Positions 1 to 64,000 of a stretch of 64,000 bases of DNA are shown piece by piece. Position 1 is the stretch's first letter. Every line of letters begins with the position of its first letter. The stretch is from assembly GCA_902778455.1 (NCBI GenBank), contig CACYXR010000001.1, positions 1-64,000 of the forward strand, given 5' to 3'. The notes under the pieces were generated by a model. That model made no database searches, was not told where the DNA came from, and saw only the letters and a list, made by a program, of their open reading frames with translations. Origin of the DNA: an uncultured Selenomonadaceae bacterium. Lineage in GTDB: Bacteria > Bacillota > Negativicutes > Selenomonadales > Selenomonadaceae. The translations under genes and the position numbers were made by a program.

Positions 1-108
1 CTACAGCTATTGTATCACGGGCATCTCATAACCTGCTGATGAATTTTGTGCAGATGCAGATGCACGTTAAACGTTTCTGCAAATCTTAGTATACGAGGAG
101 CAGCAGCA

Positions 109-1650
109 GTGAGTAAGACAGCGAAAAGGATGGCAAAAAACGCACGGCGGATGGTCTCGGTATTCGGGGCTTTGCTTGTCGGAGGCATGGGTGTGATGGG
201 CTTTGCGGCGGACGCCGAGGCCGGCGCGAAAGCAATCGTGACGCAAAGCGCATCCGCCGATGTCGTCGGTCCGTCCGCGGCAGCGGAGCCATCTTCCGAA
301 TGCGTCTTATCGCCGCGCTGGGCCGCCACTCGTGCGCTGGGATTTACCGCAAGGGTCCGCCTGGACAACGCCCTGGACGCACAAGTTTATGAGCCTGGGC
401 CGCTGCAGGTGCCCGGATTGGGCGTCATCGTCTATAAGGACGGGCGCGAGGTTTATTCCCGCTTTGTTGGAAGTCGCCATATCGGCAGCGACGGTGCGGA
501 TGCGCCGGTCACCCGCGATACGGAATTTCGTATTGCCTCCGTTTCCAAGCAGTTCACGGCCTTTACCCTGATGCAGCTCGTGGAGCAGGGGAAACTGCGC
601 CTCGACGACGACGTCAGCAAATACCTTGGCTTCAAGCTCAGGAATCCCGCTTACCCCGACACGCCGATTACGCTGGAAATGCTGGCCAGCCATATTTCCT
701 CCCTGAGAGACGACGAAAATAATTATGTTTCCTCGCCGGATATAAACATACGGGAGTTTTTCGTTCCGGAAGGGAGAATGTGGAACGGCGGCGCCCACTT
801 TGCTCCCAAAGGCGAGGCCCCGGGCGAATTCTTCTGCTACTGTAATCTGGACTACGGCATTCTGGGGACGGTCATTGAGGCCGTCACCGGCGAACGGTTT
901 GACCTGTACCAGAAAAAACACATACTGAAACAGCTTTCCACCAAGGCCGATTATCTGCCGGACAATATGGACCGCGAGACTTTTTCGCAACTGGGGACGA
1001 CCTATCGTCGGCAAACCTCCGACGGCCGTTGGGACGAGACCGCGCCCTGGCGAAGCGTTGCCGACGATTATCAGGGGCAAAAGCAGAAAAAAGACAGGCT
1101 TTTCATCGATGCAACTCCGTACGATCTTAAGGGATATGTACCGGGTACCAACGCCACCGGCTTCTCCCCACAAGGCGGCCTCAGGATCTCTTTCGCGGAG
1201 TTGGGACACGCTCTGGAAATGCTTATGAATGAAGGCGTTTACCGCGGCAGGCGAATCCTGCGGCCGGAATCGGTCTCCGAGATATTGAAGCCGCGTTGGT
1301 TCTACGATCCCACCGTAAATAACGGGGACACATACGACGGGACCATGCTGGCTTACGGCTTGGCCGAATACCCGATCTTCGGCGACAGCACCTCTCGTGT
1401 CTGCCGGGATTATGCCGTCGATCTTGTCGGGCACACCGGGGAAAAAGACGGCCTGCTTTCCGGAATGTTCTTCCGCCCCGGCACGAAAGACGGTTTCCTT
1501 TACGCGCTCAACGGCGTTGGCATAGAACTCGACGAGGACCCTCGTTCCACCGGCAAATTCAGCGGCAACTATATCTGGGAAGAAAAGATTATGGACGCAA
1601 TATGCCAAGCGCTGTGGGGAAAAGAGTTCCAGAACAATTTGAACCGATAA
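109..1650 (+). CDS. Secreted serine hydrolase, class C beta-lactamase-like
   Basis: Predicted penicillin-binding-protein or esterase-type serine hydrolase exported from the cytoplasm (513 aa). The three family motifs are present and well spaced: SVSK (nucleophile Ser144, Lys147), YCN (Tyr244) and HTG (about residue 442, in place of KTG). The N-terminus has a basic stretch followed by a hydrophobic segment ending near ADAEA, so it is a signal peptide. I chose GTG 109 because a GAGGAG ribosome site sits 8 bases upstream; an in-frame start at 46 would give a cysteine-rich extension with no ribosome site. The family includes D-Ala-D-Ala carboxypeptidases, esterases and beta-lactamases, and the sequence does not say which. 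The next gene is also a wall hydrolase, which favours a peptidoglycan role (inference). Confidence 0.85.
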   Translation: MSKTAKRMAKNARRMVSVFGALLVGGMGVMGFAADAEAGAKAIVTQSASADVVGPSAAAEPSSECVLSPRWAATRALGFTARVRLDNALDAQVYEPGPLQVPGLGVIVYKDGREVYSRFVGSRHIGSDGADAPVTRDTEFRIASVSKQFTAFTLMQLVEQGKLRLDDDVSKYLGFKLRNPAYPDTPITLEMLASHISSLRDDENNYVSSPDINIREFFVPEGRMWNGGAHFAPKGEAPGEFFCYCNLDYGILGTVIEAVTGERFDLYQKKHILKQLSTKADYLPDNMDRETFSQLGTTYRRQTSDGRWDETAPWRSVADDYQGQKQKKDRLFIDATPYDLKGYVPGTNATGFSPQGGLRISFAELGHALEMLMNEGVYRGRRILRPESVSEILKPRWFYDPTVNNGDTYDGTMLAYGLAEYPIFGDSTSRVCRDYAVDLVGHTGEKDGLLSGMFFRPGTKDGFLYALNGVGIELDEDPRSTGKFSGNYIWEEKIMDAICQALWGKEFQNNLNR

Positions 1651-1660
1651 AAAGTTTTAC

Positions 1661-1758
1661 TAAGGAACCACTGAATAAGTCCCTCCGCGCCTCTGCCGGA
1701 TCTTTTTCCGACTGCCGTCGTCAAATCCCTCTCGACGTAGCGATGCTACGCCTTCGAG
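1661..1758 (-). repeat. Partial copy of the TTAAGGAA repeat family
   Basis: About 98 bases match one half of the 168-bp element at 54387-54554, reading in the opposite direction. The match begins at the terminal repeat (TAAGGAACCACTGAATAAGT), runs through the CGTAGCGATGCTACG palindrome, and stops after CTTCGAG, where the sequence becomes that of the following gene. The other end of the element is missing. Confidence 0.8.
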
Positions 1759-3683
1759 CCTTGCTTGCGGCTGCGATTGGATTCGGTTTTATGACGGGGG
1801 CGCCCGTTTCGCAGGCGCAGGCGTCCGTATCAGCGTCCAGCGCTGCCGCCCCGCTGTTGGTGAACAAGACGCATAAACTTCCCGACGACTATGAATCCAC
1901 CGTTTCCCTAATCACCGTCAAAAACTGCTTCGGAAAGAAATTCCAGATCGAGCGGGAAACATACGAGCATTTCCTGGAGCTGCGCGAGGATCTTTTGAAA
2001 AGCGGCATCCAGATCGAGCTGGAATCCGCATACCGCAGCGTCGCCCGCCAGCGTCAGCTCATCGGTGAGCTCCGGGCAAAAGAGGGCGAAGAATACGTCA
2101 AAAACTTTGCCGCCGCTCCGGGCTATTCCGAGCACCACACCGGGCTGGCGATCGACGCCACGATTGTCGTGAACGGTTCCTCCGTCGCCGACTATTACGG
2201 AACGCAGGAAACCCTGTACCAAAAAATGCACCGGAAACTGGCCGACCACGGATTCATCCTCCGCTATCCGCCGGGAAAGTCCGGCGTCACCGGCTATGAC
2301 TACGAATCATGGCACATCCGCTATGTCGGGAAAGAGACTGCGCAGAAGATTTTCCTGCAGGGGCTGACGCTGGAGGAATATCTGGCCGGCGGTGAAGAAA
2401 CGAGCGCCATGAAGAGCAAATACGGCTCGGCGGAATACTGGACGCGGCGAAATCCCGGCGGCGACACGATCATGGACGAAAGCGGGCTGGAGAATCTGCA
2501 GGAAACGTTTCGCAAAAAATGCGCGGCCCTCGTCAATTTGGCCGACTATCCCGACGCCTTTTCCCGCGAGGAGCTTCGGAAGAAGATCGCATCCGCCAAG
2601 AGCGCCTTTTGGTATTTTGAACCGGAAGAAGTCTATGAAAATGGGGTTCTCCTGCCTCGCGCCCGTTATTGGCAAGTGGTCGACAACTGCGCCTTCAACG
2701 CGCTGCCCGAGCGCCAGGCCGTTCGCTTCGCCCTGACGACAACCCGGGCCAACCTTCGGTATTTGCCGGCAAGCGTCGGCTGGTACGAAGACAGCTATGA
2801 CACCCATTACGATCTTCTGCAGGGAACGGCAGTCAATCCGGCGGAACCTTTGGCGGTGCTGGCGGAGAGCCGGGACAAGCGGTTCTGCTTCGTGGAGACG
2901 AGAAATTTCAGCGGGTGGCTGGACAAAGACGCGATGGTCTTCACGAACCGCGAGAAGTGGATGGAATATGCAGCGCCGAAAAATTTCCTTGTTATTACTG
3001 ATGACAGTAAAAAAATACAGGTCGACGACAATTTGTCCTTGACGTTCCAGATGGGAAGCCGTTTGCCCCTGCGCCGCCCCGCGCCGCAGGCTGACGGGAC
3101 CTGGCTCGTCTCGGTACCGGTCGACGCCAACGGCACGTTCCGGGAAGAGACGGTGCGTATCCCGGCAGACGACACGGTGCACAAAGGCTGGCTGCCGTAC
3201 TCGGAAAACAATCTGGTGCGTCAGGCGTTCCGCTTCCTGGGAGACCTTTACGGCTGGGGCGGTCTGGAGGAAGGCGTGGACTGCGCGCTGTTCACGGCGG
3301 ACGTCTATCGGAGCGTGGGCATAAACTTTCCGGCGGACGCCGAGGAACAGATGCTCGCCATGCCCGTCAGCCTCGATCTTGAGAAAATGAGCGAAAAAGA
3401 CAAGTTCGCCGCTGTCACAAAGCTCCGTCCCGGCGACCTCCTGTTCACGGACGGCCACGTCATGATGTACCTCGGCCGGGACGACAAGGGAGAGCCGCAC
3501 ATCATCCAAGCCGGGAGCAGCCGCTGGTTCCCCGGCGAAGGGGAAGAAGGCGGCCCGCTCAAATACTATACCCGCAGAGTGACGGTAGACGATCTCCGCT
3601 GGTTCAAGGGCTCAGAAAAAACATGCCTCGAGCTCATCATCAACGCCGGCTGCGTGCGTGCGGATAAAAAAGCGGAGGATTGA
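1743..3683 (+). CDS. Secreted VanY carboxypeptidase - SH3 - NlpC/P60 fusion
   Basis: Bifunctional peptidoglycan hydrolase of 646 aa. The N-terminal half is an M15B D-Ala-D-Ala carboxypeptidase with SEHHTGLAID (about 128-137) and ESWHIRYV (about 187-194), the zinc-binding motifs. The middle holds SH3-like repeats (about 330-490). The C-terminus is NlpC/P60 with VDCALF (Cys514) and DGHVMMYLG (His572), an endopeptidase for stem peptides. ATG 1743 begins a good signal peptide (MLRLRALLAAAIGFGF then cleavage near VSQAQA). That start lies inside a repeat and has no clear ribosome site; TTG or ATG codons further upstream are possible but less likely. It follows the serine hydrolase and is closed by a strong terminator. 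Confidence 0.88.
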   Translation: MLRLRALLAAAIGFGFMTGAPVSQAQASVSASSAAAPLLVNKTHKLPDDYESTVSLITVKNCFGKKFQIERETYEHFLELREDLLKSGIQIELESAYRSVARQRQLIGELRAKEGEEYVKNFAAAPGYSEHHTGLAIDATIVVNGSSVADYYGTQETLYQKMHRKLADHGFILRYPPGKSGVTGYDYESWHIRYVGKETAQKIFLQGLTLEEYLAGGEETSAMKSKYGSAEYWTRRNPGGDTIMDESGLENLQETFRKKCAALVNLADYPDAFSREELRKKIASAKSAFWYFEPEEVYENGVLLPRARYWQVVDNCAFNALPERQAVRFALTTTRANLRYLPASVGWYEDSYDTHYDLLQGTAVNPAEPLAVLAESRDKRFCFVETRNFSGWLDKDAMVFTNREKWMEYAAPKNFLVITDDSKKIQVDDNLSLTFQMGSRLPLRRPAPQADGTWLVSVPVDANGTFREETVRIPADDTVHKGWLPYSENNLVRQAFRFLGDLYGWGGLEEGVDCALFTADVYRSVGINFPADAEEQMLAMPVSLDLEKMSEKDKFAAVTKLRPGDLLFTDGHVMMYLGRDDKGEPHIIQAGSSRWFPGEGEEGGPLKYYTRRVTVDDLRWFKGSEKTCLELIINAGCVRADKKAED

Positions 3684-3703
3684 AAAATCCATAACAAAAA
3701 ATT

Positions 3704-3750
3704 TTGGAGTAAGAAAATCTGATTTTCCGATTTTCTTACTCCAATTTTTT
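3704..3750 (+). terminator. Rho-independent terminator after the VanY-NlpC gene
   Basis: A perfect 16-bp stem (TTGGAGTAAGAAAATC, 3704-3719, and its complement 3729-3744) with a 9-base loop is followed by six T residues. It lies 20 bases after the stop codon at 3683. Confidence 0.9.
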
Positions 3751-3857
3751 GTCCTTATCAGCAATCCCGAGGAGGCCGCAACAATGCTGGTCCGCAACGA
3801 GCGGACAAGAGGAGCGTCATGCGCCGTTTTGGCTTGTCGAAGTCCGCCGATGCGCGT

Positions 3858-3886
3858 TTGCCAGCGTTCTTTCTCTATGCTATGAT
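3858..3886 (+). promoter_or_regulatory. Sigma-70/A-type promoter for the methyltransferase
   Basis: TTGCCA (3858-3863), a 17-base spacer and TATGAT (3881-3886), located 54 bases before the ATG at 3940. No gene intervenes. Confidence 0.7.
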
Positions 3887-3939
3887 GAAAACGATATGAA
3901 TTATCCACCGTGGCAGGAGAAAAACAAGGGGGAAGAATT

Positions 3940-4905
3940 ATGTTCCGTTTGAAAAAACAAGGCCCGATCGCAAGATTTTTGACGCTGGCCGCCATCCTGT
4001 GCGCCGTTTGGACAAGCGTGTGCGCGGCGGAGGCCATGCCGCCGGTTTCCTATACGGCCTACACCTCCCTTTATTGGCTTTGGGAGGCGGGCGTTCCCGA
4101 GGCGGCGGAATTCTCCGAGGCCATCGGCGGTGAAAAAGTCAGCCTGTCCAAAGACTCGGTGCCCCATTACGAAGAATTGGCGCCGGTGAACAAGCTGTAT
4201 ATCGAGATGCGGTACGCCGCGCTCAATGAATACATTGCCGGCAACCGGTATCAAAACGTCCTCGACGTGGCCTGCGGTTTTGCTCCCCGGAGCATTGCCA
4301 TGGCTCGACAGGGCAGGATGTTCGTCGGGACGGATTTTGCCCCCTCAATCGCGGAAATCAGGACCGTCCTGCCGGACTGCCTATCCCGCAAGCAGCAGAA
4401 GCGCGTCCATTACGCGATCGCCGACGCGAAGGATCGGGTCGGCATGATGCGGGCTGCCGACAGGTTGGAAGGCCCTGTCTGCATTACCATGGACGGGCTG
4501 ATGATGTATCTGACGCGGGAAGAACAGGCAACCGTGCTGAAAAACATAAAGGCGATCCTCGAGAAGCACGGCGGCGCGTACGTCACCTCCGATTTCCTGG
4601 CACGGGAATTCGTCAAGGCCGCCACGGCGGTCGTCTATGACGACAAGGACGCCCAGCGGGTTTACCGCCAATCCGCCGAGATGTACGAAAAAACAGCGAA
4701 CGTCGATTTCGACAAGGCCTTTTTCGCCGACGCGGACGAAGCGCAGAAATTCATCGAATCGCAGGGGCTGAAGGTGAAACGGATTCCCCTGTTCCAGCGG
4801 CCTGTCGCCCTGCAAAGCGCCAAGGACTTCAACTTCGGACAGTACCAAAAGCTGGAAAGCCTGAAAAACGAATTATTCCTTTGGGAGATCACGGTTGGCA
4901 ATTGA
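3940..4905 (+). CDS. Exported class I SAM-dependent methyltransferase
   Basis: Protein of 321 aa with a Rossmann methyltransferase core: motif I VLDVACGFAPRS at about 107, an acidic GTDFAP segment after strand 2, and TMDGLMMYL in the region of motif IV. The layout resembles the leucine carboxyl methyltransferase-like family (O-methyltransferases found in polyketide and unknown pathways). The start ATG 3940 has a GGGGGA ribosome site. Unusually, the first 28 or so residues form a signal peptide (basic MFRLKKQ, hydrophobic core, VCAAEA), although SAM is a cytoplasmic substrate. The segment could instead be a membrane anchor. A second, truncated gene follows 17 bases later. Confidence 0.75.
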   Translation: MFRLKKQGPIARFLTLAAILCAVWTSVCAAEAMPPVSYTAYTSLYWLWEAGVPEAAEFSEAIGGEKVSLSKDSVPHYEELAPVNKLYIEMRYAALNEYIAGNRYQNVLDVACGFAPRSIAMARQGRMFVGTDFAPSIAEIRTVLPDCLSRKQQKRVHYAIADAKDRVGMMRAADRLEGPVCITMDGLMMYLTREEQATVLKNIKAILEKHGGAYVTSDFLAREFVKAATAVVYDDKDAQRVYRQSAEMYEKTANVDFDKAFFADADEAQKFIESQGLKVKRIPLFQRPVALQSAKDFNFGQYQKLESLKNELFLWEITVGN

Positions 4906-4921
4906 CGGAAGAGGAATGAAG

Positions 4922-5122
4922 ATGTCTGACACGGAACGTATCCTGTCCAAGGAAAACCTGACCGAGACCATGGATTGGCTTGAGGCGGTTTTCATTCATC
5001 CTTCCAAGCGATTTGCGGCCGAACCGCGTCCATATTGCGCATCTCCTTCTGCCGCGATAGGAGTATCCGCTTCATATTCATATCGTATGCTATGCTGCGG
5101 CGTATCCTGCGCCATCTCCTGA
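4922..5122 (+). pseudogene. Truncated gene abutting the restriction locus
   Basis: ATG 4922 has a well placed AGAGGA ribosome site and starts 17 bases after the methyltransferase, as the next gene of an operon would. The first 25 residues (MSDTERILSKENLTETMDWL and onward) look like an ordinary soluble protein. From about 4996 the frame runs antisense into the 3' end of hsdR and turns into a cysteine- and serine-rich non-protein-like tail. It is probably the 5' stub of a gene cut off when the hsd locus arrived (inference); I cannot name the original gene. Confidence 0.45.
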
Positions 5123-8100
5123 TTGTCCGTCCAAAGCTCGCACTGCGCCATTACCGTCTGCACCGCGTCCTCCATACCTTCCGGAGGATAGCGGTGCTTT
5201 TTTAATAACTTCTTGATGAGCATCCGCATTTTCGCCCGCGCGCTGGAACGCTCCTGCCAGTCAATCGTGCGGTTTTTCCGCAGCGCGTCCGTCAGCTCCT
5301 TCGTGATGGCGATCAATTCCTCGTTCTCATAAAAATCTTTGATGGCGTCGGGCTTCGTCAGCGCGTCGAAAAAGGCCAGCTCGTCGGCGGTCAGTCCTAA
5401 CTCTTCCCCGTCCTTTTGCGCCTCGGAGATTTGCTTCGCCAGCTTCAAGAGCTCCTCGATGACCTGCTCGTTGGTCAGCATCCCGTTCAGATAGGCGTTC
5501 ATCACCCGTTGGATAATCTCGCTGAACTTCTCCGACTTCACCACGTTCGTGCGGCGGTAAATATGCACCTGCTCGGCAATCAGCCGTTTCAACAGCTCGA
5601 CGGCGAGATTCTTCTCCTTCATCCTGGAGATTTCCTCCAGGAATTTCGGGTCGAACAGCGAAAAGCCCGTCTTCACGTCGGAGAAAAGGTTGATGACGCC
5701 GTCGCTCTTGACGCTCTGCTTCAAAAGCTCGTTGATGCGCTTGTTCATCTCCGGCAGGGAAATCTTCTCGCCCTCGCCTTGATGGGCGAGCCGTAAGACG
5801 AGCACGCGCACCGCCTCGAAAAACGCCGCCTCAAAGCGCAAATCCTCCGCTGCGATGGACGAGCAGAGGGAAAGCGCCTGATGCAAGAGCAGCGCTTCCT
5901 TGATGAAAGCGTCCTTTTCTTTGTCCTTTTCCCGCGCCACGATGAAATTGACAGCGCCCGTGATGACCTTTGCCCGCTCCAGGTCCGTGCCGTTTACGAA
6001 TTTCGAGTAATCATAGCCGTGGAACATATCGCGGCAGACCGACAGCTTTTCGAGGAACTTCGGATAGGCGGCCCTGGCGATGTCGGTGTCGCCGTAGTTT
6101 TTCCTGTCGCGGACCGTGTAGTCGTTCATCGCCTGTTTCAGTGCCGAAGCGATCCCCACATAATCCACGACAAGGCCGCCCGCCTTGTCGCCGAATACGC
6201 GGTTCACGCGGGCGATGGCCTGCATCAGATTGTGGCCGCTCATGGGCTTGTAAACATACATCGTCGCCAGCGACGGCACGTCGAAGCCCGTCAGCCACAT
6301 ATCCACCACGATAGCGATTTTCAGAGGGCTGCCGTTGTCCTTGAAAACCTTGGCCAGCTCGTCCCGGCGGCGTTTGTTGCCGATGACCTTTCGCCATTCC
6401 TCCGGGTCCTTGTTGCTCTCGGTCATCACCACGGCGACCTTTTCGGTCCAATCGGGGCGAAGCTCCAAGATCCGTTGGTAAATCTTCATCGCGATGGCGC
6501 GGGAATAGGCCACGATCATCGCCTTGCCCGTCAGGAGATTGGCGCGGAAATTTTCATAGTGGTCCAAAATATCCGTGACGAGGGAATCAATCGTCTTGTC
6601 GTTGCCCAGCACGGCCTCCATCTTTCCGAGGTCGCGCTTGCTCTTTTCGATCGTCGCGGGGTCGGCGTTCTGCGCCATCAGTTCGTATTCCGCGTCGATC
6701 AGCTTCAGCGTCGCCTCGTCCAGCTTCAGCTTGATGACGCGGCTCTCGTAGTACACGGGCCGCGTCGCGCCGTCCTCGACGGCCTGCGTCATATCGTAAA
6801 TGTCGATATAGTCGCCGAACACCTCTCGGGTGTCCCTGTCCTTCACGGAAATCGGCGTACCCGTGAAGCCGATATACGTCGCGTTCGGCAGGCTGTCGCG
6901 GATAATCCGCGCCGTGCCGACGACGCGCTTCGCCACTTCCTCGCCCGCTTCGTTCCGCGTCATCCGAATGGTCTCGGTCAGCCCGTACTGCCCGCGGTGC
7001 GCCTCGTCCGCCATCACCACGATATTGCGCCGCTCGGACAGCGGCCCGTCCGACTCATCTATTACAGGCTCTTGTGAGCGAAGCGAGTTAGAGCCTGTTA
7101 TATGCAGGGACCCGCGCAGCGGGTCATCGCGGAACTTCTGCATCGTCGTGAAAATAATGCCGTTGGCCTTTCGCCCCGCCAACAGCTTTTTCAAATGCTC
7201 TCGGCTCTCGGCCTGTACCGGCTCCTGCCGCAGAAACGCCTTGCACTTCGCGAACTGTCCGAAAAGCTGATCGTCGAGATCGTTCCTGTCCGTCAGTACG
7301 ACGATTGTGGGACTGTTCAGCGCCGATTGCAGGAGATGGGCGTAAAACACCATCGAAAGCGACTTGCCGCTGCCCTGCGTATGCCAGAATACGCCGCCCT
7401 TGCCGTCGGTCTCCGCAGCGCGCGTCGTGGAGGCCGCCGCCTTCCTGACGGCAAAATACTGATGATACCCGGCGAGAATCTTGAAAGACTGCAAGCCCTC
7501 GTCGGAAAAGCAGATAAAATTCCTGAGAATGTCCAACAGCCGCGCCTTTTGGAAAATCCCCTCGAAGAACGTATCGAACTGCGCGTGCTGCGTGTTCTCA
7601 TAGCTGCCGTCCTTCGTCTTCCACTCCATGAAGCGGTCCTCGCCGGAGGTAATCGTCCCTGCCTTCGACGTCATCATGTCGCTCATCACGCAGATGGCGT
7701 TGTATACGAATGCGGACGGGATTTCCTGCATATAGTTCCGAAGCTGGAGGAATGCCTCCGAAGCGTCCGTTTCCTCCCGTGACGGAGATTTCAGCTCCAT
7801 CAGCACTACGGGCAGACCGTTCAGAAAGAGAATCACGTCCGGGCGCTTCGTGCTGTTTTCCACGATCGTCCATTGATTCGCGACGATAAAGGAATTGGCG
7901 TTAGGGTTCTCATAGTCCACAAGATAGCAAATCGCAGAGCGCTGCTCGCCCTTGACGGTAAAACTCACGGGAACGCCGTTTTGCAGATAGTCCATGAAGA
8001 CTTCGTTCCGCTGCACCAGCTCGCCGTTCTCGAAATTCCGCAGCTTGAAAAGCGCGTCGGCGATGGCGTCGGCGGGCAAATCGGGATTTAGCCGCGCGAA

Positions 8101-8241
8101 GTATTCCTCCAGTATCTCGTCATAAAGGGGGCTGCGAAAATCGCGCTCCACGTCCGGCCCGTAGACATGAGTGTAGCCCATGCCAATGAAAAGCTCGATG
8201 ATGGAGTTTTCATAATTCGCTTCGGCGTAGGTGGTGGACAT
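4996..8241 (-). CDS. hsdR: Type I restriction enzyme, R (motor/nuclease) subunit
   Basis: Full-length HsdR, 1081 aa. It translocates DNA and cleaves it when unmethylated target sites are met. The PD-(D/E)xK nuclease is at about 133-152 (RPDVILF ... VLMELKS). The SF2 motor shows Walker A TQGSGKS (about 287-293), DEAH box VVMADEAH (about 408-415), motif III IGFTGTP and motif VI QAIARVNRVF. Start ATG 8241 has a GGAGGGG ribosome site. It is the last gene of the leftward hsdM-hsdS-X-hsdR run, 15 bases after X. An in-frame palindromic insert (7062-7100) adds about 17 residues just before the DEAH box. No inactivating change is seen. Confidence 0.96.
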   Translation of the reverse strand: MSTTYAEANYENSIIELFIGMGYTHVYGPDVERDFRSPLYDEILEEYFARLNPDLPADAIADALFKLRNFENGELVQRNEVFMDYLQNGVPVSFTVKGEQRSAICYLVDYENPNANSFIVANQWTIVENSTKRPDVILFLNGLPVVLMELKSPSREETDASEAFLQLRNYMQEIPSAFVYNAICVMSDMMTSKAGTITSGEDRFMEWKTKDGSYENTQHAQFDTFFEGIFQKARLLDILRNFICFSDEGLQSFKILAGYHQYFAVRKAAASTTRAAETDGKGGVFWHTQGSGKSLSMVFYAHLLQSALNSPTIVVLTDRNDLDDQLFGQFAKCKAFLRQEPVQAESREHLKKLLAGRKANGIIFTTMQKFRDDPLRGSLHITGSNSLRSQEPVIDESDGPLSERRNIVVMADEAHRGQYGLTETIRMTRNEAGEEVAKRVVGTARIIRDSLPNATYIGFTGTPISVKDRDTREVFGDYIDIYDMTQAVEDGATRPVYYESRVIKLKLDEATLKLIDAEYELMAQNADPATIEKSKRDLGKMEAVLGNDKTIDSLVTDILDHYENFRANLLTGKAMIVAYSRAIAMKIYQRILELRPDWTEKVAVVMTESNKDPEEWRKVIGNKRRRDELAKVFKDNGSPLKIAIVVDMWLTGFDVPSLATMYVYKPMSGHNLMQAIARVNRVFGDKAGGLVVDYVGIASALKQAMNDYTVRDRKNYGDTDIARAAYPKFLEKLSVCRDMFHGYDYSKFVNGTDLERAKVITGAVNFIVAREKDKEKDAFIKEALLLHQALSLCSSIAAEDLRFEAAFFEAVRVLVLRLAHQGEGEKISLPEMNKRINELLKQSVKSDGVINLFSDVKTGFSLFDPKFLEEISRMKEKNLAVELLKRLIAEQVHIYRRTNVVKSEKFSEIIQRVMNAYLNGMLTNEQVIEELLKLAKQISEAQKDGEELGLTADELAFFDALTKPDAIKDFYENEELIAITKELTDALRKNRTIDWQERSSARAKMRMLIKKLLKKHRYPPEGMEDAVQTVMAQCELWTDNQEMAQDTPQHSIRYEYEADTPIAAEGDAQYGRGSAANRLEG
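7062..7100. repeat. Palindromic insert inside hsdR
   Basis: TTACAGGCTCT (7062-7072) and AGAGCCTGTTA (7090-7100) are inverted repeats with one mismatch around a 17-base centre. It is translated in frame as ITGSNSLRSQEPVI, a stretch that does not look like the surrounding HsdR sequence. Confidence 0.6.
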
Positions 8242-8256
8242 GAGAGTTCCCCTCCC

Positions 8257-9222
8257 TTATAGAGGAATAGTAGAGACAACTGTAGGACTTTTTCGAGGGG
8301 TATATTCTACAACATAGAATCGCCATTCATCCTTATCAAATTTCAATTTATAATTATTATATTCTGGTATTTGTCGGGGAACATATTCCTTTTGTAGTTC
8401 CCTGCACTGTTTTTCCAATTGGTCAATTATGTTCATAAAGTAGTCTGCTTGCATTATATGAAGGACACTGGAGCCTGCACTGGTTATACCTATGCCGGGA
8501 TTGCCAATCATTTTCCCGTTAATGTGATTAAACGTATTTCCGTGATGTGAGCGTAAAGCTGCACGTTCTTCATCTGTCAATGAATGTTCAGGTGTTATTC
8601 CATGCATTTCATATTCCGATAATAATTCGGGCCAGTTATTATCTATTATTTCTAAATATCTTTTACGGGAAAAAACGACGTTGTTATTCTTATGCTTCTC
8701 GGAAATATCTATCAGATATACCGAAAGGGTGTCTTCAGGCATATAGACAATGAGTAAATGTCCTGTTCTTTGATAAAGCTTGCTATTTGCATTCTTTTTA
8801 CCTTTCCCTAAATGTAAATGGTATAGATTCCATTCCCAAAGCATAGCATCATTTGTTTCCGGATTGTCTGCTTGTTCGCTCAATCTTCCGTTTATATCAT
8901 TACCATTCCTGAAATCAGATATAATTTCTTCCACTATTGGGGTAAATCGCAAAAATTCATCGCAACTCAGCTTGCATTTGATCTCATTTGAAACAAACAC
9001 TTCTCGCTTACAAGGAACTATATGTCTTCGTCTAAACGCGATTACTCGCTCTATCAAGAAAGAAGCTCTGTGCTGCATTTGCCTCCGCTTAGTCCATGGT
9101 GGACTATCTGTGCCAAATAGGCTATTAGGTATAGGCGGCACAAGTTTCTCGAGGTTTATCATAGAATTGATAGAATGGAAAAACATTTCCAATTCAGAAA
9201 CAATATCCGCATAAAAATCCAT
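8257..9222 (-). CDS. Unrecognised protein X in the hsd operon
   Basis: A 321-aa protein that I do not recognise. It sits between hsdS (12 bases upstream) and hsdR (15 bases downstream), so it is very likely co-transcribed with both. It has no signal peptide or membrane segment. Visible features are WEWNLYHLHLG (about 130-140), RTGHLLIVYM, LYLID-like strands, NNWPELL, and a glycine-rich NPGIGITSAGSS segment near 235-250. The A+T content is much higher than in hsdM and hsdR, as it is in hsdS, which suggests that S and X came as a unit. It could be an accessory defence or regulatory protein of the restriction system, but no catalytic motif is evident. Confidence 0.75.
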   Translation of the reverse strand: MDFYADIVSELEMFFHSINSMINLEKLVPPIPNSLFGTDSPPWTKRRQMQHRASFLIERVIAFRRRHIVPCKREVFVSNEIKCKLSCDEFLRFTPIVEEIISDFRNGNDINGRLSEQADNPETNDAMLWEWNLYHLHLGKGKKNANSKLYQRTGHLLIVYMPEDTLSVYLIDISEKHKNNNVVFSRKRYLEIIDNNWPELLSEYEMHGITPEHSLTDEERAALRSHHGNTFNHINGKMIGNPGIGITSAGSSVLHIMQADYFMNIIDQLEKQCRELQKEYVPRQIPEYNNYKLKFDKDEWRFYVVEYTPRKSPTVVSTIPL

Positions 9223-9234
9223 GATAAAGTACCT

Positions 9235-10455
9235 CTAAGGTTTGATATCAATCCCCGACACGTCGATCTCGCCAGATATGAGGCGAGGAAGGAGCGTGTC
9301 GCGCAGTGCGGAAAGTCGAATATTCATTTGCTGATTGGATAAAATAAGTTCAAACACAGGATTTAATGCTTCATCAAAAGATTTCATCACTTCAACGCTG
9401 GGAATTGTCGCTTCAATCTTAGCGAACTGACTTTTATTCAAATTAACAATTGTGCTTCCACTTGCACCTAATTGACGAATGGTCTCGGAAAGTGATTTCA
9501 TCAAATGATAAACATAATATGGAGAAATGCCATCTTTGGGAGTAATGGAATTAATCTGCTGGTTGGTTTGACTATCTCTCGAAATCAGAGAAACAAGTCC
9601 CGCTGTTCCAATACAACTAACGCAAACACTATTCTTTGCCAATGTTTTAGTTGGTTGAGATTCTGCTCCCTGATTGGAAAGATATCTTTCAGTTTCGGTA
9701 ATAAATATTTGATTATGCATATCAGGTATGGTCACAAAAGGGATTTCTCCATCATAATATTCTTTTCGTTTTGTAGAGGGCGTTTTCCCACAAACGATTT
9801 TATTTCCCAAATCTTCTAATGTACCAAAGCTCCAATCTGACGGCATTTCACCGTCAAAAGGCTCAAAATCCATGAACCACGCCTTATAAATCGCCTGTGC
9901 CTGTTCCTCCAAATTCTTGTTTATCTGCTGATTGAGCGCGATTTTATCGTCTAGTGCCTTTAGTATGCAAGCAATCTGCTTTTGTTCGGAGAGTGTCGGC
10001 AACAGTATTTCTAAATTTTCAATATCCGACGGCTTAATAGACGGATAGGCAGAAGTGCTTTGTTCGGCAATCGCAGAAAGTGATTCTGTTATACTATCAC
10101 TACTCAAAAGGAAATACAGATAATCAGCGTCCACCTTATCGGAATCGACTTCAATAACAGTAAATCCTGTCGAAACCAAGAAATTTTCTGGTTGCTCTTT
10201 TATGATTCCATAGTGCCGTTGATTAGGGCGTACTGTTGAATAAATAATGTTATTGTAGTTTACCTTTCTTTTCGCTCGGCTTGGCAGCTTTTCTGTTTTT
10301 ATGTCGATATGCTGAATTGAGTCAATGCAATTTGAAGTTATATTTCCCGTATCCAAGTAGTGCACGAAATCCCATTGGTCTCGTGAGGAATAAGTATTTA
10401 TATTCGTTAGACACACATCGCCCAATCGAATTTTGCCCCAATTATATTTCATCAT
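9235..10455 (-). CDS. hsdS: Type I restriction-modification specificity subunit
   Basis: HsdS, 406 aa, gives the MTase and restriction complex its bipartite DNA target. Two target-recognition domains are visible: one from WGKIRLGDV to about 155, ending in IENLEILLPTLSEQKQIACILKALDDKI, and a second from DWSFGTLEDLGNKIVCGKTPST to the C-terminal coiled segment ending SALRDTLLPRLISGEI. I take ATG 10455 (MKYNWGK preceded by GAGG and GGTAGG); an in-frame codon at 10497 adds 14 unlikely residues. Its base composition is far richer in A+T than that of hsdM and hsdR, as is common for exchanged specificity genes. A 139-bp repeat separates it from hsdM. Confidence 0.93.
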   Translation of the reverse strand: MMKYNWGKIRLGDVCLTNINTYSSRDQWDFVHYLDTGNITSNCIDSIQHIDIKTEKLPSRAKRKVNYNNIIYSTVRPNQRHYGIIKEQPENFLVSTGFTVIEVDSDKVDADYLYFLLSSDSITESLSAIAEQSTSAYPSIKPSDIENLEILLPTLSEQKQIACILKALDDKIALNQQINKNLEEQAQAIYKAWFMDFEPFDGEMPSDWSFGTLEDLGNKIVCGKTPSTKRKEYYDGEIPFVTIPDMHNQIFITETERYLSNQGAESQPTKTLAKNSVCVSCIGTAGLVSLISRDSQTNQQINSITPKDGISPYYVYHLMKSLSETIRQLGASGSTIVNLNKSQFAKIEATIPSVEVMKSFDEALNPVFELILSNQQMNIRLSALRDTLLPRLISGEIDVSGIDIKP

Positions 10456-10541
10456 ACCTACCGCCTCAAAATTCTTGCGAATCGTAGCAGTTATCAAGTA
10501 TTCCTTGACTACTGTTACTTCGACCGCGATAATCCACGGAT

Positions 10542-10680
10542 CTTGCCTTCCCCTTGAGGGGAAGGTGGCGCCCGTAGGGCGTCGGATGAGGTGTTAAAAC
10601 ATGCGGCTAATATATACTTAACATCAAGGCCACCTCACCCACCGCTTCGCGGTCCCCCCTCCCCTCAAGGGGAGGGCAAG
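10542..10680. repeat. CTTGCCTTCCCC repeat (MITE-like), copy a
   Basis: A 139-bp element between hsdM and hsdS begins CTTGCCTTCCCCTTGAGG and ends CCTCAAGGGGAGGGCAAG, imperfect terminal inverted repeats. The interior carries GTAGGGCGTCGGATGAGGTG and CACCTCACCCACCGC, shared with the other copies in the window. Confidence 0.85.
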
Positions 10681-10698
10681 GAAATGATTGCCGAACAA

Positions 10699-12222
10699 CT
10701 ACACTTCATACCCAATCGCCCCTAAATTCTTCCGAATCTTGTCCTCCAATTCGTGGGATTTGGCAAACATTTCCGAAAGCTCGCCCGTCAGCCGTTTCAT
10801 TTTGTCGTCAAATGGCTCGCCGTCGTCCTCCTGCTCCTCGATGCCGACGTAGCGCCCAGGCGTCAGGATATAATCCTGCTTTTCAATCTCCGTGAGGTCG
10901 GCCACGGCGCAGAAGCCTTTGACGTCTTCCAACTTGCCCTCTTGGAACGCCAAGAACGTGTCCGAGAGTTTCTGGATATCCTCGTCCGTGAAGTCGCGGT
11001 GCTTCCTGTCTACCATGTGGCCCATATTGCGGGCGTCGATGAAAAGCGTCTTGCCTTTCTGCTTCTTGTTTTTCGTAATGAACCAGAGCGTCACGGGAAT
11101 CGTCACGCTGTAAAAGAGCTGCGTGGGCATGGCGATAATGCCTTCCACAAGGTCGTCCTCGATGATGCGCTTTCGGATTTCGCCTTCGCCGCCGGACTGC
11201 GTGGAAAGCGCACCGTTTGCCAGCACAAGGCCGATTTTCCCGTTCGGCGCCAAGTGATGGATCATGTGCTGAATCCACGCGTAGTTGGCATTGCCCGCCG
11301 GGGGCGTGCCGTACTTCCAGCGCACATCGTCCTTCAGCTTGTCCTGTCCCCAGCCGGAGAGATTGAAGGGAGGATTCGCCATGATGAAGTCCGCTTTGAG
11401 CGTGGGGTGCAGGTCGTTGAAGAAGGTGTCCGCCTGATATTCGCCAAGATTGGCGTCGATGCCGCGAATGGCAAGGTTCATCTTTGCCATTTTCCATGTG
11501 TCGGCGTTGGATTCCTGCCCGTAGACGGAAATCGTGCCACGCTTGCCGCCGTGCGCCTGGATGAATTTCGCGCTCTGCACGAACATGCCGCCGCTGCCGC
11601 AGCAGGGATCATACACCCGGCAATTCGAGAACGGGCGCAGGATGGCGACGATGGTTTTGACGACGCTGGCGGGCGTATAGAACTCGCCGCCCTTCACGCC
11701 TTCGTAGGCGGCAAACTGCGCGATGCAGTATTCGTAGGTCCTGCCGAGCAAATCCTTGTTTCCCTCGGTATCGCTCATGTCCATGTTGGTGAATAGATCG
11801 ACAACGTCGCCGAGGACGCGTTTGTCGAGGTCGGGGCTGGCGTAGTTTTTCGGCAGCACGTTTTTGAGCTTCTTGTTGTCGTCTTCAATCGCCCGCATGG
11901 CGTCGTCGATGACCGTGCCGATTTCCGGCGTGTGCGCGGCGGCGGCGATTTTCCCCCAGCGGGCGTTTTCCGGCACGAAGAAGATGTTTTCTTCCTCGTA
12001 GGCGTCGGGATCGTTCTCGAAGCCGTCGCCCTCTGCAACGAGCTCGTTGTATCGTTTCTCGAACGCGTTTCCGATATAGCGGAGGAAAATCAGCCCGACG
12101 ATGACTTTCCGATAGTCGGCGGCGGGGATATGTCCCCAAAGCACGCAGGCCGCATCCCATATCTGTTTTTCAAATCCGATGTTGGCACTCGTTTGTTTTG
12201 CGTTCTTCGAGGTCTTTGCCAC
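10699..12222 (-). CDS. hsdM: Type I restriction-modification DNA methyltransferase
   Basis: HsdM, 507 aa, N6-adenine methyltransferase. The N-terminal helical HsdM_N domain (about 15-150, FEKQIWDAACVLWG) is followed by the catalytic domain with motif I YDPCCGSGGMF (about 202-212) and motif IV NPPF (about 281-284). It starts with GTG 12222, six bases after a GGAGGG ribosome site. It is the first gene of the hsd run; a promoter at 12258-12287 lies in a large palindrome just upstream. The 24-base hsdM stop to repeat distance shows that the repeat inserted between M and S without touching either gene. Confidence 0.96.
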   Translation of the reverse strand: MAKTSKNAKQTSANIGFEKQIWDAACVLWGHIPAADYRKVIVGLIFLRYIGNAFEKRYNELVAEGDGFENDPDAYEEENIFFVPENARWGKIAAAAHTPEIGTVIDDAMRAIEDDNKKLKNVLPKNYASPDLDKRVLGDVVDLFTNMDMSDTEGNKDLLGRTYEYCIAQFAAYEGVKGGEFYTPASVVKTIVAILRPFSNCRVYDPCCGSGGMFVQSAKFIQAHGGKRGTISVYGQESNADTWKMAKMNLAIRGIDANLGEYQADTFFNDLHPTLKADFIMANPPFNLSGWGQDKLKDDVRWKYGTPPAGNANYAWIQHMIHHLAPNGKIGLVLANGALSTQSGGEGEIRKRIIEDDLVEGIIAMPTQLFYSVTIPVTLWFITKNKKQKGKTLFIDARNMGHMVDRKHRDFTDEDIQKLSDTFLAFQEGKLEDVKGFCAVADLTEIEKQDYILTPGRYVGIEEQEDDGEPFDDKMKRLTGELSEMFAKSHELEDKIRKNLGAIGYEV

Positions 12223-12255
12223 AGTTTTTCCCTCCGCTTATCTCTTCTTTATATA

Positions 12256-12319
12256 TGATTATAACGCCGCTGAATAGATTTTGTCGACAGACAAAATCTA
12301 TTCAGCGGCGTTATAATCA
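12256..12319. repeat. Perfect 30-bp inverted repeat upstream of hsdM
   Basis: The arms 12256-12285 and 12290-12319 (TGATTATAACGCCGCTGAAT ... GATTTTGTC and its exact complement) are separated by only GACA. There is no T-run, so it is not a standard terminator. It overlaps the leftward hsdM promoter. Confidence 0.9.
12258..12287 (-). promoter_or_regulatory. Promoter of the hsd operon
   Basis: On the minus strand, TCGACA (12287-12282), an 18-base spacer and TATAAT (12263-12258) lie 35 bases before the hsdM GTG. Both hexamers lie within the 12256-12319 palindrome, one at the loop and one in the arm. Confidence 0.6.
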
Positions 12320-12337
12320 ACGATGGTATACAAAGAT

Positions 12338-12367
12338 AGAGCGGACGGCGAAAATGCTGTCCGCTCT
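12338..12367 (-). terminator. Probable terminator of the c-di-GMP/lipoprotein operon
   Basis: AGAGCGGACGGC (12338-12349) and GCTGTCCGCTCT (12356-12367) form a 12-bp stem with one wobble pair, 35 bases after the stop of the 12403-13161 gene. The T-rich stretch on the minus side is short. Confidence 0.6.
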
Positions 12368-12402
12368 TGTTTTCCTGAAAAAGCCAACGCTTTTTCTACA
12401 TG

Positions 12403-13161
12403 CTACTTCACTTTCTCAAAAACGTATTTTATCGCGTCGCCGTCATGGACGTGGATTCGGGCTGTGAGTTGCCCTTTCTTGAATTCAACGGCCTGGAAGT
12501 CCCCCACATAATCCTGCGATACGTCCTTGTCCACAATCGAGTAGTCGTCCTTGTCATCTTTCCAGTTGTAATGCAAGACGACGATATCCACGGGGCCTCT
12601 CCATTCGTCCTCCCCGAACCTCCACTTCAGGCTTCCGCCGTCGATCTTCAGCGTGCAGCCGCCCCGGTCCGACGACTTCCATGTGCCTTTGAGGCGCGGC
12701 ATCATTTTTTCGGTGACGAGCTTCGCGTCCCCGTAACGGCTTTCCGTCGTCGGTTCCAAAATTTCCTCATCGTCGCCCGCAAATTCGTAATGCTGCAGCA
12801 AGTGCATCTTTCCGTCCTCGACATAGCAGCCTGTGACGGTGCCGACGGCATGACCGCGAGCAGTATCCCACATTTCATTCTTTTCAAGTTTCAAAACTTT
12901 TTTCCTGCCCTCGCGGGAAACGGTAAACTTCGTTTCCAGCACCGGCGCGCTGCGCCACAGGATGACAATCCTGTCGCCCGCGATCTCGACCCGTGTGCCG
13001 TAATTATCCGGCTGCCAGGCGCCGTCAAGGGAATCGCCTTTGCCGCAGGCAACGGAAAAAACGCTGGTGAACAGGATCGCGGCGAGGGAAAAGACGGTAC
13101 TGCCCCATCGCGCCCATGTCGAACGCAGCACACCGTCAGTTTTTTCGGCTGCCATGTTCAT
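12403..13161 (-). CDS. Secreted protein, paralogue of 20695-21402
   Basis: A 252-aa exported protein of unknown function. A basic start and hydrophobic segment (about 20-37) lead to FSVACGKG; the cysteine may be a non-standard lipobox. The mature part shares blocks with the 235-aa protein at 20695-21402: DGAW.P..YGTR.EI, LETKFTV, PTTESRYG, LKGTWKSSDR and a YVFEKVK-type C-terminus. It follows the diguanylate cyclase by 3 bases and is probably in its operon, so it may be an output or sensor partner (inference). No enzymatic motif is visible. Confidence 0.8.
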   Translation of the reverse strand: MNMAAEKTDGVLRSTWARWGSTVFSLAAILFTSVFSVACGKGDSLDGAWQPDNYGTRVEIAGDRIVILWRSAPVLETKFTVSREGRKKVLKLEKNEMWDTARGHAVGTVTGCYVEDGKMHLLQHYEFAGDDEEILEPTTESRYGDAKLVTEKMMPRLKGTWKSSDRGGCTLKIDGGSLKWRFGEDEWRGPVDIVVLHYNWKDDKDDYSIVDKDVSQDYVGDFQAVEFKKGQLTARIHVHDGDAIKYVFEKVK

Positions 13162-13164
13162 TTC

Positions 13165-14793
13165 TCACCCCTCCGGCTTCCCCATTTTCCGGTTGCGCTT
13201 GTTTTCGTACATATTCTTGTCCGCGCGGCGCACCACGTCGATGACCGCCCCGTCCTGCTCTGCGTCGTACTCCGCGATTCCGAACGAGACATTCACCTGT
13301 TCCCACGGATTTCCCGCCGCGGCGTTAGTTTCCGCCATGGCCTTTTTGAACTCGCGGATCAGTTCATCCCTGTCCCGGAACGAGTCGTTTTGCAAAATCA
13401 CGGAGAATTCGTCCCCACCGATCCGGAATACGGGGCTGTGCTGGAAAACATGGCACATCAAGTGGCTGGCCTTCTTCAGATAGATATCGCCTTTGTCATG
13501 GCCGTACTTGTCATTGACCAGCTTGAGGTTGTCGCAGTCGAACACGCCCACGGCAAATTGCATATTCCCGTCGTCCGCGTCCAGGCAGGTCTGCAAATCG
13601 TCGATAAAGCTGGCATAGGCCCATTTGTTCCGGACGGAGGTCAGAGCGTCAATATAGGCCCGCCGGTTCAAGGTAGTGATGTTTTCCTTCATGTGCGCGG
13701 TCAAACGTTTGAATGTGCTCGTCAGTCTGCCGACCTCGTCGTTCCCGCTGTAATCCAGAGCGATATTGTAGTTGCCCTTGTCCACCTGTTCCGCGGCTTC
13801 GGTCAGTTCCTCCAACGACTTTGTGATATGTTTTGTGTAATACATGGTAAAAATGCTTGACGCCGCCAGTACGCCGAGGGCGACGAGCAGCATATTTCCG
13901 ATCAGCTTCTGCCAGTCCCCCTCCGTCTCGGAGAGCGGCACCACGACATTCAGACGCATGCCGTTGCTGAGCGGCAGCCACGCCGCCTGCTTTTCCACGC
14001 CGCCAAAACTGTATTGGACGAAAGTGCTTGTGCTGAGAATGCCGTCCGGAACCGGAATCTGCGTCTCTTGGGTCATCTTCGCGACATCGATCCGGGGATG
14101 ATAGAAGAGGTTTCCCTCCGCGTCGCTCAAAAACGCATATCCATCGTTGCCGAGCCGGATGCTGTCCACCTGCTCCGCCATAGTGGAATAGTCGATTTCG
14201 ATGCCCACGACCCCGACAAACGTTCCCTTGAAATAAATCGGGACATTGTAGGAAATGACGCGTTTGTCCAGATTTTCCGTGATATAAGGCGGAAGCCAGA
14301 TCGCTTCCCCCGTGGCCTTCGGAACGGTAAACCAGACCAGATGGGAGGTGTCCTTCGTATCATAGAGCGTGATATCGGTCACTTTGTGCTCGACAAAGCC
14401 TTCCCCGTCCAGGTTTGTGTACCAGAAGCCCTTGACCGTGTTCGAGACTGTCGGGTCGATGCGGTAATAGTAAGTCAGCACGCCGTTCGTCTTGGAAGCC
14501 ATTTCATCGAAATACTTTCTCACGCGTTCCATGTGGCGTTGAAGCTGCCGCTCCTCCAGCCCGTCCAGGTCCGCCGTCACAAAGGATTCGACCTTCCGGA
14601 CCGACCGCTGCACGCTGTTGAAGTAATAGTCGAGATTGCGCTCTCCCGTCTCGCACAGCAGCAGCAGAAGCTGCTCGGACTTATGGTGTTCGTTTGTCCG
14701 GATAAAGATGACGCTGAAAAGCATGACGGCAGTAAGCGTAAAAAGAATCACGCACACTGTCATCAGCGTTATTTTTGTTCGCAGCGAACGCAT
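13165..14793 (-). CDS. Diguanylate cyclase: Cache-HAMP-GGDEF
   Basis: A 542-aa membrane-bound sensor that makes c-di-GMP from GTP. TM1 is at about 9-32, followed by a periplasmic dCache domain (about 35-300, with GFWYTNLDGEG and VVGIEIDYSTM typical of the fold), TM2 at about 305-330, a HAMP segment (KSLEELTEAAEQVDKGNYN), and a GGDEF domain whose active site is RIGGDEF (GGDEF 459-463) with DCDNLKLVNDKYGHDKGD as substrate-binding region. The cyclase motif is intact. No clear RxxD inhibitory site was noted. It lies 33 bases downstream of the EAL-domain gene, so synthesis and breakdown are encoded together. Confidence 0.93.
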   Translation of the reverse strand: MRSLRTKITLMTVCVILFTLTAVMLFSVIFIRTNEHHKSEQLLLLLCETGERNLDYYFNSVQRSVRKVESFVTADLDGLEERQLQRHMERVRKYFDEMASKTNGVLTYYYRIDPTVSNTVKGFWYTNLDGEGFVEHKVTDITLYDTKDTSHLVWFTVPKATGEAIWLPPYITENLDKRVISYNVPIYFKGTFVGVVGIEIDYSTMAEQVDSIRLGNDGYAFLSDAEGNLFYHPRIDVAKMTQETQIPVPDGILSTSTFVQYSFGGVEKQAAWLPLSNGMRLNVVVPLSETEGDWQKLIGNMLLVALGVLAASSIFTMYYTKHITKSLEELTEAAEQVDKGNYNIALDYSGNDEVGRLTSTFKRLTAHMKENITTLNRRAYIDALTSVRNKWAYASFIDDLQTCLDADDGNMQFAVGVFDCDNLKLVNDKYGHDKGDIYLKKASHLMCHVFQHSPVFRIGGDEFSVILQNDSFRDRDELIREFKKAMAETNAAAGNPWEQVNVSFGIAEYDAEQDGAVIDVVRRADKNMYENKRNRKMGKPEG

Positions 14794-14826
14794 TTGCGTA
14801 TCACCCCATATATTTACAAATAAAAA

Positions 14827-17742
14827 CTAATTCATCGTTCCTCGAAGGAATTTTGCTTCGAACTCAGTGGGATGCAGCGGCGGAGAGAAATAATATCCCT
14901 GCACCAGATCGCAGCCCAGTTCTCTCAATATCTTAAGCTGTCCCTCTGTCTCCACGCCTTCAGCGATAGCCGGGATGTTCATGTTCTTAGCGATGCCGAG
15001 AATCAGGGCCACGAGCTGGACGTCCTTGTCGTCGCGCTCGATGTTCCGGACAAACGACCGGTCTACCTTCAGTACATCCACCGGCATGGCGGAGAGCATA
15101 TGAAGCGAAGAGTACCCGGTGCCGAAATCGTCCATTTCCACCTTGTATTCCTTTTGGCGCAAATGCTCCACGACCTGAATCACCTGATCCGCGTTTTCCG
15201 TGTACGCAGACTCCGTGATTTCCAGCTTCAGCGCATCATGGTCCAACCCATGCTGCAAAAGGATGCCGTCCAGCGTTTCCTCCAGCATCGAATCGAACAC
15301 GTCCACACGGGACAGATTGACGGAAATCGGGATGGTCACGCCGTACTCCGTCCGCCATCGGACAATCTTCCTTGCCGCCTTGGCCCAAACGTATTTATCC
15401 ACCTCCCCGATTTTCCCATTGCGTTCAAACAGCGGAATAAAAACATCCGGGGCGATCATGCCCAACTCCGGATGCTGCCATCGGATCAGTGCTTCCGCGC
15501 CTACGAGCTTCGGCGGCTCGACTTGAATATTGAACTTCGGCTGATAGTAAACCTCAAACTCATAGCTGTCCAACGCGCGGCGCAAATCGTTCAGCAGACG
15601 TTGTTCCAGCAGCTCCCGCTCGAGCACCTTCTTGTCGAATATAATCAGGTGGTTTTTGTAGTGCCCCCGAGCCATCGAGCAGGCCGTCCGCGCCCTGTCA
15701 AAAAGCTGCACCGGCTCCAAATCGGGCTGGAAGGGCATGACGCCCATGCGCAGGCGGATACTGGCGTTCGGCGCCAAAGCGTCAAGCGTGGTCTGCAAAC
15801 GGTCAAAAATGCCACGGTAATCATCCGTATGCCGGCAGTAAATATCGAAGCGATCCGCCCCAAACCGGCCCGCAATCCCGCCGAACTCATATGCAATCCC
15901 ACTGATCTTGTTTCCAAGGACGCGCAGGACCTGGTCGCCGAATTCCCTCCCGTTCAAAGCGTTCACGGTATGGAACTGCTCAATGTTCAGCACGATGGCG
16001 TCCATCGGCTTCTTTTTGCGCCCCCGGTATATACGGTTGGCATATTGGAAAAAGTAATCACGGTTATACAGCCCTGTCAGGGCGTCAATTTCCGTGGCGG
16101 AAATCAGCATCCTGGCCCGTTTCTCCGCCCGCATGCTCCGCGCCATCAGCATCAGGATCAGCAGCAGCACGGCGCAGGTTCCGGCCATCACAGACGTCAG
16201 ATTGTCCACGACAAAATCGGAAAGGGTACGTTTGGAGTCCTCGGCAACATAGTAGGACAATTCCGCGTTGACCGTAGAGGTCGGGACGAGACCGACAGCC
16301 TTGGACAGGATGGAATACAGCTCCGTTTCTCCTTTTTGCACCGCAAAGCAGTAGTCCAACCCGACGCCGGTGGCAAACGCCGTCAGGCGGTACCTCTCGC
16401 ACTGCTTGGAAATATTGTTGTATCGGTAGCTGGCGACCAGGACGCAGTCCGCCACGCCCTCGGCCACCGCCTTCATGCACTCCTCTGTATTTGTATAATA
16501 TACCTTCCGCCAGTTCGGATAATTATCAATCAGGAATGCTTCGTAATTCGGGTTTCCTTCCGTCACGGCCACGATCACATGTTCTTTGTTGGCGAAGATG
16601 CTTTTGTCCGCCTGACGCACGATCGCATAGATGTCCGTGCGGATCAGCGGCGGCGTCATGAAAATGTCCATCGTTTCGCCGTCAAAGCAGCCCAGGTTGG
16701 CCGGGAAAACGCAATCCACCTCTCCCCGCTTCAGCGCCTTCAAAGCCTCCGCCGAAGTTGGAAACGCCTTAGCTTCAAAGTCGATATGACTGTCCCTGAA
16801 GCAGCCGGAAGCGGCAGCCAGATAATCCTTCAAAGCGCCCGTAAGTTCCCCCGTCGCCGTATCCCTGGCGCAAAAAGCGAGATAATTGTCCTGATATCCC
16901 ACCCGGATAGCGCCATGGGCGGCAAGCCAGGATTCTTCCGCCGAGGACAGGAACGCGTTCGACCCGAAGCGCCGGACATGCTTTTCAAACATCCTTTGGT
17001 TATAATACGGGTTTTCATCCTGTATCCGTTTCATCGCCTTGTTCAAATCGTCCAGCAGATCGGGACGGCTCTTGCTGACGGCGAAGAAGAAATCGGAAGC
17101 GCCGATCTTGCACACCGGCATCAGTCGATCCGGATAGCCGTAAGCGTTCAGCGTGATATAGGCGTCCAGTTTTCCGGCGTCGAGCATATCCAGCGAATCG
17201 ACCTCCGTGACTGTGAGTTCCACGACCTCCGCCTGGACGCCGTTCTGCTCCGCCCACTGCCGAAAGATATCCGCCTGAATGCTGCCCTTGTTCACGCCGA
17301 TCCGTTTGCCGTTCAGGGACGACAAATCTTCCGGGTTGATTTCCCTGTTGCCAGGAGGTATGAAGATCGTGTATTCCTCCGTTCCCATCGGAATCTCCGG
17401 GAACAGCATTATCTCCGCGCGTTCCCCGGTATAGGAAACGTCGCTCAGTAAATCGATCTTGCCGTCAGCCAGCATTTGCATAAGCTCCGGCCAGCTTCCG
17501 CTCACATAGGTATACGTCCAGCCGGAATAGGCCGCCAGCTTTTGCTGATATTCATAAGCATAGCCGGATCGCCGCCCGAATTTGTCCGTTGAATTGAACG
17601 GCGATTCAAACCACCCGACGCGCACGTTTTTTCCCGCGCCGTGCGCCGTAACCGGCAGCGCAAGCGCGGCGGCAATAAAAAAGAAAAGCAGGAGCGCGGC
17701 AAACCGCCGCAAACGATACAACATCGTTACGCGTGGTTTCAT
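14827..17742 (-). CDS. c-di-GMP phosphodiesterase with tandem substrate-binding domains
   Basis: A 971-aa receptor. After a signal peptide (1-35) come two periplasmic SBP_bac_3 domains (about 38-265 and 280-505; GWFESPF ... YAYEYQQ and VGYQDNYLAFCA), a membrane segment (about 525-545), a degenerate GGDEF domain in which the motif reads GADRF (about 628), and an EAL domain with EALIRWQHP (EAL at about 750-752), NLSRVDVFD, MDDFGTGYSS and IAEGVETEGQ. The EAL catalytic residues appear complete, whereas the cyclase half should be inactive or only bind GTP. Ligands for the two amino-acid-type domains are unknown. It is the first gene of the three-gene leftward run and has an AGGAGG ribosome site. 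Confidence 0.92.
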   Translation of the reverse strand: MKPRVTMLYRLRRFAALLLFFFIAAALALPVTAHGAGKNVRVGWFESPFNSTDKFGRRSGYAYEYQQKLAAYSGWTYTYVSGSWPELMQMLADGKIDLLSDVSYTGERAEIMLFPEIPMGTEEYTIFIPPGNREINPEDLSSLNGKRIGVNKGSIQADIFRQWAEQNGVQAEVVELTVTEVDSLDMLDAGKLDAYITLNAYGYPDRLMPVCKIGASDFFFAVSKSRPDLLDDLNKAMKRIQDENPYYNQRMFEKHVRRFGSNAFLSSAEESWLAAHGAIRVGYQDNYLAFCARDTATGELTGALKDYLAAASGCFRDSHIDFEAKAFPTSAEALKALKRGEVDCVFPANLGCFDGETMDIFMTPPLIRTDIYAIVRQADKSIFANKEHVIVAVTEGNPNYEAFLIDNYPNWRKVYYTNTEECMKAVAEGVADCVLVASYRYNNISKQCERYRLTAFATGVGLDYCFAVQKGETELYSILSKAVGLVPTSTVNAELSYYVAEDSKRTLSDFVVDNLTSVMAGTCAVLLLILMLMARSMRAEKRARMLISATEIDALTGLYNRDYFFQYANRIYRGRKKKPMDAIVLNIEQFHTVNALNGREFGDQVLRVLGNKISGIAYEFGGIAGRFGADRFDIYCRHTDDYRGIFDRLQTTLDALAPNASIRLRMGVMPFQPDLEPVQLFDRARTACSMARGHYKNHLIIFDKKVLERELLEQRLLNDLRRALDSYEFEVYYQPKFNIQVEPPKLVGAEALIRWQHPELGMIAPDVFIPLFERNGKIGEVDKYVWAKAARKIVRWRTEYGVTIPISVNLSRVDVFDSMLEETLDGILLQHGLDHDALKLEITESAYTENADQVIQVVEHLRQKEYKVEMDDFGTGYSSLHMLSAMPVDVLKVDRSFVRNIERDDKDVQLVALILGIAKNMNIPAIAEGVETEGQLKILRELGCDLVQGYYFSPPLHPTEFEAKFLRGTMN

Positions 17743-17830
17743 CTCATTCGCCTCCTGCCGAATCCTTATATATTTCTATATCTAAGTATATCAAAGTTCA
17801 CCGAAGATTTCCAGCCATAAAACGCATATA

Positions 17831-17875
17831 AAAACAGGGGATGTATGCGTCGATGAAGACGATATATCCCCTGTT
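17831..17875 (-). terminator. Terminator after the alpha/beta hydrolase
   Basis: AACAGGGGAT (17833-17842) pairs with ATCCCCTGTT (17866-17875); on the minus strand the stem ends in TTTT. It separates this gene from the EAL gene. Confidence 0.7.
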
Positions 17876-17900
17876 CACATTTGTATTGCACTGTTTCTCT

Positions 17901-18794
17901 TTACTGAAGGAACAACTGCTCGATGACCGCCAGCGCGGCGTCGGCCATAGCCGCGCCGTCGTGCCCCACACCCGAGACCGTGGCGGCCTGCCAGTTGAAC
18001 AGCACGCCCATCGCGTCTGCTTTTTCCTGCGCGACTGCGAAAAACTTCTTGCCGCGCTCGAGACGGTTCATGCCCTGCGCGTCAGCCTCCGGCGTCTGGC
18101 GGAGGTTCTCCGTTCTCCTGGTATCGGCCTCGCCGAGCAGGATCACGACAGGCTTCGCGAAGGCCGCCGCCAGTTCCTCGTCCGAAATCGGTACGCCGTC
18201 CAATCCGTAAGGGAAGCGCGCGTTCTCGTCAGGCATCGTGTACCAGCCCGCGTTCGCCGGCATGATAAGATTCGCCTCTGTCGGGCCGCCGAAAAGCGCG
18301 TAGCGGTGAACCATCTGCGCCCCCGCGGAGTGGCCGAAGACGGCCACAGGACTCGACGCCGCGCCCATGCGCTCCTTGACGTCGCGAATCACGCGGTCGA
18401 CGACGGGGAACACCCACTCGGCCTTCGGCTGGAGATTGCCTTTTCCGTTCGTCTTGTCCATGAGGTTTCCGATGTTGTAATACCGGGAGCCCGGATATTT
18501 CGCGTCGGTGAACTCCGGGCAGACGATCAGCAGCCCGTCCTCGTCGGCGAAGCGTTCCCAGCTTGCGCGGTAATCGTCGGCGTTCCGGTTCATGCCGTGG
18601 AACACGAACACGATGGGACGCCCCGGCGCCCAGTTCGCCGCGCGATAACAATAAATCGCAATCGGAGCGGTCGTAGCCCCCGTCGGCTCCTCCATCTCAT
18701 AAATGGACTCGCCCACGGGAAGCTCCCGCGCGAAGGCGACGGATGCCGTCGCCAAAAGCAGCAGGGCAAACAACGTACAAAGTAATTTTTTCAA
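17901..18794 (-). CDS. Secreted alpha/beta hydrolase
   Basis: A 297-aa exported hydrolase of the dienelactone hydrolase/PHB-depolymerase-like type. The signal peptide is MKKLLCTLFA to SVAFA. The nucleophile elbow is GHSAG (Ser156), the oxyanion segment FVFHGMN (about 64-70), the acid is in LLGEADTR and the histidine in SGVGHDG near residue 280. The start is TTG 18794 with AAGGAG 9 bases upstream. The substrate is unknown; esterase or depolymerase are both possible. It is the last gene of a leftward group of exported proteins, from which a repeat (18810-18931) separates it. Confidence 0.85.
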   Translation of the reverse strand: MKKLLCTLFALLLLATASVAFARELPVGESIYEMEEPTGATTAPIAIYCYRAANWAPGRPIVFVFHGMNRNADDYRASWERFADEDGLLIVCPEFTDAKYPGSRYYNIGNLMDKTNGKGNLQPKAEWVFPVVDRVIRDVKERMGAASSPVAVFGHSAGAQMVHRYALFGGPTEANLIMPANAGWYTMPDENARFPYGLDGVPISDEELAAAFAKPVVILLGEADTRRTENLRQTPEADAQGMNRLERGKKFFAVAQEKADAMGVLFNWQAATVSGVGHDGAAMADAALAVIEQLFLQ

Positions 18795-18809
18795 AATGTA
18801 TGCTCCTTT

Positions 18810-18931
18810 CTTGCCTTCCCCTCGAGGGGAAGGTGGCAGCCCGCAGGGCTGACGGATGAGGTGTTACGAACGCTCGCCAGACACCTCACCCACCGCCTGC
18901 GGCGGTCCCCCTCCCCTCAAGGGGAGGGCTA
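18810..18931. repeat. CTTGCCTTCCCC repeat, copy b
   Basis: A 122-bp copy: CTTGCCTTCCCCTCGAGG at the left, GCAGGGCTGACGGATGAGGT inside, CACCTCACCCACCGCCTGCG, and CCTCAAGGGGAGGGCTAG at the right. It lies between the hydrolase and the next lipoprotein gene. Confidence 0.85.
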
Positions 18932-18957
18932 GGATGCACGGGTTTCTCGCGCTAAGT

Positions 18958-20676
18958 TTACTTTCCGCCCAATTCCGCCGGTCGCGGCGGGACAGGATTC
19001 TGCTCGTCCTTGAAGAGGCGAACGAAGGCCGCGCCTCCCCGATCGAAGTAGAAGGAACCGACGGCGATGGACAGGAGATGACGGCCCGAGATGTCATAGT
19101 AGTAAATCTCGTTGTCATTCCAGACCAGATCGAAATACTTGTCCCATACGCGCATATAGCCGGTGCCGTCCGGCTCCAGCACATACCAGAGGTCGACGCC
19201 GTACTTGCGGGCGTCCTCGCCGTAGGTGAAGCGCTCGTCGATGAGCTTTTGCAGCGCCTCGACGGTGGCGGCCTCCGCCGGACCTTTCGGAGCTTTTTCC
19301 CGTTCCTCCTTCGTCATCGGCATCTTCACGAAATCCTTATAGCCCTGGATTCGGTCGAGACGCCAGAATCCCGCTTTCGTGCGCGGCCCTTCGGGAATCC
19401 CGAAGCTCTTACGGCTGTTCGCGGGGCCGACGGCGATATGGCTGACGGGCGGCTTCTCGCCCTCGGCCAGCTCATATTCGAGGCAGAGGTCCGTCCGGAT
19501 TCCGCCGAACCAGCGCGGATACCATTTCACGGTCCTGCCGCTCACCTCGATGCGGCCGTACTTGATTTCCGTGCCGTAGCCGGGGCGCTCGATGTACCAA
19601 TACTCGGTCAGGCCGTCCCGATTGTCCCAATAGAAGAACATATCGTGCAGGAACGCGAAGGCAATATCCTTCTTCTGCTTGCGGTATTTATCGTCTTCGC
19701 CCAACGGGAAGAACCACTTGTCCTCGGTGTCGCCGCTGCGGACATAGCCGTAGCCGCCGCGCTCGCCGGTCGGCACCAGCACGATGAAATGGTCGGCGGG
19801 GTTCGTCGTCGGGTCGCCCGCGTCGGCCTTCGTCACCTTGCCTCCCTCAGTCCACTGCTTCAGGCGATAGACCTGTCCCGGAAGCTCCTTGCCGAGGTCG
19901 GGGCCGTCGATGATCGCGTTGGACGAGAACGCCGTGTCGCTGACCGAGCCGCCCAGCTGGAGCACCATGCCCGGAGACAGCGGCGACTTCGCCATGAAGT
20001 CGCTCTCGCGCTCGAAGACGTAAACCTCTTCGATGTTTCCGCGCATCTGCTGGCAGTAGATCAGGCGGTTTCCCTCGAGGCTGTAATGGCCGGACGTCTC
20101 ATGCGGAAAGGTCAGCGTGATCGTCCTGTCGTTCCATTTGATGGGCTTGACGTAGTTGTCGCCATCCACAGCGCCGTACTTGTCAAAGGTGCCCGTGCCG
20201 TCTTCCTTCAGCACCAGATGGTATCCGTTGGCGATGTGGCCGATCAGCATGCCCATGCCCGGATAGATATATTCCTGCACCTGCACCCAGCAGCCCGCAA
20301 CTTTTTTCATATCGATGGGGCCTTTCGCACTCTGCATTTCCGCGTCGCGGTAATGGTATTTCTTATTGTGGTACTGATTGTCATAGCTGGCGTGCTTTAA
20401 TTCCTTCGGCAGCTTCACGTTATCGGGGTGGTTCGGCTGCTCGGTCTGCATGATGTCGCCGAGCCGCAGGAACGCTTCGGAAAACGTGCCGTTCCGCTTC
20501 AACGTTTCCTGCCAGGCTGCGTCCACCGGCTCCTTGTCCGGCGTGCCGCGCGACGCCTGCACCGACGATTTCCCGCTGCCGCCCGAAGACGCCCCGCCGC
20601 CTCCGCCGCACCCGGCCAGCGGCACCAGGAGCAGCGCCGCCAAAGCCGCGCCCAAAAGCTTCTTCTTGAAATCCAT
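18958..20676 (-). CDS. Lipoprotein of unknown function
   Basis: A 572-aa lipoprotein. The lipobox is PLAGC (Cys23), followed by a poly-Gly/Ser linker. The mature part has repeated short motifs of extracellular beta-rich proteins: GCWVQVQEYIYPGMGMLIG, LVLKEDGTGTFDKYG, YVLEPDGTGYMRVWD and HYSLEGNRLIYC; the EDGTG/PDGTG pair suggests an internal duplication of a lipocalin-like or META-like fold. ATG 20676 has AGGAGGG 6 bases upstream. It belongs to the leftward exported-protein group. I do not recognise a function. Confidence 0.8.
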   Translation of the reverse strand: MDFKKKLLGAALAALLLVPLAGCGGGGGASSGGSGKSSVQASRGTPDKEPVDAAWQETLKRNGTFSEAFLRLGDIMQTEQPNHPDNVKLPKELKHASYDNQYHNKKYHYRDAEMQSAKGPIDMKKVAGCWVQVQEYIYPGMGMLIGHIANGYHLVLKEDGTGTFDKYGAVDGDNYVKPIKWNDRTITLTFPHETSGHYSLEGNRLIYCQQMRGNIEEVYVFERESDFMAKSPLSPGMVLQLGGSVSDTAFSSNAIIDGPDLGKELPGQVYRLKQWTEGGKVTKADAGDPTTNPADHFIVLVPTGERGGYGYVRSGDTEDKWFFPLGEDDKYRKQKKDIAFAFLHDMFFYWDNRDGLTEYWYIERPGYGTEIKYGRIEVSGRTVKWYPRWFGGIRTDLCLEYELAEGEKPPVSHIAVGPANSRKSFGIPEGPRTKAGFWRLDRIQGYKDFVKMPMTKEEREKAPKGPAEAATVEALQKLIDERFTYGEDARKYGVDLWYVLEPDGTGYMRVWDKYFDLVWNDNEIYYYDISGRHLLSIAVGSFYFDRGGAAFVRLFKDEQNPVPPRPAELGGK

Positions 20677-20694
20677 TGGCAACCCTCCTTACTA

Positions 20695-21402
20695 TTATTC
20701 CACTTTCTCAAACACCAATTTCGGGGATTCCGCGTCGTATACCGGGATCTCGGTATGGAGCTTTCCGTCCCGATAGTCGAAGGTCGTGAACCCCCTGAAA
20801 TAGTCCACCGCGGGATTCTTGGGGCGGATTTTGAACTTGTCCGGGTCGTTTTCCCAGTTCTCGTGAATCACGGCAAATTCCACCGGGCCTTCCCATTCGT
20901 ACTTCGCAAACCGCCAGGAAATCTTTTCGCCCTCGATTTTCAGCGTGTACTCCATCCTGTCCTTCGTCTTCCAGATGCCTTCGATGCGCGGCAGTTCTTT
21001 CTCCGTGACCACCGTTACATTTCCGTAACGGCTTTCTGTCGTCGGCGAAAGGACCTCGGACTTCTCCCCTGCGATGTCGAAAACCTTGACAAAATGCATC
21101 TGGCCGTCCTCGACCCAAAGGCCCGTGATCTGCGCGTAGTCCTTCTGATCCCCGCGCTCCCTGAGACCCGTCTTTTCGAGATGCAGCACCGTCTTCCCGT
21201 CCTCTTCCGTGACGGTGAACGTCGTTTCCAGCTGGGGGCGGTTCATCCAAAGAATCAACATGTGATTGCCGTCGATCTCGATGCGCGTGCCGTAGTCGCG
21301 GGGTTTCCACGCGCCGTCGAGGGACGCGCCGCCCGCGAAAGCAGTCGAAAAAGCGCCGAGAAGAAAAAGCGAAATGAGAGAAAGCATCGCCGCTGTTTTC
21401 AT
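20695..21402 (-). CDS. Secreted protein, paralogue of 12403-13161
   Basis: A 235-aa protein with a signal peptide (MKTAAMLSLISLFLLGAFST, cleavage near AFAGG). The mature sequence shares the block order of the protein at 12403-13161 (DGAWKPRDYGTRIEI, LETTFTV, LSPTTESRYGN, PRIEGIWKTKD, LVFEKVE). Here there is no cysteine at the cleavage site, so this copy should be released rather than lipidated. Function unknown. It is followed 18 bases later by the lipoprotein at 20676. Confidence 0.8.
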   Translation of the reverse strand: MKTAAMLSLISLFLLGAFSTAFAGGASLDGAWKPRDYGTRIEIDGNHMLILWMNRPQLETTFTVTEEDGKTVLHLEKTGLRERGDQKDYAQITGLWVEDGQMHFVKVFDIAGEKSEVLSPTTESRYGNVTVVTEKELPRIEGIWKTKDRMEYTLKIEGEKISWRFAKYEWEGPVEFAVIHENWENDPDKFKIRPKNPAVDYFRGFTTFDYRDGKLHTEIPVYDAESPKLVFEKVE

Positions 21403-21426
21403 CGGTGCACTCCTTTCATAATACTA

Positions 21427-21456
21427 AGGGCGGGCAACAAAGGTGCTACCCGCCCT
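21427..21456. terminator. Hairpin between lipoprotein genes
   Basis: AGGGCGGG (21427-21434) pairs with CCCGCCCT (21449-21456). The T-run (TTTTTT) lies on the plus side, so termination of leftward transcription is uncertain; it may attenuate the downstream pair. Confidence 0.45.
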
Positions 21457-21464
21457 ATACTTTT

Positions 21465-22427
21465 TTAGAAGTCGATACGATACAGTTTTTTCGCGCTCTC
21501 GTCGTACGCAATAATGCTGTTGCCCTTGACCGTGGCGAGAGCGAAGACGCCGAAGGTGATTTTCCCTTCGCCCAGCTTTTTGCCGGACTTCTTCTCAAAT
21601 ACGCGGAAATTGCCGTCGGGATCGGCGAAAATCACATACTTGTCCGTGACGCAGAAGCCCTTGCGGCTGCCCTCCATGCCTTCATAACGGCGAAGCTCCT
21701 TGCCCTTCTTGTCGAAAGCGACGAGCACGGGAACCCTCTTGTTCTGGCCGGGCTTCTGGAGAACCGTGCGCACAAAGATCTCGTCCTTGTCGGAAGCCAC
21801 CGGGAAGAATTGCGCGCCCTTGAAGTCCGGGCTCGTCTTGGTCAGATCCTGGACGATCTCCTGCACATCCTTGAAGGACGCGTCCTTCAGCTTGCCCATC
21901 TTCAAGGTCTTGCCGTTCAGGAAATAGAATTCTTCACGCCCGGAGATGCCGCCGCCGACCTTCGTGAGGAGCTGTCCCGGCCACTTGCCGCCGGTCTTTG
22001 TCGATTTGCCGTCATAGACGACCAGCGCGTCTTTCGGACCTTTCCAAAGCACCACTTTGTCGTTCATGGCGATCGTATGGTTGTCGTCCGTCTCCCCAAG
22101 GTCGGCGAAGTCGGAAATCGTCTCGCCCTTCATCGTGACCCTGCCCATGTGGGGCGGCTTGCGTCCGCACTGGAAATAGACGTCGTTGCCGAGCACGCCG
22201 AGCTCCCATGTGTTGATGTTGTTTCGAAGGTCGACGCCTGCCAGCTCGTAGACCTTTGCCTCATGCGAGCCGAATTTAAAGGTCATCGTCGGTGCGGTCT
22301 TCGGCGTCTCGACTTTCGGCGCGCCGCTGCCGCCGCTGTTCCCTCCGCCTCCGCCGCAGCCGGCCAGCAGGGATACCGCCAAAAGTCCGGCAGCCGCCGC
22401 GCTCAAGAGTTTTCCTTTCAGGTTCAT
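21465..22427 (-). CDS. Lipoprotein, paralogue of 22451-23470
   Basis: A 320-aa lipoprotein (LLAGC lipobox, Cys24, then poly-Gly). With its upstream neighbour it shares PTMTFKFG..EAKVYEL.GVDL, KVVLW, AFDKKGKELRRYEG, FRVFEKKSGKKLGE and a C-terminal KKLYRIDF. The spaced short strand motifs suggest a beta-propeller. The start could be ATG 22427 or TTG 22430 (GGAGG is 13 or 10 bases away). No enzymatic residues are visible. Probably co-transcribed with the paralogue, 23 bases upstream. Confidence 0.8.
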   Translation of the reverse strand: MNLKGKLLSAAAAGLLAVSLLAGCGGGGGNSGGSGAPKVETPKTAPTMTFKFGSHEAKVYELAGVDLRNNINTWELGVLGNDVYFQCGRKPPHMGRVTMKGETISDFADLGETDDNHTIAMNDKVVLWKGPKDALVVYDGKSTKTGGKWPGQLLTKVGGGISGREEFYFLNGKTLKMGKLKDASFKDVQEIVQDLTKTSPDFKGAQFFPVASDKDEIFVRTVLQKPGQNKRVPVLVAFDKKGKELRRYEGMEGSRKGFCVTDKYVIFADPDGNFRVFEKKSGKKLGEGKITFGVFALATVKGNSIIAYDESAKKLYRIDF

Positions 22428-22450
22428 CAAGAGATTTCGCCTCCCATTCC

Positions 22451-23470
22451 TCAGAAATCGATGCGATACAGCTTCTTCGCACGGTCGTCATAGACAATCA
22501 CGTCGTTGCCTGTCTTCGTCCAAAGCACGAAGGGGCGCATCTCGATCTTCGCCTCACCCAGAAGCTTGGCGGTCTTCCTGTCGTAAACGCGGAAGTCGCC
22601 CTTCGAGCCGGAATGGATGACATAATTTTCTGTGACGGCCCAGCCGCGCGGCAGATCCTTCACGCCCTCATAGCGGCGAAGCTCCTTGCCGTTCTTATCG
22701 AAAGCGATGAGCATCGGCGTATCGTCCTTCTCGCCGTCCTTCTTCGGCAGGAAATAGCGGATATAAATCTCGCCGTCTTTGACGCAGACGGACTTGAAGG
22801 ACACGCGCCCAAATTCCGGATCGATTTTCTGGTAGTCCTCGATCAGCTTCTTGCCAATCTTCCATTCCCCGTTTTCGAGTGTCTGCTCCCGCAGCTCATG
22901 CCCCCAGAGTACATAGAAATTGTCGGAGTCCGGGTCGCCTGACGGGGAACCTGACCACTTGCCGGCAACTTTTGGCTCCTTGCCGTCATAAATCACCAGT
23001 TTGTCCTTCTCGGTGGCTTTGCGGTTGGACTGCCAAAGAACGATCTTGCCGTTCGTCGTCATCTCGTGGATATCTCCGCTGGGGCCGAGGTCGACGAGAT
23101 TGGAAATCGTCTCGTTCTTCAGGGTGACCTTGTTCACATGCTGCAATTGATCTTCATAATACTTGGTATCGGTGTGGAAGAAGATATCGTCGCCCAGCAT
23201 CACGATCTTGTTCGTGCGGATGATCTTCTTGAGATCGACGCCCGTCAACTCGTAGACCTTCGCCTCGGTCTCGCCGAATTTGAAGGTCATGGTCGGAGGT
23301 GTCGAGACCGGCGCCCGGGCGGGAGTCTCGATTTTCGGCGGATTGTTCGCCGCTCCGCTTCCGCTGCCGCCGCTCGGCTTGCCGCCGCCGCAGCCCGTGA
23401 TGAGAGCCGCCGAGACAAGGCCGGTCAAAAGCCCTGCCGTGATCCGTTTTGCCAAGGTACGTTTCTGCAT
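22451..23470 (-). CDS. Lipoprotein, paralogue of 21465-22427
   Basis: A 339-aa lipoprotein. ATG 23470 is chosen because AGGAGAGG lies 8 bases upstream and the signal sequence (MQKRTLAKRITAGLLTGLVS, lipobox LITGC, Cys27) starts there. A Gly/Ser/Asn/Pro linker follows. The mature part is the same presumed propeller as the next gene (FKFGETEAKVYELTGVDL, AFDKNGKELRRYEGVKD, KKLYRIDF). The pair is a tandem duplication. It is the first gene of the leftward lipoprotein group. Confidence 0.82.
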   Translation of the reverse strand: MQKRTLAKRITAGLLTGLVSAALITGCGGGKPSGGSGSGAANNPPKIETPARAPVSTPPTMTFKFGETEAKVYELTGVDLKKIIRTNKIVMLGDDIFFHTDTKYYEDQLQHVNKVTLKNETISNLVDLGPSGDIHEMTTNGKIVLWQSNRKATEKDKLVIYDGKEPKVAGKWSGSPSGDPDSDNFYVLWGHELREQTLENGEWKIGKKLIEDYQKIDPEFGRVSFKSVCVKDGEIYIRYFLPKKDGEKDDTPMLIAFDKNGKELRRYEGVKDLPRGWAVTENYVIHSGSKGDFRVYDRKTAKLLGEAKIEMRPFVLWTKTGNDVIVYDDRAKKLYRIDF

Positions 23471-23520
23471 GAAAAATCCTCTCCTTTTCCTTATATAATT
23501 TTCCCTGCTAAACCGAAAAC

Positions 23521-23600
23521 TGACAGATGAGGTCTTTTGCCCTTGCTGAAAACCTCCCCACCGTTTACGGCAGTCTTCCTTCCCAAAACGGGAGGGCAAG
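23521..23600. repeat. CTTGCCTTCCCC repeat, partial copy c
   Basis: About 80 bases, TGACAGATGAGGTCTT through ACCTCCCCACCG to CGGGAGGGCAAG. Only the right-hand half resembles the family, and it is more diverged than the other copies. Confidence 0.6.
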
Positions 23601-23605
23601 ATTTC

Positions 23606-24949
23606 TTAATACCTTAATACCTGATCCTTCTCCACCCGTGCGTAAATCAGCTTGTGCGGCGGGGGAGGCGTTTCGCCTACGGAAATCGCTCCGAGGAAAC
23701 GCTTTTCCGCTTCGGCGATCGACGATTGCTTCGACGTGTAGAGCGTGGCGATAACCCCTCCTTTTTTTACCTCCGCGCCGTATTTCTTTTTCAGCAAGAT
23801 GCCCGCTCCCGGGTCTACCGCGGCGCCCAAATCATCGCGGCCCGCGCCGAGCATTACCGACACCCCGCCGATATACTCCGCGGCCATGCCAACGATATAG
23901 CCGTCCCAAGGCGCAATCACTTCATGGACTACGGGGGCCCGCGCGAATTTCGACGGATCGCGGATCACGGAGTCATCGCCGCCCTGCGTCCGAACCATCG
24001 CGCAGAATTTTTCCAGCGCTTTTCCCGAACGCAACGTTTCTTCCGCAACACGCCGGCACTCGTCTCGATTGCCGCGCCCCGCAAGATACAACAGTTCCGC
24101 TGAGAGCATGAGGCTCTCCTCCCGAACGTCTTCAGGGCCGTTCCCATGAAGCACTTCGGCGGCCTCCGCCACCTCCAGCGCGTTGCCGATAGCGAAGCCC
24201 AACGGCTGGCTCATGTCGGTAATCAGCGCTTCAGTACGCCTGCCCGCCGCTTCGCCGATATGGACCATGGTCTGCGCCAAATTCTCCGCATCCTCCAGCG
24301 TCTTCATGAAAGCGCCGCTGCCCATTTTGACGTCCAAAAGGATTACATCCGTCCCGGCAGCCAGCTTTTTGCTCATGATGGACGAAGCGATCAGCGGGAT
24401 ACTGTCCACCGCCGCGATAATATCACGCATCGCGTAAATCTTCTTGTCGGCGGGAACCAGCTCCCCCGTCTGCCCCATCAGGGCGAAGCCGTTCTTGCGG
24501 ACGCCGTCGAAAAACTCTTCCATCGTCAGCGAAGTGCGGAAGCCGGGAATCGATTCCAGCTTGTCAATGGTTCCCCCCGTGTGGCCAAGGCCGCGCCCAG
24601 ACATTTTTGCCACAGTCAATCCCGCAGCCGCCGTCAGCGGACCGACCACCAGCGTCGTCTTGTCGCCGACGCCGCCGGTGGAATGCTTGTCCACCTTGAC
24701 CCCCGGCAGTGAGGAAAGATCCATCGTCTCGCCGGACTTCTCCATCGCAAGGGTCAGCTCCGTCGTCTCCGCGTCCGTCATGCCTTGAGCCCAAATCGCC
24801 ATCAGCAGCGCGGCTTCCTGCTCTTTCGGAATCGTGTTCGCGACACAGCCCATGATAAAGTATTGAATTTCCTCTTTCGTCAACTCGCCGCCGCGTTTCT
24901 TCTTCGTAATCAGGTCATACATACGGAACGCGGGCATCTCGTTTTCCAT
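23606..24949 (-). CDS. pdp: Pyrimidine-nucleoside phosphorylase
   Basis: A 447-aa cytoplasmic enzyme that phosphorolyses uridine, deoxyuridine and thymidine to base and (deoxy)ribose-1-phosphate for salvage. The thymidine/pyrimidine phosphorylase signature MSGRGLGHTGGT, followed by DKLES, is at about 110-125; the phosphate-binding DKHSTGGVGDK and the central SKKLAAGTD segment are present, and the C-terminal PYNP domain is intact. ATG 24949 has GAGGTGG upstream. Length and motifs are typical of Bacillota Pdp. The uracil phosphoribosyltransferase gene at 57210 would use the uracil released. Confidence 0.95.
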   Translation of the reverse strand: MENEMPAFRMYDLITKKKRGGELTKEEIQYFIMGCVANTIPKEQEAALLMAIWAQGMTDAETTELTLAMEKSGETMDLSSLPGVKVDKHSTGGVGDKTTLVVGPLTAAAGLTVAKMSGRGLGHTGGTIDKLESIPGFRTSLTMEEFFDGVRKNGFALMGQTGELVPADKKIYAMRDIIAAVDSIPLIASSIMSKKLAAGTDVILLDVKMGSGAFMKTLEDAENLAQTMVHIGEAAGRRTEALITDMSQPLGFAIGNALEVAEAAEVLHGNGPEDVREESLMLSAELLYLAGRGNRDECRRVAEETLRSGKALEKFCAMVRTQGGDDSVIRDPSKFARAPVVHEVIAPWDGYIVGMAAEYIGGVSVMLGAGRDDLGAAVDPGAGILLKKKYGAEVKKGGVIATLYTSKQSSIAEAEKRFLGAISVGETPPPPHKLIYARVEKDQVLRY

Positions 24950-24982
24950 GAAAACCACCTCGTTCTTATCACAAACGGATTT

Positions 24983-25192
24983 TCATTCCAATCTTGCCAC
25001 AATCAACTCGACGGAATTTTCTTCCAGGGAATTATGTTCATCAAAATGAATATGGCTTCCCGGCGACGCTTCCGCCAAAGCGGTGAAATGCCCCGCCAGC
25101 GAAAGCAGCCCCTCCCGGTTCGCGGACAGAACCACCGTGCCGTCCTCCGCCCTGACGCTTATCTCGGCGCCTTCTATCCATTTGAGCTCCAT
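24983..25192 (-). CDS. Small protein resembling immunity protein 32
   Basis: A 69-aa cytoplasmic protein beginning MELKWIEGAEISVRAEDG, with AGGAGG 6 bases upstream of ATG 25192. The pattern EGLLSLAGHFTALAEA, SHIHFDEHNSLEE and SVELIV resembles the Imm32-like family found near polymorphic toxins, recalled from memory. No toxin gene is nearby. It may be a stand-alone member or a regulator; the family assignment is tentative. Confidence 0.65.
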   Translation of the reverse strand: MELKWIEGAEISVRAEDGTVVLSANREGLLSLAGHFTALAEASPGSHIHFDEHNSLEENSVELIVARLE

Positions 25193-25203
25193 AGCCTCCT
25201 CCT

Positions 25204-25557
25204 TTAGGAAAATACGGCGAAAATCCACCTCTCCAAAAACGCGAGAATCAGCCAGCCGACGGCGGCGATAGGGATATAGAGCAGCAGCGCGAGGAAAAAA
25301 TGGCGCGCCCGCTTGCCGTCTTTCGGCAGAAAAAACACGGCGCTCAAGAGGTCGGCAACGAGAAACGCGAGGAAACAGAGGCCGCCGATGAGGCCCAACA
25401 GCAGAAAGAACTCCACTGGGGTCGGATGCCCCATACGCGGGGCGGCTGCTGCGCCGATGGGAAACTCTTCCATGATTTCCTCTACGCTTTCGCCCATCAG
25501 CACGGGCGTCGCCAGCCCCCAGGCTGCCGCCGCGAGGTAATGAATCCAGTGCCGCAT
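25204..25557 (-). CDS. Small integral membrane protein
   Basis: A 117-aa protein with three predicted membrane helices: residues 5-22 (possibly a signal), 49-75 (FFLLLGLIGGLCFLAFLVAD) and 86-112. A charged loop (LPKDGKRARHF) lies between the last two. No known family recognised. It sits between the Imm32-like gene and a DUF3298 protein, all leftward and closely spaced. Confidence 0.7.
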   Translation of the reverse strand: MRHWIHYLAAAAWGLATPVLMGESVEEIMEEFPIGAAAAPRMGHPTPVEFFLLLGLIGGLCFLAFLVADLLSAVFFLPKDGKRARHFFLALLLYIPIAAVGWLILAFLERWIFAVFS

Positions 25558-25567
25558 GATGTTCTCC

Positions 25568-26902
25568 TTATTCCTGCCCTTGCACCCAGAGCACTTCCGG
25601 CGTGCCGTCCTCCCCGACGCGGCACTGGCAGAGCTCCGCTTTGCCCGTCGCCTCGTTCAGGCGCGTCATGTAGAAATCCTCGGGGTTCGCCATGACAGAG
25701 AATGCCTTGTCCCGTTTCTCGTCGATCATGATCGGGCCGCGCTCCGCCTCGGCGAAGTCCTCGTCCACGTCCGCCCGGCGCGTGAACTGCTGCCGCGTCG
25801 GGACGGGCGTCGGCTTATCGCCGTTGATGTCATAGATTGTCGTCCGCTCCCATGCGTCCCCCGCGCCAATACCATCGACATACAGATACCGACGCCCGTC
25901 GGCGAGGCTCACCAGCACCGGACGCTGGTCATAGGTCTCGCCCCAGTCGTCGAGAACGGCGCCGTTCAGGCTGATCCGCCGGCCGCCGTCCGAGCTGAAA
26001 ACCCGGACCTGCGCGACGTCGCCGTTCGCGAAGGACGCCCGTGCCGGAATATACGGGCGAAGCTCCATGCAGTAGGCTTTCGGAGCGCGGCAGTATTTCT
26101 CGGCGAAAAGCTCCGGATGCTCGTCAAACAGTACCGTCGTGCTGAAAATGCCCTCGGAATAGCTGCCGATCAAATACGGATTGAAATAGAAGGACACGCC
26201 GGTGGGGTCCAGCGTCCAGGCGATGTTGCCGGCGCCCATCAGGAGATTCACGGCTTCCGCGCCGTTCGCCGCAAAGGAGGCATTCGGGTACTCGCGGCAA
26301 AGCTGCGTTCTGATGATCTCCGCCAATTTTGGCAGGTCAGGGCAAACGTCGGAAAGCGCAAGCTCCCGACCGGTCTTCGAGTCGAAGTTCCGCCCGCGAA
26401 CGCCGGACATGCCGTGAACGCCGCCCTCGTAATTGACGCTGTATTCCAGAAGGCTCACCGTCAGCGTGTCGGCGCGGCGAATGAAAACGTCGTTCAGATC
26501 CTGATAGGCAGGGAAAGAAGTCGCACCCGCCGCTTGCCGCTCCGCCCGGTCCGCCTTTGCCTGCTCGACCAATTTCGCGCGGAATTTCGCTCTTTGCTCC
26601 GCATTTTCCTTGTTATACGCCCAAAGGGCCTTTTGCAGCTCCTCGACGCCCTCGGCGACGGCGGAGCCGGTAAAGACCACCATGGTCTCGGATGAGCGCA
26701 GAAGCTCGCCCTGCTCGTCGGCGTCCAGCATTCGATGATTATTAACGGCAAGCTGGATCGGGCGAATGGACTCGTCGATATGGGACGCCGCTTCACAGAC
26801 GGCGGCGAAGGGAGCGGCGGGCGGCAACCAATGCGGCGCGGACAGTCCCGCGCCCAGCGAGACCATTACGGCGGCTAAAACGGCGAATCTGTTTTTCTTC
26901 AT
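25568..26902 (-). CDS. Secreted DUF3298-type (RsiV C-terminal-like) protein 1
   Basis: A 444-aa exported protein. ATG 26902 has AAGGAGG 9 bases upstream; an open frame continues upstream only through the neighbouring repeat. The signal peptide runs to about residue 38. The middle shows the DUF3298 pattern VFIRRADTLTVSLLEYS, GRNFDSKTGRELALSDV, IAWTLDPTGVSFYFNPY and YCMELRPYIPAR. The C-terminal third has GRRYLYVDG, TIYDINGD and CRVGEDGTPE. In RsiV the related domain binds lysozyme; here the role is unknown. It is one of four paralogues between 25568 and 34860. Confidence 0.82.
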   Translation of the reverse strand: MKKNRFAVLAAVMVSLGAGLSAPHWLPPAAPFAAVCEAASHIDESIRPIQLAVNNHRMLDADEQGELLRSSETMVVFTGSAVAEGVEELQKALWAYNKENAEQRAKFRAKLVEQAKADRAERQAAGATSFPAYQDLNDVFIRRADTLTVSLLEYSVNYEGGVHGMSGVRGRNFDSKTGRELALSDVCPDLPKLAEIIRTQLCREYPNASFAANGAEAVNLLMGAGNIAWTLDPTGVSFYFNPYLIGSYSEGIFSTTVLFDEHPELFAEKYCRAPKAYCMELRPYIPARASFANGDVAQVRVFSSDGGRRISLNGAVLDDWGETYDQRPVLVSLADGRRYLYVDGIGAGDAWERTTIYDINGDKPTPVPTRQQFTRRADVDEDFAEAERGPIMIDEKRDKAFSVMANPEDFYMTRLNEATGKAELCQCRVGEDGTPEVLWVQGQE

Positions 26903-26923
26903 TGGGCGGTCCTCCTTCGGATG

Positions 26924-27061
26924 TAGCCCTCCCCTTTGGGGAGGAGCGAAATGTGCCAGTGGCATATTTCGGGCGAATGCGGTGGGTGAGATTTTTGGCA
27001 ACGTCAACAAGACCTCATCCGTCAGCCTTCGGCTGCCACCTTCCCCAAAGGGGAAGGCAAG
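26924..27061. repeat. CTTGCCTTCCCC repeat, inverted copy d
   Basis: A 138-bp copy with TAGCCCTCCCCTTTGGGG at the left and CCAAAGGGGAAGGCAAG at the right; the interior has GCGGTGGGTGAGAT and CCTCATCCGTCAGCCTTCGG. It is inverted relative to copies a and b. Confidence 0.85.
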
Positions 27062-27075
27062 ATTAGCTTTTTTCG

Positions 27076-28287
27076 TCAATCGTAATATACGCAGCGATAG
27101 GTAACATTTTCAGGGTTCGCCAGCGTGACGGACATTAACTTTTGCCCTTTAGAAAAATCATAGACGGACATACATTCCGAATTTCGGACCGCCCATCCCC
27201 AGCCGATTACGCAGAGCTTCCCAGGAAGGACCTGGACGGAGCCGCAGGCGTAGGAAAATTTACCTGGAAAGGCGAAGGAGCGGACAGCAATCACTTGCCG
27301 ACTGTCAGCGTCAACCGCGTAAGACCTGACAAGGGTTGATTTCCTGAGGTTGTTGTTGTCAAAAACCGTAATCCAGTCGTCATTCACCGTTACATAATGC
27401 TGGCAGGAGGTTTTCTGGCTTTCGGCAAGACCGAATTCGTCCCCGCCGCCGGACAGTTTCCATAAGATCTGGTCGCTTTTCCTGGTACGGTCAAGACACA
27501 AAATGGTATTGAGATGGCGGAAGGAGCAGATCAGATGCCCCTTCGCACCGATACGCATGGCGTTGAAATGCACATAATCCGGCACATCGGACTTTTCGTT
27601 CGCGAAGTCGTTGGCGCTCTCTATCGCATCGGTCACGGAAAGGGAATAAAGCTCCGGATAGTCGATGCTTTTCCAGTCCCAGACCACTTTTCCGTGGTCG
27701 ACTTCCTGCAGATAGGAATAAACCACTTTCGAGCCCTGTTCGTAGCCGGGAATATTGTAGACCGTATCATGGATATAGCCGGACAGGATGTAGTGGTCGA
27801 GGTCCAGCAGCAGGAAATCGTGGCCGTCCAGCGGCGCGCCTTTGGCGGTGACGTCCGACGCCTCGAAGGTGATCCGCTTCACTTCGTTGAAATTCTCGTC
27901 CAGAATGACCCGCTCGCCCGGCGCGTAGCCGGTAAGCCCGTAATTGTCGTAAGCGCCCGTCTGGTCGTGGTAGCTGTAATAGGTTCTGCCGTTCACCACA
28001 TGCTTCTTGAAGTCCCACCAGCCGGTGTTTGCGCCTTCTGTCGGCTGCTCTTCGTGCTTCGACCATACGATATTGCCTTTCCCGTCCAGCATGATCAAAT
28101 TGCGGCTGAACACGAAGGAAAGGTAGAAGTTTCCCGGAAGATCGGTTGTCCCCTCAACGGCGATCTTGGCGAGTCCCTCTGCGACGACCGGCTGCTGCGC
28201 CGACGGAGCCGCCATTCCGAGGCCGCTCCAGACCGCCAGCATGAGAGCGGCCAGTGTCATGACGATAGTTTTTCGTACTCGATTCAC
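27076..28287 (-). CDS. Periplasmic arylsulfotransferase-like protein
   Basis: A 403-aa exported protein (GTG 28287, signal peptide to about SGLGMAA) of the arylsulfate sulfotransferase (ASST) type. These six-bladed propellers move sulfate between phenolic compounds without PAPS. Blade-like motifs and the conserved histidines are visible: DGHDFLLLD (about 152), DYVHFNAM, SFRHLNTILCLDR, SCQHYVTV and GWGWAVRN. Whether every catalytic His/Arg is kept cannot be judged without alignment. No DsbA-type partner, often adjacent to assT, is present here. Confidence 0.75.
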   Translation of the reverse strand: MNRVRKTIVMTLAALMLAVWSGLGMAAPSAQQPVVAEGLAKIAVEGTTDLPGNFYLSFVFSRNLIMLDGKGNIVWSKHEEQPTEGANTGWWDFKKHVVNGRTYYSYHDQTGAYDNYGLTGYAPGERVILDENFNEVKRITFEASDVTAKGAPLDGHDFLLLDLDHYILSGYIHDTVYNIPGYEQGSKVVYSYLQEVDHGKVVWDWKSIDYPELYSLSVTDAIESANDFANEKSDVPDYVHFNAMRIGAKGHLICSFRHLNTILCLDRTRKSDQILWKLSGGGDEFGLAESQKTSCQHYVTVNDDWITVFDNNNLRKSTLVRSYAVDADSRQVIAVRSFAFPGKFSYACGSVQVLPGKLCVIGWGWAVRNSECMSVYDFSKGQKLMSVTLANPENVTYRCVYYD

Positions 28288-28326
28288 TACATATCATCCT
28301 TTCTTTACCGCTGTTTTCCCATCTCA

Positions 28327-29633
28327 CTATCCCATGCCTTGTATCCATGTCGCTTCCGGCGCGCCGTCCGCACCGACGCGGCAGCGGCGCAGCGGGCGAA
28401 GGTTTTTCGGCGTGTCGAGATCGTTGATCAGGAAGTCCTCCGGGTCGGACAAAATATAAAAGATATTTTCCCCCGGCGTTCCCGGCTCGGCGGCGCGGAC
28501 GGCCGCATGGCGCGTCATCGTCCGCTCCGCTGGAACGCGTGCAGGCATGTCGCCGTTCAGGTCGTAGATATACGTTTCATATTCCCTGTCGTCGGACAGG
28601 ATATCGGCGTAGATGTATCGCCGCCCATCGGCAAGGCTCACCAGCGTGGCCTTGACGTCCCGGGCGAAACCCGGCTCAATATACTTCGCGCCGCCGCAGA
28701 AAACAGTCAGCTTTTCGTTCCCCGATACGATCTGCTGTACCTGCAGCGCCGTACCGCTGCCGTCGGCGAAGAGAGTCCGCACAGGGAGCCATGGGCGAAG
28801 CTCCATGCAGTAAGATTTCGGGGCGCGGCGGTATTCGTCCCTGAAAAGCTCCGGCCTCTCGTCAAAGAGGATCGTCGAGGTGTAAACCCCCTTGATCTCG
28901 TCCACCACGGAGGAATCGAGATAGAACGACGCGCCGCAGGGATCCAGCGTCCATGAAAGCCGCCCTTCGCGGGCGAGCTTGTCCACCGTCGCCAGCATGG
29001 CAAGGCCGCCGTCCGCCATGAACGGCGCGTCAGGATAGTCGCGGCGAAGCTGCGTGTCGATCGCGCCCGCCAATTCGCCGAGGTCGGCAAACACATCGGA
29101 CAGGGAAAGCTCCTTTCCCGTCCGCGCGTCGTAAGTCTTCGCGCCGACGAAATACGCGCTACCCCCGTAGCCCCCGTCATACCATGTGCTTTCCAGGAAA
29201 CTGAAGCCAGCGTGTCGGCGCGGCGGATGAAGACGTCGGTCTCGCTGCGCAGCGGGTAAAACGGTGCGCCCGCCTTTCGCATGTCGTCTTGATACGCCGT
29301 CGCCATGCCCGTCATGTTCTTGCGCGTATCCACCGCAAGCCACTCCGTTTCCCCGTTGTATTGGCGAAGCGTATCTCTGAGCGCCGCAAACTCTCCGGGT
29401 TGAGCCCCGACGTCAACAGCGTTCCAACGGGTGCGCAAAAGCTCGCCGCCCTCCCCGTCGGTATCGACGCAGTCAATGATGGTCACCGTCGGGTGGATCA
29501 GTTGCAGGCTTTCGTCGACATAAGCGGGCGCCGCCTCGCAGGCAGTAACGGGCAGAATATCCGAAGAAACAGGCGCGGCGTAGAGCGAAAAAGCAGCAAG
29601 GACTGCGGCAGCAAGTTTCATTTTCTTTAGCAT
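28327..29633 (-). pseudogene. DUF3298-type protein 2, frameshifted
   Basis: Two overlapping frames together make a full-length paralogue. ATG 29633 (AAGGAG upstream) gives a signal peptide and reads to VFIRRADTLA; the rest (FSFLES, GAKTYDARTGKELSLSDV, LSWTLDPCGASFYLD, YCMELRPWLPV, CRVGADGAPEATW) is in another frame. One base is missing near 29205-29206 compared with the frame needed to join ADTLA to FSFLES. No slippery heptamer is present, so a real inactivation or a sequencing error is more likely than programmed shifting. Confidence 0.8.
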
Positions 29634-29649
29634 GTGATTGCTCTCCTTA

Positions 29650-30492
29650 TCAATACACCACCTGCGGGCGATCCCCCGTTGGGTCGTACCCCTGCGGTAC
29701 ATCGCCGAAACGGAAGCCCTGCCATGACTTTTGGAGAACTTCCCATGTCTCGTCCCGTCCGAGGCCGATGGCTTTTTCCAGTTCCGCGACGGGAATCCAA
29801 AGGAAAGTCGCGTCCGTTTTCTCCGCGTTCACGATATAAACGTCCGCCGAACGTTCAAAGGCTTCCTTGTCGATTTCCGCGCCGTTGGGATCCATATATT
29901 TTTCCGGCGCAAAATTCAGCATCCCCGGCCGGGTTTCGGACTCTTTGATTGCCCCCTGCTCCGTCGCGGCAAGATATGTGAACAGCATGTTGTTCGACTT
30001 GCTGACAAGCTGCCGCGCCACGATATATTCCCCGTCCTGAAGCCGGGGAATGCTCGTTTTCCTGTAAGACGTGTCGATATGATAATATCGCTCCTCGCGA
30101 TTGTTCTCGTCGATCACGCGATAGGCCGTCAACTTGTTCTCGCCCGCCATCCCGGCGAACCTTGGCTTGAACCCGGCCTCCGGCTGCCTGATCTCGATCG
30201 GCTTCAATACGTCCTCGCTCTCCGAGTCATATTCATAGCAGGCATAATCCAGATACATCCCGGACTCGTCCATTTTCGCAATAGTGAATTCCAGCCAACC
30301 GTTGCCGTCCATGTCGCTGACGCAGAAGCAGGCGTTTTTCGCTTTCGCGTCCTCGAAGTCGATGCCGTTGACAAAGGGACTGTCCTGCAGCCTGACAAGT
30401 TCCAGCCCGTATTCGTAAGGCGCGGCGAAAGCCGTGGCGGAAAAGGCCGCAGCCCCGGCCGCAAGCAACGCAAGAATTTTTGCAAGTTTCAT
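29650..30492 (-). CDS. Secreted protein with a calcium-type DxDxDG loop
   Basis: A 280-aa exported protein. ATG 30492 has GGGAGAG upstream; the signal peptide is MKLAKILALLAAGAAAFSAT with cleavage near AFAAP. The loop CVSDMDGNGWLEF (about 60-70) fits the DxDGxGxxE pattern of dockerin/EF-hand-like loops. It resembles, in general plan, the 34870-35673 protein (VTDLDRDGRLEIFKA). The remainder (RYYHIDTSYRK, MLFTYLAATEQG, AELEKAIGLG) is not recognised. It sits amid the DUF3298 paralogues. Confidence 0.75.
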   Translation of the reverse strand: MKLAKILALLAAGAAAFSATAFAAPYEYGLELVRLQDSPFVNGIDFEDAKAKNACFCVSDMDGNGWLEFTIAKMDESGMYLDYACYEYDSESEDVLKPIEIRQPEAGFKPRFAGMAGENKLTAYRVIDENNREERYYHIDTSYRKTSIPRLQDGEYIVARQLVSKSNNMLFTYLAATEQGAIKESETRPGMLNFAPEKYMDPNGAEIDKEAFERSADVYIVNAEKTDATFLWIPVAELEKAIGLGRDETWEVLQKSWQGFRFGDVPQGYDPTGDRPQVVY

Positions 30493-30540
30493 TTTAATCT
30501 CTCCCGTCAAGGAAGTGATGGACAAGACAGCACTTCCTTA

Positions 30541-32145
30541 TCAATCCGGCGTCAAGATCGCGGCCAGCGTTCCCAGGAACATGAACAGCAGGAAGCCGCC
30601 CACGGCCAGGAGCGGTCCCCAGCCCGCGATTTCTTTTAGGTCCTTGATCATGCCCCAGATGGAACTGCTGCGAGCGTTGTCCGACTTCACAGGCTTCGTC
30701 TTCCCGTCGGGCAGGATCATCCGGAAGACCGGATAATTGTAGACGCGGATTCGCCCGACGGCAATCCAGAGGATAATGGTGATGGGAACGGTAAGCACCA
30801 TCCAAGCGCCGTTGTACTGGTATTGGGCAACGCCGTCGAAGTCCAGCATCCACGCACAGATCGCGGGCAGCCCGTTGAACACGACAACGCCGAGAAGCGT
30901 CATGATGATCCGGAAGGGCGTATAGAAAGCCATCGTAACCGGAACCATCTCGCCGTTCACCGGCTCCATGAAGACCGCCTTCGTCGTCGTGTCCTCGATG
31001 GTATCCTCGCCCTGCGTGACGCTCAGCTTCGACTGCACCCGCTCGGCGCGGCTCTTTTCGGACTTGAACACGACGCGCCGGAATTCCTCGCCGCGTCCGT
31101 CGCTGAACGCCGTGAAGAAAATCAGGCCGAAGACCACCGCCGTCATGCCCGCCAGCTCGATGTTCGGCTGCCAAAGCCACATCAGCAAAGTGACCAGCAG
31201 CGTCATGAGCGTCGGCTCGATCAGCCACGACATCACTTTTTCCTTTTTCGTCTTCGAGACGGCGACGCGTCCCGTCTGGCCGTTGACCACCGCCAGCACC
31301 GGCCCGACCTTCAGCACATAAGCAGGCAGCAGCGCGGGCAGGCGCAGGATGTCCCCCGCGTGCATTCTCATCGTGATGCCCGTGGTCTGCAGCTGCTTTT
31401 CCACGTCGGGACGGAAGCCCTCTCTGACTTCCTCCAGCACCCGCTCTTCCGTTTGTTTCGCGTTGATATCCGAGAGCTTGACCCGCTGACCCGCGATGAA
31501 GGCGAACTCGAAGGTGCGCGCCGCCGTCCATTCGAAGGGCTCCATAGCGTCCAGCACGAGATTGTCGAGCTGCTTCGAGGTGTTGACCGCGAGGCCGTTC
31601 AAAAAGCCGCCCACATGATATTTGTAGTCGGAAAAGGTTTCCATGCGCTCCGCCTCGGCGCTCACCGGCCCGCGGATCAGCTCGTAGGGCAGATAATAGC
31701 CGCGCAGGTTCTTGATGGACGCCAACACCTTTTTGGCCTCTTCCTGCTTCTGGTTTTTCTGCGCCCATTCCTGAAGGCGCGCCCGCGCCTCGTCCTCGGT
31801 CAGCACGAACGGGATGATGACCTCCGGCAGCTCCGAGGCAGCAAAAGCCCGCCGCGCGAACTTGCCGCCGCAGAACTCGCAGTTTCCCATGGCCTCGCCC
31901 TCGGGAATCACGACCTCGGCGCCGCAGTTCTGGCAGACGCATTTTTCCTCGGCGACGCTCTTGTCCCGCAGCACTTCCTTCTTGCGGGCGTCCCGCCACT
32001 CGCCGAGCCGCTGCACCGGCTCATGGACATCCGTGGTGCCGCCGCAATACCCGCAGCGGTACTCCTGATGCACGATGTCGTACTCCGCCGGCGCCCCGCA
32101 GTAGGAGCAGTAGACGGCAAGGGGATTGTTCTTCGTCTCGCTCAT
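30541..32145 (-). CDS. Zinc-ribbon membrane protein
   Basis: A 534-aa protein. ATG 32145 is preferred over an upstream codon because MSETKNNPLAVYCSYCG is the usual start. Two zinc ribbons are visible: CSYCGAPAEY ... CGYCGG (about 14-37) and CQNCGAEVV ... CEFCGGKF (about 73-95). A soluble middle domain (about 105-300) is followed by four to five hydrophobic segments, including MTLLVTLLMWLW and FRIIMTLLGVVVFNGLPAIC. This arrangement resembles TFIIB-type-zinc-ribbon proteins of unknown role in gut bacteria. It is the only clearly non-secreted protein in this stretch. Confidence 0.75.
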   Translation of the reverse strand: MSETKNNPLAVYCSYCGAPAEYDIVHQEYRCGYCGGTTDVHEPVQRLGEWRDARKKEVLRDKSVAEEKCVCQNCGAEVVIPEGEAMGNCEFCGGKFARRAFAASELPEVIIPFVLTEDEARARLQEWAQKNQKQEEAKKVLASIKNLRGYYLPYELIRGPVSAEAERMETFSDYKYHVGGFLNGLAVNTSKQLDNLVLDAMEPFEWTAARTFEFAFIAGQRVKLSDINAKQTEERVLEEVREGFRPDVEKQLQTTGITMRMHAGDILRLPALLPAYVLKVGPVLAVVNGQTGRVAVSKTKKEKVMSWLIEPTLMTLLVTLLMWLWQPNIELAGMTAVVFGLIFFTAFSDGRGEEFRRVVFKSEKSRAERVQSKLSVTQGEDTIEDTTTKAVFMEPVNGEMVPVTMAFYTPFRIIMTLLGVVVFNGLPAICAWMLDFDGVAQYQYNGAWMVLTVPITIILWIAVGRIRVYNYPVFRMILPDGKTKPVKSDNARSSSIWGMIKDLKEIAGWGPLLAVGGFLLFMFLGTLAAILTPD

Positions 32146-32169
32146 GACAACCCGTTCCTTTCTCACTTG

Positions 32170-33498
32170 CTACTGGATAGCCTCGATGACCTCCGGCGCT
32201 CCGTCCGTGCCTACGCGGCAGCGGCGGTGCGCTTCGCGGAGCGGCACGCCCGTCACGTTCAGCTTGAATTTCTCCGGATCGGTCATCACGAACCATTCTT
32301 TCGGCGTCGACTCCTCGAAAATCAATTCGTTCCGCAGGGTAAAATCGCTGCTGCACTCGACGCGGCGAATCTCGCCGCCCGTCAAGTCATAGACTCGCAG
32401 CTCGTGCCGATTTTCCAGCTCGGTCATTTTCTGCGCGTCGTAGCCCTTTTCGTAGTCCTCCGGCGTCGGCGCGATCAACGTGTCCACATAGAGATATTTC
32501 CGTCCGTCCCTCATTTTCACAAGCACGGGATGGATGCCGTTGGACCGCACGGGATCGGTGAAGACCGTCTCTTCCTTGTCGCGGATGCCGTCGCTTCCCG
32601 TCGCCGCCGCGCCGCCGCGAATGATATGGATACCGTTGACATCGCCTTTGACCTCGATCGTATTCAAGAGGGAATCGCCGAGGAAAACCCGCATCGGCGT
32701 CCGCGGCTCGATCTCCATGCACCATTGCTCGGGCGCATGGCGGTATTTTTCCTTGAAGCAGAAGCCGTTGACGTCGAAGGTCAGGCTCGCCGTGTAAATC
32801 GGGGCATAGGGGTCATCGGAGAGACTCAACATATTGAAATAAAACGTCGCGCCGCAGGGATCGAGGGTCCATGAGCAGCCGCCCTCCTCCATGATCGCCT
32901 TCACCTTGGCGGCCAGATCCTGCACATTCCTCGTAACAAACGGCTCTCCGACATAATTACGGCTGAGCACAATAGCGACCTCGTTGGCGACGATGTTCCT
33001 GCTCACGAAAACATCGTCCCAAGTCAGCTCCGCCCCGGTAGCGGCGTCGTAGTTCCGCCCGACGACGGCGAATCGTCCGCGCATCCCGCCCCCGTATGCT
33101 GCCCTCGATTCGGCAAAGCTCACGGCCAGACTGTCCGCGCGATGCACATAAAGCGACTCGATGACGTCAGGACCTTCCTCGTCCCCGACGGCGGACGCTT
33201 CCACATTGTACCCTTCGAACGCTATCCTCAACGGGCGATAATTCTCAGCCTCCGGTCCGTCGATCACGATACCCGAAAAATGCCTCTTTTCCGTTGCCCA
33301 CTCCGGGCAGGAATAGACCATATGCGTCCGGATCGGCAGCGGCGTTCCGAGATCAGTCTCGACGGAAGGCAGCGGAACTTCATCCTCCGCATAAGCCACC
33401 GCACGGAATGGTACGAAATACTGCGTGGCGTCAGGGCACGCAGCGAAAAAGGAAAGGGACGCCGCAAGCGCGGCGGCGAAGGGCTTGACTTTTATCAT
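32170..33498 (-). CDS. Secreted DUF3298-type protein 3
   Basis: A 442-aa paralogue of the 25568, 28327 and 33610 genes. A signal peptide (MIKVKPFAAALAASLSFFAA) precedes RADSLAVSFAESRAAYGGG, GRNYDAATGAELTWDDVF, CSWTLDPCGATFYFN, WCMEIEPRTPMR, GRKYLYVDT and CRVGTDGAPEVIE. The order of blocks is unchanged among the copies, so the array grew by duplication. The function remains unknown; the RsiV-type domain suggests binding of a host or wall ligand (inference). Confidence 0.8.
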   Translation of the reverse strand: MIKVKPFAAALAASLSFFAACPDATQYFVPFRAVAYAEDEVPLPSVETDLGTPLPIRTHMVYSCPEWATEKRHFSGIVIDGPEAENYRPLRIAFEGYNVEASAVGDEEGPDVIESLYVHRADSLAVSFAESRAAYGGGMRGRFAVVGRNYDAATGAELTWDDVFVSRNIVANEVAIVLSRNYVGEPFVTRNVQDLAAKVKAIMEEGGCSWTLDPCGATFYFNMLSLSDDPYAPIYTASLTFDVNGFCFKEKYRHAPEQWCMEIEPRTPMRVFLGDSLLNTIEVKGDVNGIHIIRGGAAATGSDGIRDKEETVFTDPVRSNGIHPVLVKMRDGRKYLYVDTLIAPTPEDYEKGYDAQKMTELENRHELRVYDLTGGEIRRVECSSDFTLRNELIFEESTPKEWFVMTDPEKFKLNVTGVPLREAHRRCRVGTDGAPEVIEAIQ

Positions 33499-33521
33499 GG
33501 TGCTGCCTCCTAAATATTTCT

Positions 33522-33608
33522 ACTCCGGCCATTAAATTCGCTAACACATCTCCCTTGCCTTCCCCTCAAAGGGGAAGGCAAGATTTCGTGATTTTTAATG
33601 GCCAAAGT
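33522..33608. repeat. Short composite repeat, copy e
   Basis: An 87-bp element with outer ends ACTCCGGCCATTAAA and TTTTTAATGGCCAAAGT (imperfect inverted repeats) around a CTTGCCTTCCCC ... GGGGAAGGCAAG core. It looks like an internal deletion of the 200-bp copy at 37656-37855. Confidence 0.85.
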
Positions 33609-33609
33609 A

Positions 33610-34860
33610 TTATTTAACCACGTCTCGAACCGGGCCCAGGATCACCGGCGCTCCGTCCCCGCCCACACGACAGAGGACATAATCGTCGAGGAACTGCGAA
33701 TCGACGCGGGTCATCAGGAAAGAGTCCGGATCGCTCATCACGAACCACGCGCGTTGAATCTCCTTCGACGGCTCGGTAGCGAGGAAGGTCAGCTTGCTGT
33801 CGCACTCCACGCGGAAGATATTGTCGCCGTTCAGGTCGTAGACGCGAAGCTCGTGCTTCGGATTCATCGCGGCGGTCTCGCAGTCCGCATAGAGATATTT
33901 CCTCCGGTCGCCGGTCATGACGAAGACCGGGCGAATGGCTTCCAGCTCGCCGGGATCGACAAATTCCTCGCCGTTCCGCCGGATCACGACGCCCTGCGTA
34001 TTGACCGTGACTTCCGTCAGCTTGTCGCTCGACTCGTCGAAGCAAAGCATGGTCGGCAGCCGCGGCTCCACGTCCATGCAAAACGACTCGGGGCAGGACC
34101 GGTACTTCGGCTGGAAATGATAGGGCGTATAGGCGAAGCAGAACGTAATCGTGTAAATATTGTCGTCGGATTCCGGCGTCAGCGAGCCGGGGTTGAAGTA
34201 GAACGTCGCGCCGAAGGGATCGAGGCTCCACGAAAACTCGTTGTTTGCCATTACGCGCTTCACCTTCGCGCAGAAGGCGTCATATTCGCCGCTGCCCAAG
34301 CTGTCGGCCGGGAAACGTCCCAGATAGAGGGCGCTCATCCGAGGGGCGATTTCATTGGCGAGCTGCTCCCGATTGACAAATACGTCGTCAAAAGCAAGCT
34401 CGCTGCCCGTGGCTGTATCGTAGTTTATTCCGAATATGCCGTAGCGCCCGTGTTTCCCGTCCGTAAAGCAGGAACGAGACTCGACGAAGCTGACCACGCG
34501 GTTGTCGGCACGGCGCACCCGGAGCTTCGTGATAATGTCCGGTCCGTCCTCCTCCGTGAACTTGGACTGATCCACGCTGTATCCTTCCAACGCGCCTATA
34601 ATCGGAAGGTATTTTTCCTCGAATTTCCCTTTGAACATGATCCCGGGGAAGTGACGCTTGATCGTCATCCACTCCGGGCCGGAATACGTCTCGTATACTC
34701 TGAGCGGCAGACCCCAGCCCAGATTTTCCATGAACAGCGGTCCCGTGGCCTCCGCCTCGGCCACGGCGGGCGCGAAAAATGAAGGCGTGCCGGGGAACGC
34801 GCTGAAAAGCGAAAGCGACGCGACGATTGCAGCGACAAGTCTTTTGCTTCTTTTCATCAT
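33610..34860 (-). CDS. Secreted DUF3298-type protein 4
   Basis: A 416-aa paralogue with a signal peptide (basic MMKRSKR, hydrophobic core, ending near VAEAEA). It shows RADNRVVSFVESRSC, GINYDTATGSELAFDDVF, FSWSLDPFGATFYFN, FCMDVEPRLPT and CRVGGDGAPV. ATG 34860 has AAGGAG 6 bases upstream. It is closest in plan to copy 3. The last codons lie next to repeat e. Function unknown. Confidence 0.8.
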   Translation of the reverse strand: MMKRSKRLVAAIVASLSLFSAFPGTPSFFAPAVAEAEATGPLFMENLGWGLPLRVYETYSGPEWMTIKRHFPGIMFKGKFEEKYLPIIGALEGYSVDQSKFTEEDGPDIITKLRVRRADNRVVSFVESRSCFTDGKHGRYGIFGINYDTATGSELAFDDVFVNREQLANEIAPRMSALYLGRFPADSLGSGEYDAFCAKVKRVMANNEFSWSLDPFGATFYFNPGSLTPESDDNIYTITFCFAYTPYHFQPKYRSCPESFCMDVEPRLPTMLCFDESSDKLTEVTVNTQGVVIRRNGEEFVDPGELEAIRPVFVMTGDRRKYLYADCETAAMNPKHELRVYDLNGDNIFRVECDSKLTFLATEPSKEIQRAWFVMSDPDSFLMTRVDSQFLDDYVLCRVGGDGAPVILGPVRDVVK

Positions 34861-34869
34861 GCGTTCTCC

Positions 34870-35673
34870 TTACCGTTTTCCGCTGTTCTCAAATGCGTTG
34901 TACGAACTTTCCAGCACTTTCGGCAGCTCTGCCGTTCCGATGCGCTTCTGTATCTCCTCGGCGCGGTACCATGAAATGATCGCGTAGGTTTCCTCGGCGT
35001 CCGGGAAATGCTCTTTTTCCAGATTCGCGTAGCGCACGGCGTCGATCTCCTCCGGCGTGCCGACCTGCCCGCTCTCGGCCTCCACTTTCAGCCATCCGGG
35101 CAGGAAGAATTTCCGTTCCGCCAGGTCGGAGCCGGGAGCCGGAAGTTTCGCTTTCACCATGGCAAGATCTTCGATCTGGAGATCGCCGCGCAGCGTGACT
35201 GCGACTTTCGTATCGACATAATCCCATTCGTCCCCGTCGAGCTCTTTTGAGCTGACAAAAATATAGTTATACCTGTCGTCGGCCCGTTCATAAAACACAC
35301 GGGGCTCCGCCGCCGACTCGTTCGTCATGATGTCGGGGACGTCGGAGCCGCCCGCGAAAAAGAGGCCCCAGGTCCGTCCGCCGTTCTCGTTGAATTCCTC
35401 GCAGCGAATCTCCGGCGCGATTCCCTCGCCGCCGCGCTTCGCCTTGAAGATTTCCAGCCGTCCGTCGCGGTCGAGATCGGTCACGGCGTAAAACCAGCGG
35501 TTCCAGTTCGCGTCCTTTTCCGGCGAGACGAACCAGCCGCCCTCCTGCCCGGAGTTCACCGTCTCCGCAAAAATCTGGATCTGCTCCGAGGCCGAGCGCG
35601 GCGCGGCGGCTACTGTCGCCGAGATCGCGAGGGAAGCGAGAATCGCGGCCATGAATTTTTTGCCTTTTGTCAT
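34870..35673 (-). CDS. Secreted protein with a DxDxDG loop, second example
   Basis: A 267-aa exported protein: signal peptide MTKGKKFMAAILASLAISAT, cleavage near VAAAP. The loop VTDLDRDGRLEIFKA (about 63-77) is like the DxDxDG loop of the 29650-30492 protein. Other segments are SSKELDGDEWDYVDTKV and KRIGTAELPKVLESSYNAFE. The C-terminus of the other protein (AELEKAIGL ... VLQKSWQGF) matches this last segment in layout, so the two are probably distant paralogues. No function assigned. Confidence 0.75.
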   Translation of the reverse strand: MTKGKKFMAAILASLAISATVAAAPRSASEQIQIFAETVNSGQEGGWFVSPEKDANWNRWFYAVTDLDRDGRLEIFKAKRGGEGIAPEIRCEEFNENGGRTWGLFFAGGSDVPDIMTNESAAEPRVFYERADDRYNYIFVSSKELDGDEWDYVDTKVAVTLRGDLQIEDLAMVKAKLPAPGSDLAERKFFLPGWLKVEAESGQVGTPEEIDAVRYANLEKEHFPDAEETYAIISWYRAEEIQKRIGTAELPKVLESSYNAFENSGKR

Positions 35674-35713
35674 ATTATTTTTTCCTCCTCAAATTATACT
35701 TAGTAATTACCCT

Positions 35714-36100
35714 TCAACAATAATCTTCCCAAAGCTCCAGTATCATCCGTCCGCCGTAGAATATCACCGCGAAGCCGACGAAAAGCATCAGGAAGTCCTT
35801 CCACGGTTCCCCTGTGGACAGCTTGGCGAGTACCGCCCAGCCGACCACCGTGAACACGCACAAAGCGATTGCGAGGAGCACGGGCGAAAATACCAGCTTG
35901 TGGGAGTCGTGATCGTCGGGATGCATCGCGTAGATATGCACCGCATGCCAGCCGGGCGCGAACTCAATCGTGATCTCGCCGCCGTGGTTCCGATAGCTCC
36001 ATTCCAGATATTTCGTCTCCTGATACGCCTGATAATTGATATACATGCTGACCAGGCAGACGACAATCGCCGCAGCAAAGGCAATCGCCCATCTTTGCAT
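35714..36100 (-). CDS. Small membrane protein
   Basis: A 128-aa protein with three predicted helices: about 4-20, 68-90 (FSPVLLAIALCVFTVVGWAV) and 100-118. A soluble loop (KYLEWSYRNHGGEITIEF ... HPDDHDSH) of about 45 residues lies between the first two and should be extracytoplasmic. ATG 36100 is chosen because GGAGG is 7 bases upstream; GTG 36106 is also possible. No family recognised. It is the first gene of the long leftward run. Confidence 0.65.
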   Translation of the reverse strand: MQRWAIAFAAAIVVCLVSMYINYQAYQETKYLEWSYRNHGGEITIEFAPGWHAVHIYAMHPDDHDSHKLVFSPVLLAIALCVFTVVGWAVLAKLSTGEPWKDFLMLFVGFAVIFYGGRMILELWEDYC

Positions 36101-36411
36101 CCGCACACCTCCAGCAAAAATTTGTATTTTTCAATTTTTCCCAAGTGTATATTCGCCCTTCATCCTTGATTCCCTTTTTTCCCCGCAAAAATGCTGTGTA
36201 AGTCCCAGAAGATTTTATCGTTGCATTCCTGACCCATCCGCATTATAATAAAAGCAAGTACGAATTGTCTGACAAGAGGCGGTGGTCTTTTGCCGGCAAA
36301 GGAAGGGGGCGGCGTTTCCGATTCGCGGAAGCCGTGCATGACTTGCGGCTTTCCGAAAGTGTGGGGAGCGCGTTTCCCTCAAAAAATTATATTTAATAAG
36401 GAGTGGAATGT
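36101..36411 (+). other. Divergent intergenic region with a 160-base leader
   Basis: There is no gene here. It holds the rightward promoter (36221-36249) and an untranslated leader of about 155 bases with two G+C-rich hairpins (GGCGTTTCCG pairing with CGGAAGCC around 36312-36336, and a smaller one after it). I could not match the leader to a known riboswitch. Confidence 0.5.
36221..36249 (+). promoter_or_regulatory. Promoter of the substrate-binding lipoprotein
   Basis: TTGCAT (36221-36226), a 17-base spacer and a perfect TATAAT (36244-36249), located 163 bases upstream of the ATG at 36412. Confidence 0.7.
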
Positions 36412-37467
36412 ATGAAGAAAAAGGCACTCGCGTTACTGATGGTCCTTTGCATGGCCTTGACGACAGCTCTTGTCGCGGGTTGCGGCGGCGGACCGAAACC
36501 CCAATCCTCCGGCTCGGGCTCGGGCTCCGGTTCCGGCGCAGCGGGCGCAAAGAACAAACTCGTAATTTATACCTCAATGAAGGAAGCACTGATCAGCGGC
36601 ATCGTCGAGGGATTCAAGAAGAAGAACCCCGGCATCGAGGTCGACTACCAGTCCGCGGGCGCGGGCAAGCTGATGGCGAAGATCGCCGCCGAGAAGCAGA
36701 GCGGCCATATCCTCGCCGACGTCATCTGGACCAGCGAAGTTCCCGACTTCTATCAGATGAAATCCCAGAACATGCTGGAAAACTATAAGACCCCGATTTT
36801 CAACGAACTGCTGAACCCGTTTGACGATTATGACGGAAGCTTCACGGCAGCTCGTCTCGGCACCCTCGGTATCGTCTACAACACCGACAAGATCAAAGAA
36901 GCCCCGACCCAGTGGTCCGACCTGCTGAAGCCGGAATACAACAAGGGCTTCGGCATCGCCGACCCGGCTCTCTCCGGCACGTCCTACATGAGCGTCGCTC
37001 TCCTGGAGAAGCAGTTCGGCTGGGATTTCTTCAACAAGCTGCATGACAACGGCACGCGCATCGGCAAAGGCTCCGGCCAGGTCGTTGACGACACCTCCTC
37101 CGGCGAGCTCGTCGCCTGCCTCGGCGTCGACTACATCACCAACAGCAAGATCGCGAAAGGCGCGCATCTGAAGATGGCGTATCCGCCCGAACTGCTGATG
37201 GTCCCGAGCCCGGTCGCAATCTTCAAGGGCGCGAACAACGTCGAAGCCGCGAAGAAATTCGTCGATTATCTGTTGAGCCAGGAAGCCCAGCAGAAAGTCG
37301 CCGAAGCCGGCACCGTCCCCGTCCGCAAGGACGTCAAGATTCCCGAGAAGTACAACCTCCCCGCTCCTGAGGTCGCCCTCAAGAACGGCATCAAGGTGAG
37401 CTACACCGAAATCCTCCCGAAGAAGGAAGAGACGATCAAGAAGTTCACGGAGATCATCAAGAAGTAA
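36412..37467 (+). CDS. Fe(III)-type ABC transporter substrate-binding lipoprotein
   Basis: A 351-aa lipoprotein (LVAGC lipobox, Cys24, then a Ser/Gly linker) of the bacterial extracellular solute-binding family 1/6, close in pattern to FbpA/FutA iron-binding proteins: KLVIYTSMKEALISGIVEGF, YQSAGAGKLMAKI, DVIWTSEVPDFY, LGIVYNTDKI and GTVPVRKDVK. The start is ATG 36412 with AAGGAG. A terminator follows, so it is a single-gene unit. Its likely membrane partners are encoded 7 kb downstream (44792-48636), which lacks a binding protein. Ligands other than iron, such as phosphonates, cannot be excluded. Confidence 0.85.
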   Translation: MKKKALALLMVLCMALTTALVAGCGGGPKPQSSGSGSGSGSGAAGAKNKLVIYTSMKEALISGIVEGFKKKNPGIEVDYQSAGAGKLMAKIAAEKQSGHILADVIWTSEVPDFYQMKSQNMLENYKTPIFNELLNPFDDYDGSFTAARLGTLGIVYNTDKIKEAPTQWSDLLKPEYNKGFGIADPALSGTSYMSVALLEKQFGWDFFNKLHDNGTRIGKGSGQVVDDTSSGELVACLGVDYITNSKIAKGAHLKMAYPPELLMVPSPVAIFKGANNVEAAKKFVDYLLSQEAQQKVAEAGTVPVRKDVKIPEKYNLPAPEVALKNGIKVSYTEILPKKEETIKKFTEIIKK

Positions 37468-37479
37468 GAACAGCAAAGG

Positions 37480-37514
37480 AAGCGGCGGAACACGAAAGTG
37501 TTCCGCCGCTTTTG
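37480..37514 (+). terminator. Terminator after the substrate-binding lipoprotein
   Basis: AAGCGGCGGAACAC (37480-37493), loop GAAA, and GTGTTCCGCCGCTT (37498-37511), followed by TT: a 14-bp perfect stem. Confidence 0.85.
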
Positions 37515-37655
37515 CCGTATGGAACGGGAAGCACAAAAACAACAGCCGCCGTCTAAGGAACGTCTCCCGGAAGCAAATTTCTATGGATTTTACCTAAAAT
37601 TTTTTCTATAATAATGGAAGGTATTCTTACATTATTATAACGAATCAGTCATATT
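37515..37655 (+). other. A+T-rich gap before the partner-switch genes
   Basis: This part of the 410-base gap between 37467 and 37878 has no gene. TATAAT-like boxes occur in CTATAATAATGG and TTATTATAACG near 37605-37640, without a good -35, so a promoter for the phosphatase gene may lie here. The rest of the gap is the repeat at 37656-37855. Confidence 0.35.
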
Positions 37656-37855
37656 ACTCCGGCCATTAAATTTCGCTCACACAACTCCCTTGCCTTCCCC
37701 TTGAGGGGAAGGTGGCGCCCGCAGGGCGACGGATTAGGTGTCTTAGAGGTTTCGCTGACGCTTGGCATTGCGTCTTTCCACCTCATCCGTCAGCTTCGCT
37801 GACACCTTCCCCTCGAAGGGGAAGGCAAGATTTCGTGATTTTTAATGGCCAAAGT
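37656..37855. repeat. Composite repeat, full copy f
   Basis: A 200-bp element with outer ends ACTCCGGCCATTAAA and TTTTTAATGGCCAAAGT and, inside them, CTTGCCTTCCCCTTGAGG ... CCTCGAAGGGGAAGGCAAG. The interior holds GCAGGGCGACGGATTAGGTG and CCACCTCATCCGTCAGCTTC. It ends 22 bases before the phosphatase start codon. Confidence 0.9.
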
Positions 37856-37877
37856 CATAAAAACGGAGTGGGATTTT

Positions 37878-40049
37878 TTGAAACTGAACATCAAGCGCCG
37901 TGTTTTGCTGTGGAGCCTGTTTGCCTCTCTCCTGACCTTTCTTTTGGCGGGCGCGATTTACTTTTACTCCATGTCAGGCACGAAGGACGCGTTTGCCAGA
38001 CAGTGGGCGGCCTTGGGGGACAACGTCGCGGAATCCGTGGGGGAGATTTCCGGGCAGGACACAAAGGAACGCTTGCTGGAATCGGCTGTCCTCAAAGCGC
38101 ACCATATCGACCGCGAGCTTTCCCTCATCGGCGAGGATGCGGAATATATAGCGGATCGGATGTCCATGCTTTTGACCTCGCCCGAACCGTATCCCCCGCG
38201 AACGCTCCAAAGCACCCGAGACAGCGCAAGCATACCGTCAGGAACGCCTTATATCCATTTCAGCCCATCCCTTGCAAGCGCGCCCATCGGGAGCGATCTG
38301 GCGGAAGAAATCGGGACCGCCGGCAATGTTGCCGACACACTGATCCTGATGAGCCAGTCCTACCAGGGCTACCGTTCCTGTTTTTTCGCCGCCTCGCGCA
38401 AAGGCTTTGCGTTTTACCTCGACATCACGGAGGACGGGAAAGGAAACGTACTCCCCGACGGAGCGGCCCGCGAAGATATACTCTCCGACTTCGACCCCCG
38501 GGAGCAGCCGTGGTATGAAATCGGGCGAAACGCGAGCGGCGCGACATATACGGCGCCTGATCCCGGCATCGACGGCCGCCTGAACATCAACTGCGTAGTC
38601 CCGTTTTATGACGCGGACGGATTCGCCGGCGTCGCGGGCATCGTCATCCCCGTGGAGGACGTATATCGCCAGATTGCCGAAACGGTCACCGGCACGTCCG
38701 ACATCGTTTTTGCCGTTGACAATCGCGGCGATGTGGTGTTTTCCTCCCTGGAGTCCGGCGGCCTGGCGGCGGCGCCGGCAGACGTCGATATCCGGGAGTC
38801 GGGGGAAGAATCGCTTGCGGCGGCGACGCAGCGCATGACCGCGGGCGAAAGCGGCGTCGTTCCCGTCACCGTGGACGGGGAAGCGTATTATTTGGCATTC
38901 GCCCCCATGCCCGCCATCGGCTGGAGCTTCGGCACGCTGGTCAAAACGGACACGGTCATGGCGCCCGCCATCGAAGCGCGAAGAAACGTCATTGCCGCTA
39001 CGAACGGATTCCGCGACACGCTGGAAGGCATCCTCTCCAACGCCTCACGGAATGCTTTTTTTGCCTTCGTGATGGCGGCGCTGCTTCTCATGATTGCAAG
39101 TGAACCGCTGGCAAGCCACATCACGAACCCCATCCGAAAGCTGTCCGACGGCGTGCGGAAAATTGCGGGCGGCAATCTCGAATACAAGCTGGACGTGCAG
39201 ACAGGCGACGAGATCGAGCTCCTCGCCGACAGCTTCAACCATATGACGGAAGAACTTTCGGCGTATATGAAAAACCTGGAGCGCTCCACCGCCGAAAAGG
39301 AACGCATCCGGACGGAACTCGACCTTGCGCGGAACATACAGGACGGCATGCTGCCGAAAGACTTCCCGCAGCAAAGGGAATTTGATCTCATTGCGACGAT
39401 GCGCCCCGCGAAAGAAGTCGGCGGCGACTTTTACGATTTCTATTTCCTCGATGAAACGCATCTTGCGGTGACGGTGGCCGACGTGTCCGACAAGGGGATT
39501 CCCGCGGCGCTCTTCATGGTCATCGCGAAAACCCTGCTGAAGGACAGCACGGTCGGGGCGAAAAATCCCGAAAAGCTGTCAGAGGCCGTGGCGCAGGCCA
39601 ATGAAGCCCTCATCAGCAACAATCAGGAAGGGATGTTCGTCACCGCCTTTTGCGGCGTCCTCGATTTGAAAACCGGAAAATTCCTGTACGCAAACGCAGG
39701 CCACAACCCGCCCCTCATTCGCCGCGGTGCGGCATTTTCCTGTTTCGAGAAGAGCGAAAGCCTGATGCTCGGCGTCATGCCGGGAGAAACGTTCCCGGCA
39801 AAAACGTTCGCGCTCTCCCCCGGCGACGCGCTTTTCCTCTATACCGACGGCGTCACCGAAGCGCTGGACAAGCACCGCGAAATGTTCAGGGAAAAGAGAC
39901 TAAAAGCGACGCTTGACAGCACGCCGGAAGGGACGGACGCCGCCGGGCTGATTGCCGCGGTCCAAACGGCCCTTGAAAGCCACACCGAAGGCGCCGAACA
40001 GTCGGACGACATCACGATGCTCGCTCTCGTATATCACGGAAGCGGTTGA
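37878..40049 (+). CDS. Sensor phosphatase: Cache-HAMP-SpoIIE (RsbU-like)
   Basis: A 723-aa membrane protein that should dephosphorylate a STAS-domain partner on receipt of an external signal. TM1 is at about 10-30, a dCache sensor domain at about 40-335, TM2 at about 365-385, HAMP at about 390-440 (HITNPIRKLSDGVRKIAGG), and a PP2C/SpoIIE domain at about 480-720 with VGGDFYDF (about 515-522), VADVSDKGIPAALF, DGVTEAL and SDDITMLAL, the metal-binding aspartates. I chose TTG 37878 because ACGGAGTGG lies just upstream and the protein then starts MKLNIKRRVLL; an ATG at 37845 lies inside the repeat. The next gene encodes the STAS protein. Confidence 0.92.
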   Translation: MKLNIKRRVLLWSLFASLLTFLLAGAIYFYSMSGTKDAFARQWAALGDNVAESVGEISGQDTKERLLESAVLKAHHIDRELSLIGEDAEYIADRMSMLLTSPEPYPPRTLQSTRDSASIPSGTPYIHFSPSLASAPIGSDLAEEIGTAGNVADTLILMSQSYQGYRSCFFAASRKGFAFYLDITEDGKGNVLPDGAAREDILSDFDPREQPWYEIGRNASGATYTAPDPGIDGRLNINCVVPFYDADGFAGVAGIVIPVEDVYRQIAETVTGTSDIVFAVDNRGDVVFSSLESGGLAAAPADVDIRESGEESLAAATQRMTAGESGVVPVTVDGEAYYLAFAPMPAIGWSFGTLVKTDTVMAPAIEARRNVIAATNGFRDTLEGILSNASRNAFFAFVMAALLLMIASEPLASHITNPIRKLSDGVRKIAGGNLEYKLDVQTGDEIELLADSFNHMTEELSAYMKNLERSTAEKERIRTELDLARNIQDGMLPKDFPQQREFDLIATMRPAKEVGGDFYDFYFLDETHLAVTVADVSDKGIPAALFMVIAKTLLKDSTVGAKNPEKLSEAVAQANEALISNNQEGMFVTAFCGVLDLKTGKFLYANAGHNPPLIRRGAAFSCFEKSESLMLGVMPGETFPAKTFALSPGDALFLYTDGVTEALDKHREMFREKRLKATLDSTPEGTDAAGLIAAVQTALESHTEGAEQSDDITMLALVYHGSG

Positions 40050-40099
40050 GAGATTTGCACGATATTATTTTTACAGCAACAACAAACGGAGGTATATGC

Positions 40100-41704
40100 A
40101 TGGACATCAGCATCACGAAAAAAATCGACGGGGAGACGCTTACGCTGTGCCTTGCGGGGCGGCTTGACAAGCTCACGGGGCCGACCTTCGACGCGGAATT
40201 TCGCGCCTCCAGCCCCGGATTCCAAGAGACCGTGCTGGATATTTCCGAGCTTGGGTATCTTTCCTCGGCAGGACTCCGTTCCCTGATCATGGCAAACAAC
40301 CAAATGAAAAAGCAGGGCGGCGTCCTGACGGTCAAAAATCCGACGCCCGATGTGATGGACGTATTCGAGATGACGAATTTCGGGCGGCTGATCCGGATCG
40401 TGAAGGACGAGGAAGGCGCGCCGGAGGTCGAGAAGCCTCTGCAATATTACCCCCTGCGTCCGATCCAGCGCTGGCTCGTCGATACCCATTTCCAAAAGGC
40501 AAACTCAACGATGATGAACATCGGTGCTTTGGTGCGGCTTGATGCGTCTGTCGATATGGAGCGCATGGCCGACGCGCTGAACGACATCCTGTCTTCCTAT
40601 GACATATTCCGCTGCCGGCTGCTGTTCCACCCCGAAACGGGGGAAGTCTGCCAGCGTTTCGACGGGGAAGTGGAACGGGTCTTTGTGGAAACACTTTCAG
40701 ACGAAGCTTTTGAAAAGCGCAAGCGCGACCTCAAGGAACCCTATTCGATCATTGACCGCCCGCTCTATCGGGTGCACCTGATGAAGACCCCGTCGGGACA
40801 ATATATTTACGCGGACTTTTACCATGCCACCGTGGACGGCACGGCAGTCGCGCTGATTTTTTGGCGGGAACTCGACAAACGCTATGTGCGGGGCGCGGAG
40901 AACGCCGTCGCACGAAAAACGCCGAGCTACGCCGAATATGTCCTCGCCGAGTCGAAGATTTCCCCGGAAGAGTTGGCGGAAGGGCACGCCTACTGGAGAA
41001 AAACGCTCGAAGACTTTGACGAGAAAAAGCACCTGCCGCCCGCCGACGTCGAAAACGCCGGGGCGTGGAAGAAAAACGAGTTCGAGACGCCGCTGAAAAC
41101 CGTCATTGCCAAAGACTTTTTCCGGGGCAAGGATTTTACGGAAAATACATTTTTCATGGCGGCGGCGATGCTCGCGATGGCGAAATCGTCAGGCGTCCGC
41201 GAATCCGTCATGAGCTGGGTGCACAACGGGCGCATGAACGCCTCGGAACGCCGCTTGATGGGACTCATGCTGAACCAGATTCCCATCCGCTGGGACTTCG
41301 GGGACGGGCTGACCGCCGGTGCATTCCTGCGCGGCCTGGAAGCGCGGATCGCGGAAGGGATGAAATACGTCAAGAGTTTGGACGTAGTGTATAACGAAGG
41401 TCTCGAAGACCTGTGCGCCACCTTTATCCTCCAAAAGGGCGTCACGGGACGTCGCGGCGGCGCGCGCCTCGGAGGCGCGGAGGCCGTGTACGAGGAAATG
41501 CCGGAAAACGAATGGTCGGCGGCGGAAAATACGCTGGACGTCGAACTGAACGCCCATACCGACGGGACGTATTCACTGGTGTTGAATTACGACGCCAGCC
41601 GCTACTCCGCGGACGCCATGCGCCGCTTCTCCCAAACGGTGGACGAGATGATCGGGGCGCTCACGGATGCGGAACGGGACGTGACGGAACTTTTGAAAGC
41701 GTGA
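40100..41704 (+). CDS. STAS anti-anti-sigma domain fused to a condensation domain
   Basis: A 534-aa cytoplasmic fusion. Residues 1-105 are a STAS domain (RsbV/SpoIIAA-like): DISELGYLSSAGLRSL places Ser56 at the regulatory phosphorylation site. Residues from about 112 to 530 are an NRPS-type condensation/acyltransferase domain: YYPLRPIQRWLVDT, DIFRCRLLF, the catalytic FYHATVDGTA (His242, Asp246), SWVHNGRMNASERRLMGLML and NQIPIRW. There is no carrier or adenylation domain here or nearby. ATG 40100 has CGGAGG 8 bases upstream. It lies between the SpoIIE-type phosphatase and the MATE-ATPase fusion. The enzyme may make an ester or amide product whose formation is switched by phosphorylation (inference). 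Confidence 0.9.
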   Translation: MDISITKKIDGETLTLCLAGRLDKLTGPTFDAEFRASSPGFQETVLDISELGYLSSAGLRSLIMANNQMKKQGGVLTVKNPTPDVMDVFEMTNFGRLIRIVKDEEGAPEVEKPLQYYPLRPIQRWLVDTHFQKANSTMMNIGALVRLDASVDMERMADALNDILSSYDIFRCRLLFHPETGEVCQRFDGEVERVFVETLSDEAFEKRKRDLKEPYSIIDRPLYRVHLMKTPSGQYIYADFYHATVDGTAVALIFWRELDKRYVRGAENAVARKTPSYAEYVLAESKISPEELAEGHAYWRKTLEDFDEKKHLPPADVENAGAWKKNEFETPLKTVIAKDFFRGKDFTENTFFMAAAMLAMAKSSGVRESVMSWVHNGRMNASERRLMGLMLNQIPIRWDFGDGLTAGAFLRGLEARIAEGMKYVKSLDVVYNEGLEDLCATFILQKGVTGRRGGARLGGAEAVYEEMPENEWSAAENTLDVELNAHTDGTYSLVLNYDASRYSADAMRRFSQTVDEMIGALTDAERDVTELLKA

Positions 41705-41784
41705 GGAAGGCCTATGCATAAAAAAACTTGCCGCCCGATTTCTATTTCCGGCCATCTGCAGGCAGCTTTCGGAGCAGCGGTGTA

Positions 41785-43560
41785 ATGGAAAAGGATTCGT
41801 CGCTTTCGGCGTATTTTACCCGAAAAATGTTCCTGCGGGCCGTATTGCCCTCGCCCATCGCGGGCGTCGGGCTGGCGCTGGCGGAGATGGGCGATACCAT
41901 TCTGATCGGCCACGCCATCGGCATGGACGGGATTGCCGCCATTGCGTATATCTCCCCGCTGTTCCTGCTGGCGACCTTTTTCGTCTTTGGCCTCTCCACG
42001 GGCGGCGCGGTGGTTTTCTCGACGCTGATGCACGAAGGGGAAAAAGACCGGGCGCTGGCAATCTTCAACTTTTTCCTGCGCCTCTCCTGCGCCGTCGGCT
42101 TTGGCATCATGGCGGCAGGGCTTCTCATGGGGGACAGCCTGCTTTCTGTCCTCGGCGCGACGCCGGAAGAAGGCGCCGTGTTCGCTATGGCGAAAAGCTA
42201 TGTCTTCTATATCCTCCTGGGGATTCCCTTCCAGATCCTGCTGGGCGTGGTGACGGCCTATCTCCGGAACGACAACGCCACCGCGTTCTCCGTCGCGCTT
42301 CAGACGGCGGCGGGCGTCGGCAACCTCATCCTCAGCGCGATCCTGTTGCTCTTTTTCGATTGGGGCGTCGCGGGATGCAGCTTCGGCTTCTTCGCCTCGA
42401 ACGCGGCGGCGTTCCTCGTCGGCTTCCTCTATCTCTTCTCGGGGCACGGGGAACTCAGAGTCCGGCGGGAAACCGCCTCCTTCGCCGATGCGGTGAAGCC
42501 CCTGCGGCTCGGCTTCGCGACTTCCTTTGAATATATCTTCGGCGCGATCTTCGCCCTCGTTTCCCTCCACCTGCTGACGAATCTTGCGGGCACGGAGGGT
42601 GCGGCGATCTTCAACATCGTCGAAAACCTGTCCCAGCTTTTCATCTTTATGTACGAACTCATCGGAAAGACGGCGCAGCCCATTTTTTCCGCGTTTTTCT
42701 CGGAATGCATTTTTCGCGAGCTGCACCGTATGTTCCGGTACTGCCTCGCCTATTCTCTGGCGGTAGGCGCCGTCGCCACCGTCGCCGCGATTATCTATCC
42801 GGAAATCGTGGACCTGCTCTTCGGACTGGAGGACATAAGGGACGCGGCGGCGGCCTATCACGCGGTGCGGGTCTTTTGCGTCGGAGCGATTTTCATGGGC
42901 GTATGCCTCCTGCTGCAAAATTACTTCCAATCCGAGGAGGATGAGCAGGGCGCGTTTCTCGTCGTCTTCTTGCGGCGAATGGGCTTAGGCATTGTTTTGG
43001 CATGGGTGCTGTCCCGTTTCGGCCTCGACGCCTTTTGGCTGGTGTACCCGCTCTCCGAGCTTCTGACGCTGCTCGCCGTTGTCGTTTACCATCGCCGCCG
43101 GGGCGAACGGAAGAACATCGATCCGGCGAGGGTCTACGCCTCCGCTTTTTACGGCAGCGTCAAAACCGTGGCGGAACAGCTCGACGCCATCGACGCTTTC
43201 GCGGCGCACTGGGGCGCCGACGAGCACAAGCGGTTTTTGCTCCGCATGGCATTGGATGAAATCTCGGGCGTCATCAACGAACGCGCCGCCCGCCGCGCCA
43301 ATACGCACGTCTTGCTGCAGCTTACGCTGATTGCCAAAGAACAGGCCGAAACGCAAAGCCCCGAATTCGAGATTCACCTTCGGGACGACGCGAAAGAATT
43401 CGACCCCTTCCTGCTCCCCGTCGGGCCGATTTCCGCCGTGCCGGAACAAGCGGAAGATCTGGACGTGGAGGCGCTCGGCATGTACTTCGTACAAAGCCGC
43501 GTCCGGAGCTTCTACTTCCGAAATTATCAGGGCTTCAATACGACCATGATAGTCATATAA
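41785..43560 (+). CDS. MATE exporter fused to an RsbW-like ATPase domain
   Basis: A 591-aa protein. Residues 1 to about 440 are a MATE/NorM transporter with twelve predicted helices (LPSPIAGVGLALAEMGDTIL, QILLGVVTAYLRND). From about 444 to the end is a GHKL/HATPase domain of the serine-kinase (RsbW) type, set in the cytoplasm: ALDEISGVINERA (Glu492), LRDDAKEFDPF (D534-P541) and EALGMYFV (563-570) stand for the N, G1 and G2 boxes, ending FNTTMIVI. The N-box Asn and the G1 glycine differ from the consensus, so ATP use may be weakened. ATG 41785 follows GGAG by 10 bases. It is the third gene of the block, 80 bases after the STAS fusion. Confidence 0.88.
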   Translation: MEKDSSLSAYFTRKMFLRAVLPSPIAGVGLALAEMGDTILIGHAIGMDGIAAIAYISPLFLLATFFVFGLSTGGAVVFSTLMHEGEKDRALAIFNFFLRLSCAVGFGIMAAGLLMGDSLLSVLGATPEEGAVFAMAKSYVFYILLGIPFQILLGVVTAYLRNDNATAFSVALQTAAGVGNLILSAILLLFFDWGVAGCSFGFFASNAAAFLVGFLYLFSGHGELRVRRETASFADAVKPLRLGFATSFEYIFGAIFALVSLHLLTNLAGTEGAAIFNIVENLSQLFIFMYELIGKTAQPIFSAFFSECIFRELHRMFRYCLAYSLAVGAVATVAAIIYPEIVDLLFGLEDIRDAAAAYHAVRVFCVGAIFMGVCLLLQNYFQSEEDEQGAFLVVFLRRMGLGIVLAWVLSRFGLDAFWLVYPLSELLTLLAVVVYHRRRGERKNIDPARVYASAFYGSVKTVAEQLDAIDAFAAHWGADEHKRFLLRMALDEISGVINERAARRANTHVLLQLTLIAKEQAETQSPEFEIHLRDDAKEFDPFLLPVGPISAVPEQAEDLDVEALGMYFVQSRVRSFYFRNYQGFNTTMIVI

Positions 43561-43569
43561 ACAAACATA

Positions 43570-43598
43570 TAGATTTTGCGATAAAACTGTCCTATAAT
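43570..43598 (+). promoter_or_regulatory. Possible promoter of the YgiT-type gene
   Basis: A perfect TATAAT (43593-43598) lies 17 bases after TAGATT (43570-43575). The weak -35 limits confidence. Confidence 0.5.
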
Positions 43599-43646
43599 GG
43601 AGAGGATAAATATAACTTGAAAATGCCAAAAGGACGGCGACGCAAT

Positions 43647-43877
43647 ATGAACTGCCTGCTCTGCAAGTCCGGTACCATGCGCGAGACTACCGGCACATAT
43701 TTTGCACAGCTTCCTAATTGCTATGTCATTATCGAAAACGTTCCCTGCCGGAAATGCGAGCAGTGCGGGGAAATCGTCTATGCCTCGTCGGTGATGGAAA
43801 AAATCGATGCAATGCTCGAACGATTTGAGAAAATCGCATGCAGAGTCTTCATCATGGATTACTCGACAGCGGCGTAA
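43647..43877 (+). CDS. YgiT-type zinc-finger protein
   Basis: A 76-aa protein with two CxxC pairs (MNCLLCKSG and CRKCEQCGE) typical of the N-terminal zinc domain of MqsA/YgiT antitoxins. There is no helix-turn-helix C-terminal domain, so it should not bind DNA by that route. I chose ATG 43647 because the first CxxC then starts at residue 3, as in the family; TTG 43617 and ATG 43623 are alternatives. The usual adjacent toxin (MqsR or a DUF4258 protein) is absent. Confidence 0.7.
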   Translation: MNCLLCKSGTMRETTGTYFAQLPNCYVIIENVPCRKCEQCGEIVYASSVMEKIDAMLERFEKIACRVFIMDYSTAA

Positions 43878-43917
43878 AGCAAGATTTTTATTGTAATATT
43901 TGCAGCCAAATATTTTT

Positions 43918-44066
43918 TAGGGAACACTGATTAAGTCAATTCGTGCATCTGTCGAGGGATTTTTTCAACTGTCTAGGAAAAGCCCTCGAAGGCGTAGCAT
44001 CGCTACGTCGAGAGGGATTTGACAACGACAGTCGGAAAAAGACCCGGCAGAGGCGCGGAGGGACTT
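43918..44066 (+). repeat. Truncated TTAAGGAA repeat
   Basis: About 149 bases match the 54387-54554 element, in the same direction, from GGAACACTGATTAAGTC through AGCATCGCTACG to GGCGCGGAGGGACTT; the last 20 or so bases, with the second terminal repeat, are missing. The toxin gene begins 10 bases later. Confidence 0.85.
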
Positions 44067-44075
44067 GGCGCAAGA

Positions 44076-44525
44076 GTGAGAATTTATCTGGATTCGTGCT
44101 GCTATAACCGTCCTTACGATGACCAGTTCCAACCACGAGTAGCGTCTGAAACACAAGCGATATTGTATATTCAGAACCAAATCATGACCGGCCGTATCGA
44201 GTTGGCGACGTCCTATGTTTTGCGCTATGAAATCAGTAAAAGTCCTTTCCCCACTCGGATGCTGCATACGCAAAATTTTATTCGGCACCATTCTCACGTC
44301 TATGTTGGTACAAATAGCTCAGATATGGTAGAATCATATGCGAAAGAAATCATGAAAACCGGCGTAAAATTATATGACGCATATCATGTGGCTTGTGCAA
44401 TCGTTGCTCAATGCGATTATTTTCTTTCAACAGATGACAGATTGCTCAAATATCGTTCCAGTAAAATCCTTTTACTTAATCCGATTGCATGGATTGACAT
44501 CAGCGAGGAGGGGAATAAACTATGA
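44076..44525 (+). CDS. PIN-domain toxin
   Basis: A 149-aa predicted ribonuclease of the VapC/PIN type. The first acidic residue is in RIYLDSCCYN (Asp6), with more in SYVLRYEISKS and DAYHVACAIVAQCDYFLSTDD. GTG 44076 is chosen: it starts the conserved fold immediately, and reading upstream enters the repeat. The ribosome site is weak (CAAGAG). It overlaps the next small gene by 4 bases (ATGA), so the two are coupled. Confidence 0.8.
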   Translation: MRIYLDSCCYNRPYDDQFQPRVASETQAILYIQNQIMTGRIELATSYVLRYEISKSPFPTRMLHTQNFIRHHSHVYVGTNSSDMVESYAKEIMKTGVKLYDAYHVACAIVAQCDYFLSTDDRLLKYRSSKILLLNPIAWIDISEEGNKL

Positions 44526-44749
44526 CCGCTGAAACTGCCGCTTTAATGGAACGGGGCATGGACTGCCTTACAAACGGACTGGGAACCATCGACGCCGCAA
44601 AATTCATTGCGGCCGTTAAAGGTGACCAATTCGATTATGCAGAATGGCGAAGGAGTTGCTTTGGCAATATGACGGCAAAAAAGTTTCACGAAGAGGCCAT
44701 TGCTTATGAAAACGCCAACCCGTTTGACGGAAAAGCGATTCAGCTATGA
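44522..44749 (+). CDS. Small protein paired with the PIN toxin
   Basis: A 75-aa protein that overlaps the PIN gene by ATGA. It begins MTAETAALMERGMDCLTNGL and shows GTIDAAKFIAAVKGDQFDYAEWRR, a pattern I associate with putative antitoxins beside PIN genes. No DNA-binding motif is evident. The antitoxin role rests on gene order; here the toxin comes first, the reverse of most vapBC loci. Confidence 0.7.
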   Translation: MTAETAALMERGMDCLTNGLGTIDAAKFIAAVKGDQFDYAEWRRSCFGNMTAKKFHEEAIAYENANPFDGKAIQL

Positions 44750-44791
44750 CGTTGTGTACAATATTTGATTTAATAAAGGAGTGATGCTATT

Positions 44792-45883
44792 TTGGACATT
44801 ATCCGTGTGGAGAACGTGTCGAAAGGGTATCCGAATCATCCGGTGCTTCAGAACCTTTCTCTCACGCTGAAAAAGGGCGAGTGCTTCACCCTGCTCGGTC
44901 CTTCCGGCTGCGGGAAGACCGTGCTTTTGCGGCTGCTCGCCGGATTCGAGTCCGCCGACGCGGGGAAGATCTACATCGGCGATACGCTGGTGAACGATCC
45001 CGAGGCGCGGATTGCCGTGCCGCCGGAAAACCGCGGGCTCGGCGTCGTGTTCCAGGATTACGCCGTCTGGCCGCACATGACCGTCTTCGAGAACGTGGCG
45101 TATCCGTTGAAGATCGCCGACCGTCCGAAAGACGAGATCAACGAGCGCGTCATGCGCATGATCGACATCGTCGGCATGAAGGGCCTTGACAAGCGCCTGC
45201 CATCGGAGCTTTCCGGCGGCCAGCAGCAGCGCGTCGCATTGGCCCGCGCCCTCGTCGCCGATCCGGCCCTGCTTCTCCTCGACGAGCCGCTGTCAAACCT
45301 TGACGCGAACCTGCGCGAGGAAATGCGCTTCGAAATCAAAGAGCTGCAGCGGCAGCTCGGCGTCACGGTACTTTACGTCACCCACGACCAGGAAATCGGC
45401 CTCGCCATTTCCGACCGCGTGGCCATCATGAACGCCGAAGGCGCGATCCAGCAGATCGGCACGCCCTGGGAAATCTTCGAGCAGCCGGTCAACCCGTTCG
45501 TGTTCAACTTCATGGGCATCGCGAACTTCATCGACGTGCGCAAAGAGAACGGCGCGTTCCTCGTCGGAAAAGGCAGCCAGCCGATTCCCTGGGAAACGCC
45601 CACGGGCGACGCTGCGGACTGGGTCGCGGCCTTCCGTCCGTCGGACGTCAGGATCGCCCGCGGCGGCGACGGACTCCACGGCGTGATCCGCCGCGCGAAC
45701 TTCCTCGGCGCCATGATGGACTACCTGATCGAGATCGACGGCACGCATCTTCGGACGAGCATCGAAACCCATCATGCCATCGCGCAGGATTTGATGTTCA
45801 AGGCCGGAGACGAATGCTCGCTGTCGTTTTTAAGCCTGCACTGGTTCGAAAAGGAATCGCTGAAGGGGGTGCTTGAGGAATGA
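44792..45883 (+). CDS. ABC transporter ATPase 1 (Fe(III)-type)
   Basis: A 363-aa ATPase. Walker A GPSGCGKT at about 36-43, Q-loop FQDYAVWPHM, signature LSGGQQQRVALARAL, Walker B LLLLDEP and the switch His (VTHDQ) are all intact. A C-terminal TOBE-like region follows, as in FbpC/PotA-type proteins. It starts with TTG 44792 (AAAGGAG, 10 bases). It overlaps the permease start by ATGA, so it is translationally coupled. Confidence 0.9.
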   Translation: MDIIRVENVSKGYPNHPVLQNLSLTLKKGECFTLLGPSGCGKTVLLRLLAGFESADAGKIYIGDTLVNDPEARIAVPPENRGLGVVFQDYAVWPHMTVFENVAYPLKIADRPKDEINERVMRMIDIVGMKGLDKRLPSELSGGQQQRVALARALVADPALLLLDEPLSNLDANLREEMRFEIKELQRQLGVTVLYVTHDQEIGLAISDRVAIMNAEGAIQQIGTPWEIFEQPVNPFVFNFMGIANFIDVRKENGAFLVGKGSQPIPWETPTGDAADWVAAFRPSDVRIARGGDGLHGVIRRANFLGAMMDYLIEIDGTHLRTSIETHHAIAQDLMFKAGDECSLSFLSLHWFEKESLKGVLEE

Positions 45884-47562
45884 ACACGAAAAGCTCATTC
45901 GGCGTGGCGCAGGTCATCCTGTTCCTGTCCATCGCCATCCTCGTCATCGTCGTGGCCTTCCCGGTGCTCCTGATCCTATTCAACGCGTTCTGGGTCGAGG
46001 ACCATTTCAATTTCTCCGGCGCGATTGACATCCTGAAGGAGCCGGAGACCTTCAAGGCGTTGATGAACTCGCTGATCATCGCCGGTATGTCCACCATCGG
46101 CTCTACCATCGTCGGCACCTTCTTCGCGTGGCTCGTCACGCGGACCGATATGCCGCACAAGCGGTTCATGAAGAGCATGTTCCTCGTGCCGTTCATGCTG
46201 CCGTCCTTCATCGGCGCCATGGCCTGGAAGATGCTGCTCTCGCCGAACGCCGGCTTCATCAACCGTTTCTTCATGGACCATCTCGGCTTTGGCGGCCCGA
46301 TTTTCAATCTTTACAGCTATTATGGCATTTCCGCCGTCGAAGTCATGTACCTGTTCCCCTTCGTGTTCATCCAGGTCTGCGGCGCTTTGGAGCGCATGGA
46401 CCCGACGCTGGAGGAATCGGCGCGCATCTCGGGCGCGGGGCTCTTCACCATCACGCGGAAAATCACGATCCCGCTGGTGCTGCCTTCGATCCTTTCCGGC
46501 GCGCTCCTGATCATGCTCTACTCGATGGCCCACTTCGGCACCGTCGCCGTGCTCGGCATCGAGAACGGCATCTACAACATCCCGGTGCTGATTTACGAGC
46601 GCATCCACCAGTCGGGCGGCTCCTTCGAGTCGATCCGCACCGGTACCGTGCTCGCCACCGTGCTGGTCATCAGCGCGGCCTGCATCATCTGGGCCCAGCG
46701 CAAGATCCTCGGCTCCGGCCACTACCAGATCATCGGCGGCAAGAGCTTCCGCCCGATGGAGCTGAAGCTCCGCGGACTCAAATACCCGCTGATGTTCTTC
46801 TGCTTCGCCTATATCGCGTTCACCATCGTATTGCCCACCATCGTGATCTTCCTCGTCGGCGGCCTCAGTACCTACGGCCTGTCCTTCACGCCGGAAAACC
46901 TGTCGCTGGACAACTTCAAGTTCATCCTGTTTGAATACGACGTAACAAGAGACGCGATCTTCAACAGCGTCACGCTGGGCCTGACCGCCGCGATCATCAC
47001 CATGTTCGCCGGCGTCATGATCTCCTACGTCATCGTCAAGATGGACGTCAAGGGCAAAGGCATCCTCGAATTCCTCGGCATGCTGCCGTTCTCCGTTCCG
47101 GGCTCGGTCATCGCCCTCGGCGTTATCCTCGCATGGAGCGGCCAGTTCGGAATCAACCTCTACAACACCGTCTGGATTATCCTCGTGGCCTACATCGCCC
47201 GCTATATGGCCTTCTCGCTGAAAGCCAACAGCGCGGCCCTCGAGCAGGTCCACGACTCGCTGGTCGAGGCCTCCCGCGCTTGCGGCGCCACCATGTGGCA
47301 GTCGCTGAAAGACATCGTGCTGCCGCTGGTCAAGCCGGGCATGTTCGCGGCCTTCTTCCTGATCTTCCTGCCGTCGCTTCGAGAGCTGACCGTTTCGATC
47401 ATGCTCTACGCGCCGACCACGCGCACCATCGGCGTCGCCATCTACACGCTGAACGAGGACGGCGAGACCGTCATCTCCTGCGCGCTGGCCGCCATCGCCC
47501 TGATCATCATCATCGTCGGGCAGACGGTCATCAACCATTTCACGAAAAAGGAGAGTGAGTGA
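45880..47562 (+). CDS. ABC transporter double permease
   Basis: A 560-aa membrane protein with two BPD_transp_1 permease halves (about 12 helices), as in FbpB/SfuB iron permeases. The EAA loops that contact the ATPase are EESARISGAGLFTITRKITI (about 190) and VEASRACGATMWQSLKDIVL (about 465). No binding protein is encoded in this operon; the best candidate is the lipoprotein at 36412-37467. Two ATPase genes flank it. Confidence 0.92.
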   Translation: MNTKSSFGVAQVILFLSIAILVIVVAFPVLLILFNAFWVEDHFNFSGAIDILKEPETFKALMNSLIIAGMSTIGSTIVGTFFAWLVTRTDMPHKRFMKSMFLVPFMLPSFIGAMAWKMLLSPNAGFINRFFMDHLGFGGPIFNLYSYYGISAVEVMYLFPFVFIQVCGALERMDPTLEESARISGAGLFTITRKITIPLVLPSILSGALLIMLYSMAHFGTVAVLGIENGIYNIPVLIYERIHQSGGSFESIRTGTVLATVLVISAACIIWAQRKILGSGHYQIIGGKSFRPMELKLRGLKYPLMFFCFAYIAFTIVLPTIVIFLVGGLSTYGLSFTPENLSLDNFKFILFEYDVTRDAIFNSVTLGLTAAIITMFAGVMISYVIVKMDVKGKGILEFLGMLPFSVPGSVIALGVILAWSGQFGINLYNTVWIILVAYIARYMAFSLKANSAALEQVHDSLVEASRACGATMWQSLKDIVLPLVKPGMFAAFFLIFLPSLRELTVSIMLYAPTTRTIGVAIYTLNEDGETVISCALAAIALIIIIVGQTVINHFTKKESE

Positions 47563-47565
47563 CCG

Positions 47566-48636
47566 ATGGCAGGCTTTGTACGTCTGATCGGCGTGACGAA
47601 ACGGTTTGGCGACGTCACCGCCGTCAACAATCTGAACTACGAAATCGGCAAGGGCGAATGCTTCTCGATGCTCGGTCCTTCCGGCTGCGGCAAGACCACG
47701 ACGCTCCGCATGGTGGCGGGCTTTGAGGATTTGTCCGACGGAGAGGTCTGGGTCGGCGACCAGCTCTTTTCCTCGCCGAAGAAAAACCATTATACGCCGC
47801 CGGAAAAGCGGAACTTCGGCATGGTGTTCCAGGCCTTCGCCGTCTGGCCCCACCTTTCCGTCTATGAAAACGTGGCGTTCCCGCTGCGCATCCGCAAGCT
47901 CTCCGAAAGCGAGATCGACCAGCGCACCATGGACGCGCTGAAAGCGACGAACCTCGTCTCTGCGAAAGACCAAAGTCCGGACTATCTGTCCGGCGGCGGC
48001 AAGCAGCGCGTGGCCCTCGCCCGGGCGCTGGCCATCAATCCGGACGTAATGCTGCTCGACGAACCGCTTTCCTCCCTCGATCCGCACCTCCGCGAGGAAA
48101 TGCGCTTCGAGATCAAGGATTTGCAAATGAAATACGGCTTCTCGATCATCTACGTCACCCACGACCAATCCGAGGCCATGGCGCTGTCCGACCGGATTCT
48201 CGTCATGAAGCTCGGCGTCGTCCAACAGATCGACACGCCGCTGAACATCTACAACAACCCGGCGAACAAGTTCGTGTTCAGCTTTATCGGCCTCTCGAAC
48301 TTCCTGACGGTGAACCGGGACGGCGGCAGCGCCCAGCTTCCGGGCGGCGTTCCGCTTCCGGCGGGCGTCACGGTACCCGAACATCTCGCGGGCGAAAGCG
48401 TCGTCTCCTGGGCCAGCCGCCCCTCCGAGATCGACTTCCTTCCCGCCGACGACCCGACCGGTCTCCACGGCGTCGTAAACCGCAAGGCGTTCCTCGGCGA
48501 AATCATCGACTACCAGATCCAGGTCGGCGAGCAGACGCTCCGTGTGCAGAAAGGCCGCCGCGATCCCGGCCCAGAACCGGGCGAGACCTGCGCGCTGCAC
48601 TTCCTGCGCCCGTTCTGGTACAGGGAAAACGAATAA
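47566..48636 (+). CDS. ABC transporter ATPase 2
   Basis: A 356-aa ATPase related to the product of 44792-45883. Walker A GPSGCGKT, Q-loop FQAFAVWPHL and Walker B LLDEPLSSLD are standard, but the signature reads YLSGGGKQRVALARAL where LSGGQQQR is usual. A TOBE-like tail follows. It begins three bases after the permease. The two ATPases may form a heterodimer on the single double permease (inference). Confidence 0.88.
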   Translation: MAGFVRLIGVTKRFGDVTAVNNLNYEIGKGECFSMLGPSGCGKTTTLRMVAGFEDLSDGEVWVGDQLFSSPKKNHYTPPEKRNFGMVFQAFAVWPHLSVYENVAFPLRIRKLSESEIDQRTMDALKATNLVSAKDQSPDYLSGGGKQRVALARALAINPDVMLLDEPLSSLDPHLREEMRFEIKDLQMKYGFSIIYVTHDQSEAMALSDRILVMKLGVVQQIDTPLNIYNNPANKFVFSFIGLSNFLTVNRDGGSAQLPGGVPLPAGVTVPEHLAGESVVSWASRPSEIDFLPADDPTGLHGVVNRKAFLGEIIDYQIQVGEQTLRVQKGRRDPGPEPGETCALHFLRPFWYRENE

Positions 48637-48653
48637 TCACTGCCATAAAAGAA

Positions 48654-48692
48654 CTGCCCATGAAGATTCGATCCTCATGGGCAGCTTTTTTT
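48654..48692. terminator. Bidirectional terminator between convergent genes
   Basis: CTGCCCATGA (48654-48663) and TCATGGGCAG (48675-48684) followed by CTTTTTTTT; on the minus strand the stem ends in TTCTTTT. It overlaps the last codons of the GH84 gene. Confidence 0.85.
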
Positions 48693-50108
48693 CGTCTCGT
48701 CTCCCACGAACCGCAACGCTTCCTCCAGGAACGCGAGGCAGACCGTCTCGGAGATTTTCGCTTTCTCTTTACCGTCCGTAATTTTTCGGATTTTCTTTTC
48801 AAGTTTATTCTTGAGCTTTTTCGTCCGCTTGTCATCGCCGGCTTTCAAGGCTTCGAGCAAATCCAGAGCCAGGCCGTCCGCTTCGGCGAGATGTTCCAGC
48901 CGCTTCAACTGATATTTGCATTCGCGCCTCTGCTTTCCCGGCAGCCTTCCCTGCAACGTTTTCGCAGCGTTTTTCAGTGTATCTGTTTTTTCCCGCAGAT
49001 TCGCGAGACAGATATCGGCGTTTTCCCCGGCCGGCCATACTCGCCAAAACTCGTCCATTTCGGCGCGGAGCGCCGAGCCGTCCTGCCGCCCGATATTCGC
49101 CCAGTGGTTTTCGAGATGCTGCGACTGGTCGGCAAACAATTCCATTTGCGGCGCAAGCTCGCCGTATTGCTCCCGGATTGCTTTTTCCCAGGCAGCCTGC
49201 GGCTCGTAGCTTTCCGGCGCGAGGGCATAGTCCGCGCCCGTGGCGAGCGCTATTTTCGACATTTCCGCCGAGGCCATCGGGTTGAAGAAAACCGCAGGGA
49301 CGTCTCCCGTCTTCGGCAGGTTTTCCACCGGGCCGAGCGCCAGCTTATCCTCCATGTAATCGTTGACCGGATAATTCCACCAAAGGCCGAGCCGCCGCCC
49401 GTAAAGAGCCGCCGCTTCGTCCAGGCTTTTCTCGGAAAGGCCGCTCCGCGCCACGCCGTCGCCGGTGAAAAGCGGCGTCGCGTCCGACGGAAGCCCACGT
49501 GAAAAATCCTTCGTATATTGTTTTGCTCTGCCGTTCGCCTCCCGCATATCGGCAAGATAATATTCGGTCGGCACGGTAATCAGCGGCGATACGTCGCCGT
49601 GCGCCTTGACGAAGTGTTCGTCCAGCCATCGCAAAAGCTCCGACTGCCCGGCGCCGTCCTTTTCCGTGATGTCGTCGAAGAAGACCGCGAAATCCCGCAC
49701 GCCGAGCGTATAAACCGAATCGAGCTTTGCCAGCAGCTTTTCCCTGTCCATCGCGCCGTGGATCAGCGCATAAGACGCGTCGAGGCCAGGCGACAGCGCG
49801 TAAATGAATCTCACATCATGCTTCTGGGCCGCGCAAATCAGCTTCGCCAGCTTTTTCCGCTGGGATTCCGGGTAAGGCTCGCGCCATTTCTCCCGATGAT
49901 AGGGGTCGTCCTTCGGCGCGTAGATGTAAGCGTTCAATCCGTGCGCCCCGCAAAAGGCCATCATGTCGACGCGCTGCTCCTGGGTCCACGGCTTGCCGTA
50001 AAAGCCCTCGACAACGCCGCGAAGAGGAATCGGCGCAGCCTGCGCGAAAACGGCGAAAAATGCGCAGAAGGCGAACAGGAGGATTGCCGCTATTTTTTTC
50101 AGGCTCAT
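48675..50108 (-). CDS. Secreted GH84-type beta-N-acetylglucosaminidase
   Basis: A 477-aa exported glycoside hydrolase (signal peptide to about residue 24). GH84 hallmarks: RGVVEGFYGKPWT (30-42), YIYAPKDDPYHREKWREPYP and the paired catalytic aspartates FFDD (145-146), with GLWWNYPVND downstream. It would release GlcNAc from glycoproteins or wall fragments by substrate-assisted catalysis. The last 100 residues are Lys/Glu-rich helices. The start ATG 50108 overlaps the stop of the previous gene by ATGA. Confidence 0.88.
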   Translation of the reverse strand: MSLKKIAAILLFAFCAFFAVFAQAAPIPLRGVVEGFYGKPWTQEQRVDMMAFCGAHGLNAYIYAPKDDPYHREKWREPYPESQRKKLAKLICAAQKHDVRFIYALSPGLDASYALIHGAMDREKLLAKLDSVYTLGVRDFAVFFDDITEKDGAGQSELLRWLDEHFVKAHGDVSPLITVPTEYYLADMREANGRAKQYTKDFSRGLPSDATPLFTGDGVARSGLSEKSLDEAAALYGRRLGLWWNYPVNDYMEDKLALGPVENLPKTGDVPAVFFNPMASAEMSKIALATGADYALAPESYEPQAAWEKAIREQYGELAPQMELFADQSQHLENHWANIGRQDGSALRAEMDEFWRVWPAGENADICLANLREKTDTLKNAAKTLQGRLPGKQRRECKYQLKRLEHLAEADGLALDLLEALKAGDDKRTKKLKNKLEKKIRKITDGKEKAKISETVCLAFLEEALRFVGDETKKSCP

Positions 50109-51418
50109 TTCTTCTTTCCCTTGACCGCGTCCATCATGATTTTCTGGTTTGCCAGCGCCGCCTCGTTGTTGTCGTGGATCTCGTCCGTCACGATGAAGAA
50201 ATCCTTCCACGCGGCTTCATAGTCCCCCAGCTTCGCGTGGGCGATACCGATGCCGACGCGGGCGTCCGCCGACTGCGGGTTCAGCGCAAGCTCCTGCTCG
50301 AAGTCCGCGATCGCGTCTTTGTAGCGGTCCGCCAGCAGATAAAGATTGCCCCGATTGTACCACGGCTGCGGCAGCATCGGGTCGAGAGCGATGGCCGCCG
50401 TGTAGTCGGCCTTGGCTTTCGCCAGGTCGTGCAGCGCCTCGTAGCAGATCGCCCGATCCAGATACGCCTCGGCGGACGGCGAAAGCTCAAGGGCCTTGTC
50501 GTAGTCCAGGATCGCCCGCTCCAGCTCGCCGGCATAGAACCTCGCCACGGCGCGGCGGATGTAAGCGTTCGGGTCGTCCGGCGCGCGGCGCACAGCTTCG
50601 GACGCGTTCAAAAGGGATGTGGGCGAACCGTCGGGCACCTTCGCCTGCCGCCAGAGATTCAGGATGTCCTGCCCGTAGTAAGTGCCGGGCACGGCCCATT
50701 TGCCGTTCAGACCGGTCCACATCTTGACGACGCCGTATATTTCCGGATGTTTCTCGATGACCAGTTCATAGCGCGGGTCGACGAGCTCCGTCTCCGGCCT
50801 GCGGGTCGTGGTGTAGACCATCAAATGCTGGATATGGGCGCGGACGCCGAGCTGCGCCGTCTCGAACCGCGCTCCTGGCTCATGGTTGCCCGTAGCACCG
50901 AGGCCGCAATAGTTGTTCTGGTCCGCCGTCACGTCGCCGCCGTATTTGAAGAAGCCGGTTTCCTTGCAGGCCTGGCAGAGCGCGATGTCGGCGCGGATGC
51001 CTTCACGTCCTGCTTCCTCGTAATAATAGTGGACGAGCTCTTCCACCGTGCAGGAAATATCCGGCGTCGAGTTGCGCCGCAGGATGAAATCGACCATCTG
51101 CTTTTCCGTGGCCTCGGAACGGCCGAAGATCGTCACATCCTCAAGGTCGCGCCCCTTCGGCAGGACCGGCGTCTGAAAGGAGCCGCCCATCGTCCACGCG
51201 GCGGCCTCCAGCTTCGCCGTATCGAGTTTCCCCGGCGGCGCGGACGGAAACTCAATCTTTGCCTCCGCCTTGTCCTTCTTGTCATGAGCTCTGGCCCCGC
51301 AGGTCGCGCCGGGCGCATAGGAAGAATTATCCGCCTGTGGCGAAGCGAAAAAGCAGCCGAGGCAAAGGAACCCCGCCGCCGAAGCGGAAATCAAAGCTGC
51401 TTTAGAAAATGTTTTCAT
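50105..51418 (-). CDS. Glucosaminidase domain - TPR protein
   Basis: A 437-aa exported protein. After an N-terminal hydrophobic segment (ALISASAAGFLCLGCFFA, with a possible lipobox LCLGC) comes a GH73-like glucosaminidase domain (about 115-260; ADIALCQACKETGFFKYG, NNYCGLGATGNHEP). From about 275 there are TPR repeats (AYIRRAVARFYAGELERAIL and YNRGNLYLLADRYKDAIADF). It probably cuts peptidoglycan glycan strands, with TPRs recruiting partners. Its start overlaps the DUF3781 stop by ATGA. Confidence 0.85.
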   Translation of the reverse strand: MKTFSKAALISASAAGFLCLGCFFASPQADNSSYAPGATCGARAHDKKDKAEAKIEFPSAPPGKLDTAKLEAAAWTMGGSFQTPVLPKGRDLEDVTIFGRSEATEKQMVDFILRRNSTPDISCTVEELVHYYYEEAGREGIRADIALCQACKETGFFKYGGDVTADQNNYCGLGATGNHEPGARFETAQLGVRAHIQHLMVYTTTRRPETELVDPRYELVIEKHPEIYGVVKMWTGLNGKWAVPGTYYGQDILNLWRQAKVPDGSPTSLLNASEAVRRAPDDPNAYIRRAVARFYAGELERAILDYDKALELSPSAEAYLDRAICYEALHDLAKAKADYTAAIALDPMLPQPWYNRGNLYLLADRYKDAIADFEQELALNPQSADARVGIGIAHAKLGDYEAAWKDFFIVTDEIHDNNEAALANQKIMMDAVKGKKK

Positions 51419-51669
51419 CGTACCCCTCCCGTTTTATGTGCGGTAATTACCGTATAGCTTCCGGCGTTGACAGTCAGCGTGCAGCCGCACGACGTGATAT
51501 AGAAGTTCTTGCCCCGCCGCTTGATGACAGCGTCCGGCGCAGTTATCCGTTCTTTGCACCACGCGATGACATCGTCTTCATCGGGCGCGGCGTTGCGCCG
51601 AATCCGTTCTTCCCCCATGGTTGTGGTGTGGAGATTCTTTAGCAGCGCTGCCAGCTCCGGCTCCGTCAT
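51415..51669 (-). CDS. DUF3781 family protein
   Basis: An 84-aa cytoplasmic protein matching the DUF3781 pattern: LLKNLHTTTMGEERIRRN, VIAWCKERI, KGKN(W/F)Y-like RGKNFYIT and TVNAGSYTVITAHK. Function unknown. It overlaps both neighbours by 4 bases, so it is embedded in the wall-scavenging operon. Confidence 0.8.
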   Translation of the reverse strand: MTEPELAALLKNLHTTTMGEERIRRNAAPDEDDVIAWCKERITAPDAVIKRRGKNFYITSCGCTLTVNAGSYTVITAHKTGGVR

Positions 51670-52466
51670 TTCAGGTATTTTTCTTCAAGCTTCGTCATCG
51701 TGCCGTCCATACGAAGCTCGGCGAGAACGAAATTGATATAGTTCAGGAATTCCTGGTCGCCTTTCTGCATCAAGATGCCGCAGGAATGGCGGGTGAACGG
51801 GCGATCCACCATCGGCGCTGCGAGGCGGCTGTCGAGCCGCACATAATGATTCGCCTCGACGACCTCGGTGATCATGACGTCGGCCTCCCCTTCGGCGATG
51901 CGCGACGGAATTTCCGCGTTCTGCTGATGGACGATCAATTTCGCGCGTTTGAAGTTCGCATGGGCGAATTTCTCATTGGTTCCGCCCGGATTGATCATCA
52001 CGCGCACGTCGGGCTTGTCGATGTCCTCGAGGCTTTGGAACTTCTTAGCGTCCTCTTTGCGGCAGAGGATCGTCTTGCCGAAATAGCCGACGCCGTAGCC
52101 GTCGGACATGGCCATGATTTTGGCACGGGCGTAGTTGCGGGAAATGCCGCAGAGCGCGATATCGAACTTGTCCGCCAACGTATCCTCGGTCAACGTCGGC
52201 CAGCTCGTCGGCACATACTCGATTGTCACGCCCAGTGAATCGGCGATGATCTGCGTCAGTTCCGCGTCAATGCCCTCATACGCCCCCGTCTCGGGGTTCA
52301 AATACGACATCGGGCGATAATCCCCCGTCGAGCCGACACGGATCGTGCCTCGCTCCGCGATGTCCTCCAGCCGCCCGGCGTCCGCTCTCGTCGGCACAAA
52401 CAACAGCGCCGCCAGCGCGAATACCGCCCACAGGAACAACAATCGACCATTTCTTGCATACTTCAT
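51666..52466 (-). CDS. PheC-like periplasmic protein (cyclohexadienyl dehydratase or binding protein)
   Basis: A 266-aa exported protein of the solute-binding family 3 fold. Its sequence follows the PheC pattern closely: IRVGSTGDYRPMSYLNPETG, PTSWPTLTEDTL, FDIALCGISRNYARA, VRVMINPGGTNEKFA and ADVMITEVVEANHY. PheC converts prephenate or arogenate in the periplasm, having evolved from amino-acid-binding proteins; whether the catalytic residues are all present needs alignment. No permease or ATPase is adjacent, which favours an enzyme. ATG 52466 follows AAGGAAG. Confidence 0.8.
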   Translation of the reverse strand: MKYARNGRLLFLWAVFALAALLFVPTRADAGRLEDIAERGTIRVGSTGDYRPMSYLNPETGAYEGIDAELTQIIADSLGVTIEYVPTSWPTLTEDTLADKFDIALCGISRNYARAKIMAMSDGYGVGYFGKTILCRKEDAKKFQSLEDIDKPDVRVMINPGGTNEKFAHANFKRAKLIVHQQNAEIPSRIAEGEADVMITEVVEANHYVRLDSRLAAPMVDRPFTRHSCGILMQKGDQEFLNYINFVLAELRMDGTMTKLEEKYLK

Positions 52467-52489
52467 TTTCTTTCTTCCTTTCCTTCTAT

Positions 52490-52510
52490 TTTGCCTTCCC
52501 TTATGGGGAG
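52490..52510. repeat. Remnant of the CTTGCCTTCCCC repeat
   Basis: TTTGCCTTCCCTTATGGGGAG matches only the outer end of the family. It lies between the PTS gene stop and the PheC-like gene. Confidence 0.4.
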
Positions 52511-52518
52511 AACTAAAC

Positions 52519-53895
52519 TTATTCCTCCTCCGGATCGTCAAAGCCCAGCAGCCACGTCGCGGAAAAGCCAACGACATAGGCGACGGCAACGCCCAAGAGG
52601 TACATCAGGATATGATCCGTGGCGCCCGCCAACGGCAGGCCGGAAATTCCCAGCGTCGCCGCGCCCACCGCGAAATGCGCCTGCACTGCGCCGCCCGCCG
52701 CGCCGCCGATACAGGCCCCGATAAAGGGCTTGCCCAACGGCAGCGTAACGCCGTAAATCAGCGGCTCGCCGACGCCCATCAGGCCGACGGGCAGCGCCGA
52801 CGCCACGATTTTTTTCAGCCGCCGGCTTTTCGTCTTCAGATAGACCGCCGCCGAGGCGCCCACCTGCCCCGCACCCGCCATGGCGAGAATCGGCAGCAGG
52901 ATCGTCACGCCGTACCGTGCAATCAAATCCACATGGATCGGCGTCATCGCCTGATGAACGCCGAGCATGACGATCGGCAGCCATAGCCCGCCGAGCACGA
53001 AGCCCGTGAGCGCGCCGCCCGACGCGATAGCCGCCGTCGCCGTCCGCCCGATCCAGTCCGAAAGAACGCCGCCGACGGGCTGCAAAACGAAAATCGTCGC
53101 CGCGCCCGCAAAAAGAACTGTCAAAAGCGGCGTCAGAAACAAATCGAACAGCTCCGGCACAACCTTATGCAGCCGCTTCTCGAGCCATGCGCCCAGCGCC
53201 GCCGCCAGCACCACGGAAATCACGCCGCCCCGCCCCGGCACCAACGGCGCATCCGAAAACGCCACATTCGCCAGCCCCGGATGGCTGACAATCGCCGCCA
53301 ACACGCCGCCGAGAATCGGCGAGCCGCCGAAAACCTGCGCCGCGCTCCAGCCGACGAAAAGATTCATACCCCAAAAAACGGCGTTGCCGAATACCGAAAG
53401 CAGTTTCACGAACGGCGCGTTCGCCATCTCCGGCGCGAGCTTCAGATAGACGCCCAGGACGCCGGTAATCAGCCCGCAGGCGATAAAGCCGGGAATCAGC
53501 GGCAGGAAGATGCTCGCGATACGGCGAAACAGCAGCTTGACCGGCGTCGCGTTCTTCGCGCGGATGGCCGCCTGCAGTTCCTTCCCGTCTCCAACCTCCG
53601 CCCTGGCGTCTGGCTTTCTCTGCTCCGCCTTTTTGCCGACCTCCATCATTGTCCGAACCTCGTCGGCGATTGCCTGCGCGCGACCCGGCCCCAAAACCAC
53701 TTGGAATTCGTCCCCGGCGTCGACGACGCCCAGCACGCCCTTGACGCCTTTGACCGACGCGACCAGCGTCTCATCCTTTCGGACGAGATGCACCCGAAGC
53801 CGCGTCATGCAATTCGCCGCCTGCAAAATATTATCCGCACCGCCGAGTTTTTCGTAAATCTCCCGCGCGATCCGTACCTGCTCCCCGTCAGCCAT
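52519..53895 (-). CDS. PTS EIIBC, MurNAc/glucosidase-family (MurP-like)
   Basis: A 458-aa phosphotransferase permease that imports and phosphorylates a sugar. EIIB is at 1-90 with the phosphorylated cysteine in AANCMTRLRVHL (Cys29); EIIC follows from about 125 (FLPLIPGFIACGLITG, VFGVHQ-like MLGVHQAMTPIH, GVGEPLIYGVTLP). The EIIB-EIIC order and the GEPLIYG segment resemble MurP, which takes up MurNAc. There is no EIIA domain, also as in MurP, which borrows one. Neighbouring glucosaminidases support an amino-sugar substrate. ATG 53895 is preferred over upstream codons. Confidence 0.85.
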   Translation of the reverse strand: MADGEQVRIAREIYEKLGGADNILQAANCMTRLRVHLVRKDETLVASVKGVKGVLGVVDAGDEFQVVLGPGRAQAIADEVRTMMEVGKKAEQRKPDARAEVGDGKELQAAIRAKNATPVKLLFRRIASIFLPLIPGFIACGLITGVLGVYLKLAPEMANAPFVKLLSVFGNAVFWGMNLFVGWSAAQVFGGSPILGGVLAAIVSHPGLANVAFSDAPLVPGRGGVISVVLAAALGAWLEKRLHKVVPELFDLFLTPLLTVLFAGAATIFVLQPVGGVLSDWIGRTATAAIASGGALTGFVLGGLWLPIVMLGVHQAMTPIHVDLIARYGVTILLPILAMAGAGQVGASAAVYLKTKSRRLKKIVASALPVGLMGVGEPLIYGVTLPLGKPFIGACIGGAAGGAVQAHFAVGAATLGISGLPLAGATDHILMYLLGVAVAYVVGFSATWLLGFDDPEEE

Positions 53896-54011
53896 TCCGA
53901 AAAATCCCCCCGTTGCCGTATTGTTCCGCAAATCGATATATCTTCAGTATACCACAACAAGGATCTGCAACGAAAGCGCCTTGATCCACGCGAAAGAAGC
54001 CGGCGCCGGAT

Positions 54012-54305
54012 TCACTCGATCCATTCTTCGCCCCTGCTTCTTGCATGGACGCCGTCAACCCTTTGCATATATCTCTCTTCCATGATGATCCGTAAAGCGT
54101 CGCCGATGTCGCTCTGCTCAAATGTCGAAAACGAAACGTCGCTTTTTACAAAAATGCGGAGCATCTCCGGCGGCACGAAGGATATCGTCGAAGAATCATC
54201 GTCAAGACTCAAACTGATCCCGTTGCCGTCACCGTCATATTTCAACCATGAAAAAGGAATTTCAGCAAGCTCCAGGATTTTCGCGACACGCTCCAGCTTA
54301 TTCAT
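54012..54305 (-). CDS. Small cytoplasmic protein of unknown function
   Basis: A 97-aa protein starting MNKLERVAKILELAEIPFSW with AAGGAAGG 7 bases before ATG 54305. It is acidic (DGDGNGISLSLDDDSSTISF), has no signal or membrane segment, and ends RSRGEEWIE. The pattern resembles small phage- or toxin-immunity-type proteins but I cannot name a family. Confidence 0.55.
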   Translation of the reverse strand: MNKLERVAKILELAEIPFSWLKYDGDGNGISLSLDDDSSTISFVPPEMLRIFVKSDVSFSTFEQSDIGDALRIIMEERYMQRVDGVHARSRGEEWIE

Positions 54306-54386
54306 AATGCACCTTCCTTTCCCGAAACGGAGGATCCAACGCCCTTCCCGAAATCGGCGGCTCAAAGAAACAGCCGTCGTCATTGC
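54306..54386. other. Start of a 389-base gap with no gene
   Basis: Between 54305 and the ATG at 54695 there is no gene. The gap holds the repeat element (54387-54554), a promoter (54631-54660) and about 80 bases here with nothing recognisable. Confidence 0.5.
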
Positions 54387-54554
54387 TTAAGGAAACACTG
54401 ATTAAGTCAATTCGTGCATCTGTCGAGGGATTTTTTCGACTGTCTAGGAAAAGCCCTCGAAGTCGTAGCATCGCTACGTCGAGAGGGATTTGACAACGAC
54501 AGGCGGAAAAAGACACGACAGGGGCGCGGAGGGACTTATTCAGTGGTTCCTTAA
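54387..54554 (+). mobile_element. Full-length MITE-like element, TTAAGGAA family
   Basis: A 168-bp element. The ends TTAAGGAAACACTGATTAAG (54387) and its counterpart TTATTCAGTGGTTCCTTAA (54554) are inverted repeats of about 22 bp with two mismatches. The centre has the palindrome CGTAGCATCGCTACG. It has no coding capacity. Partial copies lie at 1661-1758 and 43918-44066. Confidence 0.85.
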
Positions 54555-54630
54555 CGACCAGTTTACCATAATTCCCCGGATATGATAACCCCGCCGCAAT
54601 GCTTTATATCAAATAAATCCCTCCGCGGGA

Positions 54631-54660
54631 TTGAAGATGGACGCCGAAAAATGATATAAT
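54631..54660 (+). promoter_or_regulatory. Promoter of the two secreted-protein genes
   Basis: TTGAAG (54631-54636), an 18-base spacer and TATAAT (54655-54660), 34 bases upstream of ATG 54695. Confidence 0.7.
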
Positions 54661-54694
54661 TAATTGAACAAGCATTATAAGGAGGAGGGGTTTC

Positions 54695-55414
54695 ATGAGC
54701 AGACAAACACAAACCGCTTGGTTCCGCGTCTTCTCCGCGCTGCTGCTGGGCGTCTGGCTGGCACTCTTGCCGCAGGCGGCGTCGGCGGAGAAGATTGACT
54801 GGAAGGACAAGGCCTATGACTTTTCCCGCGTACGAAGGGTCCTGATTTACGACGTCGACCTTTCTGCGGCGAATCTCGGCGGCGAAATGAAGGCGCGCAA
54901 GTTCAGCAGCGAATACCTGGAATACACAAAGAAGCTTGGCTGCGAGATCGTGACCGAGGAGCAGGCTTGGCGGCGCATCTCTTTGGCTATCGGCGTCGAT
55001 CTCGATGCGCTGCAGAAGACCGACCCCGCAAAAGCGCAGGCGCTCTTCACGGAAAATCTGACGAAAGTGGCCGACGCCTATATCAAAGGCCGCGTGATAA
55101 AATGGGATAACTCCTATTATATCAAGCCGGAACGCACAGTCTGGGAGCAGAAGCGCATCGACCGCAGCTACCGCGACCGAGACGGAAGATGGGTCAACGA
55201 TTACTACTATGTCACGGTACCCGTCACCTATCCGCCCCAACGCGTCGACGTCTCAACCCTAAATATGGGCTTCGAGGCTTACGACGCACGGACGGGCAAA
55301 TTGTTCTTCGGGCGCGAGGACTACCGCGACCGTGAGGACTACTATGCGCAGGACGGCATGTACGAACGCATCTGCAAATCTTTTTTCAGCGATCTCGGAA
55401 GCAAACTTCATTGA
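54695..55414 (+). CDS. Secreted protein of unknown function
   Basis: A 239-aa exported protein with AAGGAGGAGG upstream; the signal peptide runs to LPQAASA (about 30). Segments YDFSRVRRVLIYDVDL, GRVIKWDNSYYIKPE, RDGRWVNDYYYVTVPV and FEAYDARTGKLFFGREDYRDRE are typical of a beta-rich DUF4136-like or LptE-like secreted fold, but I cannot assign it. It is followed 21 bases later by another secreted protein, likely in the same transcript. Confidence 0.75.
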   Translation: MSRQTQTAWFRVFSALLLGVWLALLPQAASAEKIDWKDKAYDFSRVRRVLIYDVDLSAANLGGEMKARKFSSEYLEYTKKLGCEIVTEEQAWRRISLAIGVDLDALQKTDPAKAQALFTENLTKVADAYIKGRVIKWDNSYYIKPERTVWEQKRIDRSYRDRDGRWVNDYYYVTVPVTYPPQRVDVSTLNMGFEAYDARTGKLFFGREDYRDREDYYAQDGMYERICKSFFSDLGSKLH

Positions 55415-55435
55415 TATGAGTTAGGAGGAAAAATT

Positions 55436-56404
55436 ATGAGCAAATTGAGCAAATTGGTAAAAATGGGCGGACGCGTCTTCGCCGGTGCACTGCTCTGCGG
55501 CTCGATGATGTTCGGGACGGTATCGGCGGAAGAGGCGCCCGCCATTGACGGCATGGAGGCGCTCCGCGAAGCAATCACCATGACCACGAATCAGGACCGC
55601 CGCGTTTTCCATCAGGATCTGCTGTTCTTCGCACCGTCGCTCCGCGCCGATCTCGACCTCATCGGCCAGACGATGGCGCACAAGCTCCGCATCGCCGGAA
55701 AAATCAGCCTGACTGCCATCGACGATCAGGCGAATACCACGGATTTGGCGATTCCGTTTTACATCGACCAGCAGAAAAAGGAAATGACCTTCTATTTCAA
55801 GCCGGACAAGAAATGGTACAAGTTCCAGACGCCGACGCTGGCAGCCTCTGCCATAGACGAACTGGCGACGCCCGACGAGCAGGAAGCCGACGAAATCCTT
55901 TCCACGGTCAAGGCGGTGACGGTACTCCGTGAGACTGATACCCAGCGCACGATGCTGGTCCAGCTTGACCCTGAGAAACTGGCGGACCTGGTCGCCCAGT
56001 ACAGCCAAAAATATCCCGCCGACAACGGCACTGCGAATGACGGCGACCTGCAAAAATCCGTCATGGGCTGCCTCGAGGCAGGCATCCGCCGCTCCAATAT
56101 CTGGTACACCTGGACGATCGATAAAGTCAGCCGTCGGACGGTCACGATGAGCTACAATCTTTCCTCGCTGCTTCAGGAAACTGCACGGGTCGGTTTGGAA
56201 ACGCACCCCGAGCTGCCGAACGGAGTCGCGCAAATGCTCGAAACCATCGCTTACTACAGCGACCTGAAGACCTATACGACCTTCCTGAACCCGAAAGCGG
56301 TCCAAAAACTGGACCTCCCCGAGGAAGCGAAGGAAGCCGTATCCGTGGATGACCTGACGCCTGCCGATGTAAAAACCGCAGACAAGGAACCCGCGGCGAA
56401 ATAA
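55436..56404 (+). CDS. Secreted protein of unknown function
   Basis: A 322-aa exported protein: signal peptide from MSKLSKLVKMGGRVFAGALL to TVSAEE. The body is hydrophilic and beta-rich (TFYFKPDKKWYKFQTP, SNIWYTWTIDKVSRRTVTMS) and ends with a Lys/Ala/Pro-rich tail KTADKEPAAK. It may be a lipoprotein-like carrier similar in plan to LolA/DUF6612-type proteins, but this is a guess. TAGGAGG lies 8 bases upstream of the start; a terminator follows. Confidence 0.75.
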   Translation: MSKLSKLVKMGGRVFAGALLCGSMMFGTVSAEEAPAIDGMEALREAITMTTNQDRRVFHQDLLFFAPSLRADLDLIGQTMAHKLRIAGKISLTAIDDQANTTDLAIPFYIDQQKKEMTFYFKPDKKWYKFQTPTLAASAIDELATPDEQEADEILSTVKAVTVLRETDTQRTMLVQLDPEKLADLVAQYSQKYPADNGTANDGDLQKSVMGCLEAGIRRSNIWYTWTIDKVSRRTVTMSYNLSSLLQETARVGLETHPELPNGVAQMLETIAYYSDLKTYTTFLNPKAVQKLDLPEEAKEAVSVDDLTPADVKTADKEPAAK

Positions 56405-56420
56405 GAAAGAAGTATAAAAC

Positions 56421-56453
56421 GAGGGGCACGGCAATCGCCGTGTCCCTTTTGTT
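56421..56453 (+). terminator. Terminator after the secreted-protein pair
   Basis: GGGGCACGGC (56423-56432) pairs with GCCGTGTCCC (56437-56446, one wobble) with a 4-base loop, followed by TTTTGTTTTC. Confidence 0.8.
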
Positions 56454-56456
56454 TTC

Positions 56457-56485
56457 TTTACTTCGCATGGGATAACTGCTATACT
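56457..56485 (+). promoter_or_regulatory. Promoter of the PIN toxin-antitoxin pair
   Basis: TTTACT (56457-56462), a 17-base spacer and TATACT (56480-56485), 31 bases before the antitoxin start. Confidence 0.55.
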
Positions 56486-56515
56486 GTATTCATAAGAAGA
56501 AAGGAAAGGAAGGGG

Positions 56516-56740
56516 ATGGGTATGACTTCCATACAACAGGAAGCATTTCAAATTATGCAAGAAATGCCGGATGAACAGCTTGTTTCCGTAATCCATTATA
56601 TGCGCACATTACAACCAAAGACGAGCAATAGCAAGAATCATTATTTGACGGACGCATTGACCGGGATTATCCCCTCGGATGTCGATTTTGATAAGGAGCG
56701 CCAGGAATTATTGGAGAAAAAGTATGCGGTTGTTGATTGA
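56516..56740 (+). CDS. Antitoxin of a PIN (VapBC-like) pair
   Basis: A 74-aa protein (or 72 aa from ATG 56522, which has the better-spaced AGGGG) starting MTSIQQEAFQIMQEMPDEQL. It has a helical N-terminus and an acidic C-terminal tail (DVDFDKERQELLEKKYAVVD), the type of tail that wraps the toxin. It overlaps the toxin gene by 17 bases. No clear DNA-binding motif is visible. Confidence 0.75.
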   Translation: MGMTSIQQEAFQIMQEMPDEQLVSVIHYMRTLQPKTSNSKNHYLTDALTGIIPSDVDFDKERQELLEKKYAVVD

Positions 56741-57140
56741 CGCAAATATCCTGGTTGATGTTTTGCAAAAAAGGCTTCCGCACTATGACTATTCGGCGCA
56801 AATCTGGAATTTGTGCGCGAATCACGAAGTTGAAGGCATAGTCTCATCACTAACATTTGCAAACATTGTATATGTCATGCGAAAACATTTGAATGCTGAA
56901 ACAATCTGCCAAGTTGCAGAAATGTTGACCCAGGTTTTTACGGTTGCAGATTTCACGTCAGACGACATGCAGGCGGCCGCCCAATTACGCTGGCGAGATT
57001 ATGAGGATGCCATTCAAGCTGTAACCGCGAAACGTTTGGGCGCGGACTATATCATCACGCGCAATGTCAAAGATTTTACGGATAGCCCAGTCCCTTTTGT
57101 TACACCTGAAATTTTCAAATTGCATATAATACGCAAGTGA
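56724..57140 (+). CDS. PIN-domain toxin (VapC-like)
   Basis: A 138-aa predicted ribonuclease. Acidic residues of the PIN active site are visible in MRLLIDANILVDVL (Asp6), DYEDAIQAVTAKRLGADYII and TRNVKDFTDS. ATG 56724 has GGAG 8 bases upstream and lies within the end of the antitoxin gene. A terminator follows. Confidence 0.85.
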   Translation: MRLLIDANILVDVLQKRLPHYDYSAQIWNLCANHEVEGIVSSLTFANIVYVMRKHLNAETICQVAEMLTQVFTVADFTSDDMQAAAQLRWRDYEDAIQAVTAKRLGADYIITRNVKDFTDSPVPFVTPEIFKLHIIRK

Positions 57141-57151
57141 TTCTTCTCAAT

Positions 57152-57195
57152 AAAATCCCCTGCGGGTTCCTTTGATTACCCGCAGGGGATTTTTT
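57152..57195. terminator. Bidirectional terminator between the PIN toxin and upp
   Basis: AAAATCCCCTGCGGGT (57152-57167) and ACCCGCAGGGGATTTT (57178-57193), a perfect 16-bp stem with flanking A and T runs suitable for both directions. Confidence 0.9.
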
Positions 57196-57209
57196 GCAGC
57201 CTATTCTTC

Positions 57210-57848
57210 TTATATCGTCCCGAAAATTCGATCTCCCGCGTCTCCGAGGCCGGGGACTATGTAGCCGTGGTCGTTGAGCTTTTCGTCCACCGCCGCCGTG
57301 TAGATCGGCACGTCCGGGTGTTCCTTGTTCACTACGCGGATGCCCTCCGGCGCGGATACCAGGCACATCAGCACCAGCTTTTTCGCGCCGTGCTCTTTCA
57401 GCATGGTCAGCGCCGCCGCCGAGGAGCCGCCCGTAGCCAGCATCGGATCGACGACGATGAATGTACGCTTCTCCGGTTCGGGCGGAAGCTTGCAGTAGTA
57501 CTCGACGGGCTTCAGCGTCTTCGGGTCGCGGTAGAGGCCGATATGACCGATGCGGGCCGTCGGGATCAGGTTCATCATGCCGCCCACCATGCCGAGACCG
57601 GCGCGCAGGATCGGCACGAGCCCCACCTCGTTGTCGGCCAGCACTTTCGCGCGGCAGGGCGCCACCGGCGTCTCGATCTCGACTTCCTTCAGCGGGAAAT
57701 CGCGGGTGATCTCATAGGCCATCAGCATCGCGATTTCTTCCAGCAGCTCGCGGAAGTCCTTGTAGGACGTGTCCTTCATGCGCATCCGGGTCAGCTTGTG
57801 CTGGATCAGCGGATGATCGATCAGATGGACTTTCAGTTCGTCAGCCAT
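57210..57848 (-). CDS. upp: Uracil phosphoribosyltransferase
   Basis: A 212-aa cytoplasmic enzyme converting uracil and PRPP to UMP for salvage. The PRPP-binding loop [12 protein letters not shown] (about 127-138), the uracil-binding C-terminus [10 protein letters not shown] and the [12 protein letters not shown] segment are intact. It begins 3 bases after glyA ends and is the last gene of the housekeeping operon. Confidence 0.97.
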
Positions 57849-57851
57849 AAA

Positions 57852-59105
57852 TCATGCCTCCTCGTAGAGCGGATATTTTTTGCAGAGCGCGGCCACGCGG
57901 GCACGCGCCTGTTCACGGACAGCTTCGTCGTTCGGATGGTCGAGGGTCAGCGCAATAATGTCGGCGACTTCCTTCATGTCATCCTCTTTGAATCCGCGGG
58001 TCGTCAACGCGGGCGAGCCGAGGCGGATGCCGCTTGTGACGAACGGGGACAGCGGCTCAAACGGAATCGTGTTCTTGTTCACGGTGATGCCGACCTCGTC
58101 GAGAAGGTTCTGCGCTTCCTTGCCCGTCAGTTTCTTGCTGCGGAGATCCACGAGCATCAGGTGGTTTTCAGTACCGCCGGTAACGATGCGGAAACCGTCC
58201 TGCGTCAGTGTTTCCGCCAACACTTTGGCGTTTTTCAGCACCTGTTTCTGGTATTCCACGAACTCCGGCTTCAGCGCCTCACCGAGCGCCGCAGCCTTCG
58301 CCGCGATCACGTGCATCAGCGGGCCGCCTTGGATACCGGGGAAAATCGCCTTGTTGAACTTCTTGCCCAGTTCCTCGTTCTTCGAGAGAATCAGGCCGCC
58401 GCGCGGGCCGCGAAGGGTCTTGTGGGTGGTGGTCGTGACCACGTCGGCATAGGGAATCGGGCTCGGATGCAGCCCCGCAGCCACAAGGCCCGCGATATGC
58501 GCGATGTCCACCATCAGGTACGCGCCGGCCTTTTTCGCAATGTCAGCGAGACGCGGAAAGTCGAGAATCCGCGCGTAAGCAGAAGCACCCGCCACAATCA
58601 TTTTCGGCTTCGTCTCGACGGCCTGTTTTTCCAGTTCGTCGTAGTCGATCATTTCCGTATCCTTCGAGACGCCGTAAGGAACAATCTTGAAATAGGTGCC
58701 GGACATATTGACCGGGCTGCCGTGGGTCAGATGGCCGCCGTCGGTCAGGCTCAGGCCCATGACCGTATCGCCGGGCGTCAGCAGCGCGAAGAATACCGCC
58801 ATATTCGCCTGCGCGCCGGAGTGGGGCTGCACGTTCGCGTAAGCCGCGCCGAAGACTTCCTTCGCGCGGTCGATCGCGATCTGCTCGATGACGTCCACAC
58901 ATTCGCAGCCGCCATAGTAGCGCTTGCCCGGATAACCTTCCGCGTACTTGTTCGTCAGCACGCTGCCCTGTGCCTCCATCACCGCGCGGCTCACTATATT
59001 CTCCGAGGCGATCAGCTCCAGCTTGTTCCGCTGCCGCGAAAGCTCGCTGTCGATCGCCTTTTTCAGTTCGGGATCCGTCTGTGCCAAAGTGTCCATCAAT
59101 GCCAT
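57852..59105 (-). CDS. glyA: Serine hydroxymethyltransferase
   Basis: A 417-aa PLP enzyme that interconverts serine and glycine, giving 5,10-methylene-THF. The PLP lysine is in [14 protein letters not shown] (Lys229). The N-terminal [11 protein letters not shown] and [18 protein letters not shown] segments are typical. ATG 59105 has GAGGAG upstream; an in-frame start at 59120 is less likely. There is no gcvT-like riboswitch in the short upstream gap. Confidence 0.97.
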
Positions 59106-59128
59106 TTGTATTCTCCTCAACCTTTCTA

Positions 59129-59569
59129 TTATTTATTTTCCAATGCCATAATCTTGCCTACACGGCGCTCATGGCGGCCGCCCTCGAATTCCTGCGTGAA
59201 AAACGCGCGGACAATCTCTCCTGCCAAGCCGGAGCCGAGCACGCGCCCGCCGAGAGCGAGGACGTTGGCGTTGTTGTGTGCCCGCGCCATCCGCGCCGAA
59301 AAGACGTCTCCGCAAAGCGCGCAGCGAATTCCCTTGATCTTGTTCGCCGCAATCGAGATGCCGATGCCGGTTCCGCAAAGTACGACGCCCCGCTCCGATT
59401 TCCCCGATGTGACCGCCGCGCAGACCTCCTCCGCGATATCGGGATAATCGATGGAATCCTCCGTATATGTACCGACGTCGTCAATCTCCACGTCAAGCTC
59501 CGCCAAGACCTTTTTGACGCTCTCCTTCAACGCCAACGCGCCGTGATCGCAGCCAATCGTAACTTTCAT
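59129..59569 (-). CDS. rpiB: Ribose-5-phosphate isomerase B
   Basis: A 146-aa enzyme interconverting ribose-5-phosphate and ribulose-5-phosphate. The conserved GCDHGA (Asp8, His9) start and the active-site [10 protein letters not shown] (Cys65) are present, as is [12 protein letters not shown]. It lies just upstream of glyA, in the order seen in Bacillota. Confidence 0.95.
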
Positions 59570-59630
59570 TCTACAACCGCCTTTCTGCGGAAAATGTACT
59601 TCTCCATTTTACTTCCCCAGCCTGTTGCCG

Positions 59631-60692
59631 TCAATCTATAAAAAGCATTCTTCCCCCCGCCGCTTTTTTCAGGCGGTTCATGACAGCGACACCGAGCCCT
59701 TTTTCCTCGATGGTATCGGCAAAAAGAACGTCCACGTCAACATCGTCGAAATAGCGGAGCGATTCATAAAGGTTCGCGGCCATCGCAGGGACGTCGCCCG
59801 CATCGCCATAGACGGCAATATGTCGCGCGGGGACAAGCGTCGCAAGTTCTTCCGCCAGCTCACGGCTGACGATAACACCAGGGCGCTTACCTTTCTCCGT
59901 CGCTTCGCGGACTGCGGCGCAAAACGCCTCATATTTTTTCTTCCGGCTTGCGGAAATCAATGTCAGCGGCGCGAGGGGCGCGTAATGAGTGTACTTCATG
60001 CCCGGCGCGAGAGGCGCGTCCTTTTCCCCGACGACGGGCGGCGGCGCAAGCTCGCCGAGGACTTCGGCCAGCATTTCCCGCGTGACTGCGCCTGGGCGCA
60101 AAATGGCCGCGCGTTCTCCGGTGCAGTCCACGATCGTCGATTCGACGCCGAATCTGCACGGACCGCCGTCGAGAATCAGCGGGATTTTCCCGTCCATATC
60201 GGCGAAGACCGCCGCCGCCGTCGTCGGACTGGGACGGCCGGAGCGGTTCGCGCTGGGCGCGGCAATCGGCACGCCCGCGGCGCGGATCAACGCGCGGGCG
60301 ATATCGTTGTCCGGCATACGAACCCCGACTGTCGTCAGCCCGCCCGTCACGCTCGACGGCACTTCGTCCCGTTTCGGCAAGATCACCGTGACGGGACCGG
60401 GGGCAAAGGCCGCCAATACCCTCTCCGCCATTTCCGTAACCGTCGCCGCCTTGTCGATCATCGCGCGGTCGGCGACATGCAAAATCAACGGATTGTCAGA
60501 GGGCCGCCCCTTCGCTTCGTAAATCTTCGCGCAGGCGTCCGCATCAAATCCGTTCGCGCCAAGCCCATAGACCGTTTCCGTCGGGAACGCTACAAGCCCG
60601 CCCTTTCGGATAATTTCACCCGCCTCGTCAAAAACCGTTGAGTCTACCTTTATATCGGTTATTTTTTCAATTCCCGTCTGCAAATGATTCAC
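59631..60692 (-). CDS. L-threonylcarbamoyladenylate synthase (Sua5-type)
   Basis: A 353-aa enzyme supplying threonylcarbamoyl-AMP for t6A in tRNA. The YrdC domain (FPTETVYGLGANGFDADACA, YEAKGRPSDNPL, AAPSANRSGRPS and LDGGPCRFGVESTI) is followed by a C-terminal Sua5 domain from about 225 (MKYTHYAPLAPL, PGVIVSRELAEEL). GTG 60692 overlaps the prmC stop by GTGA, so translation is coupled; ORFs extending further upstream would run through the prmC gene. Confidence 0.93.
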   Translation of the reverse strand: MNHLQTGIEKITDIKVDSTVFDEAGEIIRKGGLVAFPTETVYGLGANGFDADACAKIYEAKGRPSDNPLILHVADRAMIDKAATVTEMAERVLAAFAPGPVTVILPKRDEVPSSVTGGLTTVGVRMPDNDIARALIRAAGVPIAAPSANRSGRPSPTTAAAVFADMDGKIPLILDGGPCRFGVESTIVDCTGERAAILRPGAVTREMLAEVLGELAPPPVVGEKDAPLAPGMKYTHYAPLAPLTLISASRKKKYEAFCAAVREATEKGKRPGVIVSRELAEELATLVPARHIAVYGDAGDVPAMAANLYESLRYFDDVDVDVLFADTIEEKGLGVAVMNRLKKAAGGRMLFID

Positions 60693-61549
60693 GCTTTCCA
60701 AAGCACCACGACGCGCTCTTTGTCCGCGAGGTCGCGGACGATTTCCGTCTTCCCGAAGCCGCCCGTCTCTGCCATTTCCACAATCGCTCCAGCCTGCGTA
60801 TCGCCGCATTCGACGGCGATGAATCCGCCGTCGTTCAACAGCGCCGCGCTATCGCCAACCAATCGGCGGTAAAAGTCGAGGCCGTCCGCGCCGCCGTCGA
60901 GGGCGAGCCTCGGCTCGGCGCGCACCTCCCGGGGCAGGCTCTCGATATCCGCGCCGGGGATATAGGGAGGATTCGACACGATCGCGTCGAAGGTTTCGCC
61001 TGCAAGCGGCGCGAGCAAGTCGCCCTCGAAAAACTGCACGCGCTCCGAAAGCTCGAGCGCTTCCGCGTTTTCCTTTGCAATCGAAACAGCGTCCGCCGAA
61101 ATGTCCGTCGCCGCCACCGACGTTTCCGGCAGATAATGCGCGAGAGCCAGAGCAATCGCGCCGCTGCCCGTGCAAATGTCGGCAATCCGCGGCGACTTTT
61201 TGCCCCGCAGCCGCTCGATGGTCGCCTCGACAAGCGTCTCCGTATCCGGCTGTGGCACCAATACAGCGGGCGTAACCTTGAACGTCAATCCCATGAATTC
61301 CTTTTCGCCGCAGATATACGCCACCGGCTCCCCCGCCGAGCGCCGCTTGACCATTTCCTTATATTTGGCGAGCTCGTCCGCCGTCAACGGCTGATCGAAA
61401 TGCACATAGAGATAAATCCGTTTTTCGCCCAAAAGATGCGAAAGCAGCACCTCGGCGTCCAGTCGCGGCGTTTCCGCGCCGTGGCTGCCGAAGTACTGCT
61501 CGCTCCATTTCAATATCGCCCCGATGGTCCAGACCTGTCCGCCCGCCAT
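60689..61549 (-). CDS. prmC: Peptide chain release factor N5-glutamine methyltransferase
   Basis: A 286-aa enzyme that methylates the GGQ glutamine of release factors. The helical N-terminal domain (ILKWSEQYFGSHG, LDAEVLLSHLLG) and the methyltransferase domain with ADICTGSGAIALALA (motif I) and NPPY (about 193-196) are intact. The usual upstream prfA is not here; toxin-antitoxin genes lie in its place. Confidence 0.95.
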   Translation of the reverse strand: MAGGQVWTIGAILKWSEQYFGSHGAETPRLDAEVLLSHLLGEKRIYLYVHFDQPLTADELAKYKEMVKRRSAGEPVAYICGEKEFMGLTFKVTPAVLVPQPDTETLVEATIERLRGKKSPRIADICTGSGAIALALAHYLPETSVAATDISADAVSIAKENAEALELSERVQFFEGDLLAPLAGETFDAIVSNPPYIPGADIESLPREVRAEPRLALDGGADGLDFYRRLVGDSAALLNDGGFIAVECGDTQAGAIVEMAETGGFGKTEIVRDLADKERVVVLWKA

Positions 61550-61600
61550 TCTATCCCGTCCTTATTCCTGTGTAGTCACCTATGAATGCGTCTACGCCAC

Positions 61601-61873
61601 TCATAGCCGTCGTTTCAAATCGCGGTAAAAGTTCTCATGTACGCCCAACATGAGCAAAGTCAAGGTTTTCGGATCAAACGCATAGGCCAATAAATATAGC
61701 CGATCATCGATTTTGAACTTGTGAACATAAACACCGCGCAAATCTTGTTTCTTCTCTATCCCGATTTCAGGATTGTCAATGATTTTGCGGATTTCATCGT
61801 TCACTACCGCCTTGGTACGTTCATGTAATTTTTTATAAGCTTTCCGAAATTCCAGAGACTGTTGTATGTCCAT
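61601..61873 (-). CDS. RelE/ParE-superfamily toxin
   Basis: A 90-aa protein with the RelE/ParE fold pattern (FRKAYKKLHERTKAVVNDEI, DLRGVYVHKFKIDDRLYLLAYAFD, LLMLGVHENFYRDL). The C-terminal HENFYRDLK resembles YafQ/HigB-type mRNA-cleaving toxins. It starts two bases after the antitoxin gene ends. Confidence 0.85.
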   Translation of the reverse strand: MDIQQSLEFRKAYKKLHERTKAVVNDEIRKIIDNPEIGIEKKQDLRGVYVHKFKIDDRLYLLAYAFDPKTLTLLMLGVHENFYRDLKRRL

Positions 61874-61875
61874 TT

Positions 61876-62088
61876 TTAAGCCTCAAATGTAAACGGTTCG
61901 GTCGGCTGTTCTTTGGCAATGAGAATGTCCCGCACAAACTCAATCGGCAGGTCTGGATTTGCCAAAGCGTTCCTGCCCACTTTCGCCCAAAAATTGATTT
62001 GCTGGGCCGCACTGCGAAATTCCGCTTTTCCTTCGCGTGCTGCCGCGTCAAAAAGCGCCTTATCCATTCTCACGCTGACTGTCGCCAT
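61876..62088 (-). CDS. ParD-like antitoxin
   Basis: A 70-aa protein, MATVSVRMDKALFDAAAREG, with SAAQQINFWAKVGRNALANPDL, the pattern of the ParD-like ribbon-helix-helix antitoxins (PF11903-type, from memory). ATG 62088 is chosen because GAGG upstream is correctly spaced; ATG 62097 directly follows AGGAGG. The pair lies between prmC and a broken HEPN-MNT locus. Confidence 0.82.
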   Translation of the reverse strand: MATVSVRMDKALFDAAAREGKAEFRSAAQQINFWAKVGRNALANPDLPIEFVRDILIAKEQPTEPFTFEA

Positions 62089-62115
62089 GCCCCTCATCCT
62101 CCTTTATTGTTCTCA

Positions 62116-62223
62116 CTAGGAACGATTGATTGAATCTTTGAGATGTCCGGCCTCCATTTCAAGCTTGGCAGCCGCCAACCGTTCCTGTGCGGATTCCAGT
62201 CGATATTTCGCCAAGTCAACCAA
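62116..62223 (-). pseudogene. Truncated HEPN (HepT-like) toxin
   Basis: TTG 62223, preceded by GGAGGGG, opens a 35-codon frame: (M)VDLAKYRLESAQERLAAAK, then LEMEAGHLKDSINRS and TAG. This is the typical start of HEPN toxins, which normally go on to YYAIFH and the RNase RxxxxxH motif; here the stop comes directly after NRS. The start overlaps the MNT gene stop. The catalytic part is absent from the window, so the toxin should be dead. Confidence 0.7.
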
Positions 62224-62554
62224 TGCGTTTCCCCTCCGTAAAAATGTTTCGGTAATAAGGAAGCTCGTCCCGATATTTTCGGAACTCATCCACGGGAATA
62301 ACGGTCGGCGAAGTGACTACATCATATTCAAGATCCATTTTGACAGTATCGTTCCAAACCTCGTCCAGCTTGCGTTGCAAATTCCGCCGTTCGCCTTTGA
62401 CGAGCGCTACGAAATCGAGATCGGAGCTTTCGTCATAATCGCCTCGGGCATAAGAGCCGTACAAATAGATTCCTTGAATATCACCGCCGTACCCCCTTTT
62501 ATAACTGCCTGCAACACGGTTGCATATAGCCTCTAAATTTGGCATGGCATTCAT
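62216..62554 (-). CDS. MNT-type nucleotidyltransferase (MntA-like antitoxin)
   Basis: A 112-aa minimal nucleotidyltransferase. The active site is LYGSYARGDYDESSDLDFVA (Gly33, Ser34, Asp45, Asp47). In HEPN-MNT pairs it AMPylates and silences the HEPN toxin. Here its partner is truncated (62116-62223). ATG 62554 has AGGAGG 8 bases upstream. Confidence 0.85.
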   Translation of the reverse strand: MNAMPNLEAICNRVAGSYKRGYGGDIQGIYLYGSYARGDYDESSDLDFVALVKGERRNLQRKLDEVWNDTVKMDLEYDVVTSPTVIPVDEFRKYRDELPYYRNIFTEGKRIG

Positions 62555-62601
62555 GGGATTTTCCTCCTGTCAAGAATCAAGAGCTTCATCATATTTGCTT
62601 T

Positions 62602-62631
62602 ATCATAGCATGATGAGTCCATTTTTGACAA
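62602..62631 (-). promoter_or_regulatory. Promoter of the MNT gene
   Basis: On the minus strand, TTGTCA (62631-62626), an 18-base spacer and TATGAT (62607-62602), 48 bases before ATG 62554. Confidence 0.65.
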
Positions 62632-62771
62632 GAAGCGGCTGGCGCTCACTGCGCAAACGATGGAGCGCAAATGAAAAATCCGTTAGCCGTACATTAAAAA
62701 TCCATTGGAAACGCAAAGATAATAACCTAAACACTTACTCGCGCAAGGAATTGACTGATTTTTCACGCGGC

Positions 62772-62799
62772 TTGACAAGTCCATGGGGGGGGGTAGAAT
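62772..62799 (+). promoter_or_regulatory. Promoter with a G9 tract in the spacer
   Basis: TTGACA (62772-62777), a 16-base spacer whose last nine bases are all G (62785-62793), and TAGAAT (62794-62799), 81 bases before the ATG at 62881. Confidence 0.7.
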
Positions 62800-62880
62800 A
62801 TGCGCATAAGAAGGACAATCCACAGGCGACGAAGGAGGCGCGAGGAACAGTAGTCCGAAAAAAGAAGCGGAGGAATGAAC

Positions 62881-63336
62881 ATGAAAAAAATCTTTTCCTT
62901 GTTGTTGTTGGTCTGCGTGATGGCAACCGCGCAGGTGTGCAGTGCCGACGTCAAATATCGGGCAAAGGTTGACAACGGCAGTGGTATTATGACCTATATC
63001 CTCGCATATAACAATTTGACCGCTACGGGGCAATATGTTATAAAAGACGAACTGGATACCGTCCAATGTACCTTCGATTATGATAAGTCATCCAATATAA
63101 TCACTTCGTACAGGGAAGATGGTAGTATGCGTGGACGCTTCAAATTCGAGAACAAATTTACAGTGTATCGTCGGATGTATTTTGAAGACGGTTCTGAGGA
63201 CGGAGAATTTGCGGGAACCTATCGCAAGGAAAACGACGGCATTTTTTGGAAGACAGGGGAGGATCACTACCATTACATCTATCCTTGGTTTGCAGACGGA
63301 GTCCTGATCTTCCTCGACAAGGGCGGCAATATTTAA
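62881..63336 (+). CDS. Small secreted protein of unknown function
   Basis: A 151-aa exported protein: signal peptide MKKIFSLLLLVCVMATAQVC with cleavage near CSADV. The mature part is beta-rich (YILAYNNLTATGQYVIKDEL, FTVYRRMYFEDGSEDGEFAG, GEDHYHYIYPWFADGVLIFL). ATG 62881 has GGAGG 8 bases upstream. It lies under the G9-tract promoter, so its expression could vary. It is lower in G+C than most genes in the window. Confidence 0.7.
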   Translation: MKKIFSLLLLVCVMATAQVCSADVKYRAKVDNGSGIMTYILAYNNLTATGQYVIKDELDTVQCTFDYDKSSNIITSYREDGSMRGRFKFENKFTVYRRMYFEDGSEDGEFAGTYRKENDGIFWKTGEDHYHYIYPWFADGVLIFLDKGGNI

Positions 63337-63390
63337 GAAGTGCAAGTTAGGGGACGGCAACGTCCCCTTTATTTGTTAAGGAGTTAGTTA

Positions 63391-64000
63391 ATGGAATTTG
63401 GTCTCGGCGGCGTTTTTTTCTTGGTATATTGCTGTACAGTTAATGTCGGAGTAATTGCGCTTATGGTTTTCTGCTTTTTGAAGTGTATTTGCGATAAGGT
63501 TTGCACCAATAATCATCCACGCCTTTATGCAATTGTTACGTTTGTATTTGTAACAATAATCATTGGATGTGCCTATGCTACCATCACAAAAGAAGATTAC
63601 GCCCAAAACTTATGTATTACGATTGGAATTATTACGCTCCTTACTGCAATACTTTTATTTTCTCTTATGTTTCGTGTATTTGAAGTTTTGTATATGGAGG
63701 CCGAAATACATGAGGCCGAAGAGGTTACGAAGGATGAAAAGGTTGTGGAATATAAACGACGATTGCAACGAAAAGAAAAAGAACTATCGATTGGAGGGGC
63801 GTTGCTATCTTTTTTAGGGGTTGCATTTCCACTTTTTGTGCAAGCAAATTCTGCTCCATATTCAACAGCAGGATATGCGCTAGGATTAAGTGCTTTTGAT
63901 TTGGTTAGTTTGCTTTTGATGTTTACGTGGTATGCCGAAATTGTATGGAATTGCAACGAGCAGAATATGAAACTGAAGTCGATAGCACGGTTACGATTAA
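63391..64000 (+). CDS. Integral membrane protein, cut by the window end
   Basis: An open frame of at least 203 codons from ATG 63391 (AAGGAG 7 bases upstream) to the end of the window without a stop. It starts MEFGLGGVFFLVYCCTVNVG and has four to five hydrophobic segments (about 5-30, 45-65, 77-98, 143-160, 170-195) with a basic, Glu-rich cytoplasmic stretch (about 100-140, DEKVVEYKRRLQRKEKEL). A+T-rich and not recognised. It follows the secreted protein by 54 bases. Confidence 0.65.
   Translation, partial: MEFGLGGVFFLVYCCTVNVGVIALMVFCFLKCICDKVCTNNHPRLYAIVTFVFVTIIIGCAYATITKEDYAQNLCITIGIITLLTAILLFSLMFRVFEVLYMEAEIHEAEEVTKDEKVVEYKRRLQRKEKELSIGGALLSFLGVAFPLFVQANSAPYSTAGYALGLSAFDLVSLLLMFTWYAEIVWNCNEQNMKLKSIARLRL

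Follow-up and report, generated by a model that had tools for sequence, protein, structure and literature searches.

Sigma factors are the textbook targets of partner switches, and the locus described here raises the question of what such a switch would control where no sigma factor accompanies it. Within a window of 64,000 nucleotides (the whole stretch of DNA analysed) from the Schwartzia-like genome of a rumen bacterium, a Pfam scan placed at 37845-43560 three genes encoding, respectively, a dCache-HAMP-SpoIIE protein, a protein in which a STAS and a Condensation domain are joined (STAS-C), and a MATE transporter with a HATPase-like C-terminal domain (MATE-H). The answer that we favour, with roughly even confidence, is that the genes form a partner switch without a sigma factor, in which biosynthesis and export are gated post-translationally as STAS-C docks on a pseudokinase carried by the MATE protein. 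The features concerned are the following:

37845..40049, + strand: dCache-HAMP-SpoIIE (PP2C) membrane sensor phosphatase, RsbU/SiaA-like, 734 aa (Pfam, motifs, synteny)
40100..40411, + strand: STAS domain (RsbV-like), residues 1-104, with predicted phospho-acceptor Ser56 (Pfam, NCBIfam, conservation, model)
40436..41701, + strand: NRPS-type condensation (C) domain with a YHxxxDG active site (His242, Asp246, Gly247) (Pfam, conservation, model)
41785..43095, + strand: MATE-family transporter domain (Pfam MatE, NCBIfam MATE models, synteny)
43108..43557, + strand: C-terminal RsbW/SpoIIAB-fold domain, a predicted pseudokinase (fold model, motif table)

A sequence-only reading had described three neighbouring rightward genes carrying a phosphatase, a STAS-C protein and a MATE-fused RsbW-like domain, with no sigma factor. 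Pfam and the structure model confirmed the first point and, as to the second, none of the seven genes scanned with Pfam (36403-48633) yielded a sigma-factor domain; only the start given for gene 1 (37878) had to be moved, as it lies 33 bases late. Since the genes share a single strand and are separated by gaps of only 50 and 80 bases, the trio reads as operon-like, and its synteny in sister taxa, together with purifying selection on all three genes (including the STAS, C and H domains, in a dN/dS-type comparison), argues against a chance arrangement. No Rfam element was detected at the locus, no sigma-70 promoter-like site was found on the coding strand, and a plasmid origin was rejected (zero plasmid matches at E 1e-20).

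The phosphatase of the set is readily recognized. Gene 1 exceeds the Pfam cut-offs for dCache_1 (56.8 bits), HAMP (57.0 bits) and SpoIIE (161.3 bits, against a cut-off of 25 bits), and its translation displays the canonical PP2C motifs GGDFYDF, VADVSDKGIPAAL, LYTDGVTEA and SDDITML. Its best NCBIfam match is SiaA, at a score (77 bits vs a cut-off of 700) far below that demanded of an SiaA equivalog.

Gene 2 (534 aa) is best started at the ATG at 40100, which is preceded by GGAGG, and ends at 41704. As the sequence-only reading had it, a STAS domain is fused here to an NRPS-type condensation domain, and both halves match Pfam: the former STAS_2 (45.5 bits) and STAS (37.1 bits), the latter Condensation (129.7 bits; cut-off, 30.6). 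The STAS domain scores 49.3 bits against the anti-sigma antagonist model TIGR00377 (cut-off, 53.45), and its structure was modelled with a pLDDT of 80. Ser56, the second serine of YLSSAGLR when numbered from the ATG at 40100, is unchanged in 17 homologues down to approximately 50% identity, a pattern of sequence conservation consistent with a phosphorylatable residue. His242, Asp246 and Gly247 are likewise invariant in the 17 homologues, while the active site in the window reads YHATVDG, the first His of HHxxxDG being replaced by Tyr. The modelled C domain resembles NRPS C domains, with SgcC5 among its fold matches, and it is under strong purifying selection (dN 0.048, dS 0.63 in comparison with S. 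succinivorans).

Adenylation and carrier partners for the condensation domain are missing from the locus in this genome. The sequence-only reading had overlooked the A-PCP-C NRPS gene which in 17 of 22 related loci separates STAS-C from MATE; no homologue of it was found in this 100%-complete genome, read by searches and stretches, where the search for an NRPS partner returned only distant AMP-ligases. Alignment of the relatives' A domain to linear gramicidin synthetase A allowed no confident call of substrate specificity. The locus might then be a decayed NRPS locus, in which the Schwartzia C domain, now repurposed, draws its donor from another pathway to acylate a surface molecule or a free amine, regulation or export having drifted. 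Consistent with this, the NRPS is absent not only here but also from S. succinivorans (100% complete as well) though carried by near relatives, the genome contains a carrier-protein/AMP-ligase cluster away from the locus, and the C proteins of Quinella-type loci adjoin polyamine-type ABC genes. However, purifying selection persists on all three genes, so that the system is not simply dead, and repurposing of the enzyme would be compatible with a gated enzyme-exporter pair rather than opposed to it. Overall, we consider decay unlikely as an explanation of the locus.

Gene 3 occupies 41785-43560, in a reading frame open from 41728. Its MATE portion scores above the MatE cut-off (66.9 bits over two stretches), whereas its C-terminus reaches only 21.9 bits with HATPase_c_2 (cut-off, 27.4), and a sequence search of this domain against solved structures gave zero matches, only the fold search being productive. 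The assignment to an RsbW-type fold hence rests on a structure model of modest confidence (pLDDT 62.5), for which Foldseek (E 8.3e-5) placed RsbW, SpoIIAB, UsfX and Rv1364c in the first 21 rows and VIA gave a Z of 12.6 over 112 residues against RsbW; SiaB is also among the fold matches. The motifs of an active kinase fared differently. The N-box Asn, present in all 15 stand-alone RsbW proteins of our motif table and in 2 of the 10 MATE-H proteins from loci encoding a GNAT acyltransferase, occurs in none of the 25 window-type fusions, six sequences show an N-box deletion, the G1 box of the window (RDDAKEFDP) has exchanged its glycine for Ala, and the G2 GG is lost in the window, as are most G2 glycines across its homologues. 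None of the three proteins thus contains a kinase whose N, G1 and G2 boxes are all intact. Because no window-type homologue retains the N-box Asn and few of the G2 glycines survive, the domain is, as judged from its motifs, more likely a docking pseudokinase. Of the RsbW-like ATPase fused to MATE in the sequence-only reading, the fusion and the modelled fold stand, and the kinase role is not supported.

If the classical roles were nonetheless retained, the MATE-fused HATPase would be the active Ser56 kinase, and phosphorylation would free STAS-C from the exporter. The predicted fold would suit this arrangement, as would the N-box Glu kept in 24 of the 25 window-type domains, the DNG or DDG G1 box of many relatives, and the EELCVN retained by the MATE-H proteins of L155 and L156, which suggests that the fusion may descend from active kinases. 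Set against these are the motif losses, on which a normal RsbW kinase was rejected as the main reading, and the pairing of MATE-H with a separate, intact RsbW in other loci; we therefore regard an active fused kinase as improbable. Such an RsbW adjoins the set in the related loci L076, L077, L078 and L081. Beside the set in four Acidaminococcaceae-type loci, including that of Succiniclasticum, lie an intact RsbW, a further SpoIIE and a STAS encoded on its own. Seventeen of the 19 genomes with a MATE-H orthologue encode an intact RsbW, the remaining two being 81-82% complete. This genome has one at L151:7220-7642 (60.8 bits), with a STAS gene adjoining and a SpoIIE gene about 2 kb off. Ser56 is thus probably phosphorylated by a stand-alone RsbW, whose gene neighbours the locus in Succiniclasticum and lies at another place in this genome.

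The gated enzyme-exporter pair would accordingly operate as follows: (i) an extracellular ligand would be sensed by the dCache domain of the membrane SpoIIE phosphatase, (ii) which would dephosphorylate Ser56 of STAS-C, (iii) the opposing phosphotransfer being made by the separate RsbW-type kinase; (iv) the RsbW-like pseudokinase on MATE would bind the unphosphorylated STAS, and (v) the condensation enzyme would be docked on the exporter, so that a putative product would be made at the membrane, released there, or both, only while the signal is present. The sign of the switch is presumed to be activation rather than inhibition. An outside signal could in this way turn both making and exporting on and off with no change in gene expression. 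The sequence-only reading is supported as to an acyl-transfer enzyme and an exporter wired together without a sigma factor, for which synteny, the invariant Ser56 and the Succiniclasticum locus speak, and unsupported in its use of the fused HATPase as Ser56 kinase, the motifs having been lost.

The check for co-occurrence across genomes, proposed in that reading, showed the trio to be kept together, SpoIIE lying upstream in 20 of the 22 loci with STAS-C and the window MATE type; the refuting case named there, genes seldom adjacent in related genomes, was not borne out. The order SpoIIE - STAS-C - (NRPS) - MATE-H is common to Selenomonadaceae and Acidaminococcaceae, and the named hosts are nearly all rumen or herbivore-gut bacteria; Selenomonas ruminantium ATCC 12561 and Succiniclasticum ruminis DSM 9236 carry the full set, and Schwartzia succinivorans DSM 10502 has the form lacking the NRPS. 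A MATE-H orthologue was found in 19 of 189 genomes of the family, among them all 16 with an NRPS-clade STAS-C; in the other 3, the contig ends inside the NRPS or C gene upstream or next to it, and the MATE orthologue adjoins STAS-C wherever the contig permits. Gene calls in related loci came from a simple script, on MAG contigs containing frameshifts and edges. A broad, phylum-wide family was rejected, only 5 of 398 sampled genomes being positive, all in the bacterium's own family, in a sample that did not pick up the Lachnospiraceae and Acidaminococcaceae members known from another search. The STAS-C/MATE-H pairing is not obligate, since Lachnospiraceae retain STAS-C with a MATE devoid of the fused domain and Quinella-type loci place MATE-H next to a C domain that carries no STAS. 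The Lachnospiraceae arrangement would fit a STAS that serves purely as a docking module, for a carrier protein or a membrane exporter, with no phospho-regulation, and STAS-ACP binding has a precedent in E. coli YchM. Both the invariance of Ser56 and the upstream SpoIIE argue against it, and we hold docking alone to be quite improbable.

The design assumed for the gated pair recurs on other proteins. MATE-H occurs with a GNAT acyltransferase and SpoIIE/RsbW/STAS genes, and an RsbW domain just as degenerate is fused to SDF symporters, one such fusion lying beside SpoIIE and STAS in this same genome; these are independent recurrences of the design. Reverse wiring, in which STAS-C would compete for a general RsbW and so report the biosynthetic state to other outputs, MATE-H being unrelated to STAS-C binding, could draw on cross-talk with the other SpoIIE, STAS and RsbW genes of the genome, but is very improbable, as enzyme and exporter are both fused and RsbW-like domains have repeatedly been joined to transporters, which is why we read the fused proteins as outputs. 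More generally, and with somewhat less confidence than in the gated pair itself, Selenomonadaceae may have equipped unrelated transporters (MATE exporters, SDF symporters) with RsbW-derived pseudokinase receivers for STAS phospho-switches, the STAS being built here into a biosynthetic enzyme, such that an external signal would join or part enzyme and exporter.

To our knowledge, few enzyme outputs of partner switches are known, and here the switch seems to act on a biosynthetic enzyme together with its exporter, wired by domain fusion, an idea that is met again on further transporters of these bacteria. Should this hold, it would be a post-translational, signal-gated route by which a small molecule is made and secreted, with partner switching used to produce and transport metabolites rather than to control transcription, and a clear, testable example of kinases turned docking receptors. 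It would be relevant to Selenomonas, Succiniclasticum, Schwartzia and Quinella, dominant rumen bacteria about whose secreted metabolites little has been learned. The sequence-only reading knew of no described system with this set, and our literature search, from which most subscription journals were outside reach, likewise found no published description of a phosphatase/STAS-C/MATE-H set.

Several known systems share parts of the set. RsbU-RsbV-RsbW and SpoIIE-SpoIIAA-SpoIIAB draw on these same three families of domains, and the fused domain has a predicted RsbW/SpoIIAB-like fold, but the window locus lacks a sigma factor and its fused domain lacks the kinase motifs. Like the stand-alone condensation enzymes of NRPS, such as VibH, and SgcC5, the C domain is free-standing with an H..DG site, and in relatives an A-PCP-C protein adjoins; here, in contrast, an N-terminal STAS switch is present, the first active-site His is Tyr, and the genome has no NRPS. 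In SLC26/SulP transporters, a STAS domain regulates the transporter and is part of the transporter itself (PMC11214054, PMC6656431), whereas here the RsbW-like half is on the transporter and the STAS on the enzyme. SiaABCD of Pseudomonas aeruginosa comprises a SpoIIE-type membrane phosphatase, a GHKL kinase and a STAS-like protein, and its output is an enzyme and not a sigma factor, namely a diguanylate cyclase bound by the separate SiaC (PMC7647112, PMC8457831). The SiaA and SiaB matches of the phosphatase and the fused domain extend this likeness, but in the window the STAS domain is fused to the condensation domain and the RsbW-like domain to the transporter.

The locus consists of three adjacent rightward genes, as the sequence-only reading had proposed, separated by gaps of 50 and 80 bases:

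37845-40049, rightward, dCache-HAMP-SpoIIE phosphatase gene
40100-41704, rightward, STAS-Condensation fusion (STAS-C) gene
41785-43560, rightward, MATE transporter gene with a C-terminal HATPase-like domain (MATE-H)

An ABC-type binding protein gene (36412-37467) precedes the SpoIIE gene, while a small YgiT-type zinc-finger protein and then an ABC transporter set lie 3' of the MATE gene. Immediately 5' of the SpoIIE gene (37690-37830), a repeat whose arms, GGGGAAGG / CCTTCCCC, are inverted was spotted by eye. Within the STAS loop, Ser56 (numbered from the ATG at 40100), the predicted phospho-acceptor, is the serine two residues ahead of Gly; it is invariant among 17 homologues, as are the condensation active-site residues His242, Asp246 and Gly247.

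The HATPase match of the MATE C-terminal domain falls under the Pfam cut-off, and no related solved structure was found by sequence profile. When an AlphaFold model of the domain (pLDDT 62.5) was submitted to Foldseek, the first 21 rows were RsbW, SpoIIAB, UsfX and Rv1364c; structural Z reached 12.6 to RsbW and 11.1 to SiaB, with 9.3 or less to anything but partner-switch kinases. The modelled fold thus bears out the earlier suggestion of an RsbW-like domain fused to MATE. Its assignment as the Ser56 kinase, in contrast, is not supported: on alignment with 15 stand-alone RsbW proteins of the same loci and genomes, the N-box Asn was present in 15/15 of the latter versus 0/25 window-type fused domains, 1/19 of a second type and 2/10 MATE fusions of the GNAT loci described below. 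The two leading G2 glycines, found in 15/15 stand-alone RsbW, persist in 2/25 and 6/25 fused domains, and the G1 box of the window's own domain reads RDDAKEFDP. Given these lost residues and the altered G1 box, we predict that the MATE-fused domain is a pseudokinase and that the Ser56 kinase is a separate protein. The domain still matters, since it is constrained (dN 0.079, dS 0.58). In four related loci (L076, L077, L078 and L081), stand-alone STAS and RsbW genes and a further dCache-SpoIIE gene come directly after the set, and in the window's own genome a stand-alone RsbW adjoins a STAS gene on another contig (L151), with a SpoIIE gene about 2 kb off.

Elsewhere in the family (L158, L160, L161 and others), a distant MATE-H accompanies a GNAT acetyltransferase, SpoIIE, intact RsbW and STAS, with no condensation domain at these loci. 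Moreover, an N-terminal RsbW-like domain is fused to SDF dicarboxylate-type symporters (H-SDF), with Arg replacing the N-box Asn in 17/21; STAS, RsbW or SpoIIE occurs in the same 10-13 kb stretch for 12/21 H-SDF versus 2/10 plain SDF controls, a small hand tally of non-independent cases. One run in the own genome (L152:2100-9397, G000:C19) comprises SpoIIE, STAS, a periplasmic binding protein, a GGDEF protein and an H-SDF whose N-terminal RsbW-like domain is degenerate. RsbW-derived domains on transporters therefore appear to be a habit of the lineage as a whole; no other evidence speaks as strongly for the MATE fusion as a switch output.

MATE-HATPase adjoins SpoIIE in ten loci (L155 to L161, L164, L171 and L172), most of them with a GNAT-like acetyltransferase and a stand-alone RsbW or STAS; they represent a parallel arrangement that lacks a condensation domain. 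L155 and L156 retain the N-box Asn. H-SDF fusions occur in many genomes of the family. A second MATE of the own genome (L150:5440-8705, G000:C18) has a C-terminal extension that aligns with RsbW-like domains, with no Pfam HATPase match; its gene overlaps that of an ATP-grasp ligase resembling dapdiamide synthase and anticapsin ligase, so that an amide-forming enzyme again adjoins an exporter with an RsbW-like extension. On the contig of the H-SDF run (L152:10046-12967), a protein of 485 aa with a CxxxCxxC-like motif adjoins three small proteins (138-149 aa) that resemble one another and share a VAGG leader-like motif; the group has the look of a precursor set for a ribosomal peptide (RiPP).

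Scanning 84,980 species genomes with two peptide patterns yielded 72 loci. The named hosts, rumen or herbivore-gut organisms judging from record titles, are Schwartzia succinivorans (STAS-C 89% identical to the window's), Selenomonas ruminantium, Succiniclasticum ruminis, Anaerovibrio, Quinella and, more distantly, Lachnospiraceae; one match, on a contig of a Synergistota MAG (L080), may reflect a binning error. Among 398 sampled genomes of the phylum, STAS-C was confined to the window's own family. An extra gene separates STAS-C from the MATE gene in 17 of the 22 loci holding both STAS-C and this MATE type, and encodes a product usually of about 1210 aa with AMP-binding, carrier protein and second condensation domains (NRPS gene). 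In a family sample of 189 genomes, NRPS-clade STAS-C is present in 16 and a MATE-H orthologue (at least 50% identity) in 19. All 16 STAS-C genomes carry MATE-H, in keeping with the co-occurrence that the sequence-only reading had proposed to check; in the other 3, the contig begins within or just ahead of the upstream genes.

No homologue of the NRPS gene was found in the own genome or in S. succinivorans (both 100% complete). In the condensation-domain tree, an NRPS-bearing relative falls together with the NRPS-less Schwartzia clade (support 100*), and L074, a further locus lacking the NRPS gene, is placed in a different NRPS-bearing clade; one Schwartzia MAG retains the NRPS gene and has a second MATE-H about 6 kb downstream of it. 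The window's form of the locus has thus most likely lost this gene. The condensation domain of STAS-C is still constrained (dN 0.048, dS 0.63). Elsewhere in the own genome (L149:2722-11653, G000:C22), a DegT-like aminotransferase, small carrier proteins, a ketosynthase III-like protein, SDRs and two AMP-ligases form a cluster that is a possible acyl donor pathway. DUF6056 membrane proteins, possibly glycosyltransferases, flank the condensation and MATE-H genes at L034, L087 and others, L034 also encoding a family 2 glycosyltransferase.

Sequence data and the modelled fold document the components, how conserved they are and the loss of kinase motifs; which proteins touch, which way control runs, and what the ligand and product are remain matters of inference. 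An external ligand would act through the dCache domain on the SpoIIE phosphatase, which would dephosphorylate Ser56, and a separate RsbW would put the phosphate back. In its unphosphorylated state, STAS-C would bind to the exporter's pseudokinase domain, which would bring the acyl-transfer enzyme to the exit and probably open transport. Two exceptions weaken this model: in Lachnospiraceae the MATE that accompanies STAS-C is a plain one, and Quinella-type loci combine MATE-H, its fused domain more eroded still, with a condensation protein without STAS. At L123:7955-15284 and similar Quinella-type loci, this pair lies beside PotABCD-like genes, whose best matches, the spermidine/putrescine ABC transporter PotABCD, are below curated cut-offs.

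Within an incomplete coverage of the literature, we found no published description of a STAS-condensation fusion or of MATE or SDF transporters bearing an RsbW-like pseudokinase, which agrees with the earlier statement that no system with this set is known to have been described. Sigma-free partner switching with an enzyme as output is already known from SiaABCD (PMC7647112, PMC8457831), as are transporters bearing STAS domains (PMC11214054, PMC6656431).

Follow-up and report, generated by a model that had tools for sequence, protein, structure and literature searches.

A STAS domain joined to an intact NRPS-type condensation domain, between a sensor phosphatase gene and a MATE exporter gene, in mostly rumen bacteria

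Why would a condensation domain of the NRPS family carry a STAS domain at its N terminus, and what could such an attachment control? The question is raised by a gene at 40100–41704 of the window, that is, of the whole stretch of 64,000 nucleotides analysed here. Its open reading frame (40046–41704, plus strand) most likely starts at the ATG at 40100, after a ggaggt ribosome site, and encodes a chain of 534 amino acids, in which a STAS domain and an intact condensation (C) domain lie in one open frame. The gene and its two neighbours comprise the following features.

37845–40049, plus strand: dCache-HAMP-PP2C (SpoIIE/RsbU-type) phosphatase, 734 aa (Pfam SpoIIE 3.4e-47, HAMP 2.4e-15, dCache_1 3.1e-15)
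40100–40429, plus strand: STAS domain, residues 1–110 of the fusion (Pfam STAS_2 7.9e-12)
40265–40267, plus strand: Ser56, conserved in all 31 fusion rows of the alignment
40430–41701, plus strand: condensation domain, residues 111–534 of the fusion (Pfam Condensation 1.4e-37)
40823–40825, plus strand: His242, the catalytic His of YHxxxDG, invariant in 44 of 44 rows
41785–43560, plus strand: MATE exporter with a C-terminal RsbW-like (GHKL) domain, 591 aa (Pfam MatE 2.2e-18, HATPase_c_2 1.9e-4)
43111–43557, plus strand: RsbW-like GHKL domain of the MATE protein, with the N-box Asn and the G1 Gly both missing

The initial annotation had read a STAS and a C domain in a single chain, with Ser56 and His242 conserved and a short linker between the two parts. 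This reading stands. Both Pfam matches exceed their cut-offs in the one frame (Condensation, PF00668, 129.9 bits against 30.6; STAS_2, 45.6 bits against 29.2), and both residues are conserved and in register. The AlphaFold model of the wild-type fusion, a check that the annotation had itself suggested, was computed from 44 alignment rows (pLDDT 88, pTM 0.74) and recovered the C-domain fold; residues 105–113 were the only stretch with a pLDDT below 50, as befits a short linker. An active-site histidine out of register would have spoken against the annotation, and in the phmmer alignment YHATVDG, the motif that contains His242, falls on the HHxxxDG of PvdL and bacitracin synthetase. The C-domain alignment consisted of the window and 43 of the 73 loci in our named collection, frame-broken, truncated and near-duplicate loci and some further stand-alone ones having been left out. 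H242, D246 and G247 were kept in all 44 rows, and tyrosine took the place of the first His of HHxxxDG in every one of them. The model has the two-lobed C fold, with the starter C domain of RzmA as its best match (7c1p_A; VIA Z 33.0, 393 residues, rmsd 3.4). The top matches of the fold search were tied (RzmA 33.0, MokA 32.6, Txo2 32.2) and do not separate the starter, LCL, PapA and WES subclasses; the PapA and WES-DGAT families were absent among the 50 fold matches listed and the 36 PDB sequences from phmmer. By score, motif and fold, the C domain of the fusion belongs to the NRPS condensation family.

The fusion is neither a chance nor a sequencing join, because 31 full-length copies occur in 28 of the 189 genomes of the window's family, and because the fusion is found at 38 of the 73 named-collection loci in addition to the window. 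Some match was present in 113 of the 189 genomes, the remainder being the C or the STAS part alone, or ordinary NRPS. In a sample of 398 genomes spread evenly over the phylum, the fusion profile (E<=1e-30) matched five, the window's own among them and all of the same family. The titles of the 73 loci refer mostly to rumen species and to rumen or gut metagenome bins, and the taxa include Schwartzia, Selenomonas ruminantium, Succiniclasticum, Anaerovibrio, Quinella and Lachnospiraceae; the closest named relative is Schwartzia succinivorans DSM 10502 (89%). The fusion family occurs mostly in rumen bacteria. A MAG labelled Synergistota (L069) is nested among the Selenomonadaceae, which may reflect a transfer or a binning error. 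In the tree, all 13 of the C domains lacking STAS that were used fall in one clade (98/98), a topology that would fit either a single gain of the STAS domain or a single loss.

The STAS domain aligns in register with the RsbV-like protein of the same genome. It also matched Pfam STAS (3.1e-9, over the cut-off) and scored 49.3 bits with NCBIfam ant_ant_sig, under the cut-off of 53.45. Ser56 is presumably the counterpart of the serine that is phosphorylated in RsbV and SpoIIAA. It was present in every row of the 31 fusion loci aligned (out of 39), Lachnospiraceae included, and the neighbouring positions 55 and 57 vary. The conserved phosphorylated serine of SpoIIAA/RsbV is described in passages of a review (PMC8256260). 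A phospho-switch in the fusion gains plausibility because a PP2C gene lies directly upstream and because the product of the next gene carries an RsbW-like domain.

The genes for the phosphatase, the fusion and the MATE protein all point the same way and are separated by about 50 and 80 bp. The phosphatase gene ends 50 bp before the fusion gene, and the MATE reading frame, listed from the TTG at 41728, likely starts at an ATG. We propose that the dCache-HAMP-PP2C protein is a sensor that dephosphorylates the STAS domain of the fusion. Among the three operon genes, Pfam gave neither a sigma factor nor a cyclase. The MATE tail scores 21.9 bits with HATPase_c_2, under the cut-off of 27.4. Its model is modest (pLDDT 67.5), and the first 14 Foldseek matches were RsbW, SpoIIAB and UsfX complexes, the best with an E-value of 5.8e-3; the model thus supports the predicted RsbW-like fold in part. 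When the tails were aligned with the canonical RsbW of the window genome, the N-box Asn was missing in 27 of 30, only three Anaerovibrio rows keeping it, and the G1 Gly was missing in nine, the window included. The tail may therefore not be a kinase, and from these residues a binding platform appears the more likely role. The operon is flanked in the window by a solute-binding protein and an ABC permease/ATPase set (36403–37467 and 44792–48636), the best matches of which are the 2-aminoethylphosphonate models PhnS2/T2/U2, under cut-off. To judge by this arrangement, the operon may have been inserted into that ABC transport locus.

How constant this neighbourhood is was counted by tblastn over the window and the 73 loci. 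One locus (L130) had no C-domain match, and the others divide into 39 fusions and 34 stand-alone C domains lacking STAS. Of the 39 fusion loci, 20 have a PP2C gene no more than 400 bp upstream, and 22 have a gene for an A-PCP-C protein directly downstream. The MATE gene is present in 36, the other three (L062, L087, L095) being on contigs that end first, and it carries the RsbW-like tail in 32. By manual reading of the neighbour table, we recognized three sets of fusions. In the NRPS-type set (n=23, the window included), PP2C is upstream in 20 loci and A-PCP-C directly downstream in 18; in four of these loci (L072, L074, L120, L129) the PP2C and fusion genes are separated by a free STAS gene. 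The type-2 set (n=12) comprises Anaerovibrio and a second Selenomonas paralogue, and has no PP2C within 400 bp and no A-PCP-C within reach, three of the loci being cut by contig ends. The other nine (L076, L080–L086, L124) contain genes for an RND pump and for two DUF6056 membrane proteins. In the set from rumen Lachnospiraceae (n=4), A-PCP-C is found in all four and PP2C in none; the MATE protein is without a tail in three, and one contig is cut. In the three Lachnospiraceae loci that reach far enough, the operon of STAS-C, A-PCP-C and MATE is followed by a methylmalonyl-CoA decarboxylase alpha-like gene (L100:16157-17701, L107:16051-16841 and L117:16049-17593; the L117 product matches TIGR01117 at 3.6e-201, under cut-off, and those of L100 and L107 are similar to it).

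A MATE gene adjoins the stand-alone C domain in 15 of the 34 loci, and in 14 it has the RsbW-like tail; therefore the tail needs no fused STAS. Many of the stand-alone loci (L088–L128) are from Quinella or Selenomonadales, and sometimes the domains are in tandem (L091). Matches to Pot-type (PotA/PotB/PotD) transporters, all under cut-off, lie beside the stand-alone C domains in 23 of the 34 loci, from which amine conjugation would be a possible role for these domains. A polyamine link was considered for the fusions also, and set aside. Only one of the 39 fusion loci has a Pot-type match (L059, with the ABC ATPase query alone), and the comparable ATPase in the window matches PhnT2 and PotA about equally.

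The initial annotation had described the C domain as stand-alone, and here it has to be corrected. In many relatives the fusion is half of a split NRPS. Since A-PCP-C is the next gene in 22 of the 39 fusion loci, the fusion is to be regarded there as providing the first C domain, in trans, to a mini-NRPS that is split over two genes. The A-PCP-C protein of relatives matches AMP-binding (1.1e-76), PP-binding (1.7e-4) and Condensation (1.7e-24) in Pfam, and has an intact carrier motif (GGDSL) and an intact HPIIDG in its own, second C domain. By eye, its first 200 residues resemble a remnant of a C domain, a stretch that is absent from the four Lachnospiraceae proteins; such a degenerate N terminus would fit a fusion that supplies the working C domain in trans. 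For the A domain of the L061 protein, the residues at the GrsA code positions were tentatively read by eye as D, G, A, D, I, V, E, V, S.

In the window itself the absence of carrier and adenylation domains, which the initial annotation had also reported, is borne out: PF00550 gave no match, and the A-PCP-C protein of a relative, used as query, found only the C domain of the fusion. The absence extends further. At E<=1e-60, A-PCP-C had no match in the window genome (100% complete, 34 contigs) or in G139 and G129, its two nearest fusion relatives, and in G119 the A-PCP-C gene is located about 5 kb past the MATE gene and not between it and the fusion. The window's lineage has therefore lost the partner, with a displaced state in the close relative G119. 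Type-2 fusions likewise persist without A-PCP-C in the near-complete genomes G142, G157 and G008. Between the window and L058, both without A-PCP-C, dN/dS was 0.076 for the C domain, 0.197 for STAS and 0.136 for the RsbW-like tail (our own NG86 script; dS about 0.4 to 0.6). The C domain is thus under strong purifying selection despite the absent A-PCP-C.

What could serve in place of the partner? The initial annotation concluded that the substrates must be small acyl or amino donors or a distant carrier, and either may hold for the window. A search for carriers across the genome, which the initial annotation had suggested, gave three PF00550 matches (E<=0.01), all outside the window. The genome holds, outside the window, small carriers and a stand-alone amino-acid adenylation enzyme. 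The latter scores 353.9 bits with TIGR01733, whose cut-off is 317.4, and is encoded on contig C22 close to two small carrier-like ORFs. We rejected the C22 cluster as a general replacement for the lost partner. Homologues (E<=1e-70) were present in six of 26 genomes, both with and without A-PCP-C, and were absent from G142, G157 and G008, which carry the fusion without A-PCP-C; a partnership specific to the window is possible. The cluster (L131:7722-16653) encodes, along with the adenylation enzyme and the two carrier-like ORFs, a DegT aminotransferase, a PglD-like protein, a KAS III, an SDR and an acyl-CoA-ligase-like protein, and on this gene content is possibly an acylated-sugar pathway. 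The only other condensation-family protein of the genome (617 aa; L002:1363-3216, G000:C31:26722-27933) has, by eye, AAQIIMD where HxxxDG has been lost, and ends with a weak cyclic-nucleotide-binding match (3e-4). This makes it the second C domain of the genome with a regulatory-type domain attached.

Other parts of a partner switch are found in the same genome. A free canonical RsbW and an RsbV-like protein are encoded as a pair on contig C9, and each of the seven other fusion genomes checked, four of them Lachnospiraceae, has one or more genes for an RsbW-like kinase that score above the Pfam cut-off. The free RsbW, like its counterparts in those seven genomes, could be the kinase for Ser56. 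A second, independent module, on contig C19 (L179:5100-12397), encodes a dCache-HAMP-PP2C protein, a STAS protein, a periplasmic binding protein, a GGDEF protein and a Na:dicarboxylate symporter, the symporter having an N-terminal HATPase_c_2 match of 19.3 bits, under cut-off. This module is apparently a partner switch wired to the symporter. Two transporters with RsbW-like domains beside PP2C and STAS genes hint that STAS domains address transporters, and the parallel between the C19 symporter and the MATE protein is the best independent hint of a contact between STAS and transporter.

The reading that we favor, with a probability of about 0.45, is that the fusion is a condensation enzyme, forming amides or esters by acyl transfer, in which STAS is both the switch and the docking arm of a partner-switch module. 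In gene content, the whole resembles such a switch. An outside cue read by the dCache phosphatase would keep Ser56 dephosphorylated; the bare STAS face would then bind the MATE tail or the free RsbW as its RsbW-type partner. Binding would hold or activate the C domain at the exporter, where the product would leave, and phosphorylation of Ser56 by an RsbW-type kinase would bring about release. In NRPS-type operons the C domain would work in trans with the neighboring A-PCP-C as a split mini-NRPS, whereas in the window's lineage, the partner being lost, it would have to turn to a different carrier or to acyl and amine substrates in solution. The fusion, its intact motifs and C fold, the order and conservation of the operon, the missing A-PCP-C and the purifying selection are direct observations; phosphorylation, docking, gating, substrate, product and export are what we infer from them. 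We regard a bolder and more specific version as somewhat doubtful, namely that Ser56 gates condensation by docking on the pseudo-RsbW of the exporter, such that synthesis would occur only where and when the product can leave, and that the window's enzyme has outlived its A-PCP-C and uses free substrates. Four findings count against a simple switch: the degeneracy of the MATE tails at the N-box Asn, the Lachnospiraceae operons (STAS kept without PP2C or tail), the type-2 loci that have no adjoining PP2C, and the RsbW-like tails beside C domains that have no STAS.

Two of these findings lend weight to a plainer role for STAS. It might merely dock the C domain to A-PCP-C or to the exporter, in the manner of an NRPS docking domain, with Ser56 kept for folding or binding and without phosphorylation. 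Binding of acyl carrier protein by a STAS domain has a precedent in YchM of E. coli; in Lachnospiraceae the STAS domain adjoins A-PCP-C in operons with neither PP2C nor an RsbW-like tail; and the pump tails are degenerate. Against docking as the sole role stand the PP2C gene directly upstream in 20 of the 23 NRPS-type fusions, the over-threshold kinase gene in 7/7 of the genomes checked, Lachnospiraceae among them, and the invariance of Ser56 between variable positions 55 and 57. We consider it unlikely that STAS only docks. It is more unlikely still that the locus is an ordinary transcriptional partner switch, in which STAS would titrate an anti-sigma factor (the free RsbW) and the C domain would be an input or a passenger. 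The free RsbW and RsbV-like pair would suit this, and the available portions of PMC2812497 read a separate anti-sigma antagonist by the NRPS of Methanobrevibacter ruminantium as regulating NRPS expression. Yet STAS is here joined to an intact and strongly conserved catalytic domain, the linkage to the exporter is steady, and none of the three operon genes encodes a sigma factor.

We give each of two further explanations a slim chance. One is that, after the loss of A-PCP-C, the pathway in the window's lineage is a decaying remnant. The lack of A-PCP-C at E<=1e-60 in the window genome, G139 and G129 and the tail without its two boxes would be expected of decay; a C-domain dN/dS of 0.076 between two species that both lack A-PCP-C, three genes with uninterrupted frames, intact motifs and the persistence of type-2 fusions without A-PCP-C in G142, G157 and G008 would not. 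The other, marginally slimmer, is that the C domain is a non-catalytic scaffold, or a sensor of an acyl or peptidyl ligand. The tyrosine that replaces the first His in all 44 rows is compatible with that, as is the genome's other PF00668 protein, which has lost the motif wholly and carries the weak cNMP-binding match, but the catalytic second His, the Asp and the Gly are invariant throughout the same rows.

Transcription and the supply of substrate are usually regarded as the means by which assembly-line enzymes are controlled. A conserved fusion encoded together with a sensor phosphatase and an exporter makes the post-translational control of a condensation enzyme directly testable, and suggests a direct coupling of small-molecule assembly to sensing and export. 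Since cultured, named strains carry the fusion (Schwartzia succinivorans DSM 10502, Selenomonas ruminantium ATCC 12561, Succiniclasticum ruminis DSM 9236, Anaerovibrio lipolyticus LB2005), there is a way to look for the product, in a habitat in which the gene is common to dozens of species.

Among known systems, the nearest working analogue is SiaABCD of Pseudomonas aeruginosa, a partner switch with an enzyme as its target. According to the available text of two reports, the phosphorylation state of SiaC, an activator of the cyclase SiaD, is under the control of the PP2C phosphatase SiaA and the kinase SiaB (PMC7647112, PMC8457831). A sensor PP2C phosphatase, a phosphorylatable switch protein (predicted in the window) and an enzyme target are common to both; SiaC, however, is a separate protein that binds the diguanylate cyclase SiaD, whereas the window's switch is fused to the C domain and its module includes an exporter. 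The best NCBIfam match of the window's phosphatase is SiaA (1.1e-21), at 77 bits against a cut-off of 700, and it is therefore not a SiaA equivalog. With RsbU/RsbV/RsbW and SpoIIE/SpoIIAA/SpoIIAB, the window shares a PP2C, a STAS domain with its serine and an RsbW-like domain. It differs in that the target is not evidently a sigma factor, in that STAS carries a catalytic domain, and in that the RsbW-like domain is on a pump and is without the N-box Asn in most rows. On the side of the enzyme, VibH is the comparison for a free-standing C domain. The C fold and HxxxDG are shared with free-standing and starter-C NRPS such as RzmA, and in relatives the fusion adjoins A-PCP-C; unlike the RzmA type, the window has an N-terminal STAS domain, a C domain supplied in trans and no A-PCP-C in the genome.

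A search for published STAS-condensation fusions gave no report in our literature survey, the coverage of which excluded most subscription journals; the portions available of a rumen survey that counts 5,346 NRPS clusters make no mention of the architecture (PMC8241843). The closest gene neighborhood in print is mru0066-0071 of Methanobrevibacter ruminantium M1, where, in the sections available, an NRPS is described amid serine phosphatases, an anti-sigma factor antagonist and a MatE efflux protein (PMC2812497). As in the window, an NRPS-type gene is found with a phosphatase, an antagonist-type protein or domain and MatE in an organism of the rumen. There, the genes are described as separate, and those sections assign to them the sensing of the environment, control over NRPS expression, and export; the NRPS is described as two C-A-T modules with a terminal thioesterase (PMC2812497). 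The parts are thus known individually, and an NRPS beside phosphatase, STAS and MatE genes is already in print; the fused combination is, as far as we have found, new.
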